IMG/VR virus record: IMGVR_UViG_3300025138_006934
Location: 1-39,004 of that record
Strand: one strand, 5' to 3'
Length of the DNA: 39,004 nucleotides
From: a virus
Shown piece after piece: positions 1 to 39,004 of this stretch (within the stretch, counting starts at the first letter, position 1; each line of letters starts with the position of its first letter). A model generated the notes under the pieces. That model was not told where the DNA came from, did not search any database, and saw only the letters and a program-made list of their open reading frames with translations. The translations under genes were made by a program, and so were the position numbers.

Positions 1-692
1 TGAATATTGAACAGATTGGTTACAACAATAAAGTTAATCTTAAATTAGCTCACAACAACAACTCTTTACTATTCAAACAAACTGGAAACAATAACGAGAT
101 CAGTTGGGTCCCACAATGGGGTCAACAAGGTGGTGGTGATTTAGACGGAGCGGGTAACTCATTACACTTCGAACAATATTGTTCAAGAGGTGCTGGTAAT
201 TGTGGTAAGTCAGATATCCAAATGCATATCTATGGTGATTCAAATAATGTTCGTTGGGGTCAAGGTACAACATTAACAGATATAAATGATACAACTTTTT
301 CAAACGACGGAGATGAAGGTGGTAGTCATACACTAAACCTAGACATTCATGGAGAAAGTAACAAACTCGCTGGCTATCAGAGAAATGGTAGTGCAAATAC
401 TTATAACGGACACACAGCTACAATTTATTTTTATTCAGATAATAATGAATTTTTTGTTAAACAAGAAGCAGATGGAGCTAAGACACTTTCATTAATAGCT
501 AACAATGACGGAAACACAGGTACAATTCACCAAAACGGAACTGCAGCTCATAACGCTACAGTAACTTTGAATGGGACAAATCCTACTACATTTAATTTAA
601 CACAAAATAGTAATACGGCTCAATCATATTCATTAACTCAAAACTGTCTAACATCAGGTGGATGTAGTGTCAGTGTAACACAAGGAAATTAA
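1..692 (+). CDS. Curlin-like Asn/Gln/Gly-rich repeat protein (5' truncated)
   Basis: The frame is open from the first bases (codons in phase with position 3) to the TAA at 690-692, so about 229 residues of the C-terminal part are visible and the start lies outside the window. The protein is a series of short polar beta-strand units separated by NN, GNN or GDSNN turns (IEQIGYNN, FKQTGNNNEI, YGDSNNVRW, HGESNKLAG, YSDNNEFFV, TLNGTN, NLTQNSNTAQ, SVTQGN). This spacing resembles the curlin repeats of CsgA/CsgB (S-x5-Q-x-G-x-x-N-x-A-x3-Q) but is looser. Two close Cys pairs (YCSRGAGNC and NCLTSGGC) are unlike classical CsgA. Export as an extracellular fibre subunit is an inference, because any signal peptide would be upstream. 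Curli-type genes have, as I recall, been reported in pelagimyophage genomes. An alternative is a beta-solenoid adhesin or fibre. The next gene overlaps the stop (TAATG). Confidence 0.6.
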   Translation, partial: NIEQIGYNNKVNLKLAHNNNSLLFKQTGNNNEISWVPQWGQQGGGDLDGAGNSLHFEQYCSRGAGNCGKSDIQMHIYGDSNNVRWGQGTTLTDINDTTFSNDGDEGGSHTLNLDIHGESNKLAGYQRNGSANTYNGHTATIYFYSDNNEFFVKQEADGAKTLSLIANNDGNTGTIHQNGTAAHNATVTLNGTNPTTFNLTQNSNTAQSYSLTQNCLTSGGCSVSVTQGN

Positions 693-856
693 TGTCAAAC
701 TGGATATTTCAAAAGTTAGTACCTTATGCAATAAGGTTCAGAGAATGGTCAAAAAATAAAACTTGGGTTCAAATACCATTGTGGATTTTAATATTATGGA
801 TGTTAGGATTTGCTAACCCTTATTGGTGCGTATATCCTGTTTGCTGGATTCAATGA
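692..856 (+). CDS. 54-aa single-span membrane protein
   Basis: The ATG overlaps the curlin-like stop (TAATG), and the TGA at 854-856 overlaps the next ATG at 853 (ATGA), so translation is probably coupled on both sides. The 54 residues begin with an amphipathic basic segment (KLVPYAIRFREWSKNK). A hydrophobic span of about 16 residues follows (IPLWILILWMLGFANP), then a short Trp/Cys-rich tail (YWCVYPVCWIQ) with two Cys four residues apart. No family is recognised. Its position between a putative secreted repeat protein and a membrane cyclase suggests a membrane accessory of that cassette, which is inference only. It is too small to rule out chance by length, but the double overlap and the clear membrane span argue that it is real. 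Confidence 0.6.
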   Translation: MSNWIFQKLVPYAIRFREWSKNKTWVQIPLWILILWMLGFANPYWCVYPVCWIQ

Positions 857-2703
857 AATACCTAACCACAATCTGGACTAGTATTGCACTTTGTATTGCA
901 CTTTTCTCTTTTAGAGTAATAGATTTACCCCTTATTGAACAAACTAGATTAAACGTCTTCGATCAATACATCAAAAGCTTACCCGACAAGGAATCCGATG
1001 TGATTATGCTTTCTATTGATGAACAGACATTAGATCAGCTTGGTCAATATCCATTCCCAAGACATACATATGCACAAATGATTTCAGACCTGCGAAATGC
1101 AAACGCAGGTATGATAGCATTTACTATTATGTTTCCTGAGTCAGATAGGTTCGGTGGCGATGAGGTATTCGCGTCTTGGATAAAGGATAATGGAATCATA
1201 CTCGCGCAGGATGCGAGCTCTCGCGGGCGCTCGGATACGGCCCCGTACGTGGGTACGGCCGCACTCGGCGAGGGCGACGCGTACGACTTTGTTCCTAAAT
1301 ACGGTGGGTTAGTTACTAATATATCTCAATTAGAAGAGCAAGCATGGGGTGTAGGATTAATAAATGGTAAGCAAGAAGTAGATAATATAACTAGGCGAAT
1401 ACCGCTTTTGTCCCAAATAAACGGACAGTTATATCCTAGTATGCCTTTAGAAATCATAAGGGTAATACAAGATAAGCCGTCATATAGCTTAAAAGTTAAC
1501 GTAGATGGTGTAAAAGATGTAATGATTCCGCCATATGATCCTATCAAAACCGAATATGATTCTTCTATATGGTTAAATACAAACTATACCCATAAAGAAT
1601 ACATATATGGTAATCCATTGCCTGACCTAGAAGGTAAAGCAGTTATTATTGGATTGTCGGCCTCGGGATTGTCGGCTCAGATAACCACACCCCAGGGATT
1701 ATTTCCGGCTCATCAATTACAGGCATCTGCTCTTCAGACTGTAATGAGTGGGGATTCTGTTTCTCGTCCGCAATGGACGGAACTGGCGGAATCCCTGGTA
1801 ATTCTAATTGGGTCTCTGGTGATTGTATTTGCTGTTTATCGGTTGTCGGCTTTGCTAGGGCTAGTATCCTTCGTCGGCGTTGTGTCTGGATCTGTAATCT
1901 CTTCATATACTTTCTGGAACGAGGCACGGGTTCTCCTTGATGTTAGTTATCCACTCATTGTATATATAACAGTTTTTGCCTCAGCATCGTTTAGTAATTT
2001 TTATAAACAATTTAAATTGAGACAACAGATTAAAGGACAATTTGGAACGTACTTATCTCCGGATATGGTTGATATGTTAATCAAAGATCCTACTTTAATG
2101 AAGCTTGGTGGCGATAGGAAAGAGATGACCTTTCTCTTCATGGATATTTGTGGATTCACCCCTATATCAGAGCACTATAAGAACAACGATGATCCAGAAG
2201 GATTAGTAGAATTAGTCAATGAATTCCTTGATGCAATGACAAAAATCATTCTCGCAAATGGTGGAACAATTGACAAATATATGGGCGACTGCATAATGGC
2301 ATTTTGGAATGCTCCTTTGCCTTGTAAAAATCATGCTGAAATGGCAGTTAAGTCAGCATTAGAAATAGAAGAAAAAACAAATGAACTTAAAAGAGTCTAC
2401 GAAGAACGCGGTCTTCCTGATATCAATGTTGGCACTGGTGTTAACACCGGCGATTGTATTGTTGGTAACATGGGTAGTGAATCCAGATTTGACTATTCGG
2501 TTATTGGAGATGCAGTCAACTTGGCAGCTAGGCTCGAAGCTACCGCTGCCAGACATGAATATATAGAATATAAGACAATCATATCATCCTTCACATATAA
2601 GCAATTACCCGATGGATACGTATGTTCAGAGATAGGTAAGATTAAGGTGAAGGGTAAAGATGAACAAATTCTCATATACAGCCCTTCCCTTATTCCAAAA
2701 TAG
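853..2703 (+). CDS. CHASE2-domain class III adenylate cyclase
   Basis: This is a 616-aa membrane cyclase predicted to make cAMP from ATP. The chosen start is ATG 853, which overlaps the upstream TGA; a TTG 30 nt earlier is also open. The order is one N-terminal span (about residues 5-22), an extracytoplasmic CHASE2 sensor (about 30-300, including LSIDEQTLDQLGQYPFPR and DLEGKAVIIG), three spans (about 309-385), a short linker, then the cyclase domain (about 427-606). Metal ligands D431 (FMDICGF) and D479 (KYMGDC), adenine-selecting K475 and D547 (FDYSVIGDAVN), and transition-state N556 and R560 (NLAARLE) are all present. The domain therefore looks catalytically complete and ATP-specific rather than GTP-specific. 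CHASE2 binds unknown extracellular signals in bacteria. A GC-rich patch lies at about 1201-1285, and the last 22 bp are duplicated just after the stop. A sensor cyclase is unusual cargo for a T4-like phage. Confidence 0.9.
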   Translation: MKYLTTIWTSIALCIALFSFRVIDLPLIEQTRLNVFDQYIKSLPDKESDVIMLSIDEQTLDQLGQYPFPRHTYAQMISDLRNANAGMIAFTIMFPESDRFGGDEVFASWIKDNGIILAQDASSRGRSDTAPYVGTAALGEGDAYDFVPKYGGLVTNISQLEEQAWGVGLINGKQEVDNITRRIPLLSQINGQLYPSMPLEIIRVIQDKPSYSLKVNVDGVKDVMIPPYDPIKTEYDSSIWLNTNYTHKEYIYGNPLPDLEGKAVIIGLSASGLSAQITTPQGLFPAHQLQASALQTVMSGDSVSRPQWTELAESLVILIGSLVIVFAVYRLSALLGLVSFVGVVSGSVISSYTFWNEARVLLDVSYPLIVYITVFASASFSNFYKQFKLRQQIKGQFGTYLSPDMVDMLIKDPTLMKLGGDRKEMTFLFMDICGFTPISEHYKNNDDPEGLVELVNEFLDAMTKIILANGGTIDKYMGDCIMAFWNAPLPCKNHAEMAVKSALEIEEKTNELKRVYEERGLPDINVGTGVNTGDCIVGNMGSESRFDYSVIGDAVNLAARLEATAARHEYIEYKTIISSFTYKQLPDGYVCSEIGKIKVKGKDEQILIYSPSLIPK

Positions 2704-2724
2704 CCCTTCCCTTATTCCAAAATA
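2681..2724. repeat. Perfect 22-bp tandem duplication over the cyclase stop codon
   Basis: Bases 2681-2702 are repeated exactly at 2703-2724. The first copy encodes the last residues (SLIPK) and the beginning of the TAG stop. The second copy is untranslated and contains another in-phase-looking end. It looks like a recent slippage or recombination scar at the edge of the accessory cassette, just upstream of the first early promoter. Confidence 0.9.
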
Positions 2725-2738
2725 GTCTAAGAAAAAGG

Positions 2739-2767
2739 TATACATCCTTCTAAAAGTACGGTATAAT
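2739..2767 (+). promoter_or_regulatory. Early promoter P1 (sigma70-type)
   Basis: The -35 box TATACA (2739-2744), a 17-bp spacer and the -10 box TATAAT (2762-2767) preceded by GG match the family of six promoters in this window. The -35 differs from the TTTACA of the other five at one position. It precedes the GNAT gene at 2800, with an AAAAGG ribosome site between. Confidence 0.75.
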
Positions 2768-2799
2768 AGCCACATATTCAAACAAAAAGGCTTTATATT

Positions 2800-3351
2800 A
2801 TGGATCGTATTGAGATGAAAAAGCAAGAAAGACTAGGTTACTTTGATACTAAGAGCTTAGACTGGGAAAAGCTTGGGTCTTTCCGTAAACTTCACGTATA
2901 TGTAGATAGATCAATAGACGGATATTTAGATATAGAAGTTGTTGATCCATCAGTAAAACATGGTAGATCTGCACAGCGGATTAAACGTGTTCTTACTGTA
3001 CAATTATCCTTTACAAAATTCAAAGCATACCACATCGATCTAGCTAAACTGGATCGTTTGTATGCTGGAAAAGGTATTGCTGCTCAGGCTTACCGTTATG
3101 TAATCAAAAGACTAAACATCACATTACAGGCTGGTTCAGCCCAGAGTAAAGGCGGCAGAAAGATATGGTTCGATATGGCTCAGATCATGGACTTAGCAGT
3201 TTATGCAAAGAGCCAATATAGTAAAAGATATGAAGTTGGTATCGACGTCGAACAACGCGAGGTGTGGTTACCGAATGGTAAAGATGTTTATGATGGGATA
3301 AAAGATATGTATGTATTTGCGATGCCTTGGTATGCTAGTCTCTCGAGCTAA
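2800..3351 (+). CDS. GNAT-family N-acetyltransferase-like protein
   Basis: The 183-aa protein lies alone behind promoter P1, with an AAAAGG ribosome site about 10 nt before the ATG. The central segment YAGKGIAAQAYRYVIKRL (about residues 88-105) resembles the acetyl-CoA pyrophosphate-binding motif A of GNAT enzymes (Q/R-x-x-G-x-G/A). It is followed by a QSKGGRKIW stretch (about 119-127), similar to the C-terminal part of phage GNATs that read QTPGGRAIW. The N-terminal half forms alternating strands, as the fold requires. The substrate is unknown. In phages such small acetyltransferases are early proteins that may modify host proteins or small molecules, which is inference. The family call rests on these two motifs only. 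Confidence 0.55.
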   Translation: MDRIEMKKQERLGYFDTKSLDWEKLGSFRKLHVYVDRSIDGYLDIEVVDPSVKHGRSAQRIKRVLTVQLSFTKFKAYHIDLAKLDRLYAGKGIAAQAYRYVIKRLNITLQAGSAQSKGGRKIWFDMAQIMDLAVYAKSQYSKRYEVGIDVEQREVWLPNGKDVYDGIKDMYVFAMPWYASLSS

Positions 3352-3396
3352 TACCTCTAATATACTTATACGTTTTGATCAAGCTAGAAAAAAGAG

Positions 3397-3425
3397 TTTC
3401 GTGACTTTTTCGTGAACTTTCGTCA
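3397..3425 (+). promoter_or_regulatory. Three helically phased TTTCGTGA/TTTCGTCA repeats upstream of P2
   Basis: TTTCGTGA occurs at 3397-3404 and 3408-3415, and TTTCGTCA at 3418-3425, with starts 11 and 10 bp apart (one helical turn each). The array ends 7 bp before the -35 box of P2. The same words (CGTGAACTTT and TTTCGTCA) recur inverted just upstream of P3. It looks like a protein-binding site; the binder is unknown. Confidence 0.45.
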
Positions 3426-3432
3426 GAGGGGG

Positions 3433-3461
3433 TTTACAAGTGCACTTGATTATGGTATAAT
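3433..3461 (+). promoter_or_regulatory. Early promoter P2 (sigma70-type, extended -10)
   Basis: TTTACA (3433-3438), 17-bp spacer, TATAAT (3456-3461) with the TGG extension immediately upstream. It drives the phosphatase gene at 3494 through a short leader with a GAGGAG ribosome site. Confidence 0.88.
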
Positions 3462-3493
3462 ATCCATATAATAAATTAAAAAGAGGAGTTATT

Positions 3494-3934
3494 ATGAAAG
3501 TTATATTTGATGTTGATGGTACTTTATTAGATATAGAGCACAGAAGGCATTTTGTAGAAGGTCCTAATAAAGACTGGGATACATTTATGGATCCAGCAGA
3601 AATGTTTAAAGACATTCCAAACCAACCAGTGGTTGATATAGCTATTGCTATGGAAAAGGCTGGACATGAAATCATCGTAGTTTCAGCTAGAAACGAAAGA
3701 CATAGAACAGTTACAGAAAATAGTCTTAATGTTGCTGGTGTATTCAGATCAGCTCTTTTCTTGAGACCAGACGGTGACTTTAGATCAGATGCGGTATTTA
3801 AGCAAGAAGTTTTGGATGCTCTTATTGCACAAGACTGGAAACCAGACATGGTCTTCGATGACAGAAACCAAGTGGTTGAAATGTGGAGATCTAACGGTCT
3901 TACTTGTGTACAAGTTGCAGAAGGTGACTTTTAA
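3494..3934 (+). CDS. PseT-like polynucleotide 3'-phosphatase domain protein
   Basis: The 146-aa HAD-superfamily protein matches the C-terminal phosphatase half of T4 polynucleotide kinase/phosphatase (PseT). HAD motif I is DVDGT (D6 nucleophile, D8), motif II is VVSARNE (S64), motif III Lys is about K103, and motif IV is DDRNQVVEMW (D122/D123). The end GLTCVQVAEGDF is very close to the T4 ending GVECWQVASGDF. The protein would remove 3'-phosphates from nucleic-acid ends, allowing repair or religation of cut RNA or DNA. The kinase half of T4 PseT is absent here, so either it is encoded elsewhere or the enzyme works alone. A GAGGAG ribosome site precedes the ATG, and the next gene overlaps the stop (TAATG). 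Confidence 0.85.
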   Translation: MKVIFDVDGTLLDIEHRRHFVEGPNKDWDTFMDPAEMFKDIPNQPVVDIAIAMEKAGHEIIVVSARNERHRTVTENSLNVAGVFRSALFLRPDGDFRSDAVFKQEVLDALIAQDWKPDMVFDDRNQVVEMWRSNGLTCVQVAEGDF

Positions 3935-4203
3935 TGGGTATGCCAGGATCAAAAATATTTACAGAAGACCATAAAAAGTTTCTTAGCCCTAATCAGCTTG
4001 TTACTAGAGATAGGGAAACTGGAATAATAGTTACATTTACTTTAAATGAAGAAGAGTTTAAATTAGCTCATTCTAAGAAAGATTCTGATTGGGATAAGAT
4101 GTGTGAATCAGTTCTTAAAAGAAACAGATTGGTTGATCTTGATGCTAAAAGCATAAAAGGAAACTATGATCTTATATGGTTAAACGGAAGACCAGTTCAT
4201 TGA
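3934..4203 (+). CDS. Uncharacterised 89-aa early protein
   Basis: The start ATG overlaps the phosphatase stop (TAATG), so it shares the P2 transcript and is probably translationally coupled. The protein is charged and soluble: a Lys-rich N-terminus, a predicted beta-hairpin (GIIVTFTLNEEEFKLA), then an alpha-helical stretch with many Asp and Lys. No signal peptide, membrane span or known motif is visible. The TGA at 4201-4203 overlaps the likely TTG start of the next gene. Function is unknown; adjacency to the phosphatase hints at nucleic-acid metabolism but does not establish it. Confidence 0.7.
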   Translation: MGMPGSKIFTEDHKKFLSPNQLVTRDRETGIIVTFTLNEEEFKLAHSKKDSDWDKMCESVLKRNRLVDLDAKSIKGNYDLIWLNGRPVH

Positions 4204-4430
4204 TTAAGATAATAAAACCGGGATTCGTATATCCCTCCGGTAAACCGGCCACAAGACCAGATTACGATTGTGAAGTGGGAAGGTTATTATCTAGAGAGCT
4301 AGAAAGCAAGTCCAGAAGTGTGGATGTTTATCGATCTAGCTCTCGATTCTTTGATAAAGTTCACGTAATTGTGACGAAAAAAAGGTTTACAAACCCTCAA
4401 AAATACGGTATAATACATACCATAACATAA
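4200..4430 (+). CDS. Uncharacterised basic protein (about 76 aa), 3' end overlaps promoter P3
   Basis: The most economical start is TTG 4200, which overlaps the upstream TGA (TTGA); an in-frame ATG at 4176 inside the previous gene is the alternative and would give 84 aa. The protein is Lys/Arg/Ser-rich (KIIKPGFVYPSGKPATRP near the start) with no recognised domain. Its last 15 or so residues (KKRFTNPQKYGIIHTIT) are encoded by the P3 -35/-10 region, so coding sequence and promoter share the same bases. This could mean that the ORF is real with an unconstrained C-terminus, or that it is only a partly used frame. Confidence is therefore moderate. Confidence 0.45.
   Translation: MIKIIKPGFVYPSGKPATRPDYDCEVGRLLSRELESKSRSVDVYRSSSRFFDKVHVIVTKKRFTNPQKYGIIHTIT
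4386..4414 (+). promoter_or_regulatory. Early promoter P3 (sigma70-type)
   Basis: TTTACA (4386-4391), 17-bp spacer, TATAAT (4409-4414) preceded by CGG. It lies inside the 3' end of the preceding ORF and drives the gene at 4449 through an AAGGAG ribosome site. A TCAC-N6-GTGA inverted repeat (4361-4374) sits just upstream and shares words with the P2 repeats. Confidence 0.88.
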
Positions 4431-4448
4431 TAAAATTAAGGAGTTAAA

Positions 4449-4943
4449 ATGTTAAAATTAGTTATCCAAACCCAATACCTCGAAAACTACGGGGATTCAG
4501 ATTCACCTTATATGAAATTTAAGGGTGGTTCTACTTATGTAATGCCTAACTGTAGTGATCTTGATCAAAATCAGATTGCTACTATTGTTACGCAATTCAA
4601 GCCAATGGCTTTAATGACATTCGAATCGTCTAATGGCGGTTGCGATGAATACATCACTGATGTTTCTTTGGTCCCACATTCCGACAAGGTCTGTGAAGAT
4701 TGGGATTCACCAATTGACTTTAGTCATCACACAGATACTAATATCTTTTCTTTTATAAAAGTTACAGACAACCGCAATGCTGGTTGGATGAGATCTGGTA
4801 TATTAGAAAAGACCGAGACCTGGCATGGTGCTTCAGGCGGTTCTAAAGAAAACTATAAAGCCGAATTCCTTATGGAAGATGGCGACATCATTTCTGAAGG
4901 TGAACTTCAGGCATGGTTTGACACACAATTGGCGGTATCATAA
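4449..4943 (+). CDS. Uncharacterised 164-aa early protein
   Basis: This first gene behind P3 has a good AAGGAG ribosome site. The 164-aa acidic protein begins with a hydrophobic strand (MLKLVIQTQYLENYG) and has scattered Cys and His residues (PNCSDL, GGCDEY, KVCEDW, FSHH) and a WHGASGG loop. I recognise the N-terminal phrase from hypothetical proteins of marine T4-like phages, but no function is known to me. There is no signal peptide or membrane span. The Cys/His scatter is not arranged as an obvious zinc finger. The stop overlaps the next ATG (TAATG). It is probably a host-takeover or nucleotide-metabolism accessory, given its early promoter; that is inference. Confidence 0.75.
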   Translation: MLKLVIQTQYLENYGDSDSPYMKFKGGSTYVMPNCSDLDQNQIATIVTQFKPMALMTFESSNGGCDEYITDVSLVPHSDKVCEDWDSPIDFSHHTDTNIFSFIKVTDNRNAGWMRSGILEKTETWHGASGGSKENYKAEFLMEDGDIISEGELQAWFDTQLAVS

Positions 4944-5248
4944 TGAGAAGTTCAAAAAATTACGTAATGACAGCACACGTTAAAAGCGCTGGAGATATGC
5001 TTGAATTAGAAACAATTCGTAAATCAGTTAAAATAATCAATAAAGAATTAAGAAGATTTAAATATGGAACCCGCGGACAGAAAAGCGGGTATGGGAGTCA
5101 AAGCTATTCTCAGTTCTATGTTAAGTGTCAAGGACGTGGTCCTCGAACTACTTCTGCTCTTGCCGATGGTAAGTATGCTAGACAGTATGATCAATCTCTT
5201 CCCCTCGGCCATGCTACTCACATGGACGTTTATGTTTATCAAAGGTAA
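4943..5248 (+). CDS. Uncharacterised basic 101-aa early protein
   Basis: The start overlaps the previous stop (TAATG). The N-terminal half is a basic amphipathic helix (ELETIRKSVKIINKELRRFK). The C-terminal half is Gly/Ser/Tyr/Gln/Arg-rich (GTRGQKSGYGSQSYSQFYVK), then ends in HATHMDVYVYQR. The low-complexity Gly/Arg/Tyr segment resembles nucleic-acid-binding tails, but no family is recognised. It has a single Cys. Same P3 transcript as its neighbours. Confidence 0.65.
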   Translation: MRSSKNYVMTAHVKSAGDMLELETIRKSVKIINKELRRFKYGTRGQKSGYGSQSYSQFYVKCQGRGPRTTSALADGKYARQYDQSLPLGHATHMDVYVYQR

Positions 5249-5252
5249 GATT

Positions 5253-5435
5253 ATGATTATAGCTAAATTTGTAACAGGACCAGATACAGAAAAACTTCCG
5301 TATCAAGTCCAAATATCTTTTTTAGAATATGTATTGGCAAAGATCGATACACCATATTTCTTAAAAAGGTTAGGAAAAAAATATAACAAGAATTTTATAA
5401 CAATGTATTATGGAGGCGTAGAAATATGCAAATAA
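5253..5435 (+). CDS. Uncharacterised 60-aa early protein
   Basis: The start is ATG 5253, four bases after the previous stop, with an AAAGG-type ribosome site inside the end of that gene. A longer upstream extension of the same frame would run through the preceding gene and is not needed. The 60 residues are basic and Tyr-rich (FLEYVLAKIDTPYFLKRLGKKYNKN), probably helical, without membrane span or known motif. The last nine bases overlap the next gene's start. Confidence 0.55.
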   Translation: MIIAKFVTGPDTEKLPYQVQISFLEYVLAKIDTPYFLKRLGKKYNKNFITMYYGGVEICK

Positions 5436-5752
5436 GTGAAATGAAAGAAAAACTAACTAAGCTAGATAAGATCAAAGAAGATCTAGGTTACTTAGTTGGA
5501 GAGGTCAACGAGAAGACTAGAGAAATTAAATATCTCGACATGCCAAGTAATATCTACATGGCTATAGAAACTATGGCTGAAGATAATGGTGTAGATATAT
5601 CGTATGAAGTAGATAAGGTTCGTGAAAAAGTTAATGAACTTGAATCAGCTATTTACGCACTTGTCGATCCATTCGAGGATAAAGCAAGAGATGCTGTAAA
5701 TTCTCACGATGAACTTGAATGCGACATATATGATAAGGTACACTGCGCATGA
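5426..5752 (+). CDS. Uncharacterised acidic coiled-coil protein (108 aa)
   Basis: ATG 5426 follows a GGAGG ribosome site at about 5412 and overlaps the previous gene by 10 nt. The protein is almost entirely helical and highly charged, with heptad-like segments at about residues 2-36 (MKEKLTKLDKIKEDLGYLVGE) and 58-80 (EVDKVREKVNELESAIYAL). It therefore probably forms a coiled-coil dimer or binds a helical partner. It ends in DKVHCA with one of its two Cys. No function is recognised. The stop overlaps the next start (ATGA). Confidence 0.68.
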   Translation: MQISEMKEKLTKLDKIKEDLGYLVGEVNEKTREIKYLDMPSNIYMAIETMAEDNGVDISYEVDKVREKVNELESAIYALVDPFEDKARDAVNSHDELECDIYDKVHCA

Positions 5753-5946
5753 GCTATACCTATTATAAAGAAATAACAGATTGGAGTGAATCCAATTGTA
5801 ATGTTCCAAATCATACCTACATCTTTAATGAAAAGAATCAAAATGTAGGTTACATTAAAACCGGAACAAAAGAAGAAATAATTTATAAAAAACCATCAGT
5901 TCTATTCTCTAAGTCTAGGCGAAGGTTTATAAAATTAAAAAGGTAA
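5749..5946 (+). CDS. Conserved-type phage protein of 65 aa (NHTYIF...GYIKTGT)
   Basis: The ATG overlaps the upstream TGA. The protein contains the phrase VPNHTYIFNEKNQNVGYIK followed by TGTKEEIIYKKP and a very basic end (KSRRRFIKLKR). I recall this pattern from small hypothetical proteins of marine T4-like phages, but it has no known role. A beta-rich core with a basic tail suggests nucleic-acid contact, which is inference. It stops three bases before the next ATG. Confidence 0.65.
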   Translation: MSYTYYKEITDWSESNCNVPNHTYIFNEKNQNVGYIKTGTKEEIIYKKPSVLFSKSRRRFIKLKR

Positions 5947-5949
5947 AGT

Positions 5950-6234
5950 ATGATAGAGATTGACCCACAATTTAGGATAGAATCTAACAAGGTGCACGGA
6001 GGTATACAACATGTATATGACTTTCCAAATGGCTATGGCGCAAGTGTTATTAGACATAAAGGATCTTATGGATTCAAAAGCGGATTATGGGAATTAGCTG
6101 TGTTAGATTCAACTGGTGATCTCTGTTATACTACCCCAGTAACAGACGATGTCATGGGTCATCTCACAGAAGAACAAATTAATTTGAAATTAATTGAAAT
6201 TAGGGGTTTACAAACCTCTGAAAATGTGGTATAA
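5950..6234 (+). CDS. Conserved phage protein of 94 aa (GYGASVIRHKGSYG family)
   Basis: The 94-aa protein has the segment PNGYGASVIRHKGSYG, then a GLWELAVLD strand and a TDDVMGHLTEEQ helix near the end. I recognise this arrangement from hypothetical proteins of many tailed phages, including ones far from T4, where its role is not known. It is small, soluble and probably beta-rich with a C-terminal helix. Its final codons (RGLQTSENVV) and its TAA stop are made of promoter P4 sequence: the stop at 6232-6234 lies inside the -10 TATAAT box. It is the last gene of the P3 transcript. Confidence 0.72.
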   Translation: MIEIDPQFRIESNKVHGGIQHVYDFPNGYGASVIRHKGSYGFKSGLWELAVLDSTGDLCYTTPVTDDVMGHLTEEQINLKLIEIRGLQTSENVV

Positions 6235-6235
6235 T
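6207..6235 (+). promoter_or_regulatory. Early promoter P4 (sigma70-type, extended -10)
   Basis: TTTACA (6207-6212) preceded by GGGG, 17-bp spacer, TATAAT (6230-6235) preceded by TGG. The -10 box contains the stop codon of the preceding gene. It drives the gene at 6270 through a GAGGAG ribosome site. Confidence 0.88.
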
Positions 6236-6269
6236 ACACATATTAAACAATAAAACTGAGGAGTTATAT

Positions 6270-6587
6270 ATGAATAGATTAGATCTAATCAAAAAAGCGG
6301 CATTAAAAGCCAAAGCTAAAAAACTAAATACAACAGTCGACGAACTAGAATTTCAAGAATCTATTGTCAAGCTCGACGAACGTAAAGCTAAAATCAAAGA
6401 AGAAATGAAACTACACAAGAAGCTAACAGCTTCAGTCAAGAAAGCCGGCCATCAAACGGCTGGTTCTTTAGATTGTTTCAAAGAAGAGAATATGTATTAC
6501 TCAGATAAAGATACTGCTAAATTCTTAGAAGGTTCATCTTATATGGATGCTTACAATGCTAACAGATCTGCAGATGGTGATTACTAA
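6270..6587 (+). CDS. Uncharacterised Lys-rich helical protein (105 aa)
   Basis: First gene behind P4 with a GAGGAG site. Residues 1-60 are a long, strongly charged helix (KKAALKAKAKKLNTTVDELE, KAKIKEEMKLHKKLTASVKK), basic overall, followed by a less ordered Tyr/Asp-rich end. It looks like a coiled-coil or nucleic-acid-associated protein. No recognised family. The stop overlaps the next tiny ORF (TAATG). Confidence 0.65.
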   Translation: MNRLDLIKKAALKAKAKKLNTTVDELEFQESIVKLDERKAKIKEEMKLHKKLTASVKKAGHQTAGSLDCFKEENMYYSDKDTAKFLEGSSYMDAYNANRSADGDY

Positions 6588-6667
6588 TGGGATATGTTGC
6601 TCCAATAATATCGGTAACTATTACTTTGTATATTATATTTTTACTTAATATATGGGGATTACTATGA
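6587..6667 (+). CDS. 26-aa hydrophobic membrane peptide
   Basis: The ORF runs MGYVAPIISVTITLYIIFLL and then NIWGLL. It starts at an ATG overlapping the previous stop (TAATG) and ends at a TGA overlapping the next ATG (ATGA). Nearly the whole peptide is one predicted transmembrane helix. The exact fit between two genes and the hydrophobicity argue for translation. Function is unknown; a membrane micro-protein that binds a host membrane complex is possible but unsupported. Confidence 0.5.
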   Translation: MGYVAPIISVTITLYIIFLLNIWGLL

Positions 6668-6834
6668 GATTAATAATTGAAAATTACGGTGATGCTAAAA
6701 TCCTTAGGGATAAATCACCCGGTGGAATACCAAGATATGTCGTTGAATGGCAAGATGGTTCAACCCAAATTTATAACGCAGCTTGGTACAATCTAAAATT
6801 AGTCAAGCAATACGTGGAGGAAAAATTATCATGA
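6664..6834 (+). CDS. Uncharacterised 56-aa protein
   Basis: ATG 6664 overlaps the stop of the 26-aa peptide; an in-frame ATG at 6652 lies inside that peptide and is less likely. The protein reads as a small beta-sheet domain (RLIIENYGDAKILRD, RYVVEWQDGSTQIY) followed by a helix (YNLKLVKQYVEEKL). No family is recognised. A GTGGAGG at about 6814-6820 near its end serves the next gene. Confidence 0.6.
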   Translation: MRLIIENYGDAKILRDKSPGGIPRYVVEWQDGSTQIYNAAWYNLKLVKQYVEEKLS

Positions 6835-7109
6835 GCGAATATGATAGCGTTGTTGAAAAACAAAGACTTCTTTTAGAAGCAGAAAAATGGGCAAAAGGTG
6901 TAAAGATGATTCATTCACATTCATTAACATCTATGCATTATGAAACTCAAGCTTCAGCAGATGACATTGAAGAGAATGGTCCAGTTACAGATACCCAATA
7001 TAATAATGGTACTATTCATAGATATAGGAATGGTAAGCTTTTGCGAATAATTGGTAAAGAGCTAAAAGGTGATGATCTATTAGACTCTTATATTAGATTT
7101 GCAAATTAG
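6831..7109 (+). CDS. Uncharacterised 92-aa protein
   Basis: The start chosen is ATG 6831, with a GGAGG ribosome site about 11 bases upstream and an ATGA overlap with the previous gene. The protein is soluble and charged: an N-terminal helix (SVVEKQRLLLEAEKWAKGVK), a His/Ser-rich loop (HSHSLTSMHYETQ), then a likely hairpin (GTIHRYRNGKLLRIIG). No known domain is seen. It ends immediately before promoter P5 and completes the P4 transcript. Confidence 0.65.
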   Translation: MSEYDSVVEKQRLLLEAEKWAKGVKMIHSHSLTSMHYETQASADDIEENGPVTDTQYNNGTIHRYRNGKLLRIIGKELKGDDLLDSYIRFAN

Positions 7110-7112
7110 GGG

Positions 7113-7141
7113 TTTACATTCATTAGGAATTATGGTATAAT
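7113..7141 (+). promoter_or_regulatory. Early promoter P5 (sigma70-type, extended -10)
   Basis: TTTACA (7113-7118) preceded by GGGG, 17-bp spacer, TATAAT (7136-7141) preceded by TGG. The next ATG is at 7149, so the predicted transcription start (about 7148-7149) coincides with the start codon. Confidence 0.85.
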
Positions 7142-7148
7142 ATATATT

Positions 7149-7508
7149 ATGAGCACAACAAGTTTTTACATGGGATCATTAAGATATGATCCAACAGGAA
7201 GAAAAAGAAAAAATCATGCAGCTAATCCTGTTAAAAGAAAAAAGCCAACTGCATTTAGACCTATGAAAATATGTCCGATCAAAGCTAAAGCAGCACAAGA
7301 ATCTGCAGATCGAAGAGAAGCTGAAAAACAAGATTTTCTAAAAAGGCTTTCTCGAATGAAATCAGATGCTACTGCTAAGAAAGAAAAGATGGAGTATTCT
7401 GGGGAAAGAAAATTAATTGGTATTGCGACAATGCATAAGTCAAACGCAGTACCTATCTTCGAGCATGATAAGGAACATGCAATCGATATTGCACGCATGC
7501 GAAGATAA
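7149..7508 (+). CDS. Uncharacterised highly basic protein (119 aa), possibly leaderless
   Basis: The protein is rich in Lys and Arg, especially at residues 12-35 (DPTGRKRKNHAANPVKRKKP). The rest is a charged helix (SADRREAEKQDFLKRLSRMK) ending in HAIDIARMRR. Such composition suggests DNA or RNA binding. The ATG is only 7-8 nt after the P5 -10 box and has no Shine-Dalgarno sequence. The mRNA should therefore be leaderless, or else translation begins at the second Met (codon 8), which also lacks a ribosome site. No family is recognised. Confidence 0.6.
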   Translation: MSTTSFYMGSLRYDPTGRKRKNHAANPVKRKKPTAFRPMKICPIKAKAAQESADRREAEKQDFLKRLSRMKSDATAKKEKMEYSGERKLIGIATMHKSNAVPIFEHDKEHAIDIARMRR

Positions 7509-7516
7509 ACCGTTTT

Positions 7517-7566
7517 GGGTCACGTCCGTTCTATTTAACTCCTTATCAAATCCGGACCTCTGACCC
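7517..7566 (+). other. Imperfect inverted repeat / RNA hairpin in the 77-bp gap
   Basis: GGGTCA (7517-7522) pairs with TGACCC (7561-7566), and GTCCG (7524-7528) with CGGAC (7553-7557). Together they form an 11-bp stem with a 1/3 internal loop and a 24-nt apical loop. No U-tract follows, so it is not a standard terminator. The gap is relatively GC-rich next to its neighbours, and the following gene has no obvious ribosome site. Confidence 0.55.
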
Positions 7567-7585
7567 TCTTTAACTATTAAAAATT

Positions 7586-8767
7586 ATGGCACTAAAAAAA
7601 GTAAATAAAAAAAGAATCGCGATGAGAAAGGATCGGGTTTCACTCGATGCTAAAATGATGGGACCAGAACCTATCTTTACAGAAGACGATAAAGTCGAAA
7701 TGTTAAAAGAACAGGAAGATGGAACAGTAGGTCGTCTTTGGTCTAGAGCATCTGGATGGTATAATTATTTTTATGACAACAAAGATTATGTTGCTTATAC
7801 TATAGACTATCTTAGAGATATAGAAGGTTGGGATGACGATAAGATCCAAGTCTTCTGTAGATTACCCGATTGGAAAACCAGACGAGTTGGTAACATTGCA
7901 GTAATTTGGTCTAGAGGATACGTTTACTCACCAGAAGTTATGAAAAAATATCATGATATCTGTAATGAATTATTCCAAGAAGCTTCTGGAGTAGAAGAAG
8001 AAAGAGTAGAAGCAGTTAAAGAAAAACCAAAGTTACCTTCTATTCAAGAAAGAACTAGATTAAAAATACTAGAAACAATCTACTCTGACTGGGATGAAAA
8101 TGTTATAGAAGAATGGCTAAATGAAAATTACAAAGTTAGCTTCGAAGGGTTTTCTTTATTTAAGAACCATGGATTAAAAGGTAATGCAATCCCTATATTT
8201 AAAGGTATGATTGAATCTGACTATCTTGTTCTAAAAGATGCTTATGATAATACTTGCGATCAGGCAAAAGAAGCTTATAGTCATATCACAAAAGGCAACA
8301 AAAAGAAAATGCTGAACGTATACGAGTCTTTATTTTCTGACCTAGATAAACTTAAAGATAGCTTTAAAGCGACGCGTAAGACGCGTGTACGTGCTCCTAG
8401 AAGCAATGAACAACAGGTATCTAAACTTAACTACATGAAAGAAGACTTAAATTCTAAGCTAACATCCATTGATCCAATATTAATACCAACCAAAACAAAA
8501 CTTTGGATATACAATACTAAGCAAGGTAAATTGACAGAGTTCTTTACTGATAGTGGTAAAGGTTTCGAAGTTGTTGGATCTACACTAAAGGGATTTGATC
8601 CTAAATTAAGTAAAGTAACTAAGCTAAGAAAGCCGGATGAAATACTACCACAGATTTTAAACAAATCAGAATTCCAAATAAAGAGAATATGGAAAAGTTT
8701 AACAACAAAGATTTATGAACCTACAGGACGAATTAATAAGGACTGTATTATAATGCGAGTAATATGA
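7586..8767 (+). CDS. Uncharacterised 393-aa protein of the gp33-gp59-gp32 cluster
   Basis: The 393-aa protein lies directly upstream of gp33 with an ATGA overlap. It has a basic N-terminus (KKVNKKRIAMRKDR). A tryptophan-rich region follows at about residues 50-115 (RLWSRASGWYNYFYDN, WDDDKIQVFCRLPDWKTRR, IAVIWSRGYVYSPEV), then a helical acidic middle with a basic patch (KATRKTRVRAPRSNEQQ, about 260-276). The C-terminal part resembles strands and turns (TKLWIYNTKQGKLTEFF). I recall uncharacterised proteins of similar size at this position in marine T4-like phages, and T4 itself has no equivalent I can name. The context suggests a role in replication or late transcription. The ATG lacks a visible Shine-Dalgarno and follows the hairpin at 7517-7566. 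A short GC-rich patch (about 8369-8396) encodes the basic segment. Confidence 0.7.
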   Translation: MALKKVNKKRIAMRKDRVSLDAKMMGPEPIFTEDDKVEMLKEQEDGTVGRLWSRASGWYNYFYDNKDYVAYTIDYLRDIEGWDDDKIQVFCRLPDWKTRRVGNIAVIWSRGYVYSPEVMKKYHDICNELFQEASGVEEERVEAVKEKPKLPSIQERTRLKILETIYSDWDENVIEEWLNENYKVSFEGFSLFKNHGLKGNAIPIFKGMIESDYLVLKDAYDNTCDQAKEAYSHITKGNKKKMLNVYESLFSDLDKLKDSFKATRKTRVRAPRSNEQQVSKLNYMKEDLNSKLTSIDPILIPTKTKLWIYNTKQGKLTEFFTDSGKGFEVVGSTLKGFDPKLSKVTKLRKPDEILPQILNKSEFQIKRIWKSLTTKIYEPTGRINKDCIIMRVI

Positions 8768-9009
8768 TGGATATATTAAAAGAAAAAATAATGACTAAGA
8801 AAAGATTCTCAACAGCTGTTGAGGAATTAGTTGCAAGTAATAAGATGAGTTATATAGATGCTATGACTTATATCATTACAAAAAGAGGAATGGATTATAG
8901 TAATATTAAAAAACTATTGTCTGATTCCTTAAAAGAAAAACTAACAGAAGAAGCTTCTGGATTAAATTTAATCCGAGGTGGAAACAAAGGTAACAAATTA
9001 CCTATATGA
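8764..9009 (+). CDS. 33: gp33-like late transcription co-activator
   Basis: The 81-aa protein matches T4 gp33 in its core: a helix with FSTAVEELVASNKMSYIDAM, corresponding to the T4 phrase VEEFGMSYLEA, followed by a second helical region ending near EASGLNLI. T4 gp33 (112 aa) binds the flap of host RNA polymerase beta and links the sliding clamp to the late sigma factor gp55. This activates TATAAATA late promoters, several of which occur in this window. This version is shorter, mainly at the N-terminus. ATG 8764 (overlapping the upstream TGA) is chosen; ATG 8791 would remove nine residues. Its position next to gp59 and gp32 is as in T4 and cyanophages. Confidence 0.75.
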   Translation: MMDILKEKIMTKKRFSTAVEELVASNKMSYIDAMTYIITKRGMDYSNIKKLLSDSLKEKLTEEASGLNLIRGGNKGNKLPI

Positions 9010-9164
9010 AAAGTGCATGGAGACTATGGGCAAAAGCCATAGGTGAAAAAGAAGGAGCCACAGATGCAGAAGCAGATAAGGTTGCAATAATAAGAACTGT
9101 TATTGTTGGTGTTAACTTCTTCACATGCTTTATTATCATAGCAGGAAACGTACATAACTGGTAA
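9006..9164 (+). CDS. 52-aa membrane protein conserved in marine T4-like phages
   Basis: ATG 9006 overlaps the gp33 stop (ATGA). The protein begins with an amphipathic helix (AWRLWAKAIGEKEG), continues with an acidic turn (ATDAEADKV) and then has one membrane span (VIVGVNFFTCFIIIAGNV) ending NW. I recall similar short proteins between gp33 and gp59 in marine T4-like phages, but no function is known. Small size and one span suggest membrane association of the replication machinery or a lysis/exclusion role; neither can be shown here. Confidence 0.65.
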   Translation: MKSAWRLWAKAIGEKEGATDAEADKVAIIRTVIVGVNFFTCFIIIAGNVHNW

Positions 9165-9169
9165 ACAAT

Positions 9170-9301
9170 ATGAGTCAACCACAACAACAACAGCAACAAC
9201 TAATATTTCAAAATAAGAAAATTAAAGACCAAGCAGAATTAATTCGGCTGCAAGCTGAACAGATTAAACAACAAATGGATCGGAGGCATAACCAAGATTG
9301 A
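9170..9301 (+). CDS. 43-aa Gln-rich coiled-coil peptide
   Basis: The ORF opens MSQPQQQQQQLIFQNKKIKD, continues with a heptad-like helix (AELIRLQAEQIKQQ) and ends with a basic tail (MDRRHNQD). It starts five bases after the previous stop, and its TGA overlaps the gp59 ATG (TGATG). It also carries a GGAGG at 9282-9286 that can serve gp59. The tight packing supports translation. Function is unknown. Confidence 0.5.
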   Translation: MSQPQQQQQQLIFQNKKIKDQAELIRLQAEQIKQQMDRRHNQD

Positions 9302-9891
9302 TGGATCCATTTGAATCTTATAAACTTTACAATGCGCTTAAGCTTCACTTCGAGCAAGACTCATATGATGCTATTAAATATAATTTTAAGTCTAACGTAA
9401 AGCCACAGACCTTCTTCGCTAGAAAAGATAAATACTTCTTTGCAAAGCTAGCTAAAAACTATAAAGATAATCTAATGGATTACTATGTAGCTAACTTTAA
9501 AAACGGGGTTTCTTATGTTGGTGATATGATTAATGAAGAAGGTGAATCTAATTATATGCAGCATAAGAAAGTAATGGAATCACTTACACGTGAGTTTCAA
9601 AAGGATATAAATACATTAGTAGATATGGATATAGAGTTCGACAAGTTTTTTATAACGAGTCAAACCCATCCATTGATAATAAAATTATTGATGAGAGAAG
9701 AGATCAATCTGGAAACAGTTATCATTCTCGACGCAATGCTAGGGTTTATGGAACGTGAATCTAAAAAGATAACTGAGACAATTATTTGGCCAGATATCTC
9801 GAGGAAGATCAGGAAATATGGCCCGTTCGTTAAATTCGATCATGTCAAGATGTTAAATATTGTCAAGAAAGGGTTTACAAATGCCGCATAA
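9301..9891 (+). CDS. 59: gp59-like replicative helicase loader
   Basis: The 196-aa protein resembles T4 gp59 (217 aa), which loads the gp41 helicase onto gp32-coated single strands at forks and recombination intermediates. Similarities are the N-terminal YKLYNALKLHFEQDSYDAIKY block (T4 reads YKLYLMIKQHM..YDVIKYN), then RKDKYFFAKLAKNYKDNLMDYY (T4 RRDKYFFQKLSEKYK), and a C-terminal helical region with ETVIILDAMLGFMER (T4 FETFILLDSFLNII). The start is ATG 9301 overlapping the upstream TGA, with GGAGG 14 nt upstream; a TTG one codon earlier is possible. Its C-terminal codons (KKGFTNAA) are the -35 region of promoter P6 that drives gp32, so loader and ssDNA-binding protein are genetically adjacent as in T4. 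Confidence 0.88.
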   Translation: MDPFESYKLYNALKLHFEQDSYDAIKYNFKSNVKPQTFFARKDKYFFAKLAKNYKDNLMDYYVANFKNGVSYVGDMINEEGESNYMQHKKVMESLTREFQKDINTLVDMDIEFDKFFITSQTHPLIIKLLMREEINLETVIILDAMLGFMERESKKITETIIWPDISRKIRKYGPFVKFDHVKMLNIVKKGFTNAA

Positions 9892-9902
9892 TGTGGTATA
9901 AT
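9874..9902 (+). promoter_or_regulatory. Early/middle promoter P6 for gp32
   Basis: TTTACA (9874-9879), 17-bp spacer, TATAAT (9897-9902) preceded by TGG. It overlaps the end of gp59 and lies 67 bp before the gp32 start. A TATAAATT (9908-9915) just downstream is one base from the late box and might add a late start. Confidence 0.88.
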
Positions 9903-9916
9903 ATAAGGTATAAATT

Positions 9917-9967
9917 ATGAATAAAGTGGACAATACAGTAAATATAAAAGCAAACGGAGAAAAATAA
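9917..9967 (+). CDS. Possible 16-aa leader peptide of gp32
   Basis: An ATG follows P6 by 14 bases and opens MNKVDNTVNIKANGEK, ending in TAA one base before the gp32 ATG. It has no Shine-Dalgarno of its own. The gp32 ribosome site (CGGAG) lies inside it, so any ribosome translating it would cover and pass the gp32 initiation region. It may be chance in an AT-rich leader. Confidence 0.25.
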   Translation: MNKVDNTVNIKANGEK

Positions 9968-9968
9968 C

Positions 9969-10871
9969 ATGTCATTTGCAAACTTAAAGAGCTCACGAGG
10001 CTCGTCAATCGACAAACTCGTAAAGGCTGCGGAAGCAGTTTCAACCCCAAAAACGGAAACTACTTCTTACGAAGATAACCGTATTTGGAAACCAACCAGA
10101 GACAAAGCAGGAAACGGTTACGCGGTAATCAGGTTCTTACCTGCCAAAGAAGGTGAAGATCTTCCTTGGGTAAGATACTGGGATCACGGATTCAAAGGTC
10201 CTAATGGTCAATGGTACATTGAAAACTCATTAACGTCTATTGGACAACCAGATCCTGTTTCAGAATCTAATTCTATTCTATGGAATACTGGTCGTGATGA
10301 AGATAAAGCGTTAGCGAGGGAAAGGAAAAGGCGTTTACATTATGTAAGTAATGTTCTAGTTATTTCTGATCCTGAAAATCCTCAGAATGAAGGTAAAGTG
10401 TTCCTATACAAATTTGGTAAAAGAATCTTTGATAAAATCATGGACTCTATGCAACCAAACTTTGCAGATGAACAACCAGTAAATCCTTATGACTTCTGGG
10501 AAGGCGCTGACTTTAAAATCAAAATTAGAAAAGTTGATGGTTGGGTTAATTATGATAAATCAGAATTTTCATCAGCAGCACCATTACATGGTGGCGACGA
10601 AAGTCAATTAGAAGATACTTATAATATGATCTATTCTCTTACAGAGTTTAACGATCCTAAAAATTATAAATCTTATGCTGAATTGAAAGCTAAACTAAAT
10701 AAAGTACTTGGTGTAAGCGCAGGTGTTGAAGCAGTAGAATCCATTATGGAATCAGCTCCAGCTCAAGCAGCTCCTGTAATGAGTACTGCGGAAGCAGAAT
10801 CATTTGGAAGTTCTTCTGAATCAGAAGATGATACATTAAGCTATTTTAATAAATTAGCCTCATCTGATTAA
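9969..10871 (+). CDS. 32: gp32-like single-stranded DNA-binding protein
   Basis: The 300-aa protein (T4 gp32 is 301) coats single-stranded DNA during replication, recombination and repair. The N-terminus (FANLKSSRGSS) is basic, as needed for cooperative binding. The core carries NGYAVIRFLPAKEGEDLPWV, HGFKGPNGQWYIE, NEGKVFLYKFGKRIFDKI and PYDFWEGADFKIKI, each matching T4 blocks. The C-terminus is a Ser/Glu/Asp-rich acidic tail (ESFGSSSESEDDTLSYF), the usual docking site for partners such as gp59. The zinc cysteines of T4 (Cys77, Cys87, Cys90) are missing: the CPVC position reads DPVS (about residues 95-98), and the protein has no cysteine at all, although the His of HGF (H73) remains. It has its own promoter (P6), a CGGAG ribosome site and a downstream intrinsic terminator, so it is probably highly expressed. 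Confidence 0.95.
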   Translation: MSFANLKSSRGSSIDKLVKAAEAVSTPKTETTSYEDNRIWKPTRDKAGNGYAVIRFLPAKEGEDLPWVRYWDHGFKGPNGQWYIENSLTSIGQPDPVSESNSILWNTGRDEDKALARERKRRLHYVSNVLVISDPENPQNEGKVFLYKFGKRIFDKIMDSMQPNFADEQPVNPYDFWEGADFKIKIRKVDGWVNYDKSEFSSAAPLHGGDESQLEDTYNMIYSLTEFNDPKNYKSYAELKAKLNKVLGVSAGVEAVESIMESAPAQAAPVMSTAEAESFGSSSESEDDTLSYFNKLASSD

Positions 10872-10918
10872 TTTGAGTAACGTGTAGCACAATCTATCGT
10901 ATTCAATACTACAGGTTT

Positions 10919-10959
10919 AAAGGTCGAGATATCCTCATAGGATACTCGGCCTTTTTTTT
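10919..10959 (+). terminator. Intrinsic terminator after gp32
   Basis: A stem of 15 pairs with one bulged A (arms 10919-10934 and 10940-10954, pentaloop TCATA) is followed by a T-run at 10952-10959. It closes the rightward early/middle block. Read leftward it keeps the hairpin but has only a short T-run, so it could partly stop the converging late operon too. Confidence 0.92.
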
Positions 10960-11107
10960 ATATGATGGATAAACTTATATAAATGATAATAAGTATTGAA
11001 CCGAAGAAAGCTGATCCTAGAGCAACAGCTGTTACGAATATATTGAATAAGGTTGGATTGAATTCTTCTTCTTTACCTAATCCTAATAAGAGCTTAAGAA
11101 CTATCAC
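10958..11107 (-). CDS. 49-aa membrane protein at the end of the leftward operon
   Basis: A GTG start at 11107 overlaps the tape-measure stop (GTGA), and the TAA stop falls in the T-run of the gp32 terminator. The product starts MIVLKLLLGLGKEEEFNP. It then has one long hydrophobic span (IFVTAVALGSAFFGSILIIIYISLSII) reaching the C-terminus. No family is recognised. Position after the tape measure and one span could suit a lysis accessory or a virion membrane-contact protein. The coupling and hydrophobicity support translation, although the start is not ATG. Confidence 0.5.
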   Translation of the reverse strand: MIVLKLLLGLGKEEEFNPTLFNIFVTAVALGSAFFGSILIIIYISLSII

Positions 11108-12873
11108 CTAGCAGTAACTGAACCTAATATATTAGATGCTCGGGTGAGCGGTGTTTGGATTGTGGTAATGCTAGTAGTAGTAACTTGGCTATTACCTTGT
11201 TTGGTAACTTGAGTAACAATAGAATCACCACCAGACATATTTCCTTTCTCTAATGCATTATCTAAAGATAGATTGTTAATTGCATTAGCATCTATATCCG
11301 GAGTTGTTTCCATCATATCAGCACTTAGTGTTGGTTGAACTGTAGTAAGATCAATCTCAGGTATTTCAGCTTGTTCTTGTACTAGATCTTGTTCAATAGT
11401 TAATTGCTTTTCTTTTTCTTCTTCTAGTGCTTTCTCTTCATCAAGTCTAACTTTATTTTGGCGAGCAGCTTCTTTCGCTTTCTCAGCATTATCTGTAGCC
11501 ATTCTATCAAGCTGTGGCATTTCAACCTCAAAACCTAGGAATTTAGCAAACTTACCGACCAGTCCCATGATCATATTTGATATATCAATAAAGACATTCG
11601 CGAACATTGCCATACCGTCCTTTACGTAAGCCCAGGCAACCTTTATAACATCGAACATAGATCCAAATCCCATTGCATCTCTTATTGCTCTTACTCCTAA
11701 CATTAGTAATCCGAATGCAGCTGCTATAGCTAATATTGGTAATAGTACCGGTGCCATTGCAGCTAGTATTGGAGTCATTGCAGTCATCATACTAGTAAAT
11801 GCCCCAACCATACCAGGTATAAATGAACCCATCATAAAGATTCTAAATACTTTAATTCCTTTTACTAACTTAGAAAGAATACCTATTACTTTCGGTAATA
11901 ACGCTAAGGCAACACCTAACATTAATTGCCATGAGTCACCTAATCCACTCATTACTAAGCTAAAGTCACCTGAGATTATTCCTGATATAATATCAATAAC
12001 TCCAGAAACTTGATTGATTATTCCCTCAACTATAGATTGAAATGCTTCAGGATCTAAGAAGAGTAAGGCAAATCCTACTAATCCAGCTAATATTCCCGCC
12101 CCCGCGAGAGCGCCCGAGATAGCTTCACCAACATTTTCTGCGGTCTTTTCTGTCGCATCAGCTATTTGATATAATCTATCATTAGCTAATTGATTCATTT
12201 TTCTAGCTTCTCTTTGATTCTCTTCTGACTCAGCTCCTGCCTTTATCTCTTCAAGTTGTTTCATTGCAAGATCTTGTGCTTGCATATCTCCAGATTCGAT
12301 AGCGGCTTTTAAATCTGCTTGGGCAGATTCAAATGATACCTTTAATATTTCTGCACGTGCATCAGCTTCTGGATCGTTAAAGAATTCTCCGCTATAGAAA
12401 CCACTATTTAATTGTCTAATCTGATTTTGTAATTCTAATGCTGCGGTAGAATCTGCTTCAAGTAATGATGTTTGTCTTTTATTATCTTCTACTAAGTCTT
12501 GTAAACCACGAACTACATCGTCGTTATTGATTGCTTTCTCTGCAGTCTTTATCTCTTCATCAACACTCTTTTCGAGTTCGGTTAGTTTATCTAATTGATC
12601 GAGGAGGACAGATGTTTTTCTCCCATCAGTATTCTGTACTGTGGTAGCGATTTCATCAAAGAAACCTTCTAGTTGTGAGTGCTTGGCATCAGACGATTTT
12701 GATTCCGTTTCTTTTAACTTATTTGCAACCTCACCTAATTTTGTTAGAAGGTCTTGTTTCTTTCCTTGTTTCTCAGATATAGTATTTGCTCTCTTTAGAG
12801 CTTTATCTGTATCGTTGGACTTTCTTCCTTCTGGACCAGGTTGCGGTGGATTTTTTTTATCGTCTTCTGCCAT
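11104..12873 (-). CDS. 29: Tape measure / baseplate hub protein (gp29-like)
   Basis: The 589-aa protein is almost exactly the length of T4 gp29 (590 aa), the ruler that sets tail length. Residues about 1-245 are charged and strongly helical, with coiled-coil character (KLGEVANKLKETESKSSDAK, ELEKSVDEEIKTAEKAINND). Residues about 250-450 hold several long hydrophobic helices (GALAGAGILAGLVGFALLF, ILAAMAPVLLPILAIAAAFG), as usual for tape measures that insert in the host membrane. The C-terminus is acidic, then Ser/Thr-rich. It lies downstream of gp26 and the gp51-like chaperone, matching the lambda G-GT-H logic. Sequence similarity to T4 gp29 is not obvious by eye; the call rests on length, architecture and context. 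A tail near T4 length would follow. A short GC-rich patch sits at about 12095-12118. Confidence 0.75.
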   Translation of the reverse strand: MAEDDKKNPPQPGPEGRKSNDTDKALKRANTISEKQGKKQDLLTKLGEVANKLKETESKSSDAKHSQLEGFFDEIATTVQNTDGRKTSVLLDQLDKLTELEKSVDEEIKTAEKAINNDDVVRGLQDLVEDNKRQTSLLEADSTAALELQNQIRQLNSGFYSGEFFNDPEADARAEILKVSFESAQADLKAAIESGDMQAQDLAMKQLEEIKAGAESEENQREARKMNQLANDRLYQIADATEKTAENVGEAISGALAGAGILAGLVGFALLFLDPEAFQSIVEGIINQVSGVIDIISGIISGDFSLVMSGLGDSWQLMLGVALALLPKVIGILSKLVKGIKVFRIFMMGSFIPGMVGAFTSMMTAMTPILAAMAPVLLPILAIAAAFGLLMLGVRAIRDAMGFGSMFDVIKVAWAYVKDGMAMFANVFIDISNMIMGLVGKFAKFLGFEVEMPQLDRMATDNAEKAKEAARQNKVRLDEEKALEEEKEKQLTIEQDLVQEQAEIPEIDLTTVQPTLSADMMETTPDIDANAINNLSLDNALEKGNMSGGDSIVTQVTKQGNSQVTTTSITTIQTPLTRASNILGSVTAR

Positions 12874-12883
12874 GGGTATACCC
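12874..12883. repeat. 10-bp perfect palindrome between stop and start codons
   Basis: GGGTATACCC fills the gap between the stop of the holin-like gene (TAG, 12885-12883 on the - strand) and the ATG of the tape measure at 12873. It occupies the ribosome-binding position, where a GG-rich half could be hidden by pairing. It may be chance. Confidence 0.5.
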
Positions 12884-13263
12884 TATTTTCCGTTTCCGTT
12901 AATTTTGTCTTTAGCGGTACCTGCATATAAACCAAACCATGCTGCACCTGCACCAACTACGATACTGATTAAACCTGATTGTTCCATACTAGGGGATTCT
13001 AAATCCATAAACCACATTGTGCAATAGTACAATAGGAATATGTAAACACTTAAAAATGCTCTAGGGAAAATCCTCCACGAATCTACCATGTTTGATAGGT
13101 ATATCCATCTTTGCCAAGGATTTTCTGGTTCAGCATCTGTTTTTAATTGTAAGATCTCCGCTTTAAGAGCAGAATTCTCAGTTACGAGTTCCATGAATTT
13201 ATTAAGATCTATTTCAACCTCATTACGGCTCATGTCACCGCTGAATTGTTCTTTATCGCTCAT
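12883..13263 (-). CDS. Membrane protein with a 3TM-holin-like C-terminus (126 aa)
   Basis: The N-terminal third is acidic and helical (NEVEIDLNKFMELVTENSALKAEILQLK), a likely coiled coil. Then comes a Trp-rich interfacial segment (NPWQRWIYLSNMVDSWR), a membrane span (AFLSVYIFLLYYCTMWFM), a short loop and a second Gly-rich span (GLISIVVGAGAAWFGLYAG) ending in a basic tail. The span-loop-GAAWFGLY arrangement resembles small 3TM-holin-type proteins seen in many phages. Such proteins sit near the tape measure in marine T4-like genomes and may be virion or lysis proteins. The ATG overlaps the stop of the gp51-like frame (ATGA). Function is inferred weakly. Confidence 0.55.
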   Translation of the reverse strand: MSDKEQFSGDMSRNEVEIDLNKFMELVTENSALKAEILQLKTDAEPENPWQRWIYLSNMVDSWRIFPRAFLSVYIFLLYYCTMWFMDLESPSMEQSGLISIVVGAGAAWFGLYAGTAKDKINGNGK

Positions 13264-13403
13264 CGTCTCATTTTCCTTTTTTGTTCTTCAAGCCTTTCGT
13301 TCTCTTTCTTTATGTGCTCCTGCAAGAGAGCAACGTATATCTCCCTCTCCCATGGTATCATATTTTCTAGTTCTGATAAACTATAATTATGATGTTGCAT
13401 CAT
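13260..13403 (-). CDS. 51: gp51-like baseplate hub assembly / tape-measure chaperone frame
   Basis: The independent ORF from ATG 13403 gives 47 aa: MMQHHNYSLSELENMIPWER, then EIYVALLQEHIKKENERLEE and a basic end. The phrase HHNYSLSELENMIPWERE is typical of the short second chaperone frame near tape measures in marine T4-like phages, which I associate with the gp51 slot. The same frame stays open upstream through YLALSHDSLVNHYKLNFAMM to a seven-T run in the end of gp26. No start codon other than ATG 13403/13400 gives the conserved-looking NHYKLNFAM part, so the natural product may be a gp26-gp51 fusion made by -1 frameshifting. The stop TGA overlaps the next ATG. Confidence 0.7.
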   Translation of the reverse strand: MMQHHNYSLSELENMIPWEREIYVALLQEHIKKENERLEEQKRKMRR

Positions 13404-13450
13404 CGCAAAGTTTAGCTTGTAATGGTTTACAAGACTATCGTGCGAGAGGG

Positions 13451-14158
13451 CTAGATAAAAAAACTTTCGAGTCCTTTTAGCTTTACTTCATTTTCTTTTC
13501 CACATTTCACACAACACCAATTGATGTCATGTTCAACAGTTGGCATTTTTTGAAAGAATTCTGAAACTTTAGAAAATTGTCCTGAGCTTAAGCTCTCGAA
13601 AAACGAATTAACTGTTTCTCTTTTTTCATTCTTACAATCATATACCTCTTCTTCGTCATATATGGATTCAGTACAATCAACAATCATTTCGAATACTGAT
13701 TCTACTTTATCAATACCAATCTCTTGGTATTTCTCTGCAGTTGATAAAGATGGAAAGTTAAATGTTATACCTATTTTATCATCTAATGGTATAACATTAG
13801 ATTCTGGTAGATCAGAAACCTCAATGGAATCTAAATCAACCTGTATAGCTGTAACACCATTACATTCTTTATCCTGACATTTCATATTTAGTTCAACCAC
13901 TTCACCAACACTTTTGGCTCTGAGTTGTAAAAACAAATATTCAAAATCGAATATTGTTAGTTTATCTAAATTAATATCATTTACGCAATCTGCAATTACG
14001 CTTTTTAAAGCTCTAAATGTTTGCTTTTGGTCTTTCGACTCTAAAGCAATCATCAATACTTTTTCTTCTTTCACGGTATAAGGTCTAAATTCGACCTCTT
14101 TACCAGTGGACGGAATTTTTGTCAAATAAGTTGCCGTCTTTAATTGTGGCAATGCCAT
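13451..14158 (-). CDS. 26: gp26-like baseplate hub assembly protein
   Basis: The 235-aa protein (T4 gp26 is 208) matches the T4 baseplate hub family. It has an N-terminal strand region with KIPSTGKEVEFRPYTVKEEK, then helices (LIFDFEYLFLQLRAKSVGEVVEL in outline), a C94-x4-C99 pair and a C-terminal C215/C216-x2-C219 knuckle (WCCVKCGKE). These probably form one zinc site that pins the two ends together. gp26 acts in hub assembly around the tape measure, comparable to lambda gpG. The start ATG has a GAGGATA ribosome site. The gene ends ESFFI-stop at a T7 run (13457-13463), which allows a -1 shift into the gp51-like frame. The neighbours are the tube protein upstream and the chaperone and tape measure downstream. 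Confidence 0.85.
   Translation of the reverse strand: MALPQLKTATYLTKIPSTGKEVEFRPYTVKEEKVLMIALESKDQKQTFRALKSVIADCVNDINLDKLTIFDFEYLFLQLRAKSVGEVVELNMKCQDKECNGVTAIQVDLDSIEVSDLPESNVIPLDDKIGITFNFPSLSTAEKYQEIGIDKVESVFEMIVDCTESIYDEEEVYDCKNEKRETVNSFFESLSSGQFSKVSEFFQKMPTVEHDINWCCVKCGKENEVKLKGLESFFI
13457..13463 (-). other. Candidate -1 programmed frameshift heptamer (U UUU UUU)
   Basis: On the - strand the end of gp26 reads AGT TTT TTT ATC TAG, so the zero frame parses the T7 run as U UUU UUU, the canonical X XXY YYZ form. Slipping back one base continues TAT CTA GCC into the gp51-like frame without a stop until 13260. The position matches the G/GT slip site upstream of lambda-type tape measures. Confidence 0.65.
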
Positions 14159-14173
14159 AATATTATCCTCTCA

Positions 14174-14809
14174 TTAAGTTAAAAAATCAACAGCAGATCT
14201 AAGTGCAGAAGCGGTGGAACTTAATGGTCCTTCTGGTTTATACTTATCATAAGCCCAGGTTATTGTTACTTCTTGCATTTGGTTATCTGCCGTATTATCT
14301 AATTCAACAGCAGATAAGCCAATCGGAAAACATTTTTCTAATTTCACTCCATAGACCGGAATATTCTTCTGGTTTAGCTGCTGAATCACCACATCAACCG
14401 AGTAATCTTTTTTAAATCCTACTCGATAAGATTCTGTATCAAATATGCCAGACATCCAAGTCTCGAACATATTCTTAATATAATAGTCGTTAGTTAACTT
14501 AAAAGTCATACTAACTTCTTCATCAATAAATGTCTGAGGGTATTTATTCTGCTGTGTATGCATATCTGCATCAAATGTAGATATTGTTCTACCCGGAAGA
14601 CTAGCTTTCGAACAGAGAATAGATATATCCCTCGGATCATTAATTAAATTCTGTATACTAAAACCACCAGAAATAATTGAACCAACAATGTTCTCTGGAT
14701 TTAGGTTTAGTAATGAAACCGCAGGTGGAGCAAAGATAACTTGAAATCTATTTGATGGTGCTAAACCACCTTTCTTTCCTATCGTTGATTTAATAGCTTC
14801 TATACTCAT
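14174..14809 (-). CDS. 54: gp19-fold tail tube family protein, probably baseplate-tube initiator gp54
   Basis: The 211-aa protein has the hallmarks of the T4 gp19 tube family: an early N-terminal FQVIFAPPA strand, SKASLPGRTISTFDADMH, a YPQTFIDEEVSMTFKLTND region, KNMFETWMSGIFD, and the C-terminal GVKLEKCFPIGLSAVELDN plus VTITWAYDKY strands. T4 uses this fold three times: gp19 (tube, 163 aa), gp48 (cap) and gp54 (initiator). gp48 is encoded just to the right at 15909, and gp19 normally sits with gp18 elsewhere. gp54 is therefore the best fit, but a second tube-like protein is possible. The ATG overlaps the upstream stop (TAATG) with a GAGGGG ribosome site. Confidence 0.72.
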   Translation of the reverse strand: MSIEAIKSTIGKKGGLAPSNRFQVIFAPPAVSLLNLNPENIVGSIISGGFSIQNLINDPRDISILCSKASLPGRTISTFDADMHTQQNKYPQTFIDEEVSMTFKLTNDYYIKNMFETWMSGIFDTESYRVGFKKDYSVDVVIQQLNQKNIPVYGVKLEKCFPIGLSAVELDNTADNQMQEVTITWAYDKYKPEGPLSSTASALRSAVDFLT

Positions 14810-15396
14810 TATCCCCTCGCAATTTTAGCTGACTCTGCCCAAACTGCAACTTTACCTTTCTTCTTAAATTGCTCTGTTGGTAGAAATATAGCTATTTCCC
14901 AATCTGCCATAGGTACTCTAGATATTCTTGATTGGATATGTCCAGTCAAATAATGCTTAAAGCACGGTTTAAATTCTTTAAATTTTCTTACACCTTTTAA
15001 TAATTTGTATCTTGCTCTTATTCTACTCTTATCTGTTATCTTAGCCGGTGCGGTTGCCATAAGTTCATCTAAGAATAAAGCTCTTGTTTTATAATTTAAG
15101 TAATGTAGATTCAATCCATAGAATCCACCTTTGGCAGGTTCTAACATTATAGTTAATGGGAATCTATCATAGTAAGGTAATACTTCTTTAAATTTTGGAT
15201 CATAGAAATACATGTACATGTTACCAGCAAGGGTTTTACTTGCCTGATCTAATGCACTATCTTTTAATACCTTTTCTCTACTAACTGAACCAAGTTCTTT
15301 TACACTCTTTTGAAACCACTTTTTGCTTGCGTCTGTTCTTGTAGTTACGCCTGCGCGAAATGCTTGGGATGCTAATGTATCGAATAAACTTGCCAT
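14809..15396 (-). CDS. Conserved T4-like virion-associated protein (195 aa)
   Basis: The protein has a basic helical N-terminus (about 1-50), then a conserved-looking core: MYMYFYDPKFKEVLPYYDRF, PLTIMLEPAKGGFYGLNLHY and LNYKTRALFLDEL. It ends FKPCFKHYLTGHIQSRI...WEIAIFLPTEQFKKK. I recognise the YFYDPK...LPYYDRFP pattern from uncharacterised structural proteins of marine T4-like phages. A tail-completion or DNA-end role (gp3/gp2 slot) is conceivable from its position next to gp4, but I cannot assign it. There is no ribosome site. The sequence before the ATG reads CATAAATAGATATATGGC, i.e. a near-late-promoter box five bases from the start codon. Confidence 0.72.
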   Translation of the reverse strand: MASLFDTLASQAFRAGVTTRTDASKKWFQKSVKELGSVSREKVLKDSALDQASKTLAGNMYMYFYDPKFKEVLPYYDRFPLTIMLEPAKGGFYGLNLHYLNYKTRALFLDELMATAPAKITDKSRIRARYKLLKGVRKFKEFKPCFKHYLTGHIQSRISRVPMADWEIAIFLPTEQFKKKGKVAVWAESAKIARG

Positions 15397-15401
15397 ATAT
15401 C

Positions 15402-15409
15402 TATTTATG
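15402..15409 (-). promoter_or_regulatory. Late-promoter-like box CATAAATA fused to the start of the 195-aa gene
   Basis: On the - strand CATAAATA is followed by GATAT and then the ATG at 15396. One mismatch to TATAAATA. The layout is identical to the box before gp25, so a leaderless late mRNA is possible. Confidence 0.4.
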
Positions 15410-15856
15410 CTAACTCTTCAGTAGTTTTATGCCTAAATTCTTTAAAGTATCTTCTGTCCAGATCTGGAATTTCCACCCTTTAGCATCAGCGTACTCCGAA
15501 GCAGCTGACCATTTATTCGTATTTTTAACATATGTTAGTACTTCTTTTAAATACTTTTTGGACTTTCTATTCGGTTTTTTTGGTGGAACTGTTTCTTTTT
15601 TAGGTTTAATTTCAATTAGATATGTTTCACCATTCTCCATTTGAACTAATAGATCCACAAAATAACGATGTAATCTTTTATCTACTTCGTACTTATATGG
15701 TATAACTACTTCTTCACTATTCCAAAATTTTACTTTTGGATTATCCTCGCACCATCTAAAGCACTGTCTTTCCCATAAAGAACGGTACACGACCTTGCTC
15801 GCGTCGCCCGCGTACTTTTGTTTCTTTTTAATTTTATATTTACCTTTGTAACTCAT
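15410..15856 (-). CDS. 4: gp4 head completion protein (nuclease-fold)
   Basis: The 148-aa protein (T4 gp4 is 150 aa) is the head completion protein needed before tails can attach. Basic N-terminus (KGKYKIKKKQKYAGDASKV), then VVYRSLWERQCFRWCEDNP with E29, then the PD-(D/E)xK core HRYFVDLLVQ (D68) and TYLIEIKPKKE (E82, K84), and a C-terminal helix plus WKFQIWTEDTLKNLGI. The catalytic pattern is intact, consistent with trimming of packaged DNA ends. It is first in the leftward operon behind an exact TATAAATA box at 15891-15898. Codons near the start (about 15781-15813) form one of the GC-rich patches. Confidence 0.88.
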   Translation of the reverse strand: MSYKGKYKIKKKQKYAGDASKVVYRSLWERQCFRWCEDNPKVKFWNSEEVVIPYKYEVDKRLHRYFVDLLVQMENGETYLIEIKPKKETVPPKKPNRKSKKYLKEVLTYVKNTNKWSAASEYADAKGWKFQIWTEDTLKNLGIKLLKS

Positions 15857-15863
15857 ATAAATA
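15856..15863 (+). promoter_or_regulatory. Rightward late promoter TATAAATA for gp48 operon
   Basis: Exact T4 late -10 consensus, 46 bp before the gp48 ATG. It touches the gp4 start codon on the other strand and faces the leftward late promoter at 15891-15898. Confidence 0.75.
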
Positions 15864-15890
15864 AACCTATATACATTTTAATAGTAATAC

Positions 15891-15898
15891 TATTTATA
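15891..15898 (-). promoter_or_regulatory. Leftward late promoter TATAAATA for gp4 operon
   Basis: Exact T4 late -10 consensus on the - strand, 34 bp before the gp4 ATG. It lies within the 5' leader of gp48 on the opposite strand, so the two late transcripts overlap slightly at their 5' ends. Confidence 0.75.
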
Positions 15899-15908
15899 CA
15901 GGTAAAAA

Positions 15909-16715
15909 ATGGCAACGAAACAAAAAATAATAGCATTTCCTAGAGACTTAAGATCTAAAATCGATAATAACATGCCACATGTATGTTTCTCGCTTACAGG
16001 AAAGCAAGCAGAAAATATTACGGAAGAAGTTGATAGAATACATTTATTCATTCCAGCTGGATTCCAAGTTCAAGATGGTGCAAGTTTTAATGGTTTAGAA
16101 TTAGGAACATTAAAAGCTGCAGACAGGATAGTAAATAAAGGCGCTGATACTAAAGCAAAAGACATCTTTAGTGAATCAGATAAAACTGTCATGGGGTTAA
16201 AAGCAATCGAAGGATTAACTGGTGATATGGGTGGTGCTGGTGCGAAAGGAGCATTCGAAGCTGGAGTAACATTTAACCCCCAAACAGCATTAGCATTCGA
16301 AGGTGTGAATCTAAGATCATTTTCTTTTGCATTTACCTTGGTCCCCGAATCTGCAGAGGAAGCAGAAGATGCAAGACGCATAGAAAACTTCTTTAGAAAG
16401 TACATGTATCCTGAAACTAAAACAGGATTCTCTTTAACTTATCCTCCTAAATTTAAAATACAATTCTTTATTGGTGAAAAAGAAAACAGATATATGCCAA
16501 TGATTCATGATTGTTATTTAGCAGGTGTCGATGCAACGTTTAATCCTGAATCAAATGCATTCTTTACAGATGGACAACCAACAGCAGTTAATTTAAACCT
16601 AAGCTTTAGTGAAGCTAAAATGCTTACAAGAAACGATTTATATAAAGACAGTTCTGGTCCAGATGATCCTTCGTATGATTATAGTAGACCAGGATCACAT
16701 CAAGGTACAGGATAA
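15909..16715 (+). CDS. 48: gp48-like baseplate tail-tube cap
   Basis: The 268-aa protein matches marine T4-like gp48 proteins: N-terminal IAFPRDLRSKIDNNMPHVCF, a Gly/Ala-rich middle, then the tube-family block GVNLRSFSFAFTLVPESAEE followed by ARRIENFFRKYMYPE, and a C-terminal MPMIHDCYLAGVDATFNPES strand pair. gp48 sits on the baseplate hub and caps the first tube ring, working with gp54. It is shorter than T4 gp48 (364 aa), mostly at the ends. It starts the rightward late operon behind TATAAATA at 15856-15863 and overlaps gp53 by one base (TAATG). Confidence 0.82.
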   Translation: MATKQKIIAFPRDLRSKIDNNMPHVCFSLTGKQAENITEEVDRIHLFIPAGFQVQDGASFNGLELGTLKAADRIVNKGADTKAKDIFSESDKTVMGLKAIEGLTGDMGGAGAKGAFEAGVTFNPQTALAFEGVNLRSFSFAFTLVPESAEEAEDARRIENFFRKYMYPETKTGFSLTYPPKFKIQFFIGEKENRYMPMIHDCYLAGVDATFNPESNAFFTDGQPTAVNLNLSFSEAKMLTRNDLYKDSSGPDDPSYDYSRPGSHQGTG

Positions 16716-17554
16716 TGGCATTTTTTAAACAATTCCCAAAAGTAGAATACGATTTTAACCGTCAAGGTGTAATTAATAATATGGTAGACATTTATAGAAG
16801 TGTTCGACCATTACAAAACTTTATAGATTCAACGTCAGCTTATACTTATTATGAAGTAAAGAATGGAGAAAGACCTGACATTATTTCTAGAAATCTATAT
16901 GGTAATCAAAACTTCTATTGGACTTTCTTTATTATAAACGATTTTTTACATGATGGATTACAATCTTGGCCAATGTCACAAGAAGATATGTTAACATACA
17001 TTCAAAGACAATATGAAGGATATGTTATTACAACAAATCCAAATATATCCAGAACAAGTGACGGTCTTATAGTAGCACATAATAATTCCCTAGCAGGTCT
17101 AACTCCAACAGGAACTACTGGGCTATTCCAACTAGGCGAAACAATACTTGGGGCAACATCAGGAGCATCTGGAACGTTAACTAAAAAAGATTTAGATTTA
17201 AATCAAATTGTAGTTCAAAATGTTACTGGTGCATTTCTCGGTGATCCAACAACAGTACCAACAAACACAACCGAAAGAATAACTGGGCAAACAACTGGTG
17301 ATTTTGTTGACTCATATCAAGCATACAAATATTCAGAAGCTCCACACCATTGGTTTGTTACGGGTGACAAAGATGAAAAACCTGTAACCAATGCAGCATA
17401 TATTCAAGGTGGTGTTCCAACTAGTGATTTATCTTTTAAATCTAATCGTGCAGTTGTTGAGGAGATTAATGACGAGCGATCTAGAATCAGAGTTATAGCA
17501 CCTTCTTATATAGAACAATTTGCAGACGAATTCGAGACTTTATTAAATGCCTAG
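16715..17554 (+). CDS. 53: gp53-like baseplate wedge protein
   Basis: The 279-aa protein corresponds to T4 gp53 (196 aa), which links neighbouring wedges around the hub. The first 110 residues carry the family features FKQFPKVEYDF, TYYEVKNGERPDIISRNLYG, NQNFYWTFFIINDFLHDGLQ and WPMSQEDMLTYIQRQY (T4 has PEELANAIYGNPQLYWVLLM). A Gly/Thr-rich insert of roughly 100 residues (LAGLTPTGTTGLFQLGETIL and GASGTLTKKDLDLNQIVVQN) is absent from T4 and looks like a beta-rich decoration. The C-terminal NDERSRIRVIAPSYIEQFAD matches the T4 end. It overlaps gp27 by eight bases. Confidence 0.85.
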   Translation: MAFFKQFPKVEYDFNRQGVINNMVDIYRSVRPLQNFIDSTSAYTYYEVKNGERPDIISRNLYGNQNFYWTFFIINDFLHDGLQSWPMSQEDMLTYIQRQYEGYVITTNPNISRTSDGLIVAHNNSLAGLTPTGTTGLFQLGETILGATSGASGTLTKKDLDLNQIVVQNVTGAFLGDPTTVPTNTTERITGQTTGDFVDSYQAYKYSEAPHHWFVTGDKDEKPVTNAAYIQGGVPTSDLSFKSNRAVVEEINDERSRIRVIAPSYIEQFADEFETLLNA

Positions 17555-18860
17555 AACAGCAAAAGTAGTAGGAGAGGTTTCTGTTAATCCAGAAGCATTT
17601 AGCGTAGTTCATGCTAAAGTAGAAACATATAATTCTACCGTAGTTGATATAAAGAATCAATTACAAAAGATAGAAATATATGAAGACATAAACAAACCTT
17701 TTTTAGAATGCATTTTATATATCCAAGACTCGACTAACTTCTTAGAGCTAAGTAAAATAAATGGTCATGAAAAAGTTTCATTAAAAATACAAAGACAAGC
17801 AGGTGGAGATGATAGGGATTCCAAAGAGAAATTTGATATAGATTTAAACATTGCAGAGATATTTAATTATATTAGAAATGATCCAGGCACACAATACTAT
17901 AAACTAAGATGTGTATCACCTCATATATTTAACAATCAAACTAAAGTATTAAGAAGAAGCTTTCAGGGTTCAATAGGTAAACTTGTAAAAAATATTTGTG
18001 ATAAAGATTTAAAAATAGAAGAATGTGAAATTAATACAGACACACAAGAAGTAATCAAAGGAATATATCCTACATTAAGACCAATGCAATCTATTAATTG
18101 GTTACTTAGAAATGCATACGATAATGGAACACCATATTATTTTTACCAATCCGTAAAAGAAGGAATACAATTTAACTCATTAGAGAATTTAATCGACCAA
18201 GACGTTTATAGAGAATATGAATTTAAACCATTCTTTGAATTTGAAATGGGTACGAAAGAAGCTTATGATGAACAAGCAAGAAGAATTAACCAGTTTGGTT
18301 CTGAGTTAGGAATGTCTAAGTTAGAAGGAATGGCAAATGGATCTTATGCTTCAACATTACACTCACTAGATATTTCTAAGAAAAATTATGAGAAAAGCTT
18401 TTTTAATTATGATAAGGCTAAGCCAAAAAAAATTAATAAGAACAAACCATTCACAGATGATACTAAATTTACAGATAGGAAACTATCTGATCTAAAAGGC
18501 GGTAAGCATCATTTCGTTTCTAGAAATACAGATGCATACCCAAGTCATAAAAACTATCACGAGCCGAATCACATTACTTTATTAAAAGCACAATCACATT
18601 TATCTACTATGAACTTCATGACACACAGTTTTTCAATAGCTGGTGATTTTGAAATGGCAGTTGGTAAAAAGGTAAAATTAAATATTGTAAAAGCTTCTGA
18701 TATGTTAGAGCAAGATCAACCTACTGTTCCTTTAGATAAATACCTTGGTGGTAATTATTTAGTTACTTCTATTATTCATTTTATAGGACCAGAAGAATAT
18801 ACTATGACTTTAAAAGTACAGAAAGATTCTGTTGAACGCGAAATTGCACCGGAGAAATAA
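17547..18860 (+). CDS. 27: gp27-like baseplate hub protein
   Basis: The 437-aa protein occupies the gp27 slot between gp53 and gp5. Features are an N-terminal beta region (VDIKNQLQKIEIYEDINKPF, LECILYIQDSTNFLEL), a domain with YKLRCVSPHIFNNQTKVLRR and GSIGKLVKNICDKDLKIEEC, then PTLRPMQSINWLLRNAYDNG, PYYFYQSVKEGIQF. These are typical of hub proteins of the gp27/gpD fold, which form the trimeric ring that holds gp5. T4 gp27 is 391 aa. The C-terminal KKVKLNIVKASDML and GNYLVTSIIHFIGPEEYTMT strands fit the last tube-like domain. Start ATG lies within the gp53 end. Confidence 0.8.
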   Translation: MPRTAKVVGEVSVNPEAFSVVHAKVETYNSTVVDIKNQLQKIEIYEDINKPFLECILYIQDSTNFLELSKINGHEKVSLKIQRQAGGDDRDSKEKFDIDLNIAEIFNYIRNDPGTQYYKLRCVSPHIFNNQTKVLRRSFQGSIGKLVKNICDKDLKIEECEINTDTQEVIKGIYPTLRPMQSINWLLRNAYDNGTPYYFYQSVKEGIQFNSLENLIDQDVYREYEFKPFFEFEMGTKEAYDEQARRINQFGSELGMSKLEGMANGSYASTLHSLDISKKNYEKSFFNYDKAKPKKINKNKPFTDDTKFTDRKLSDLKGGKHHFVSRNTDAYPSHKNYHEPNHITLLKAQSHLSTMNFMTHSFSIAGDFEMAVGKKVKLNIVKASDMLEQDQPTVPLDKYLGGNYLVTSIIHFIGPEEYTMTLKVQKDSVEREIAPEK

Positions 18861-19612
18861 TGTTAAGACAAGATGATCAATTTGTAGGCGGCCAATTCGA
18901 TTGGTTCATAGGAGTAGTGGAAGATACAAATGATCCTAAGAAATTAAATAGAGTAAAGGTAAGATGTTTTGGATATCACACAGACGATAAGGTGGAAGTC
19001 AAGACTGAAGATCTTCCATTTGCTACAGTTATGATGCCAAACACTTCTCCAAGTGTAGAAGGTATAGGACAAAACCATCAATTGTTATCTGGTTCTTGGG
19101 TGGTTGGATTCTTCCGTGATGGACCTAGCTCACAAGATCCAATTATATTAGGAAGTATTATGTCTTTCACAGAGAAGGCAATCGATACCTCATTAGGATT
19201 CCAAGGAACATACGGGAATAAGGCAAATACATCAGACGTTCCGACAGAGGTAGATGATGCTAACCTAAACCAAGTAACAAAAACCGTTGCAGGACATTTA
19301 ATAGAATTAGATAATACAGATGGTGCTACAAGGATAAATATTAAGCATAAGAGTGGAACAACAATTAATATTAACGAGGAAGGAACAGTTAGTATCGATG
19401 CAGTAAATGATATAGTAAACATAGATGGTAATACAACTATCACAGGAACACTGCATGTAACAGAAAATGTTACTGGTGCAAAAGAAATAACAGCTAAATC
19501 TGAAGGTGATGAATCAGTTGCTTTAACAACACATACACACAGTCAGGGCGCAGATACTACTGGTGATAAAGAATCTAATCCAGAAACCAATAGTCCAACT
19601 GCTGCTACTTAA
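18860..19612 (+). CDS. 5: gp5-like central spike protein without lysozyme domain
   Basis: The 250-aa protein starts with the gp5/gpV OB-fold (DWFIGVVEDTNDPKKLNRVK to GSWVVGFFRDGPSSQDPIIL, about residues 13-98) that binds the gp27 ring. It continues with a linker (about 110-135) and a repetitive beta-strand needle (GHLIELDNTDGATRINIKHK, GTTININEEGTVSIDAVNDI, NGTTI-type repeats). T4 gp5 (575 aa) has a lysozyme domain between these parts; here it is missing, as in cyanophage gp5. The C-terminus has a THTH motif (H225, H227), like the HxH iron-binding tips of gpV-type spikes. The start overlaps the gp27 stop (TAATG). Confidence 0.85.
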   Translation: MLRQDDQFVGGQFDWFIGVVEDTNDPKKLNRVKVRCFGYHTDDKVEVKTEDLPFATVMMPNTSPSVEGIGQNHQLLSGSWVVGFFRDGPSSQDPIILGSIMSFTEKAIDTSLGFQGTYGNKANTSDVPTEVDDANLNQVTKTVAGHLIELDNTDGATRINIKHKSGTTININEEGTVSIDAVNDIVNIDGNTTITGTLHVTENVTGAKEITAKSEGDESVALTTHTHSQGADTTGDKESNPETNSPTAAT

Positions 19613-19614
19613 CG

Positions 19615-19622
19615 TATAAATA
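19615..19622 (+). promoter_or_regulatory. Late-promoter box TATAAATA fused to the gp25 start
   Basis: Exact TATAAATA followed by GATAT and ATG (19628). If used, transcription would begin at or next to the start codon. Same 18-base layout as in front of the leftward 195-aa gene. Confidence 0.5.
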
Positions 19623-19627
19623 GATAT

Positions 19628-20080
19628 ATGGCTTCAACATTAATACAATCAGATAAAAGCATATCCGGAAATCTTTCCAAGGCGAAGGTTGTTTCTCGTA
19701 GAAAAGGTCACAGAGATTTAGATCTAACATTAGCCATTCATCCTATTAGAAAGGATTTAAACGTATTAAAAGATGATAATGCAGTTAAGAATGCTGTTAA
19801 GAACCTTTTAATTACAAATGCGAACGAAAGACCATTTCAGCCATTCTTGGGTGCTAACCTAAGAGGTTTATTATTTGAACCAGCTGATGCTCTTACGAAA
19901 ATAGCATTAAGAGAAAATATATCAAACGTTTTAAACAATCACGAACCCAGAATTATAGTTCAAGATATTGATATAAAAGATTTACCAGATGATAACGCTT
20001 ACAAGATCTTGGTTAAGTTTAAAATAAAAGAATACGATAGCAATGACGCTGTTGAAATAGTATTAAGAAGGTTACGATAA
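19628..20080 (+). CDS. 25: gp25-like baseplate wedge protein
   Basis: The 150-aa protein (T4 gp25 is 132) is the most conserved wedge component of contractile tails. It shows the family signature: LDLTLAIHPIRKDL, the helix NAVKNAVKNLLITNANERPF, QPFLGANLRGLLFEPADALT and the EPR motif (E106-P107-R108 in NNHEPRIIV), which caps the sheath-initiating handshake region. It recruits the first sheath ring together with gp6 and gp53. No Shine-Dalgarno is visible. The ATG lies five bases after a TATAAATA box and 15 bases after the gp5 stop. The gp6 start overlaps its stop (TAATG). Confidence 0.93.
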   Translation: MASTLIQSDKSISGNLSKAKVVSRRKGHRDLDLTLAIHPIRKDLNVLKDDNAVKNAVKNLLITNANERPFQPFLGANLRGLLFEPADALTKIALRENISNVLNNHEPRIIVQDIDIKDLPDDNAYKILVKFKIKEYDSNDAVEIVLRRLR

Positions 20081-21948
20081 TGGCTACAAATTTAAAGGTT
20101 ACAGAATTAGATTTCGATGATATAAAATCAAATCTAAAAGCATATCTAAAGCAACAAACAGAATTCAATGATTATGATTTTGATGGTTCTGGTATGAGTG
20201 TATTACTAGATGTTCTAGCATATAATACACACTATCAAGCTATGAATGCACACTTTGCATTAAATGAAGCTTTCTTAGATTCAGCGCAGATAAGAGGTAA
20301 CGTTGTTACTCGTGCAAAACTATTAGGATATATCCCAAGATCAATACTCGCACCTAGATCTACTATAGATATTTTAGTTAATGTTGCAAGCGAAGACGGA
20401 GATCCACCATCAACGCTTACTCTCGCGAGAGGAACAAAACTAAAAACATTAGTAGGTGGAGAAGAATTCCAATACGTAGTGTTAGATAATCATACTGCAA
20501 TTATAGATGATAATGAGATTTTTACATTCCCTAATGTAAGTATATGTGAGGGATCGTTCAGAGAAATAAAATATAGAGTTGATAACGATGTAGAAAATCA
20601 GAAGTTTCAATTAACAGATGATTCAGCTGATACTTCTACTTTAAGAATTCGTGTACAAGAAAACGAAGAAAGTAGTTCATTTGATATCTACACTAAATTT
20701 GAAAGTCTTTCTTCAGTTAATGCAGAGACTAAAACCTATTACTTACAACAAAATTCAAACGAATATTTCGAGGTATACTTTGGTGATGGAGTAACAGGAT
20801 TTAAGCCAGTTAATAATAATATTGTTACTGTTGATTATGTTATAACAAAAGGTAAAGATAGCAATGGTGCAGGTAAAGCAATTAATGCTACTGATGGGTT
20901 TAGTATGGTTGACAGTGTTAGTGGATATTCACAAATTACTGTTACAACAAAAGCTTTATCCTCTGGTGGTGTTGATCAAGAAACATCTGAGTCAATTAGA
21001 TTTAATGCTCCACTTACTTTTACTAGTCAAAACAGAGCAGTAACAGCAGATGATTATGCAGCAATTATTAAAAAATCATTTTCAAATATAGATTCTATAT
21101 CAACGTGGGGTGGAGAAGATCAGGATCCACCAGAATATGGAAAAGCGTATATTGCAATTAAACCATTACTATCAACAGTACTTACAACAGAAGAAAAACA
21201 ACAAATAACTGGTGTTATATTAAAAGGTAAAAACGTGGTTTCTATTACACCAGAAATCGTAGATCCTAATTTTACTAACCTAGAATTAGATGTATTTTTT
21301 AAATTTAATCCAAACTTAACAGATAGAAGTACTACTGATCTACAAACAGTGGTAAGAGATACTATTAAAAATTATAACTTTAATAACTTAAATAAATTTG
21401 ATGGTGTATTCAGACACTCAGAGCTATTAAGAAATATAGACAACTCGGATCCTTCGATCCTAAATAGTACTATTCGACCTCGTATGTTCCAGAATATTAC
21501 CCCAATTAGTACAGGATTAAATAATTTTAGTTTAACTTTTTCATCACCATTTTTCCAATCTGGAAATTCATCAACTTTTGTTTTAAATAGTACAGCTTTT
21601 AAAATAAATGGAGAAGAGTGTTTCTTTGGTGATATACCTATCACTGCTTCTACTGAAAGACAAATTATAGTTTATAAGGTTGTTGCAGGATTAAATGTTA
21701 CTGTAATAACAAATGCCGGTACAGTTGATGTAGTAAATGGTAAACTAACACTAAATAGTTTTCAACCAGATGATACATCTGTTATAAGATTAACTGTTAC
21801 ACCTAATTCATTAGACTTAGCTCCAAAAAGAGATCAATTATTATCAATTGAGGATCTAAGAGTAACAATTACTCCAGAGATAGATACAATTGCAGTTAGT
21901 GGTTCAACTGGTTCAATTAATTATACCACCACATCTAGATTTAAATAA
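20080..21948 (+). CDS. 6: gp6-like baseplate wedge protein
   Basis: The 622-aa protein (T4 gp6 is 660) forms the dimeric inner wedge ring of the baseplate with gp7 and gp53. The N-terminus matches: VTELDFDDIKSNLKAYLKQQ, then FDGSGMSVLLDVLAYNTHYQ, AMNAHFALNEAFLDSAQIRG, NVVTRAKLLGYIPRS. The middle carries NEYFEVYFGDGVTGFKPVNN and the region RFNAPLTFTSQNRAVTADDY, a baseplate J-like core shared with P2 gpJ and Mu gp47. The C-terminus is beta-rich. The gene is coupled on both sides: it starts in the gp25 stop, and its TAA overlaps the gp7 ATG. Confidence 0.92.
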   Translation: MATNLKVTELDFDDIKSNLKAYLKQQTEFNDYDFDGSGMSVLLDVLAYNTHYQAMNAHFALNEAFLDSAQIRGNVVTRAKLLGYIPRSILAPRSTIDILVNVASEDGDPPSTLTLARGTKLKTLVGGEEFQYVVLDNHTAIIDDNEIFTFPNVSICEGSFREIKYRVDNDVENQKFQLTDDSADTSTLRIRVQENEESSSFDIYTKFESLSSVNAETKTYYLQQNSNEYFEVYFGDGVTGFKPVNNNIVTVDYVITKGKDSNGAGKAINATDGFSMVDSVSGYSQITVTTKALSSGGVDQETSESIRFNAPLTFTSQNRAVTADDYAAIIKKSFSNIDSISTWGGEDQDPPEYGKAYIAIKPLLSTVLTTEEKQQITGVILKGKNVVSITPEIVDPNFTNLELDVFFKFNPNLTDRSTTDLQTVVRDTIKNYNFNNLNKFDGVFRHSELLRNIDNSDPSILNSTIRPRMFQNITPISTGLNNFSLTFSSPFFQSGNSSTFVLNSTAFKINGEECFFGDIPITASTERQIIVYKVVAGLNVTVITNAGTVDVVNGKLTLNSFQPDDTSVIRLTVTPNSLDLAPKRDQLLSIEDLRVTITPEIDTIAVSGSTGSINYTTTSRFK

Positions 21949-23852
21949 TGCCAACTTATACTGAAAATAATTCCCCAGGATATATAGAATCTTCTAGTTC
22001 GACAAAAGGTAAAACGAAAGAAGACGTTCGATATTCACAGCTTCTTCCCGCGCACATACTCGAAGATGCTCCGATGTTGGATGAGTTACTTAAAGCTTAT
22101 TATACATTCCTAAACTTAGACGAATTTATTTATCAAGAAACATTAACTTTTAATGATTTTATATTAGGTGGACAAGCACAATTCAGAATATCAGATCCAG
22201 AAAATAATAATGATCAATTCTTTACAGACTTTGATGGATCTAATTCAACTCTTACTATTACCCAATTAGATGGAACTAAAGTTAACTTCCCTTTGACAGA
22301 TCAACGGGTTGCAATTACAAATGGTAATGAACTACCAGGTTCTTTAAAAAACTTAGCTACAGAAACTGGTAAAACATATACAGTCAATGGTTTAGCTGGA
22401 TTCAATAGCTTACAATGTTCGCTTACAACAATCGTAAAGAAATGGGTTGGACCAGGACCTTCCAACGTAATGAGCTCTATCGAAGGAGCTTTAGATATAG
22501 ATAAAAACTCTTTAAACTATTTAGAGTTAATGCAAAAAGAAATTGCTGCTGCTATACCTAGGAACGTAACAGTTAATAAGAGAAATCTATATAAGCAAAT
22601 ATTAGATTTTTATAAGGTAAGAGGTAATTCAGATAGTATTGAAATATTCTTTAGATTACTATTTAATGAACAAGTAATTGTGTCAAGACCTTATGATAAA
22701 ACACTTATACCTTCTTCCGGTAATTACGATACAAATCAAAATAGATATTTAGATAACAAAGGATTTCTATCTGATAGAATAAAGTTACAAGATAGTTTTA
22801 GATTCCAAAAGTTTAGTTATTTAATCCAAACAGGTAAGAATGTATCAGATTGGAAAAACGTTTATGACAAATTAGTACATCCAGCTGGATTTATTTTCTT
22901 TGGGGAAATTCTAATCTTACTTGACTTAGTAAGTACAGGTATAACTGCATTCAGGAAACAGCTTCCTGCAGTTGCTGGAATTAGTAGAGACTTAAACTCT
23001 GCAATGCCAGTAAGACAACCTGGTGCAATTGGAATTGAAGATTTACCTTTATTGGTTCAATCATTCGTATCCTCTTTCTTGCCAGGTGTAGAAGCTAAGA
23101 TACACAAATCAGCTACATTCTCTTTAACAATAAATGCATCTGGTGCATTAACTAAAATAGAACTTTCAGAACCAGGATTCGGGTATGCGGCGGCACCAAC
23201 GATTTCGTTTAACGGTGTTGCTATATCAGGACAAAGTTTAGTTTCTCCACAGGTAACAGTTGGGCTAACAGCAACAGGCCAGGTGGATGTTGATAATATT
23301 ACAATCAATAGTGCTGGATCTGGATTTGCAAACATAGCAGCTTCAGTAACAGCTAATCCAAATACAGGTAAAGTAGCAGCTATAAATATAAGTGGATTAG
23401 CAGCTAAGAAGAGATATGATTCAGCACCATCATTGGTATTTGAACTTCCAACATCGACAGATCTAGATGGAAATCCTTTAGGAACAAACGTTCAAGCTAC
23501 AGCGACTTTGAATTTAAATGCTGATGGTGAAATAACCGGTTCAACTATAACCCAAGCTGGAAATGGCTATGTTGTAGATCCAGAAGCAAGAATAGGAAGT
23601 CAAGTTAATAATGAACAAAGAGCGAAAGATCTTGAATCAATATTAATATTAATGTTAAATCATAAAGAAAATTTAAGTGGTACATTGGATGAAACCAATC
23701 CGTTTGAACTAAAAGCACCTTTTGATAAAGAAAGGTTGTTTAATAATAACAATAGAATTGAGCAATTAGGAGCAATAGAGCTACAAAACCTCAGTTCAAC
23801 TAGTATAAATAGATATAACGTCGGCAGTTTTGTCAACGTTGACACAATATAA
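21948..23852 (+). CDS. 7: gp7-like baseplate wedge protein with GxGY repeats
   Basis: The 634-aa protein sits in the gp7 slot. The first 350 residues carry features of the marine gp7-type wedge proteins: LLPAHILEDAPMLDELLKAY near the start, LQCSLTTIVKKWVGPGPSNV, LNYLELMQKEIAAAIPRNVT, YKQILDFYKVRGNSDSIEIF and WKNVYDKLVHPAGFIFFGEI. From about 385 to 550 it switches to three or more beta repeats ending in Gly-x-Gly-[YF] (LSEPGFGY, INSAGSGF, ITQAGNGY), the same kind of repeat found in gp8 next door. T4 gp7 is 1032 aa, so this version is shorter and differently decorated. An exact TATAAATA box (23804-23811) in its last codons probably serves gp8. Confidence 0.82.
   Translation: MPTYTENNSPGYIESSSSTKGKTKEDVRYSQLLPAHILEDAPMLDELLKAYYTFLNLDEFIYQETLTFNDFILGGQAQFRISDPENNNDQFFTDFDGSNSTLTITQLDGTKVNFPLTDQRVAITNGNELPGSLKNLATETGKTYTVNGLAGFNSLQCSLTTIVKKWVGPGPSNVMSSIEGALDIDKNSLNYLELMQKEIAAAIPRNVTVNKRNLYKQILDFYKVRGNSDSIEIFFRLLFNEQVIVSRPYDKTLIPSSGNYDTNQNRYLDNKGFLSDRIKLQDSFRFQKFSYLIQTGKNVSDWKNVYDKLVHPAGFIFFGEILILLDLVSTGITAFRKQLPAVAGISRDLNSAMPVRQPGAIGIEDLPLLVQSFVSSFLPGVEAKIHKSATFSLTINASGALTKIELSEPGFGYAAAPTISFNGVAISGQSLVSPQVTVGLTATGQVDVDNITINSAGSGFANIAASVTANPNTGKVAAINISGLAAKKRYDSAPSLVFELPTSTDLDGNPLGTNVQATATLNLNADGEITGSTITQAGNGYVVDPEARIGSQVNNEQRAKDLESILILMLNHKENLSGTLDETNPFELKAPFDKERLFNNNNRIEQLGAIELQNLSSTSINRYNVGSFVNVDTI
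23804..23811 (+). promoter_or_regulatory. Late promoter TATAAATA before gp8
   Basis: Exact late box followed by GATATA, 56 bases before the gp8 ATG, inside the last codons of gp7. It shares the 14-base word TATAAATAGATATA with the boxes before gp25 and (with one mismatch) the 195-aa gene. Confidence 0.55.
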
Positions 23853-23867
23853 TAAGAGGAAACGAAA

Positions 23868-25262
23868 ATGACGGCAATAGTCACATCAGATTTTAGGGTC
23901 GTAAATGCAGAGAACTTTAAATCAAACGTTGGTTCTAGTAGCGTATACATCGCTATTGGAAAATCAGATGTTTGGTCAAGTACTACTTCAGATACAACCG
24001 ATTCAACAAACATTGGGAGCGAATTCCCGCCAAATGATCATATAGATGATATTGGGGAAGCAAGAGCTAACTTTATGGCTATGCAAAAAATTAATGCTAC
24101 AGATATTTCACATGTAGTACCAAGATATACGTGGGCTTCAGGTAGTTCATATTTTGCTTGGGATTCTAATGATGGTGCTATATTCGATAAAGCATTCTAT
24201 ATTCTTACAGCTGAGTTTAAGTGTTATAAATGTATTGTAAAAGGTCCAACTGTTTCAACAGTACAGCCTACCCAAACACTAACAGTACCAACAGCAGAGT
24301 CTGATGGATATTCATGGAAATATATGTTTACTGTTCAGGTTGTTGATTCAGAAAAATTCCTTACTACATCTTATATGCCAGTCAAGACCGTTTCCCTTGC
24401 CTTCTCGAATGATGCAGCAGCTCAGGCAGCTTTAAGTGAAGGAGATTATGCACAATACCTAAACCAAAAAGCTTCGCGTGACCATGGGAATGCAGGCGGT
24501 ATTGAAAGAACAGAAATCATTACTCAAGGAACAGGATATAGCGGAACACCAACAGTTACAATCACTGGTGATGGAACTGGTGCAACCGCAACCGCAACAG
24601 TTACCGCACAGAAGGTAACAGCTATTAATATTACAGCTAAAGGCTCGGGATATACTTTTGCAAAAGTCGTGATCTCTGGTGGGGGTGGTTCAAGCGCAAC
24701 AGCTAACCTAACACTTGCCCCAGGTAAAGGACATGGGGTAGATCCAGTATCAGAATTAGGTGGATTCTTCGCAGCAATCAATACACAATTAACAGGTGCT
24801 GGTGGATCAGGAACTGACTTAACAGTTGGTAATGATTTCAGACAAATATCACTTGTTAAAAATCCAGTTAATTTTGGAACAACAACTACATCAACAGCAG
24901 CTACATTAAAAGCAATGAGCTATCTGGATTTTGCTTCTGGAGTATCATTATCAAGTTTTCAAGTTGATGAACTATTAGTTGGTGCAACATCCGGAGCACA
25001 AGCTTTTGCAGTTGATATAGATACTACATCAGGATATATTTATTATGCTCAAAACAGTAAAACAGGATATACCCCTTTCACGAATGGGGAAACGATCAAT
25101 GGTCAAACATCAAGTGCAGCAGGTGCTTTGGAATCATCGAACGCCGTTGGTAACCCGGAGGTTGATAGAGATTCTGGTCAAATGCTTTTCTTAGAAAATA
25201 GAACACCTATTAATAGAACAGCAACACAGATTGAAGATATTAAATTAATAATTGAATTCTAA
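23868..25262 (+). CDS. 8: gp8-like baseplate wedge protein
   Basis: The 464-aa protein (T4 gp8 is 334) is the outer wedge protein that binds gp10/gp7. The N-terminal 190 residues show the marine gp8 features: NVGSSSVYIAIGKSDVW, NDHIDDIGEARANFMAMQKI, DISHVVPRYTWASGSSYFAW, FYILTAEFKCYKCIVKGPTV and SYSWKYMFTVQVVD-like DGYSWKYMFTVQVVDSEKF. An insert at about 205-275 has two GxGY repeats (ITQGTGYSGTPTVTITGDG and ITAKGSGYTFAKVVISGGG). The C-terminal part contains a GATSGAQAFAVDID repeat-like strand and ends with MLFLENRTPINRTATQIEDI, a conserved-looking close. A GAGGAAAC ribosome site precedes the ATG. Confidence 0.85.
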   Translation: MTAIVTSDFRVVNAENFKSNVGSSSVYIAIGKSDVWSSTTSDTTDSTNIGSEFPPNDHIDDIGEARANFMAMQKINATDISHVVPRYTWASGSSYFAWDSNDGAIFDKAFYILTAEFKCYKCIVKGPTVSTVQPTQTLTVPTAESDGYSWKYMFTVQVVDSEKFLTTSYMPVKTVSLAFSNDAAAQAALSEGDYAQYLNQKASRDHGNAGGIERTEIITQGTGYSGTPTVTITGDGTGATATATVTAQKVTAINITAKGSGYTFAKVVISGGGGSSATANLTLAPGKGHGVDPVSELGGFFAAINTQLTGAGGSGTDLTVGNDFRQISLVKNPVNFGTTTTSTAATLKAMSYLDFASGVSLSSFQVDELLVGATSGAQAFAVDIDTTSGYIYYAQNSKTGYTPFTNGETINGQTSSAAGALESSNAVGNPEVDRDSGQMLFLENRTPINRTATQIEDIKLIIEF

Positions 25263-25282
25263 TTTATTAGAAGGTAATAAAC

Positions 25283-28200
25283 ATGGCAACAACTAAAGTA
25301 AAAAATTACAATATAGCACCTTACTTCGATGACTTCGATGAAACTAAAGGTTATCAAAGAATATTATTTAAACCAGGTGTTGCAGTTCAAGCAAGAGAAT
25401 TAACTCAGTTACAAACTGCATTACAAGCACAAATAGATCGACAGGGAAGATACGCATTTAAAGATGGTTCAAGAGTTCTTAATGGTGAAGTTCAATTAGA
25501 TGTAAGTTTTGACTTTATTAAGATCGAATCTTCTTTTACCCACACTGTTGGTGGAGCAGTTAATACAGATACTTACTTATCAGAATTTATTGGTTCTACA
25601 ATTACTGGATTAGGTAATAGTGGAAACCAAGTTACAGCGGAAGTTATTGCAGTAGAAGCTGCAGCAGGATCTGATCCAAATACTCTTTACATTGTCTATA
25701 AAGATAAAGGTGGAGCAAATAGAACCGTAGATACATTCGTAGCTACAGAAGAATTTACATCAGATACTAATACAACCTCTTCTACAGTCAGACATGGTAA
25801 ACTAAAAACATCAGGAAATACCCCAACGGGTCTAGGATCCAGGATTAATATTGGATCTGGTGTTTACTTTATTGCAGGTAATTTCGTATTTGTACCAGAA
25901 GGATCATTAATACTAGACAAATATACAAATACCCCAAGCTATATCGTGGGCTTATCTGTAACAGAAACTACTGCAGGAACTGCTCAAGATTCTACCTTAA
26001 ATGATAATGCTACAGGAACTCCAAACTTTGCAGCTCCAGGAGCAGACAGATATAAGATAGCTACTACTCTCATAAAAGAGCCTTTAGATTTATCTTCTAG
26101 AACAGTAGATAGCTACGTACCATTAGCAACAATCACAAATGGTAAGATACAATTAGATACAACAGACAAAACAGATGATACAGCTTTAGGAAGAAGATTA
26201 GCTACAAGAACGTTTGAAGAATCAGGTGATTACAGCGTACAACCAATCGAGTTAAATATACGTGAACATCTTGATGATACAGCAGGTAACGGTGGATTAA
26301 ATCTAGCTGGTGATGGTGGATCTGCAGACAAACTAGCAATTGGTATTGAACCGGCTATAGCATACGTAAAAGGATTTAGAAAAGAACATACTGATACTCA
26401 ATATATTGACGTAGATAAACCGAGAGGAGCAGATGCAACAGCTAATGTAAACTATGCAGCAACCCAGGTTAGAATGGGTGCATTTGTAAGAGTAGCATTA
26501 AGTGGATTAACTGGATTACCAGATTTAGATACATTTAGAACATTAGATCTTAAAACCACAGGTGGTGCAACACTAGGTGTTGCGAGAGCAAGAGGTTTAG
26601 ATATTACTGCAAATAATGGATTTGCTAAACTATATCTGTTTGATATTAGAATGACTGGATCTAATACCTTTAACAATGTTAGAGTAATTTCACAAACAGA
26701 TTCAGGTTCACCAGCATCTCAAGCATTTGCTGCTACTGTGGTTTTAGTAAGTTCACAAGCACTATTAGAAGATACTGGTAATAGCTCATTAGTTTATAAA
26801 CTACCATTCGAAGCTATTAAGACGTTAAATCAATCTGGACAGACTACTACAGATAATATTATTCGAGTTAGAGAACACTTTAAAGCAACAGCAACTGGAA
26901 CCAGTGTAACGTTTACATTATCCGGTGGACCAACATGGGTTGATACAGGAAATAATGTTCTTTCACCAGTTGGCGGACAAACGCTTTTAACAAATGGTGT
27001 TTCTGGGGGATCAAATACATACACAGTTGATGCTGACAATAGTAATACGACTACTCTGACAATTAACGGTGTACCAAGTGGAGCAGCTTGTGAGCTGATT
27101 GCTACAGTACAAAAGAATATAGATGAAAAGACAAAAACAAGATTAAGTAACCAATCAGTAACAGCAGCAATGTCTGGTAGGAATTTGCCAATAGGTAAAG
27201 CTGATGTTATTAAAATTAATTCAATTACAGATTCAAATAGTGTTAACGTTACAGATCTATTTACATTAGATAACGGACAGAGAGATACATTTTATGATCT
27301 TTCTAAGTTAGTTCTTAAACCGGGATTCTCAGTAATACCCGGAAACTTAACAATTAACTTTGATTTTTATAACCATGGTTCTGGTAATTATATAACAGCA
27401 GATTCATATCCACCTGCAGATTATGCAACTATTGGAACATTTAATTCATCCAGAGATGGAGCAGTTTCTCTAAGAGATTGTATAGACTTTAGACCAAGAA
27501 TTGCTGATAATGGAGCAGACTTTACTTCAACTGGTGGATCAGTTTCACAAGCACCAAACACAAACCATACTGTTACTTCAGAAATAACTTATTACATGCC
27601 ACGTATTGATAAGCTATACGTTAATAAATTAGGTGAATACAAAATAGAAAAAGGTGTACCAGCGGATGAACCGAAAGCACCAAAAACCCCAAGTGATACT
27701 ATGGGCGTATACGATTTACATCTAAGTCCATTTGTTTATACGTTGGATGATATCAGACCTGTTATTATTGATAATAAAAGATTTACAATGCGTGATATAG
27801 GTAAGATAGAAAAACGTGTTAAGAATTTAGAATATTATGTATCACTTTCTTTATTAGAACAGAATGCAGCAGATGCACATATTGTAGATAGTTCAGGTTT
27901 AAGTAGATTTAAAAATGGTTTCTTAGTAGATTCATTCAGAGGTCATCAGGTTGGTGATGCATCTAATCCAGATTATAATATATCAATGGATAAGATCAAT
28001 GGTACAGCAAGACCACAATTCGATGAAAGAAATACAAACCTTGTTCGTAAATCAGGTGATTCAGGAACAGTGGTTATTAATGGTTCTCAAGCAACAATGA
28101 AAAGAGCTTCAACTGCAGAGGTTAACCATATTATACAACCGTACGCATCAGAATTTGTAAACGTAAACCCGTACAACGTATTTGATTGGACAGGGATATT

Positions 28201-30565
28201 AGAACTTTCACCAGACAGTGATGAGTGGAAAGATGTTGATGTAAGACCAAGTATCTTTATTGATGATACTTCACAATTTGATCAATTTAAAACCATGTCA
28301 GAGCAAACTGGTATTTTAGGTACAGTTTGGAACGAGTGGGAAACAAATTGGACAGGTGTTGATGTCTCAGAAGAGTCTAATACTACAAGAGAAAGAGTTA
28401 GAGGAAGAGGTACTAAAGTAACTACCACTACTACAACTACAACTAATACTACACAGAACCAAGCTAGATCCGGATTAAGAACTGATTTAGGATTTGATAC
28501 AGTTACAAGAGAAAGCGGAGATAGAGTCGTAGAAGTTAACTTTGCTCCTTTCATAAGATCGAGAGAGGTATTCTTTAAAGCAGATCAAATGAAACCGAAT
28601 ACTAAAGTATTTGCATTCTTTGATGGAACAAATATTACAGCATATGCAAAACAAAAATCATATGTAGAATTTGCATCAAGAAGTTCAGTAGTAGAACACG
28701 CAGGTCTTACATCCCATCCAGATAGTTCAAGTGGAACATTAATAACAGATGCAAACGGAAGTTTAACAGGTTCAGTTATTATTCCAAATAGTTCTTCTCT
28801 CAGGTTTAAAACTGGTTCTAGAACATTTAGATTAACTGATAACTCAGCGAATAATAAAGAATTAGAAACTACTTCATCCGATGCAACATATTCAGCTTCT
28901 GGATTATTAGAAAGCAGACAAAGTACTATAACATCAACTAAAGTTCCTGTCATCTCGACGACAGAGCTAAATAACGCTAGAACGATATTAGAAACTGGGG
29001 TATCAACTCATGAAACTGTTACTTGGATTGATCCAGTTGCAGAATCATTCTTGATTACACAGGATGGTGGATTATTTGCTTCATCTATAGATATATTCTT
29101 CCAGAGTAAAAATACAGCAAACGTTCCGGTTAGGTTAGAAATTCGTGAGATGCAAGATGGTAACCCAACACAAAGAGTGGTACCAGGTTCAAGAAAAGTA
29201 CTAGCACCAGGTTCAGTTAACGTATCAGCTAATGGATCTGCAGCAACTAACTTTGCATTTGATTACCCAGTATACTTATCACAAGATAAAGAATATGCTA
29301 TGGTGCTTATATCACAATGTGATGACTATAATGTTTGGGTAGCAGAGATGGGTGGATTTGATGTTACAAATACATCTGAAAGAATTACTAAACAACCTTA
29401 TAACGGAGTATTCTTTACTTCAGCAAACGCCTCAACATGGACAGCTGAACAAAGTAAAGATCTTAAATTTACTCTGAAGAGAGCAGATTTTGATATATCT
29501 TCTCATTCAGAAATTACTTTAGTTAATGACATTATACCAAATAAAACATTAAAAAGTAATCCACTCGTAACTACACGAAATAGTGGAGTAATTACAGTTA
29601 ATCATCCTAACCATGGAATGCATGCTGGTTCAACAATTACAGTTTCAGGAGCTACAGCAATAAATGGTATTACAGCTGCTAATATAAATGGAAGTCATTC
29701 AATTGCGAATATAACCCATGACAATTACACAATTACCGCAGCTAGCTCAGATGTCTCAAATGATAATGCAACAACTGGTGTTGGACCTGGTGGTGGAACA
29801 GCGGTGGTTGTACAAGAAAATAGACATATGGATGTTATGAATCTTTACGCAGAACATCTTAACTTCCCGAATACACAGGTTAGATTCTTTGCAACAATTA
29901 TGACTTCAACTACTGCGGGACAAGGCGGTGCATATGGGGCTGGAACAGAATTTGAAATATTACCAAATAAAAATATCATATTCTCTTCACCAAGAACAAT
30001 AGCACACTCTGCACAAGAAACAGCTACTCTTGGATCTGGTGGAAAATCTTTTGTACTTAGATGTCGTATGACTTCAACCAAGTCACATTTATCCCCAGTC
30101 ATAGATATGAATAGATGCTCAGTAATTTCTGTACAAAATAGGATATCTAATACAAATTCAAATGAAGGTAGTGTTGCAACAGGTGGTGATGCAGTTTCTA
30201 AATATATTACGAAAAAAGTTGACTTAGCAGATGATGCAGATGTAATCAAAGCATTCTTATCAGTTAACTTACCAACTGCAGCTCAAGTAAGATTATATTG
30301 GAGAGTTCTACAAGGTGATGGTACAGTTAGAGTTGGTGGAGTAGACTATACAGAATTGAATGACGTACCATGGACTGAGGCTTCTCCGGCAGATGTAATT
30401 ACATTTAACGATAACCCAGGTTCATTTGCAGAAGCAGAATATGCTATCGATCCATTAGGAGCTAACGTGAGTTTCGGTTCAATGCAATTTAAGATAGTAC
30501 TTAATTCAACTAATTCATCTAGAGTACCTTTATTAAAAGACTTTAGAGCAATAGCGGCAACATAA
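25283..30565 (+). CDS. Giant DUF4815-type baseplate/fibre-platform protein (1760 aa)
   Basis: This is the largest gene of the window. The N-terminal 120 residues (YNIAPYFDDFDETKGYQRIL, FKPGVAVQARELTQLQTALQ, FKDGSRVLNGEVQLDVSFDF) are typical of DUF4815 structural proteins of marine myoviruses. The body holds long beta-rich stretches. A Thr/Arg-rich hinge lies at about residue 1047 (eight Thr in a row after KV). A conserved-looking core at about 850-1000 has DIRPVIIDNKRFTMRDIGKI, EKRVKNLEYYVSLSLLEQNA and YNVFDWTGILELSPDSDEW. Later comes WIDPVAESFLITQDGGLFAS (about 1250) and, near 1430-1480, a VNHPNHGMHAGSTITVSGAT module seen in other marine phage structural proteins. Following gp8, it fills the gp9/gp10/gp11 interval of T4, so it probably carries the fibres at the baseplate edge. 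AGAAGG before the ATG is a modest ribosome site. Confidence 0.75.
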   Translation: MATTKVKNYNIAPYFDDFDETKGYQRILFKPGVAVQARELTQLQTALQAQIDRQGRYAFKDGSRVLNGEVQLDVSFDFIKIESSFTHTVGGAVNTDTYLSEFIGSTITGLGNSGNQVTAEVIAVEAAAGSDPNTLYIVYKDKGGANRTVDTFVATEEFTSDTNTTSSTVRHGKLKTSGNTPTGLGSRINIGSGVYFIAGNFVFVPEGSLILDKYTNTPSYIVGLSVTETTAGTAQDSTLNDNATGTPNFAAPGADRYKIATTLIKEPLDLSSRTVDSYVPLATITNGKIQLDTTDKTDDTALGRRLATRTFEESGDYSVQPIELNIREHLDDTAGNGGLNLAGDGGSADKLAIGIEPAIAYVKGFRKEHTDTQYIDVDKPRGADATANVNYAATQVRMGAFVRVALSGLTGLPDLDTFRTLDLKTTGGATLGVARARGLDITANNGFAKLYLFDIRMTGSNTFNNVRVISQTDSGSPASQAFAATVVLVSSQALLEDTGNSSLVYKLPFEAIKTLNQSGQTTTDNIIRVREHFKATATGTSVTFTLSGGPTWVDTGNNVLSPVGGQTLLTNGVSGGSNTYTVDADNSNTTTLTINGVPSGAACELIATVQKNIDEKTKTRLSNQSVTAAMSGRNLPIGKADVIKINSITDSNSVNVTDLFTLDNGQRDTFYDLSKLVLKPGFSVIPGNLTINFDFYNHGSGNYITADSYPPADYATIGTFNSSRDGAVSLRDCIDFRPRIADNGADFTSTGGSVSQAPNTNHTVTSEITYYMPRIDKLYVNKLGEYKIEKGVPADEPKAPKTPSDTMGVYDLHLSPFVYTLDDIRPVIIDNKRFTMRDIGKIEKRVKNLEYYVSLSLLEQNAADAHIVDSSGLSRFKNGFLVDSFRGHQVGDASNPDYNISMDKINGTARPQFDERNTNLVRKSGDSGTVVINGSQATMKRASTAEVNHIIQPYASEFVNVNPYNVFDWTGILELSPDSDEWKDVDVRPSIFIDDTSQFDQFKTMSEQTGILGTVWNEWETNWTGVDVSEESNTTRERVRGRGTKVTTTTTTTTNTTQNQARSGLRTDLGFDTVTRESGDRVVEVNFAPFIRSREVFFKADQMKPNTKVFAFFDGTNITAYAKQKSYVEFASRSSVVEHAGLTSHPDSSSGTLITDANGSLTGSVIIPNSSSLRFKTGSRTFRLTDNSANNKELETTSSDATYSASGLLESRQSTITSTKVPVISTTELNNARTILETGVSTHETVTWIDPVAESFLITQDGGLFASSIDIFFQSKNTANVPVRLEIREMQDGNPTQRVVPGSRKVLAPGSVNVSANGSAATNFAFDYPVYLSQDKEYAMVLISQCDDYNVWVAEMGGFDVTNTSERITKQPYNGVFFTSANASTWTAEQSKDLKFTLKRADFDISSHSEITLVNDIIPNKTLKSNPLVTTRNSGVITVNHPNHGMHAGSTITVSGATAINGITAANINGSHSIANITHDNYTITAASSDVSNDNATTGVGPGGGTAVVVQENRHMDVMNLYAEHLNFPNTQVRFFATIMTSTTAGQGGAYGAGTEFEILPNKNIIFSSPRTIAHSAQETATLGSGGKSFVLRCRMTSTKSHLSPVIDMNRCSVISVQNRISNTNSNEGSVATGGDAVSKYITKKVDLADDADVIKAFLSVNLPTAAQVRLYWRVLQGDGTVRVGGVDYTELNDVPWTEASPADVITFNDNPGSFAEAEYAIDPLGANVSFGSMQFKIVLNSTNSSRVPLLKDFRAIAAT

Positions 30566-30566
30566 G

Positions 30567-30788
30567 ATGGCAAAGAAAAAAGAAGCACAAATAGAGAATA
30601 ATCCTAATTTAATTAAGAATTTAGATACTGGAGCGGTTATAAATACTAATAGCTCTGAATTATATTCAAGACGAGCCCAGATCGGAATATTGCAAGCTAA
30701 GGAAGAAGAATTGATTAATATGAAAAATGATATTGAAGAACTAAAACAATTAGTGAAAAAACTAGGTAAAAATAATGGCAGCAAATAA
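30567..30788 (+). CDS. Small coiled-coil virion-cluster protein (73 aa)
   Basis: The gene begins one base after the giant gene and overlaps the next fibre gene by 14 bases, so it belongs to the late transcript. The N-terminus is basic and Asn-rich (KKKEAQIENNPNLIKNLDTG). Residues 33-65 form a convincing coiled coil (RRAQIGILQAKEEELINMKN, DIEELKQLVKKLG). Small proteins of this form precede fibre genes in marine T4-like phages; trimeric collar or assembly helper roles are plausible but not shown. An exact TATAAATA (30638-30645) lies inside it and could start fibre transcription. Confidence 0.65.
   Translation: MAKKKEAQIENNPNLIKNLDTGAVINTNSSELYSRRAQIGILQAKEEELINMKNDIEELKQLVKKLGKNNGSK
30638..30645 (+). 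promoter_or_regulatory. Possible late promoter TATAAATA before the S74 fibre gene
   Basis: Exact late box inside the 73-aa gene, 129 bases upstream of the fibre ATG at 30775. Such octamers are expected about ten times by chance in DNA this AT-rich, so only position argues for it. Confidence 0.3.
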
Positions 30789-33700
30789 CGAAACACGAAT
30801 TTTAAAGAATAATTCTGTTGAGGAATTAAGACAAAAAACTAACGAGGTTTCTTTAAATCTCGGAGATAATAAATTACTCGATTCACGATTAGGTGATCAA
30901 GTTTATTCTTATTCTGCTTCAAGCGGACAAACTATCTTTGACGATGCAAGAATCGAATTCAAGATAGAAGAAACAATAGATAACACCTCAGGTTATATTA
31001 TCTTATCTGGAAGTCCTACTATTCCTTCAGGATTTATAGCAGGTGCTTCTCTTACACAATCTGGTGGATATTCTGCTACAATCGTAAGTGCTTCCACAAC
31101 TAAAATATTAGTTAAAAATTCATCTGGTACATTAAACACAGGACAAAATTTAGTTGTTGGTTCTGATACTATTGCACACGCAAATGTAGTTAGAATAGTT
31201 ACAGAATCCTATTCAAAAGGATTAGTTACAGTTACTAAAGGTGGAACAGAATTAGTTCAAGATGCTACAAGTACGAATGGATTCCATATTCCAAATTATA
31301 GATTAAGGGTTAACCTTACTGGTTCTCCATCATTACCTACTGAATTTACTGAAGGAGCTACATTAAGCCAATCAGGTGGATTCTCAGGAGTACTATTATC
31401 GGCAAGTTCCTCAGCACTTCTATTTAAATCTTTTACAGGAACATTTAGTGATAGTCAAAATTTAGGTTCACCCCATACTGATGCATCAAAAAGAATTCAA
31501 GCATCTAGTATACTATCAAATATCCAAAGAGATGCAGCATTCGGAACTGCAATTGAATTAAATACTCCAGCTAGTGCATCAGCTGCTATAGTAATTAAAT
31601 CTACAAATTTAGTTGATGCTATTACAGAAGTACAAGATGATATTGGAGATATATCACTATTAAATACGACCAATGCATCCGACCTAACTAGCTCAATTAA
31701 TGAACTAGAAGTTGGATTAAGAGGAACAAGTAATAACTTAGTTGCAACATCTTTAACTAATATGACTGCAAACAACGTTGTTTCTGCTATATTAGAACAT
31801 GAAACCGATATAGGAAATGTACTTCTCCTCGATGATGATTCAGGGTATTCAGCTACAAACCTATCTGCAGCAGTTGTAGAACTACAGGCACATTTAGGAA
31901 CAAAAGCAAGTTTAACAACCACAGCAAAAGGTGATTTAGTATTAGCAATAAACGAAGTTGATGCAAATGCAGATGCAAGTGTTAAATTAACATCTGCAAG
32001 TACACAAACAATAAATTCAAATATTAATTATACCAATGGAAAAACATTTACATTTCCATCTGGATCAACATTAGATATAAGACAAGGTTCATTACTCACC
32101 GGTTCTGGTGGTGGTGAATTAACATTTGATACAGCATTCTTAACACTAACAGTTAATGATTCTAGTAATTCAGCTGTTAACCAATTTGGATTAGAAGGAA
32201 GAAGAGCAGGTTCAGGTACAGATGTTAGAGTACAATGGAACGAAACAGTTGTTAGTTCTAAGCCAGATAGAGCATGGCAGGTACAAGGATTAGCTACCGA
32301 CGGAACTACTTCAACTACAGCAGATATAGTAACATTCTATAATGCACAAGATTTAATTGGAAATAATGCAGAATCTGGTATTGCAGTTACATGGGATTCA
32401 ACAAATCAAAACTTCGACTTTAATGTTGCTGATCCTACGCTTACATTTACAGGAGATGTTACAGGTACTGGAACATTAACTAATTTAGGTGATTTAAGTA
32501 TTGCACTAACAGTTGCTGCTAATTCAGTAGCTTTAGGAACAGACACAACTGGTAATTATATTTCAACAATTACTGGAACAGCTAATGAAATTACAGTTAC
32601 TGGATCTGGTTCAGAAACGGCAGGAGTTACTCTTAGTCTACCAGACGATGTAACTATCGGCGATGCATTAACAGTAACAGGTAATGCATCAGTTGGTGGT
32701 AATTTAGGTGTAACAGGAACTTTAAGTGTAAATGGTAATACCACATTAGGTAACGCAGCTAGTGATACAGTATCAGTTCCTGGTAATTTAACAATTACTG
32801 GTGATTTAACTGTTAATGGTACAAATACAATATTAAATACATCCACACTAGAAGTAGAAGACACATTAATACTTACAGGTACTTCAGGTTCTGAACCAAC
32901 CACCGGTGGATTTGGTATTGAAACAAGAAGCTTCACGGGCGTAGGCACGCATGCGGACAACGCTTCAAATGTAACTGGTTCACACTCAATTGTATATAAC
33001 TTTGCAACTGATAGATGGGAAGCAGATGGTTCATTAATATTATCAAATGCAACTGCAGGCGCACCTAATATAGAACAGGGTGGAACGAATAAAGGCGATT
33101 TAAGTCCTGATAATTCCTTAAGCTTTAATAATGGTTTAGGAATAAATTCAGATGTATCTCTAAATGGTGGTGCTAGTGGTGACTTCGATGTTAAATTCGA
33201 TTTACAAAGAGCTCAATCTAATGTTCTTGGAGGTATTCAAGTTGGATATTCCGAAAATGGTAAAAACTATCCAGTTGAATTATCTGGTAATGATGCTTAT
33301 GTAAACGTACCTTGGACAGATACAGTTTATAGTTTACCGGCAGCAGCAGGCAATTTAGGTGGTATTAAAGTTACTTTCACACAAAGTGGTAAAAACTATC
33401 CAGTTCAATTGGACGGCTCTTCGGCAGCCTTTGTAAACGTACCTTGGACAGATACAGTTTATAGTTTACCACTTGCAACTAATACTATTAGAGGTGGTAT
33501 TGAGTTATTCAGTAATACAGATCAAACGGTTGCAGCTAATTCTGTCACAACAACTGCAAGTAGAACTTACGGTATACAATTAAACGCCTCTAATCAAGCA
33601 GTAGTAAATGTACCATGGGTTGATACTAATACCACATATAGTGAAGCTACTACAGAATCTGCTGGATTAATGAGTACTGCCCATCACGATAAATTAGATG

Positions 33701-34596
33701 GGATTGAAACTGGGGCAAATCTATATAGTTTTAATCTTGCAAGAGCTGGTAATACATTCGGCAATCAGACCACTCCGGTAAGTGGAAATTCAACCGTAGG
33801 TGATGGTGGTACATTAACCATAGCTGGTGGATCAGGAATTCAAGTTAATAGATCAGCAACTACAATTACAGTCCAAAATTCATCTCCTGATACAGGTACA
33901 CCTGCAATATTAAGTAATTCTAGTCAAAACCCAACATTAAATACTAATATTACAGCCGGAGAGGTTAGGTCATTAATTGGAGCTGGTACTTCAAGCTTAA
34001 CAATTGGTACAGGTGCTGGGAATGCAATGGCTGGTAATACATCTATTCCACAAGGTACAGTCACAAGCGTAACTGCTAATAATGGAGCTTCTAGTAGTGG
34101 TGGAACTACTCCAGTAATTAGTGTTAATACCGACTTATCAGGACGAGTAACGCAGATTGGAGCTGCTGGTAATCATAAACTCTATCAAAGTACTTCTAGT
34201 TATGAGTGGTATATGGTTAAAAGTAACGTAGTTTATCACTGGTTCCGTATGAATGGAGATGTTCATCATGATGGAAACGTAATTGCTTATTCTACTAATA
34301 CTGGGTCTGATCTTAAATTAAAAGACAATATAGTAGTTATAGATGGAGCCTTGGCTAAAGTATCACAATTAAAAGGTGTCACTTTCGATTGGAAAGATAA
34401 AAAGAAAGGAAAATCTGGTGGTTTAATCGCACAAGATGTAGAAAAAGTTTTACCAACTGCAGTCAATGAGGTAGAAACTCTAGGTAAAGAAGGCGAAAGC
34501 CATAAAACAGTTAATTATAATGCAATAATTGGATTATTGGTAGAATCAGTAAAAGAATTAAAAGCAGAAATCGAAGAATTAAAAAAGCATAAATAA
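30775..34596 (+). CDS. Tail fibre with C-terminal S74 intramolecular chaperone
   Basis: The 1273-aa protein is a late fibre. The N-terminus (ILKNNSVEELRQKTNEVSLN, LGDNKLLDSRLGDQVYSYSA) is of the type that attaches marine phage fibres to the baseplate. Two related beta units with LSGSPTIPSGFIAGASLTQS-like sequence (about 77-110 and 180-215) follow, then helical and beta-helical repeats. Residues about 620-700 have the NLGVTGTLSVNGNTTLG needle repeat shared with the next two fibres. A near-duplicate 43-codon unit lies around residues 829-900. The end is a Peptidase_S74 chaperone: GSDLKLKDNI with the S1178/K1183 (S-x4-K) dyad, VTFDWKDKK, GLIAQDVEKVLP and a C-terminal coiled coil. It should trimerise the fibre and cut itself off before S1178. 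GC-rich codons cluster at about 32935-32962. Confidence 0.88.
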   Translation: MAANNETRILKNNSVEELRQKTNEVSLNLGDNKLLDSRLGDQVYSYSASSGQTIFDDARIEFKIEETIDNTSGYIILSGSPTIPSGFIAGASLTQSGGYSATIVSASTTKILVKNSSGTLNTGQNLVVGSDTIAHANVVRIVTESYSKGLVTVTKGGTELVQDATSTNGFHIPNYRLRVNLTGSPSLPTEFTEGATLSQSGGFSGVLLSASSSALLFKSFTGTFSDSQNLGSPHTDASKRIQASSILSNIQRDAAFGTAIELNTPASASAAIVIKSTNLVDAITEVQDDIGDISLLNTTNASDLTSSINELEVGLRGTSNNLVATSLTNMTANNVVSAILEHETDIGNVLLLDDDSGYSATNLSAAVVELQAHLGTKASLTTTAKGDLVLAINEVDANADASVKLTSASTQTINSNINYTNGKTFTFPSGSTLDIRQGSLLTGSGGGELTFDTAFLTLTVNDSSNSAVNQFGLEGRRAGSGTDVRVQWNETVVSSKPDRAWQVQGLATDGTTSTTADIVTFYNAQDLIGNNAESGIAVTWDSTNQNFDFNVADPTLTFTGDVTGTGTLTNLGDLSIALTVAANSVALGTDTTGNYISTITGTANEITVTGSGSETAGVTLSLPDDVTIGDALTVTGNASVGGNLGVTGTLSVNGNTTLGNAASDTVSVPGNLTITGDLTVNGTNTILNTSTLEVEDTLILTGTSGSEPTTGGFGIETRSFTGVGTHADNASNVTGSHSIVYNFATDRWEADGSLILSNATAGAPNIEQGGTNKGDLSPDNSLSFNNGLGINSDVSLNGGASGDFDVKFDLQRAQSNVLGGIQVGYSENGKNYPVELSGNDAYVNVPWTDTVYSLPAAAGNLGGIKVTFTQSGKNYPVQLDGSSAAFVNVPWTDTVYSLPLATNTIRGGIELFSNTDQTVAANSVTTTASRTYGIQLNASNQAVVNVPWVDTNTTYSEATTESAGLMSTAHHDKLDGIETGANLYSFNLARAGNTFGNQTTPVSGNSTVGDGGTLTIAGGSGIQVNRSATTITVQNSSPDTGTPAILSNSSQNPTLNTNITAGEVRSLIGAGTSSLTIGTGAGNAMAGNTSIPQGTVTSVTANNGASSSGGTTPVISVNTDLSGRVTQIGAAGNHKLYQSTSSYEWYMVKSNVVYHWFRMNGDVHHDGNVIAYSTNTGSDLKLKDNIVVIDGALAKVSQLKGVTFDWKDKKKGKSGGLIAQDVEKVLPTAVNEVETLGKEGESHKTVNYNAIIGLLVESVKELKAEIEELKKHK
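33259..33470 (+). repeat. Near-duplicate 129-132-bp unit in the S74 fibre
   Basis: An 18-base word (33259-33276) recurs at 33388-33405, and a 38-base stretch (33301-33338) recurs exactly at 33433-33470. The encoded units read GKNYPVELSGNDAYVNVPWT and GKNYPVQLDGSSAAFVNVPW, each followed by DTVYSLP. Exact identity over 38 bases suggests a recent duplication or gene conversion. Confidence 0.9.
34588..34595 (+). promoter_or_regulatory. Possible late promoter CATAAATA
   Basis: One mismatch to the late box, formed by the last codons of the S74 fibre (HK-stop), 16 bases before the next ATG. Weak evidence. Confidence 0.25.
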
Positions 34597-34611
34597 AGAG
34601 GTATAGATTAA

Positions 34612-34941
34612 ATGGCGGTATATGCAAATCTAACAGTTGATCAAGGAACAGATTTTAGTTCCTCAATCGATGTAACTGACGTAGATGGTGATCCAGTTGC
34701 TCTTACTAATTACACTGTAACAGGACAAATTAGAAAGCACTACACCTCATCTACGAAGGTAAGTTTTACAGCAACTGTGTCAAATGCGACAGCTGGGATT
34801 ATTAGTTTATCTTTAACAGCGGCACAAACAGATGCTATGAAAGCTGGAAGATATGTATATGACGTTGAGATAGATTTAAGTGGTACTAAGACTAGGGTTT
34901 TAGAAGGACAATTAGAAGTTACTCCAGGAGTTACTAGATAA
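34612..34941 (+). CDS. Conserved beta-rich fibre-cluster protein (109 aa)
   Basis: The protein reads as one immunoglobulin-like beta domain: YANLTVDQGTDFSSSIDVTD, then GDPVALTNYTVTGQIRKHYT, an IISLSLTAAQTDAMKAGRYV block, and YDVEIDLSGTKTRVLEGQLE closing with VTPGVTR. The pattern is familiar from short proteins next to fibres in cyanophages and resembles the N-terminal domain of receptor-binding accessory proteins (BppU-like). It is probably a virion decoration or fibre connector. An AGAGG ribosome site precedes the ATG. Confidence 0.72.
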   Translation: MAVYANLTVDQGTDFSSSIDVTDVDGDPVALTNYTVTGQIRKHYTSSTKVSFTATVSNATAGIISLSLTAAQTDAMKAGRYVYDVEIDLSGTKTRVLEGQLEVTPGVTR

Positions 34942-34943
34942 TA

Positions 34944-35159
34944 ATGGCTAATTTAAAGGCTAAAGTACGAGGACAACCAACTAAGATTATAGCTCAAACG
35001 CTTAAGATCGGTAATGTTGCTCTTGCTGATTTGACAGATGTAGATTCATCAGGTCAAACAGATGGAGCAGTAATCCAATATAATGGTACAACAAATAAGT
35101 TCGTAATGAAAACCGTAATAGACGGTCAGAACTTAACAATAACAGGAGGCACATACTAG
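34944..35159 (+). CDS. 71-aa fibre-cluster protein with the GGTY C-terminus
   Basis: A basic N-terminus ([20 protein letters not shown]) is followed by [20 protein letters not shown] and [11 protein letters not shown]. The C-terminal [14 protein letters not shown] is of the same kind as the end of the next gene (SIIDGGTY). The LTDVD..G.VL.Y....KF pattern is common in marine phage fibre tips, where it forms a repeated beta unit. It may be a detached fibre tip or a small adaptor. It starts three bases after the previous stop and ends two bases before the next ATG. Confidence 0.65.
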
Positions 35160-35160
35160 T

Positions 35161-36717
35161 ATGGCTAAATTAACAAGAATCAAGATATTAACTACTGGAG
35201 CAACTACCACTGCACCAGCTAATGTCAAAACAGGTGAGCTAGCATACTCCTATGTAGCTGGTACTCAAGCAAATAACGGTGATAGGTTATACATCGGAAC
35301 GGGGGCAGAAAGTGGTGGTGTAGCCTCATCCGTTGACCTTATTGGCGGTAAATATTTTACTACTATGTTGGACCATGTACATGGTACAGCAACAGCATCA
35401 AGTGCATTAATACTGGATGCAAATAAACAAGTTAATGAATTAAATATCGGTGCTTTAGCTCTTGAATCCTCAGGTGGATCAGGTCAAGTTGTTACAGGTA
35501 TTTCGACAGATGTTAACTTTGGAAGTTCAGCTAATTCAAACCTAGCTACTCAATTAGCTATTAAAACATACGTTGATGCACAGATAACAGCACAGGACTT
35601 AGACTTCCAAGCTGATTCAGGTGGAGCATTAAGTATTGATTTAGATAGTGAAACACTTACCATATCTGGTGATACTGGTATAACAACATCTGGTTCAGGT
35701 AATCAGATCGAAATTGATCTAGATGATACAGCAGTTACTCCAGGATCGTATGGTTCTACAACAGCAATTCCAACGTTTACAGTTGATCAACAAGGTCGAT
35801 TAACAGCTGCAGGTACAGTAACGGTTGCAACTACTTTAACTATTGATGGTGATTCTACTACAGCTGATGTAGCTCTATTAACAGATGATTTAAGAATAGT
35901 TGGTACATTAAATGAGATCGAAACAGCATCTACTAAGTCTGGTACTGATGTAACATTACAAGTTGGATTACCAAATGATGTTACAATCGGAAATGATCTA
36001 ACAGTCACAACAGATTTACAAGTTAATGGTAATACCGTATTAGGTAATGCTACAACAGATACAGTTACTACAGGTGGTGACTTAATTGTTGGAAGAAACT
36101 TAACGGTTCAAGGTACAACAACAACTGTTGATTCAACAACAGTCGCCATCGGTGACACAATGTTTGAGTTGGCAAAAGATACATCTTCTGCAGATGGGCT
36201 TGATCGTGGTATTAGATTTAAGTATCACAACGGTTCAGCTGTTAAAGACGGATTCTTTGGTCTTGATATTCAAACACAAAGATTCGTATTTACTAAAGAT
36301 GAAGACTTCTCTGGTGGAGAAAACGCTTCTACACCATTCCATGATGCTCAATTTGGCGGAGCTTACTTAGGTAATGTTCAAGTTGGTATTACTGGTGATA
36401 ATGAAATTGATACTACTTCAGGTAATTTAACTATTGATTCAGCTGGTGGTACAACAACAATCGATGATGATGTAAGTATTACAGGTGCTACTACTATTAC
36501 TGGAAGATTAAATCTTTCAAATGGTTCAGGACTAACAGTCGATGAAGGTGGTACTGGTGTTAGATCATTTACTGGAGACGCAGTAGTTATATCAAATGCT
36601 GGTGGTACCGCATTATCTTACTTAACTAGTTCTTTAGGAACTACTGGTGACATGGTACAATTTAACGCCTCAGGTGTTCCGATTGTAACAAGCATCATTG
36701 ATGGTGGTACATACTAA
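35161..36717 (+). CDS. Tail fibre / virion structural protein (518 aa)
   Basis: The N-terminus [20 protein letters not shown] with ELAYSY and [12 protein letters not shown] is the GELA-type attachment domain of marine phage fibres. About residues 130-280 are Ser/Thr/Asp-rich repeats with [17 protein letters not shown] and [20 protein letters not shown]-like units. About 275-330 has the beta-needle repeat ([40 protein letters not shown]) shared with both other fibres. A short globular piece follows ([35 protein letters not shown]). The C-terminus SIIDGGTY repeats the end of the 71-aa gene. No S74 domain or enzyme motif is visible. Confidence 0.75.
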
Positions 36718-36721
36718 ATAG

Positions 36722-36729
36722 TATAAATA
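36722..36729 (+). promoter_or_regulatory. Late promoter TATAAATA before the third fibre
   Basis: Exact late box in the 92-bp gap after the 518-aa fibre, 80 bases before the TTG start. It gives this fibre its own late transcript with a roughly 70-base leader. Confidence 0.65.
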
Positions 36730-36735
36730 CATTAT

Positions 36736-36788
36736 AACACATAAATATGTGTTTGTAAACATTTTTATAAAGATTCTCTATATAGAGA
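36736..36788 (+). other. Two palindromes in the leader of the third fibre
   Basis: An 8-bp inverted repeat with a 2-base centre (36736-36753) and a 14-bp perfect palindrome (36775-36788) lie between the late promoter and the GGAG ribosome site. AT-rich and possibly unstable as RNA, but two in 55 bases of leader is notable. Confidence 0.5.
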
Positions 36789-36809
36789 TTGAAAAGATAG
36801 GAGCCAAAA

Positions 36810-39004
36810 TTGGCAAGAAAAAGCGATATTAGATTAAGGCGCTCGGCTACATTCGGCGCTATTCCAACTACAAGTAATTTAAACTTAGGTGAGTTAGCAT
36901 TAAACACGTATGACGGAAAGTTATATGCTAAAACAACTGAAGGTTCTTTAGATTCTATTGTCCAAATTGGATCTGGAACAGATTCATACAATAAAGTTCG
37001 TAAAAGCTTAACGCTAGAATTTACTGTAAAGGTACAATCCAAAACAACAGATCACATATATCATGGATCAGGATCAGGATCTGGTTATACTGTCGATGGT
37101 ATAGAATCTCCACATTTAAATTTAGTTCCTGGTAATACTTACAGATTCGATCAATCAGATAGTTCAAACTCTGGTCATCCATTTAGATTCTATTATGAAG
37201 CAGATAAAACAACTGCTTATACTACCGGTGTTACTACTAACGGAACACCCGGATCTTCTGGCGCATATACACAAATTATTCCAACAGCTTCTACACCAAT
37301 GGTATTACATTACCAATGTTCAGCTCATGGATTTATGGGTAATGCTGCAAGCTTTACTACAAGAAATTTAACAGGATTTGATACTGCTGATTTAGCAGAA
37401 GGAACAAATCAATACTTTACTACCGCTCGTGCACGTGCGTCCGTAAGCGCAGGCACGGGAATATCTTATAATTCTAGTACTGGTGTAATCACAAACTCAG
37501 TTTCACAATATGCTGATAGTAATGCAAGAGCAGCTATATCAGTTACAGATGCTGGTGGCGACGGTTCATTAGCATATAATAATAGTACAGGTGTAATCAC
37601 ATACACGGGTCCGAGCGCGAGCGAGGTGCAGGCGCACATCTCCGCGGGTACGGGCGTAACGGTTTCAAGTGGTCAAATAAGTATTGGCCAAGCAGTTGGT
37701 ACTTCAGATAACGTACAATTCGGAAATATAACTGGCACATTAGTAACTGCAGCACAACCGAATATTACTTCGGTTGGAACTTTAACAGGTTTAGCAGTTT
37801 CAGGTGGAATGACAGTTGGTGGTAACTTAACTGTTAACGGTACAACCACTAGTATTAATACAGCAACATTAGATGTAGAAGATAAAAATATAACTCTTAA
37901 CTTTGGTTCAGGAGATACATCTTCTACTGCAAATGGTGCAGGTATTACAATACAAGATGCAGTAAATGCTTCAACAGATGCTACAATATTATGGAATACT
38001 ACAAGCGATGAGTTTGATTTTTCACATGGTATAACATTACCTGATAGCCAAAAGATTACTTTAGGTACTGGTGGTGATTTAGAAATTTACCACGATGGTA
38101 GTAATAGCTTTATAGATAACGGAACAGGAAGTCTAACAATAGATTCAGGGGTTCACCTATTTATTAAAAATGCTAGTGGTGAATCACTTGCGAATTTTTT
38201 GGCAAATGGTGCAGCAGAACTTTACTACGATAATGCTAAAAAACTAGCAACTACAGCTACTGGAGTTCAAACAACTGGAACAATAAATGTAAATGGTGCA
38301 TATACATTACCAACATCAGATGGTTCAAGTGGACAAGTATTACAAACAGATGGAAGTGGTGCATTAAGTTTTGCTACAGTTTCTAGTGGTACTTCAGGTG
38401 TTACAATTCAAGAAGAAGGCTCATCATTATCTACTGCCGGAACAATTTTAAACTTTGTAGGTTCAGGTGTCACAGCATCTGGTACTGGTTCAACAAAAAC
38501 GATTACAGTATCTGGTGGTTCACTTACAATTCAAGAAGAAGGTTCATCCTTATCGACAGCAGGTTCAACATTAAACTTTGTTGGTGCTGGAGTTACAGCA
38601 ACTGGTTCAGGTGGTACTAAAACAATTACAATTCCTGGAACAGGTACAGTCAGCGAAGCATTTAAAACAATTTCAGTTTCAGGTTCATCAGATATAGTTG
38701 CAGATTCAGCTACAGATACATTAACACTAGTTGCTGGTAGTAATATGACTATTACTCAAAGTGCTGGTAGTGATACAATTACATTTGCTTCTTCTGGTAG
38801 TGGAGGCGGTGCAGCAGCTGCTTCGGATATTAGAAAAAGATTTACTTATACTACATCATCAAGTACAACTGCATTTACTGGATCAGACGATAATTCACAG
38901 ACATTAAGTTATACTGTTGGAGCTGTTGATGTTTACTTAAATGGTATATTACAAGAATTAACAACAGATTATGCTGAAACAAGTGCAACAACAATTACAT
39001 TTGT
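36810..39004 (+). CDS. Tail fibre with cupredoxin-like domain, TTG start, 3' truncated by window
   Basis: At least 731 residues. An in-frame TAG at 36798 and a GGAG site seven bases upstream make TTG 36810 the only sensible early start. The N-terminus ARKSDIRLRRSATFGAIPTT with LGELALNTYDGKLYAK is a GELA-type attachment domain. Residues about 80-190 form a cupredoxin-like domain: VPGNTYRFDQSD, GHPFRFYYEAD (H123), GAYTQIIPTAS and LHYQCSAHGFMGN (C170, H173, M176), the type-1 copper layout of amicyanin (C-x2-H-x2-M). Then come LAEGTNQYFTTARARA and DAGGDGSLAYNNSTGVI repeats, the NLTVNGTTTSINTATLDVED needle shared with the other fibres, GGDLEIYHDGSNS, and two tandem VTIQEEGSSLSTAG units. Two GC-rich codon patches lie at 37425-37460 and 37604-37662. 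Confidence 0.82.
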   Translation, partial: MARKSDIRLRRSATFGAIPTTSNLNLGELALNTYDGKLYAKTTEGSLDSIVQIGSGTDSYNKVRKSLTLEFTVKVQSKTTDHIYHGSGSGSGYTVDGIESPHLNLVPGNTYRFDQSDSSNSGHPFRFYYEADKTTAYTTGVTTNGTPGSSGAYTQIIPTASTPMVLHYQCSAHGFMGNAASFTTRNLTGFDTADLAEGTNQYFTTARARASVSAGTGISYNSSTGVITNSVSQYADSNARAAISVTDAGGDGSLAYNNSTGVITYTGPSASEVQAHISAGTGVTVSSGQISIGQAVGTSDNVQFGNITGTLVTAAQPNITSVGTLTGLAVSGGMTVGGNLTVNGTTTSINTATLDVEDKNITLNFGSGDTSSTANGAGITIQDAVNASTDATILWNTTSDEFDFSHGITLPDSQKITLGTGGDLEIYHDGSNSFIDNGTGSLTIDSGVHLFIKNASGESLANFLANGAAELYYDNAKKLATTATGVQTTGTINVNGAYTLPTSDGSSGQVLQTDGSGALSFATVSSGTSGVTIQEEGSSLSTAGTILNFVGSGVTASGTGSTKTITVSGGSLTIQEEGSSLSTAGSTLNFVGAGVTATGSGGTKTITIPGTGTVSEAFKTISVSGSSDIVADSATDTLTLVAGSNMTITQSAGSDTITFASSGSGGGAAAASDIRKRFTYTTSSSTTAFTGSDDNSQTLSYTVGAVDVYLNGILQELTTDYAETSATTITF
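38398..38640 (+). repeat. Tandem repeat of about 40 codons in the third fibre
   Basis: Two consecutive units encode TIQEEGSSLSTAG, then LNFVG, GVTA and TKTIT. DNA identity is high but with many third-position changes, so the duplication is older than the one in the S74 fibre. Confidence 0.85.

Follow-up and report, generated by a model that had tools for sequence, protein, structure and literature searches.

A phage curli-type module with a FecR-domain protein and a CHASE2 cyclase, and a type I secretion counterpart in a second phage group

The window analysed here is a 39-kb IMG/VR virus record, taken at its full length of 39,004 nucleotides. We found that the three overlapping genes at its start, encoding a repeat protein, a 54-aa protein and a CHASE2 cyclase on the + strand, are the 3' end of a larger phage module, whose order in relatives is two small single-transmembrane (TM) proteins, csgF, csgG, a curlin gene, FecR, a second curlin gene, a variable slot and the CHASE2 cyclase. 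This arrangement is probably a module for surface-fibre export with FecR-CHASE2-cyclase feedback, and one version of a portable adhesin-export sensor. In an unrelated set of uncultured marine phages, cyclases of this viral clade are joined, together with the FecR domain and the pair of small proteins, to TolC/HlyD genes and a giant adhesin. This second set is new here; in the literature searched we found no phage locus described as combining type I secretion, FecR and a cyclase, which is not proof of its absence.

The curli-FecR-cyclase set itself is already in print for pelagiphages of SAR11-type bacteria, and the window is a further example, so that the novelty which the first-pass annotation had seen in the cassette does not stand. 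For podo- and myoviruses among the pelagiphages, PMC9599517 describes csgF, csgG, csgA/B, FecR and an adenylate cyclase gene and traces the set to Alphaproteobacteria; the curli genes of these phages are also described in PMC7029224 and PMC9004378. The earlier papers regard the role of the phage curli genes as unclear, offering lysis timing, nutrient uptake or neighbour capture; cultures with the phage Melnitz showed no clumping (PMC9004378).

Results

Continuity and Gene Order of the Cassette

The gene overlaps were as originally described: the repeat-protein gene (3..692, +), a 229-aa open frame cut at its 5' side by the contig edge, ends with the TAA at 692 and overlaps by TAATG the 54-aa ORF (692..856, +), which in turn overlaps by ATGA the 616-aa cyclase gene (853..2703, +). 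The next gene (2800..3351, +) matched no Pfam family above the cut-off and marks the 3' border of the module, as it also follows the cyclase in the contigs L002, L015 and L035. Beyond it lie T4-like genes, namely a PNKP-phosphatase-like gene, gp59 and gp32. L002, an independent IMG/VR contig, is collinear with window positions 1-4416 at 95.6% identity over 4,429 bases and extends 6.9 kb further upstream. A chimeric assembly joint at 2700-2800, considered in the first-pass annotation, is ruled out, since L002 runs collinearly through the region and the gene at 2800 has the same neighbour in L015 and L035; the cassette is real and its phage origin is supported. At window positions 2680-2727, the final codons of the cyclase gene, stop included, are followed by a 24-base tandem copy of themselves. 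An RNA family search in the window found none.

The window itself holds the module only from the second curlin gene onward. In L002, the genes upstream encode two small single-TM proteins, CsgF (PF10614, 9.6e-8), CsgG (8.5e-50), a curlin-like protein, a FecR protein and the second curlin-like protein, so that csgF, csgG, curlin-repeat, FecR and cyclase genes are collinear as in the pelagiphage type VIII module. The csgG- and csgF-like genes predicted to lie 5' of the cassette are thus both present, collinear with the window, and with them a curli-type export context. IscU- and IscA-like Fe-S scaffold genes stand directly before the module in L002 (2257-2998). The genes before csgF in L002 encode 85-98 aa without a Pfam match; if these are the one or two 'histidine kinase' genes reported before csgF (PMC9599517), that label is doubtful.

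To the 80 cyclase-bearing viral loci we added HTVC008M and Melnitz, and linkage was counted where at least 6 kb of upstream sequence was available. All 43 such loci carried the small proteins, csgF, csgG, curlin and FecR, with a second curlin gene in 34. When the small protein served as an independent query, csgG, curlin, FecR and the cyclase were present in 38 of the 38 loci with enough downstream sequence, and the synteny of the cassette is conserved from either end. No cyclase-only locus was seen in the curli group where the flanks were long enough. Among 50,697 phage records, the small protein occurred only in HTVC008M and Melnitz, the two cyclase-bearing isolates. Cyclase matches in an Acinetobacter 'phage' were set aside as surrounded by bacterial housekeeping genes; the record concerned (L084, named Acinetobacter phage MD-2021a) may be mislabelled.

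The Curlin-Like and 54-aa Proteins

The curlin-like designation of the repeat protein was examined for the family and for the single sequence. A profile of 20 viral homologues matched the curlin-repeat protein 8c50 (2e-15) and the major curlin 8enq (1.5e-6), and eight of the 20 homologues matched Curlin_rpt. The window protein, as a single sequence cut at its 5' end, had no Pfam match, and its two canonical curlin motifs are not above the count in shuffles. The complete copy in L002 (6722-7573) has 283 codons and begins with a signal-peptide-like N terminus, as expected of an exported protein.

The 54-aa ORF, which has one hydrophobic stretch and gave no Pfam match, is judged from its codons to be a real gene, because the changes relative to L019 are mainly synonymous (23 synonymous, 4 nonsynonymous). 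The proposal that its product connects the curlin-like protein and the cyclase was rejected: of its 80 IMG/VR relatives, 44 have no module gene within about 4 kb, and in most loci the slot before the cyclase holds other small genes or none. The occupants include an 85-91-aa TM protein, a 69-74-aa protein and IscU/IscA-like genes, among others; in L025, L027, L029 and L031 the IscU/IscA-like pair lies between curlin and cyclase. The relatives of the 54-aa protein (L387-L466) share 70-94% identity and lie in varied contexts on contigs of up to 200 kb, and there was no match among the 50,697 phage records.

The CHASE2 Cyclase

The 615-residue cyclase query matched CHASE2 (PF05226, 1.6e-35) at residues 16-323 and Guanylate_cyc at 3.4e-20. 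Its layout comprises a TM-like segment at about 4-29, CHASE2 at about 16-323, TM-like stretches at about 308-378 and the catalytic domain at about 422-605; TM-like segments before and after the CHASE2 domain are the arrangement of an extracytoplasmic CHASE2 sensor. The first-pass annotation had listed every catalytic residue as present. This was correct for the metal-binding Asp431 and Asp479, the base-binding Lys475 and the transition-state residues Asn556 and Arg560, all conserved as in class III cyclases. D547, the remaining residue of that list, is conserved in at least 90% of aligned copies but occupies a different position from the base-specifying Asp/Thr, which is Ser549 in the alignment to CyaB (3r5g) and CyaC (1wc1), both class IIIb enzymes with Thr there. 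The window cyclase appears class IIIb-like, with Ser549 nearest to the class IIIb Thr, and its catalytic residues predict an apparently intact membrane cyclase, as had been suggested.

The key catalytic residues are kept in nearly all aligned viral cyclases, with Melnitz (L083, 12001-13809) as the clear exception: it has Asp in the 549 column and Ser in the 556 column, replacing the transition-state Asn, and its activity may differ. A search for a phage cNMP-binding receptor covered 24 records, many of which are fragments, and found none.

A GC-rich patch lies inside the cyclase gene at 1213-1302 (71% GC), with 80% GC at third positions, compared with 32% elsewhere in the gene. Its synonymous sites are identical to those of L004 and L007 at 28 of 29, whereas L005/L006 share 1 of 17-18, and an exact 29-base piece of the patch occurs in ten IMG/VR contigs. 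Fold analysis gave no support for an RNA structure in the patch.

The FecR Protein

PF04773 (7.4e-9) is the sole Pfam match of the module FecR protein. Its AlphaFold model, of moderate confidence (pLDDT 72), aligned at residues 61-223 with the PupR cell-surface signalling domain (Z 15.2), in agreement with a FecR/PupR periplasmic fold. Residues 30-128 of the model also aligned with 5ix9, the periplasmic anchor of an antifreeze adhesin that is secreted by a type I system (Z 6.9); this match may reflect a common arrangement. Neither Pfam nor the model gave an N-terminal cytoplasmic anti-sigma domain, the N terminus being a hydrophobic signal-like helix; because this domain is absent, the protein is not a FecR-type sigma regulator.

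A Second Phage Group with Type I Secretion Genes

In L093, from a bin called Rickettsiales MED657, and in about 80 IMG/VR loci, the cyclase accompanies a giant FecR protein, OEP/TolC, a TM protein and HlyD, usually together with the small-protein pair. The OEP, TM and HlyD genes were present in 12 of the 14 loci with at least 3.5 kb of upstream sequence. The giant FecR proteins carry cadherin or RTX domains, and their N termini are homologous to the curli-module FecR (hhalign E 2.7e-27, 176 columns); a profile of these N termini matched 5ix9 at 2.2e-4. The phage type I operon contained no detectable ABC ATPase domain, the TM protein being without one, and CsgG was not found in most contigs of the group. 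In the contigs L170 and L233, the first cyclase has a second one next to it, which belongs to a csgF-csgG-curlin-FecR set, and L170 has the type I genes as well.

Genes for DNA polymerase B, a clamp loader, Thy1 and a relative of jumbo-phage structural proteins lie on the contig of L214 (137.6 kb), whose OEP protein had no match in the phage records. Gp23 was found in none of the 16 type I-group records tested, the L214 contig included. The type I-group contig G025 (L255-L261) is viral, to judge from its other genes; it also carries HSP70, DnaJ, SufBD-like, several radical SAM proteins and a TonB receptor plug domain.

Cyclase Phylogeny and Bacterial Relatives

In a tree built from best matches only, with a quick method, a branch with 99% support separated the viral cyclases from those sampled in bacteria. 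The curli-type and type I-type cyclases each formed a clade with 99% support, and the second cyclase of L170 and L233, with its relatives, grouped with the type I clade (92).

One scan of genome contigs returned first apparent phage contigs in metagenome bins and then cyclases of SAR86, Roseovarius, Ahrensia and others. Many of the bacterial cyclase loci have a FecR-domain gene nearby, and the cyclase genes of Roseovarius and Ahrensia are flanked by a FecR adhesin gene on one side and HlyD-ABC-TolC genes on the other; csgG was absent from all bacterial loci of the scan. Across 27 CHASE2-bearing genomes of Alphaproteobacteria there were 59 CHASE2 genes, of which 14 were within 3 kb of FecR, as compared with 0.24 expected from random placement, an expectation that ignores genome structure although the gap is still large. 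In the same genomes, none of the 59 was within 10 kb of CsgG.

Discussion

We favour the reading that the module exports surface fibres and senses that export. The curlin-like proteins would pass through Sec to the periplasm and leave via CsgG, the outer-membrane pore, with CsgF, forming fibres on the infected cell. From the periplasm, FecR would signal to the CHASE2 domain how export stands; CHASE2 would set cyclase activity, and cAMP could adjust functions of the host or of the phage to the display of fibres. The benefit may lie in the aggregation or capture of neighbouring hosts, or in shielding of the infected cell. Against this reading speak the lack of clumping in the Melnitz cultures (PMC9004378), the negative search for a cNMP-binding receptor in the 24 phage records, and the type I operon without an ABC ATPase domain. 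More tentatively, we suggest that an export-sensing core (FecR, the CHASE2 cyclase and the paired small membrane proteins) came from bacterial FecR-adhesin loci and was plugged into type VIII export in the pelagimyophages and into type I export with a giant adhesin in the unrelated uncultured group, so that infected cells might turn adhesive under cAMP-linked periplasmic feedback.

Other roles have to be weighed against this. The CsgG/CsgF pore could act as a pinholin-like lysis timer with the cyclase as part of its trigger, as proposed for Melnitz (PMC9004378), and the small proteins do match a holin family, though very weakly (phrog_4898, E 0.007). A timer of this kind seems unlikely to us, as the curlin-repeat proteins and FecR are kept in all 43 loci and the other phage group pairs the same core with TolC/HlyD and a giant adhesin, CsgG not being found in most of its contigs. 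The conserved export substrates and the exchange of curli export for type I adhesin export would also be left unexplained if the pore imported nutrients or cofactors and the cyclase reported nutrient state, a role suggested in PMC7029224 and PMC9599517 that we regard as very unlikely. If FecR-to-CHASE2 signalling is a portable sensor for surface adhesins, both the lysis-pore and the uptake roles are therefore less favoured.

It is also conceivable that the cyclase alone raises host cAMP, in host takeover or anti-defence, and stands beside the curli genes only by shared transfer. The conservation of its catalytic residues in nearly all viral copies, Melnitz being the clear exception, would suit such a role. 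However, FecR and the small proteins accompany the cyclase closely in both export settings, and it was never alone in sufficiently long curli-group loci; we consider an independent action improbable. On the reading that we prefer, the recurrence of one sensor core with two unrelated export machines, the second of them serving a giant adhesin, suggests that the display of surface adhesins is what they have in common. Signalling from FecR to CHASE2 then becomes a mechanism that can be tested in phages whose hosts are very abundant in the ocean.

Among known systems, the module is the same in gene set and order as the pelagiphage type VIII module of HTVC008M, Melnitz, pelagimyophages and HTVC023P-type podophages, the window cyclase being 43% identical to that of HTVC008M and 33% to that of Melnitz. 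It differs from the published module in that a 54-aa gene precedes the cyclase in the variable slot, and in that the window group carries the module upstream of gp59-gp32, whereas HTVC008M and Melnitz carry it between gp32 and the tail genes. Compared with LapA/MpAFP-type type I adhesins, which have an N-terminal periplasmic retention module, repeats and TolC-HlyD-ABC genes, the second group gave the 5ix9 profile match, cadherin/RTX domains, and OEP with HlyD, but no ABC ATPase domain was found in the operon. Bacterial loci of Roseovarius (L096/L097/L100/L103), Ahrensia (L153) and SAR86, the last with a giant FecR-like protein, resemble the phage loci in placing a CHASE2 cyclase beside a FecR-domain surface protein; they differ in using type I secretion or some other export route, never curli, and Roseovarius has a full ABC transporter with its ATPase. 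The BiofilmReg operon of Burkholderia encodes FecR and a CHASE2 kinase, and a response-regulator insertion mutant lacks biofilm (PMC5192318). Its output is a histidine kinase with a response regulator instead of a cyclase, and its FecR is fused to LysM; as in the phages, however, a periplasmic FecR-domain protein adjoins a CHASE2 sensor, there in the control of biofilm.

Follow-up and report, generated by a model that had tools for sequence, protein, structure and literature searches.

Introduction

The stretch of DNA analyzed here (hereafter the window) comprises positions 1 to 39,004 of IMG/VR record IMGVR_UViG_3300025138_006934 and belongs to an uncultivated marine phage. On its minus strand, a gene resembling T4 gene 26 ends a few codons after a run of seven Ts, and a second open frame with similarity to T4 gp51 continues in the -1 register. 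The question raised by this locus is whether the two frames specify two separate proteins or a short and a long form of a single tail assembly chaperone (TAC). Comparative sequence analysis favors the latter. We put a probability of about 0.9 on the reading that one gene yields both forms by a -1 ribosomal slip on the T7 run, made by a minority of ribosomes, with a Shine-Dalgarno (SD)-like motif probably helping and an RNA stem perhaps doing so.

Frameshifting in several T4-like groups is reportedly the subject of the abstract of Vladimirov et al., in which T4 genes 26 and 51 are said to be named. That article (Vladimirov, Gautam and Davidson, Virology 2022, 566:9-15) deals with the tail assembly chaperones of T4-like phages. 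The PRFect paper refers to it for some T4-like phages in which a pair of genes, one short and one a long fusion, takes the place of frameshifting, and PMC12846349 refers to it on poly-T frameshift signals in the TAC-N genes of this phage group. According to these sources, T4-like phages with frameshifted chaperone genes have been described before, with short and long forms like those proposed here for an uncultivated marine phage. In the lambda G/GT system, ribosomes shift by -1 shortly before the short chaperone gene ends, and the resulting long form has an additional domain at its C-terminus; G-T frameshifting is described as widely conserved in long-tailed phages, T4 excepted (PMC5009743). 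The window has the same -1 layout as lambda, but its gene belongs to family PF12322 and its putative slip site is a poly-U heptamer accompanied by an SD-like motif.

Layout of the locus

The short form, gp26 (TAC-N; 13451..14158, minus strand, as are all features described here), is encoded in the zero frame and has 235 aa. In profile searches it matches Pfam PF12322 (T4_baseplate) with E 1.4e-61 and phrog_150 with E 2.8e-67. The gene ends GGA CTC GAA AGT TTT TTT ATC TAG, where the seven Ts (13457..13463) stand in the phase T TTT TTT, just as the sequence-only reading had described, and are followed by ATC TAG (13451..13456), the final zero-frame codon plus the stop at which the unshifted product ends. 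Runs of seven Ts are in themselves nothing special in the window (12 matches vs 33.4 expected). An in-phase T TTT TTY is found a single time in the 11,006 codons of the 32 window ORFs, five codons before the end of gp26.

A -1 shift on the heptamer would open the extension TAC-C (13260..13457), which consists of 65 codons followed by a stop at 13260 and translates from the heptamer as YLALSHDSLVNHYKLNFAMMQHHNYSLSELENMIPWEREIYVALLQEHIKKENERLEEQKRKMRR. The earlier translation of this frame had lost one Q between NFAMM and HHNYS, which has no consequence. Joined to the gp26 part, the tail gives a TAC-NC fusion of 299 aa that reads ...LESFFYLALSHD... over the junction. The tail matches phrog_634, annotated as 'baseplate hub assembly catalyst', with E 9.6e-28 (PHROG profiles). 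Its first ATG, at 13403, lies 18 codons past the slip site, and the -1 frame of the window contains no ATG, GTG or TTG upstream of it; the 18 codons of this pre-ATG stretch occupy 13404..13457. The heptamer is flanked by an SD-like AAGGA (13472..13476), a putative frameshift stimulator located 8 nt to its 5' side, and by a predicted hairpin, CTTGTAA/TTACAAG (13416..13433), which begins 23 nt to its 3' side and is a possible stimulator.

Conservation of the slip site

Relatives of gp26 were gathered from viral contigs using seven queries and from named phages. The resulting collection contains 286 sequences (285 loci and the window), of which six have no gp26 stop inside the locus and 280 were counted. 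One locus (L001) encodes a gp26 identical to that of the window and possibly comes from the same virus. An in-phase T TTT TTY near the gp26 stop is present in 250 of the 280 loci, ending in TTT in 92 and in TTC in 158. In 132 related pairs drawn from 114 late-ATG loci, the heptamer and its preceding base are invariant, final base included, an invariance that the choice of loci partly forces. The sequence-only reading had named relatives lacking the T-run, or having stops between the run and ATG 13403, as evidence that would speak against a frameshift; neither occurs in the window's own group.

Four of the 250 heptamer loci have a truncated -1 frame, which leaves 246 testable loci, 209 of them distinct. 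The SD, codon and selection counts given below are restricted to these 209, and because the 209 were preselected for the heptamer, such counts are uninformative on how frequent the heptamer is.

The 30 loci without T TTT TTY comprise 20 of Ackermannviridae type, seven of T4 type and three single cases. The Ackermannviridae-type loci (L092, L093, L108-L125) keep the -1 tail and end GAR ATT TTC ATY TAA, with no canonical heptamer; in some of them, Marshall not included, an ATG overlaps the stop (TAATG). The gp26 gene of Vibrio phage K483 (L091) ends CTT TTC AAG TAATGG, and its -1 tail is open, with no X XXY YYZ heptamer. In a Menderavirus contig (L285, ~2738-2800), the slip run is one T shorter than in L284 and L089 and gp26 is broken, through either an error or a real deletion. 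The gp26-like frame of Pseudoalteromonas phage XG4 (L099, 3741) ends CGT TTT TTA GTA TAATGG, and its T TTT TTA heptamer is also of the form X XXY YYZ.

Coding selection in the -1 frame

All 246 testable loci have a -1 frame that stays open over 56 codons or more, with lengths of 56 to 73 codons among the 209 distinct ones. When the first 55 residues of the 209 distinct tails are aligned, the sole gap is at one position and affects two sequences. Conservation extends to the residues ahead of the first ATG, which had been judged protein-like from the window alone: H is found at position 5 in 201 of the 209 tails, L at position 8 in 202, N at position 15 in 203 and F at position 16 in every one.

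The pattern of nucleotide change over the same stretch is that of a translated frame. Within codons 1-13, stops occur in none of the 209 loci in the -1 frame vs 203 and 191 loci in the other two frames. The synonymous share of changes, counted from single-base codon differences between related pairs that are not independent of one another, is 0.61 in the -1 frame vs 0.14 and 0.04 in the other frames. It is 0.62 vs 0.19 and 0.08 in the 72 distinct loci that have no ATG, GTG or TTG in their first 14 codons, where synonymous and non-synonymous changes number 34:21 in the -1 frame vs 10:44 and 5:57 in the others. Judged by these comparisons, the -1-frame residues before the first ATG are under protein-coding selection. 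In the records of phages DSL-LC03 and S-WAM1 (L084 and L086), no gene is annotated in the tail region, yet the -1 frame is open.

One gene versus two

The relationship of the fusion to the T4 proteins was evaluated by pairwise and profile alignment. T4 gp26 is similar to the short form (E 1e-13), and T4 gp51 matches the whole fusion (BLASTP E 7e-8, 262 columns). With 29 fused sequences set against eight T4-type gp51 sequences, hhalign aligns residues 12-288 of the fusion to residues 6-251 of gp51 (probability 99.6, E 1.8e-23); on its own, the tail aligns to gp51 201-251 (E 3.1e-10), beginning at the second residue past the slip. T4 gp51 itself matches the gp26 family PF12322 from residue 1 to residue 201 (E 3.9e-52) and phrog_634, the family of the tail, from residue 147 to residue 246, and T4 gp26 and gp51 are related to each other (profile E 6.3e-23; BLASTP 2e-6).

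Since gp51 aligns with the whole fusion and T4 gp26 with the short form, the 'gp51-like' mini-ORF corresponds only to the C-terminal tail of a long chaperone. The sequence-only reading was right that T4 makes gp26 and gp51 from separate genes; its pairing of gp51 with the short ORF has to be replaced by a pairing with the full fusion. Its proposal that a -1 shift joins gp26 to the gp51-like frame is supported by the comparative tests, among them the alignment that runs across the junction. The annotation of the KVP40 record already points out that its small ORF is similar to the C-terminal end of T4 gp51. This comparison corrects a common annotation: in cyanophages and KVP40, the tiny 'gp51' is very probably no standalone protein and represents the end of a long chaperone made by frameshifting.

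Copies of PF12322 were counted in 25 phage records, 17 of which have one copy and eight of which have two (T4, VPA32, KARL-1, SFHK24, Aeromonas 31, phiP4-3, RB43 and KP5). The heptamer is found in 14 of the 17 single-copy genomes vs none of the eight two-copy genomes (Fisher p 1.5e-4, for records that share ancestry and are not independent). All eight two-copy genomes have a gp26 without the heptamer and a tail that is in frame in gp51. In T4, genes 26 and 51 lie on opposite strands and gp26 has no slippery heptamer, whereas the window has a single, heptamer-bearing gene; one PF12322 copy is found in its 39-kb fragment, and the two-gene arrangement of T4 is not encountered there. These genomes allow a clean comparison, provided by nature, of a single recoded gene with a duplicated pair that serves the same purpose; it is useful for asking why T4 can dispense with frameshifting and what sets the proportions of short and long form. 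RB43 (L291, 2501-3794) and KP5 (L292, 2501-3795) have gp51 and gp26 in tandem on one strand, unlike T4, and their short form is only 184-185 aa long.

Signals around the heptamer

Of the 209 distinct loci, 196 have an SD-like motif 5-24 nt ahead of the heptamer, most commonly at a spacing of 8-10 nt; among control windows taken from more upstream parts of gp26, the figure is 25%. The mean anti-SD energy is about -7 kcal/mol at the site vs -0.75 kcal/mol in the controls. The Glu codon of the motif is GAG in 115 of 126 cases vs a background of 26% in gp26 bodies, a preference that supports selection on the RNA. According to PMC5009743, a 5' SD stimulator is known in E. coli dnaX and is estimated to serve 56% of IS-element frameshifts. 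The combination of a heptamer with an upstream SD stimulator in dnaX is like that of the window, but the dnaX heptamer is A_AAA_AAG and its shift shortens the product.

Fold z-scores and stem tests were computed on 85 of the 209 loci, representing clusters at 90% identity. Predicted folds 3' of the heptamer are somewhat more stable than those of shuffled sequences, a moderate effect: the mean z is between -1.7 and -2.0 close to the site, -0.8 at +60 to +120 and -0.3 in an upstream control. For the stem tests the clusters were split into 53 window-like and 31 early-ATG sequences, with one left out. In the window-like group, a predicted stem at +20 to +43 has 68% of its cells paired vs at most 46% when slid; in the early-ATG group, a predicted stem at +5 to +35 has 75% paired vs at most 48% when slid. 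Both stems exceed 500 arm shuffles, and the window-like stem is above shuffles in paired cells and covariation, results that are only suggestive and partly circular because the stems were picked, after viewing the folds, from the very sequences used to test them. The two predicted stems differ between lineages, and no structure common to the 85 sequences, or to the 53 window-like ones, was found with RNAalifold (energy 0 in both cases).

A more speculative proposal, which we hold to be somewhat less probable than its negation, is that marine and related T4-like phages carry a composite recoding cassette, in which T TTT TTY is preceded at 8-10 nt by an SD-like motif and followed by one of at least two lineage-specific stem-loops. 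In early-ATG cyanophage relatives the stem would cover the ATG and so block an independent start. The cassette would have been lost where the long form became a gene of its own, and the Ackermannviridae would have replaced it with another route to the same -1 tail.

Proposed mechanism and alternatives

In the proposed mechanism, most ribosomes would terminate at TAG 13451 and release the short form, and a minority would shift back by a single base on U UUU UUU and proceed to the 299-aa long form with its conserved C-terminal tail. The AAGGA 8 nt upstream probably aids the slip, and the downstream stem-loop perhaps does too. By analogy with lambda gpG and gpGT, the part shared by both forms may bind the tape measure and the tail may recruit the tail-tube protein. 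One point that counts against the mechanism is that, in E. coli, U_UUU_UUU is described as shifting less readily than A_AAA_AAG (PMC5009743). Others are the -1 tails kept by the 20 Ackermannviridae-type loci and K483 in spite of their lacking a canonical heptamer, and the modest downstream fold signal, with stems that vary by lineage and share no consensus.

The alternative that fares best treats the gp51-like tail as a small protein of its own, translated from ATG 13403 or by reinitiation coupled to gp26 termination. GenBank annotates the tail in this way in P-SSM2, S-RSM4, KVP40, Mosig and others, and an ATG stands 2-4 codons past the slip site in 94 of the 209 distinct relatives. The gp26 stop overlaps a start codon (TAATG/TGATG) in KVP40, QD01 and YB07, so reinitiation is possible in these phages, and SD sequences ahead of gene ends may, according to the literature, also serve reinitiation. 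In the window, however, the first possible start is the distant ATG 13403, whose SD value is 0 and which has no ribosome-binding site. Across the 209 loci, an SD of -4.5 kcal/mol or lower precedes the first -1-frame ATG in 9%, vs 12% for random internal positions and 57% for the ATG of gp26 itself. A separate protein also fits poorly with the conserved, coding-selected residues ahead of the ATG and with T4 gp51, which carries the equivalent residues in one continuous frame with a gp26-like domain, and it leaves unexplained why all eight two-gene genomes lack the heptamer. An independent start of the tail was rejected on account of the missing SD and the coding selection ahead of the ATG, and the separate-protein explanation as a whole is considered unlikely.

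The fusion might also be made by transcriptional slippage, with RNA polymerase adding or dropping a base in the T-run. The window does offer seven Ts, and slippage on homopolymers is known in bacteria, where PMC5009743 describes it on runs of nine. Against this, the 158 of 250 heptamers that end in TTC provide a run of just six Ts, and the sites keep the X XXY YYZ codon phase and have an SD-like motif close upstream, as known ribosomal -1 sites do. Transcriptional slippage was rejected in view of the six-T runs in most relatives and is regarded as very unlikely. A dead gene or a sequencing error is an extremely improbable cause of the frame break and was rejected because the break is conserved: homopolymer indels do occur, as in the Menderavirus contig that is one T short, but the identical break is at the identical place in 250 loci, isolate genomes included, with coding selection beyond it.

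Downstream genes and predicted fold

The next gene after the fusion is a 126-aa ORF (12883..13263; phrog_10198, unknown function), whose start overlaps the fusion stop in ATGA, and it is followed by a 589-aa ORF (11104..12873) that is the candidate tape measure. This ORF has no Pfam match, no significant PHROG match and no match among 50,697 phage records at E 0.01. It is weakly similar to an ORF of phiM19 (pairwise E 0.002), which in turn matches tape-measure PHROGs at 1.8e-5, and these links lend weak support to its being a tape measure. The earlier comparison with lambda G/GT ahead of a tape measure can be kept for the recoding arrangement; the 126-aa ORF intervenes between the fusion and the weakly supported tape measure.

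The fold of gp26 was predicted with AlphaFold2 from the window protein and 30 relatives, giving a model with pLDDT 91. Foldseek returned no significant E-value for this model against the PDB, and a sequence search for solved relatives returned chance-level rows only. In structural comparison, the first ~90 residues of the model resemble 3fgx (Z 8.0, 3.7 A over 84 residues), 2ob9, which is the tail assembly chaperone of HK97 (Z 7.1, 3.6 A over 81), and 5ir0 (Z 5.7), with the next unrelated row at Z 2.6. The predicted fold fits that of a tail assembly chaperone, the function that we infer for gp26. The entry 5ir0, matched by model residues 8-90, is ORF19 of a PICI-like element of Vibrio cholerae; judged by this model, a chaperone-like fold may occur in a phage satellite.
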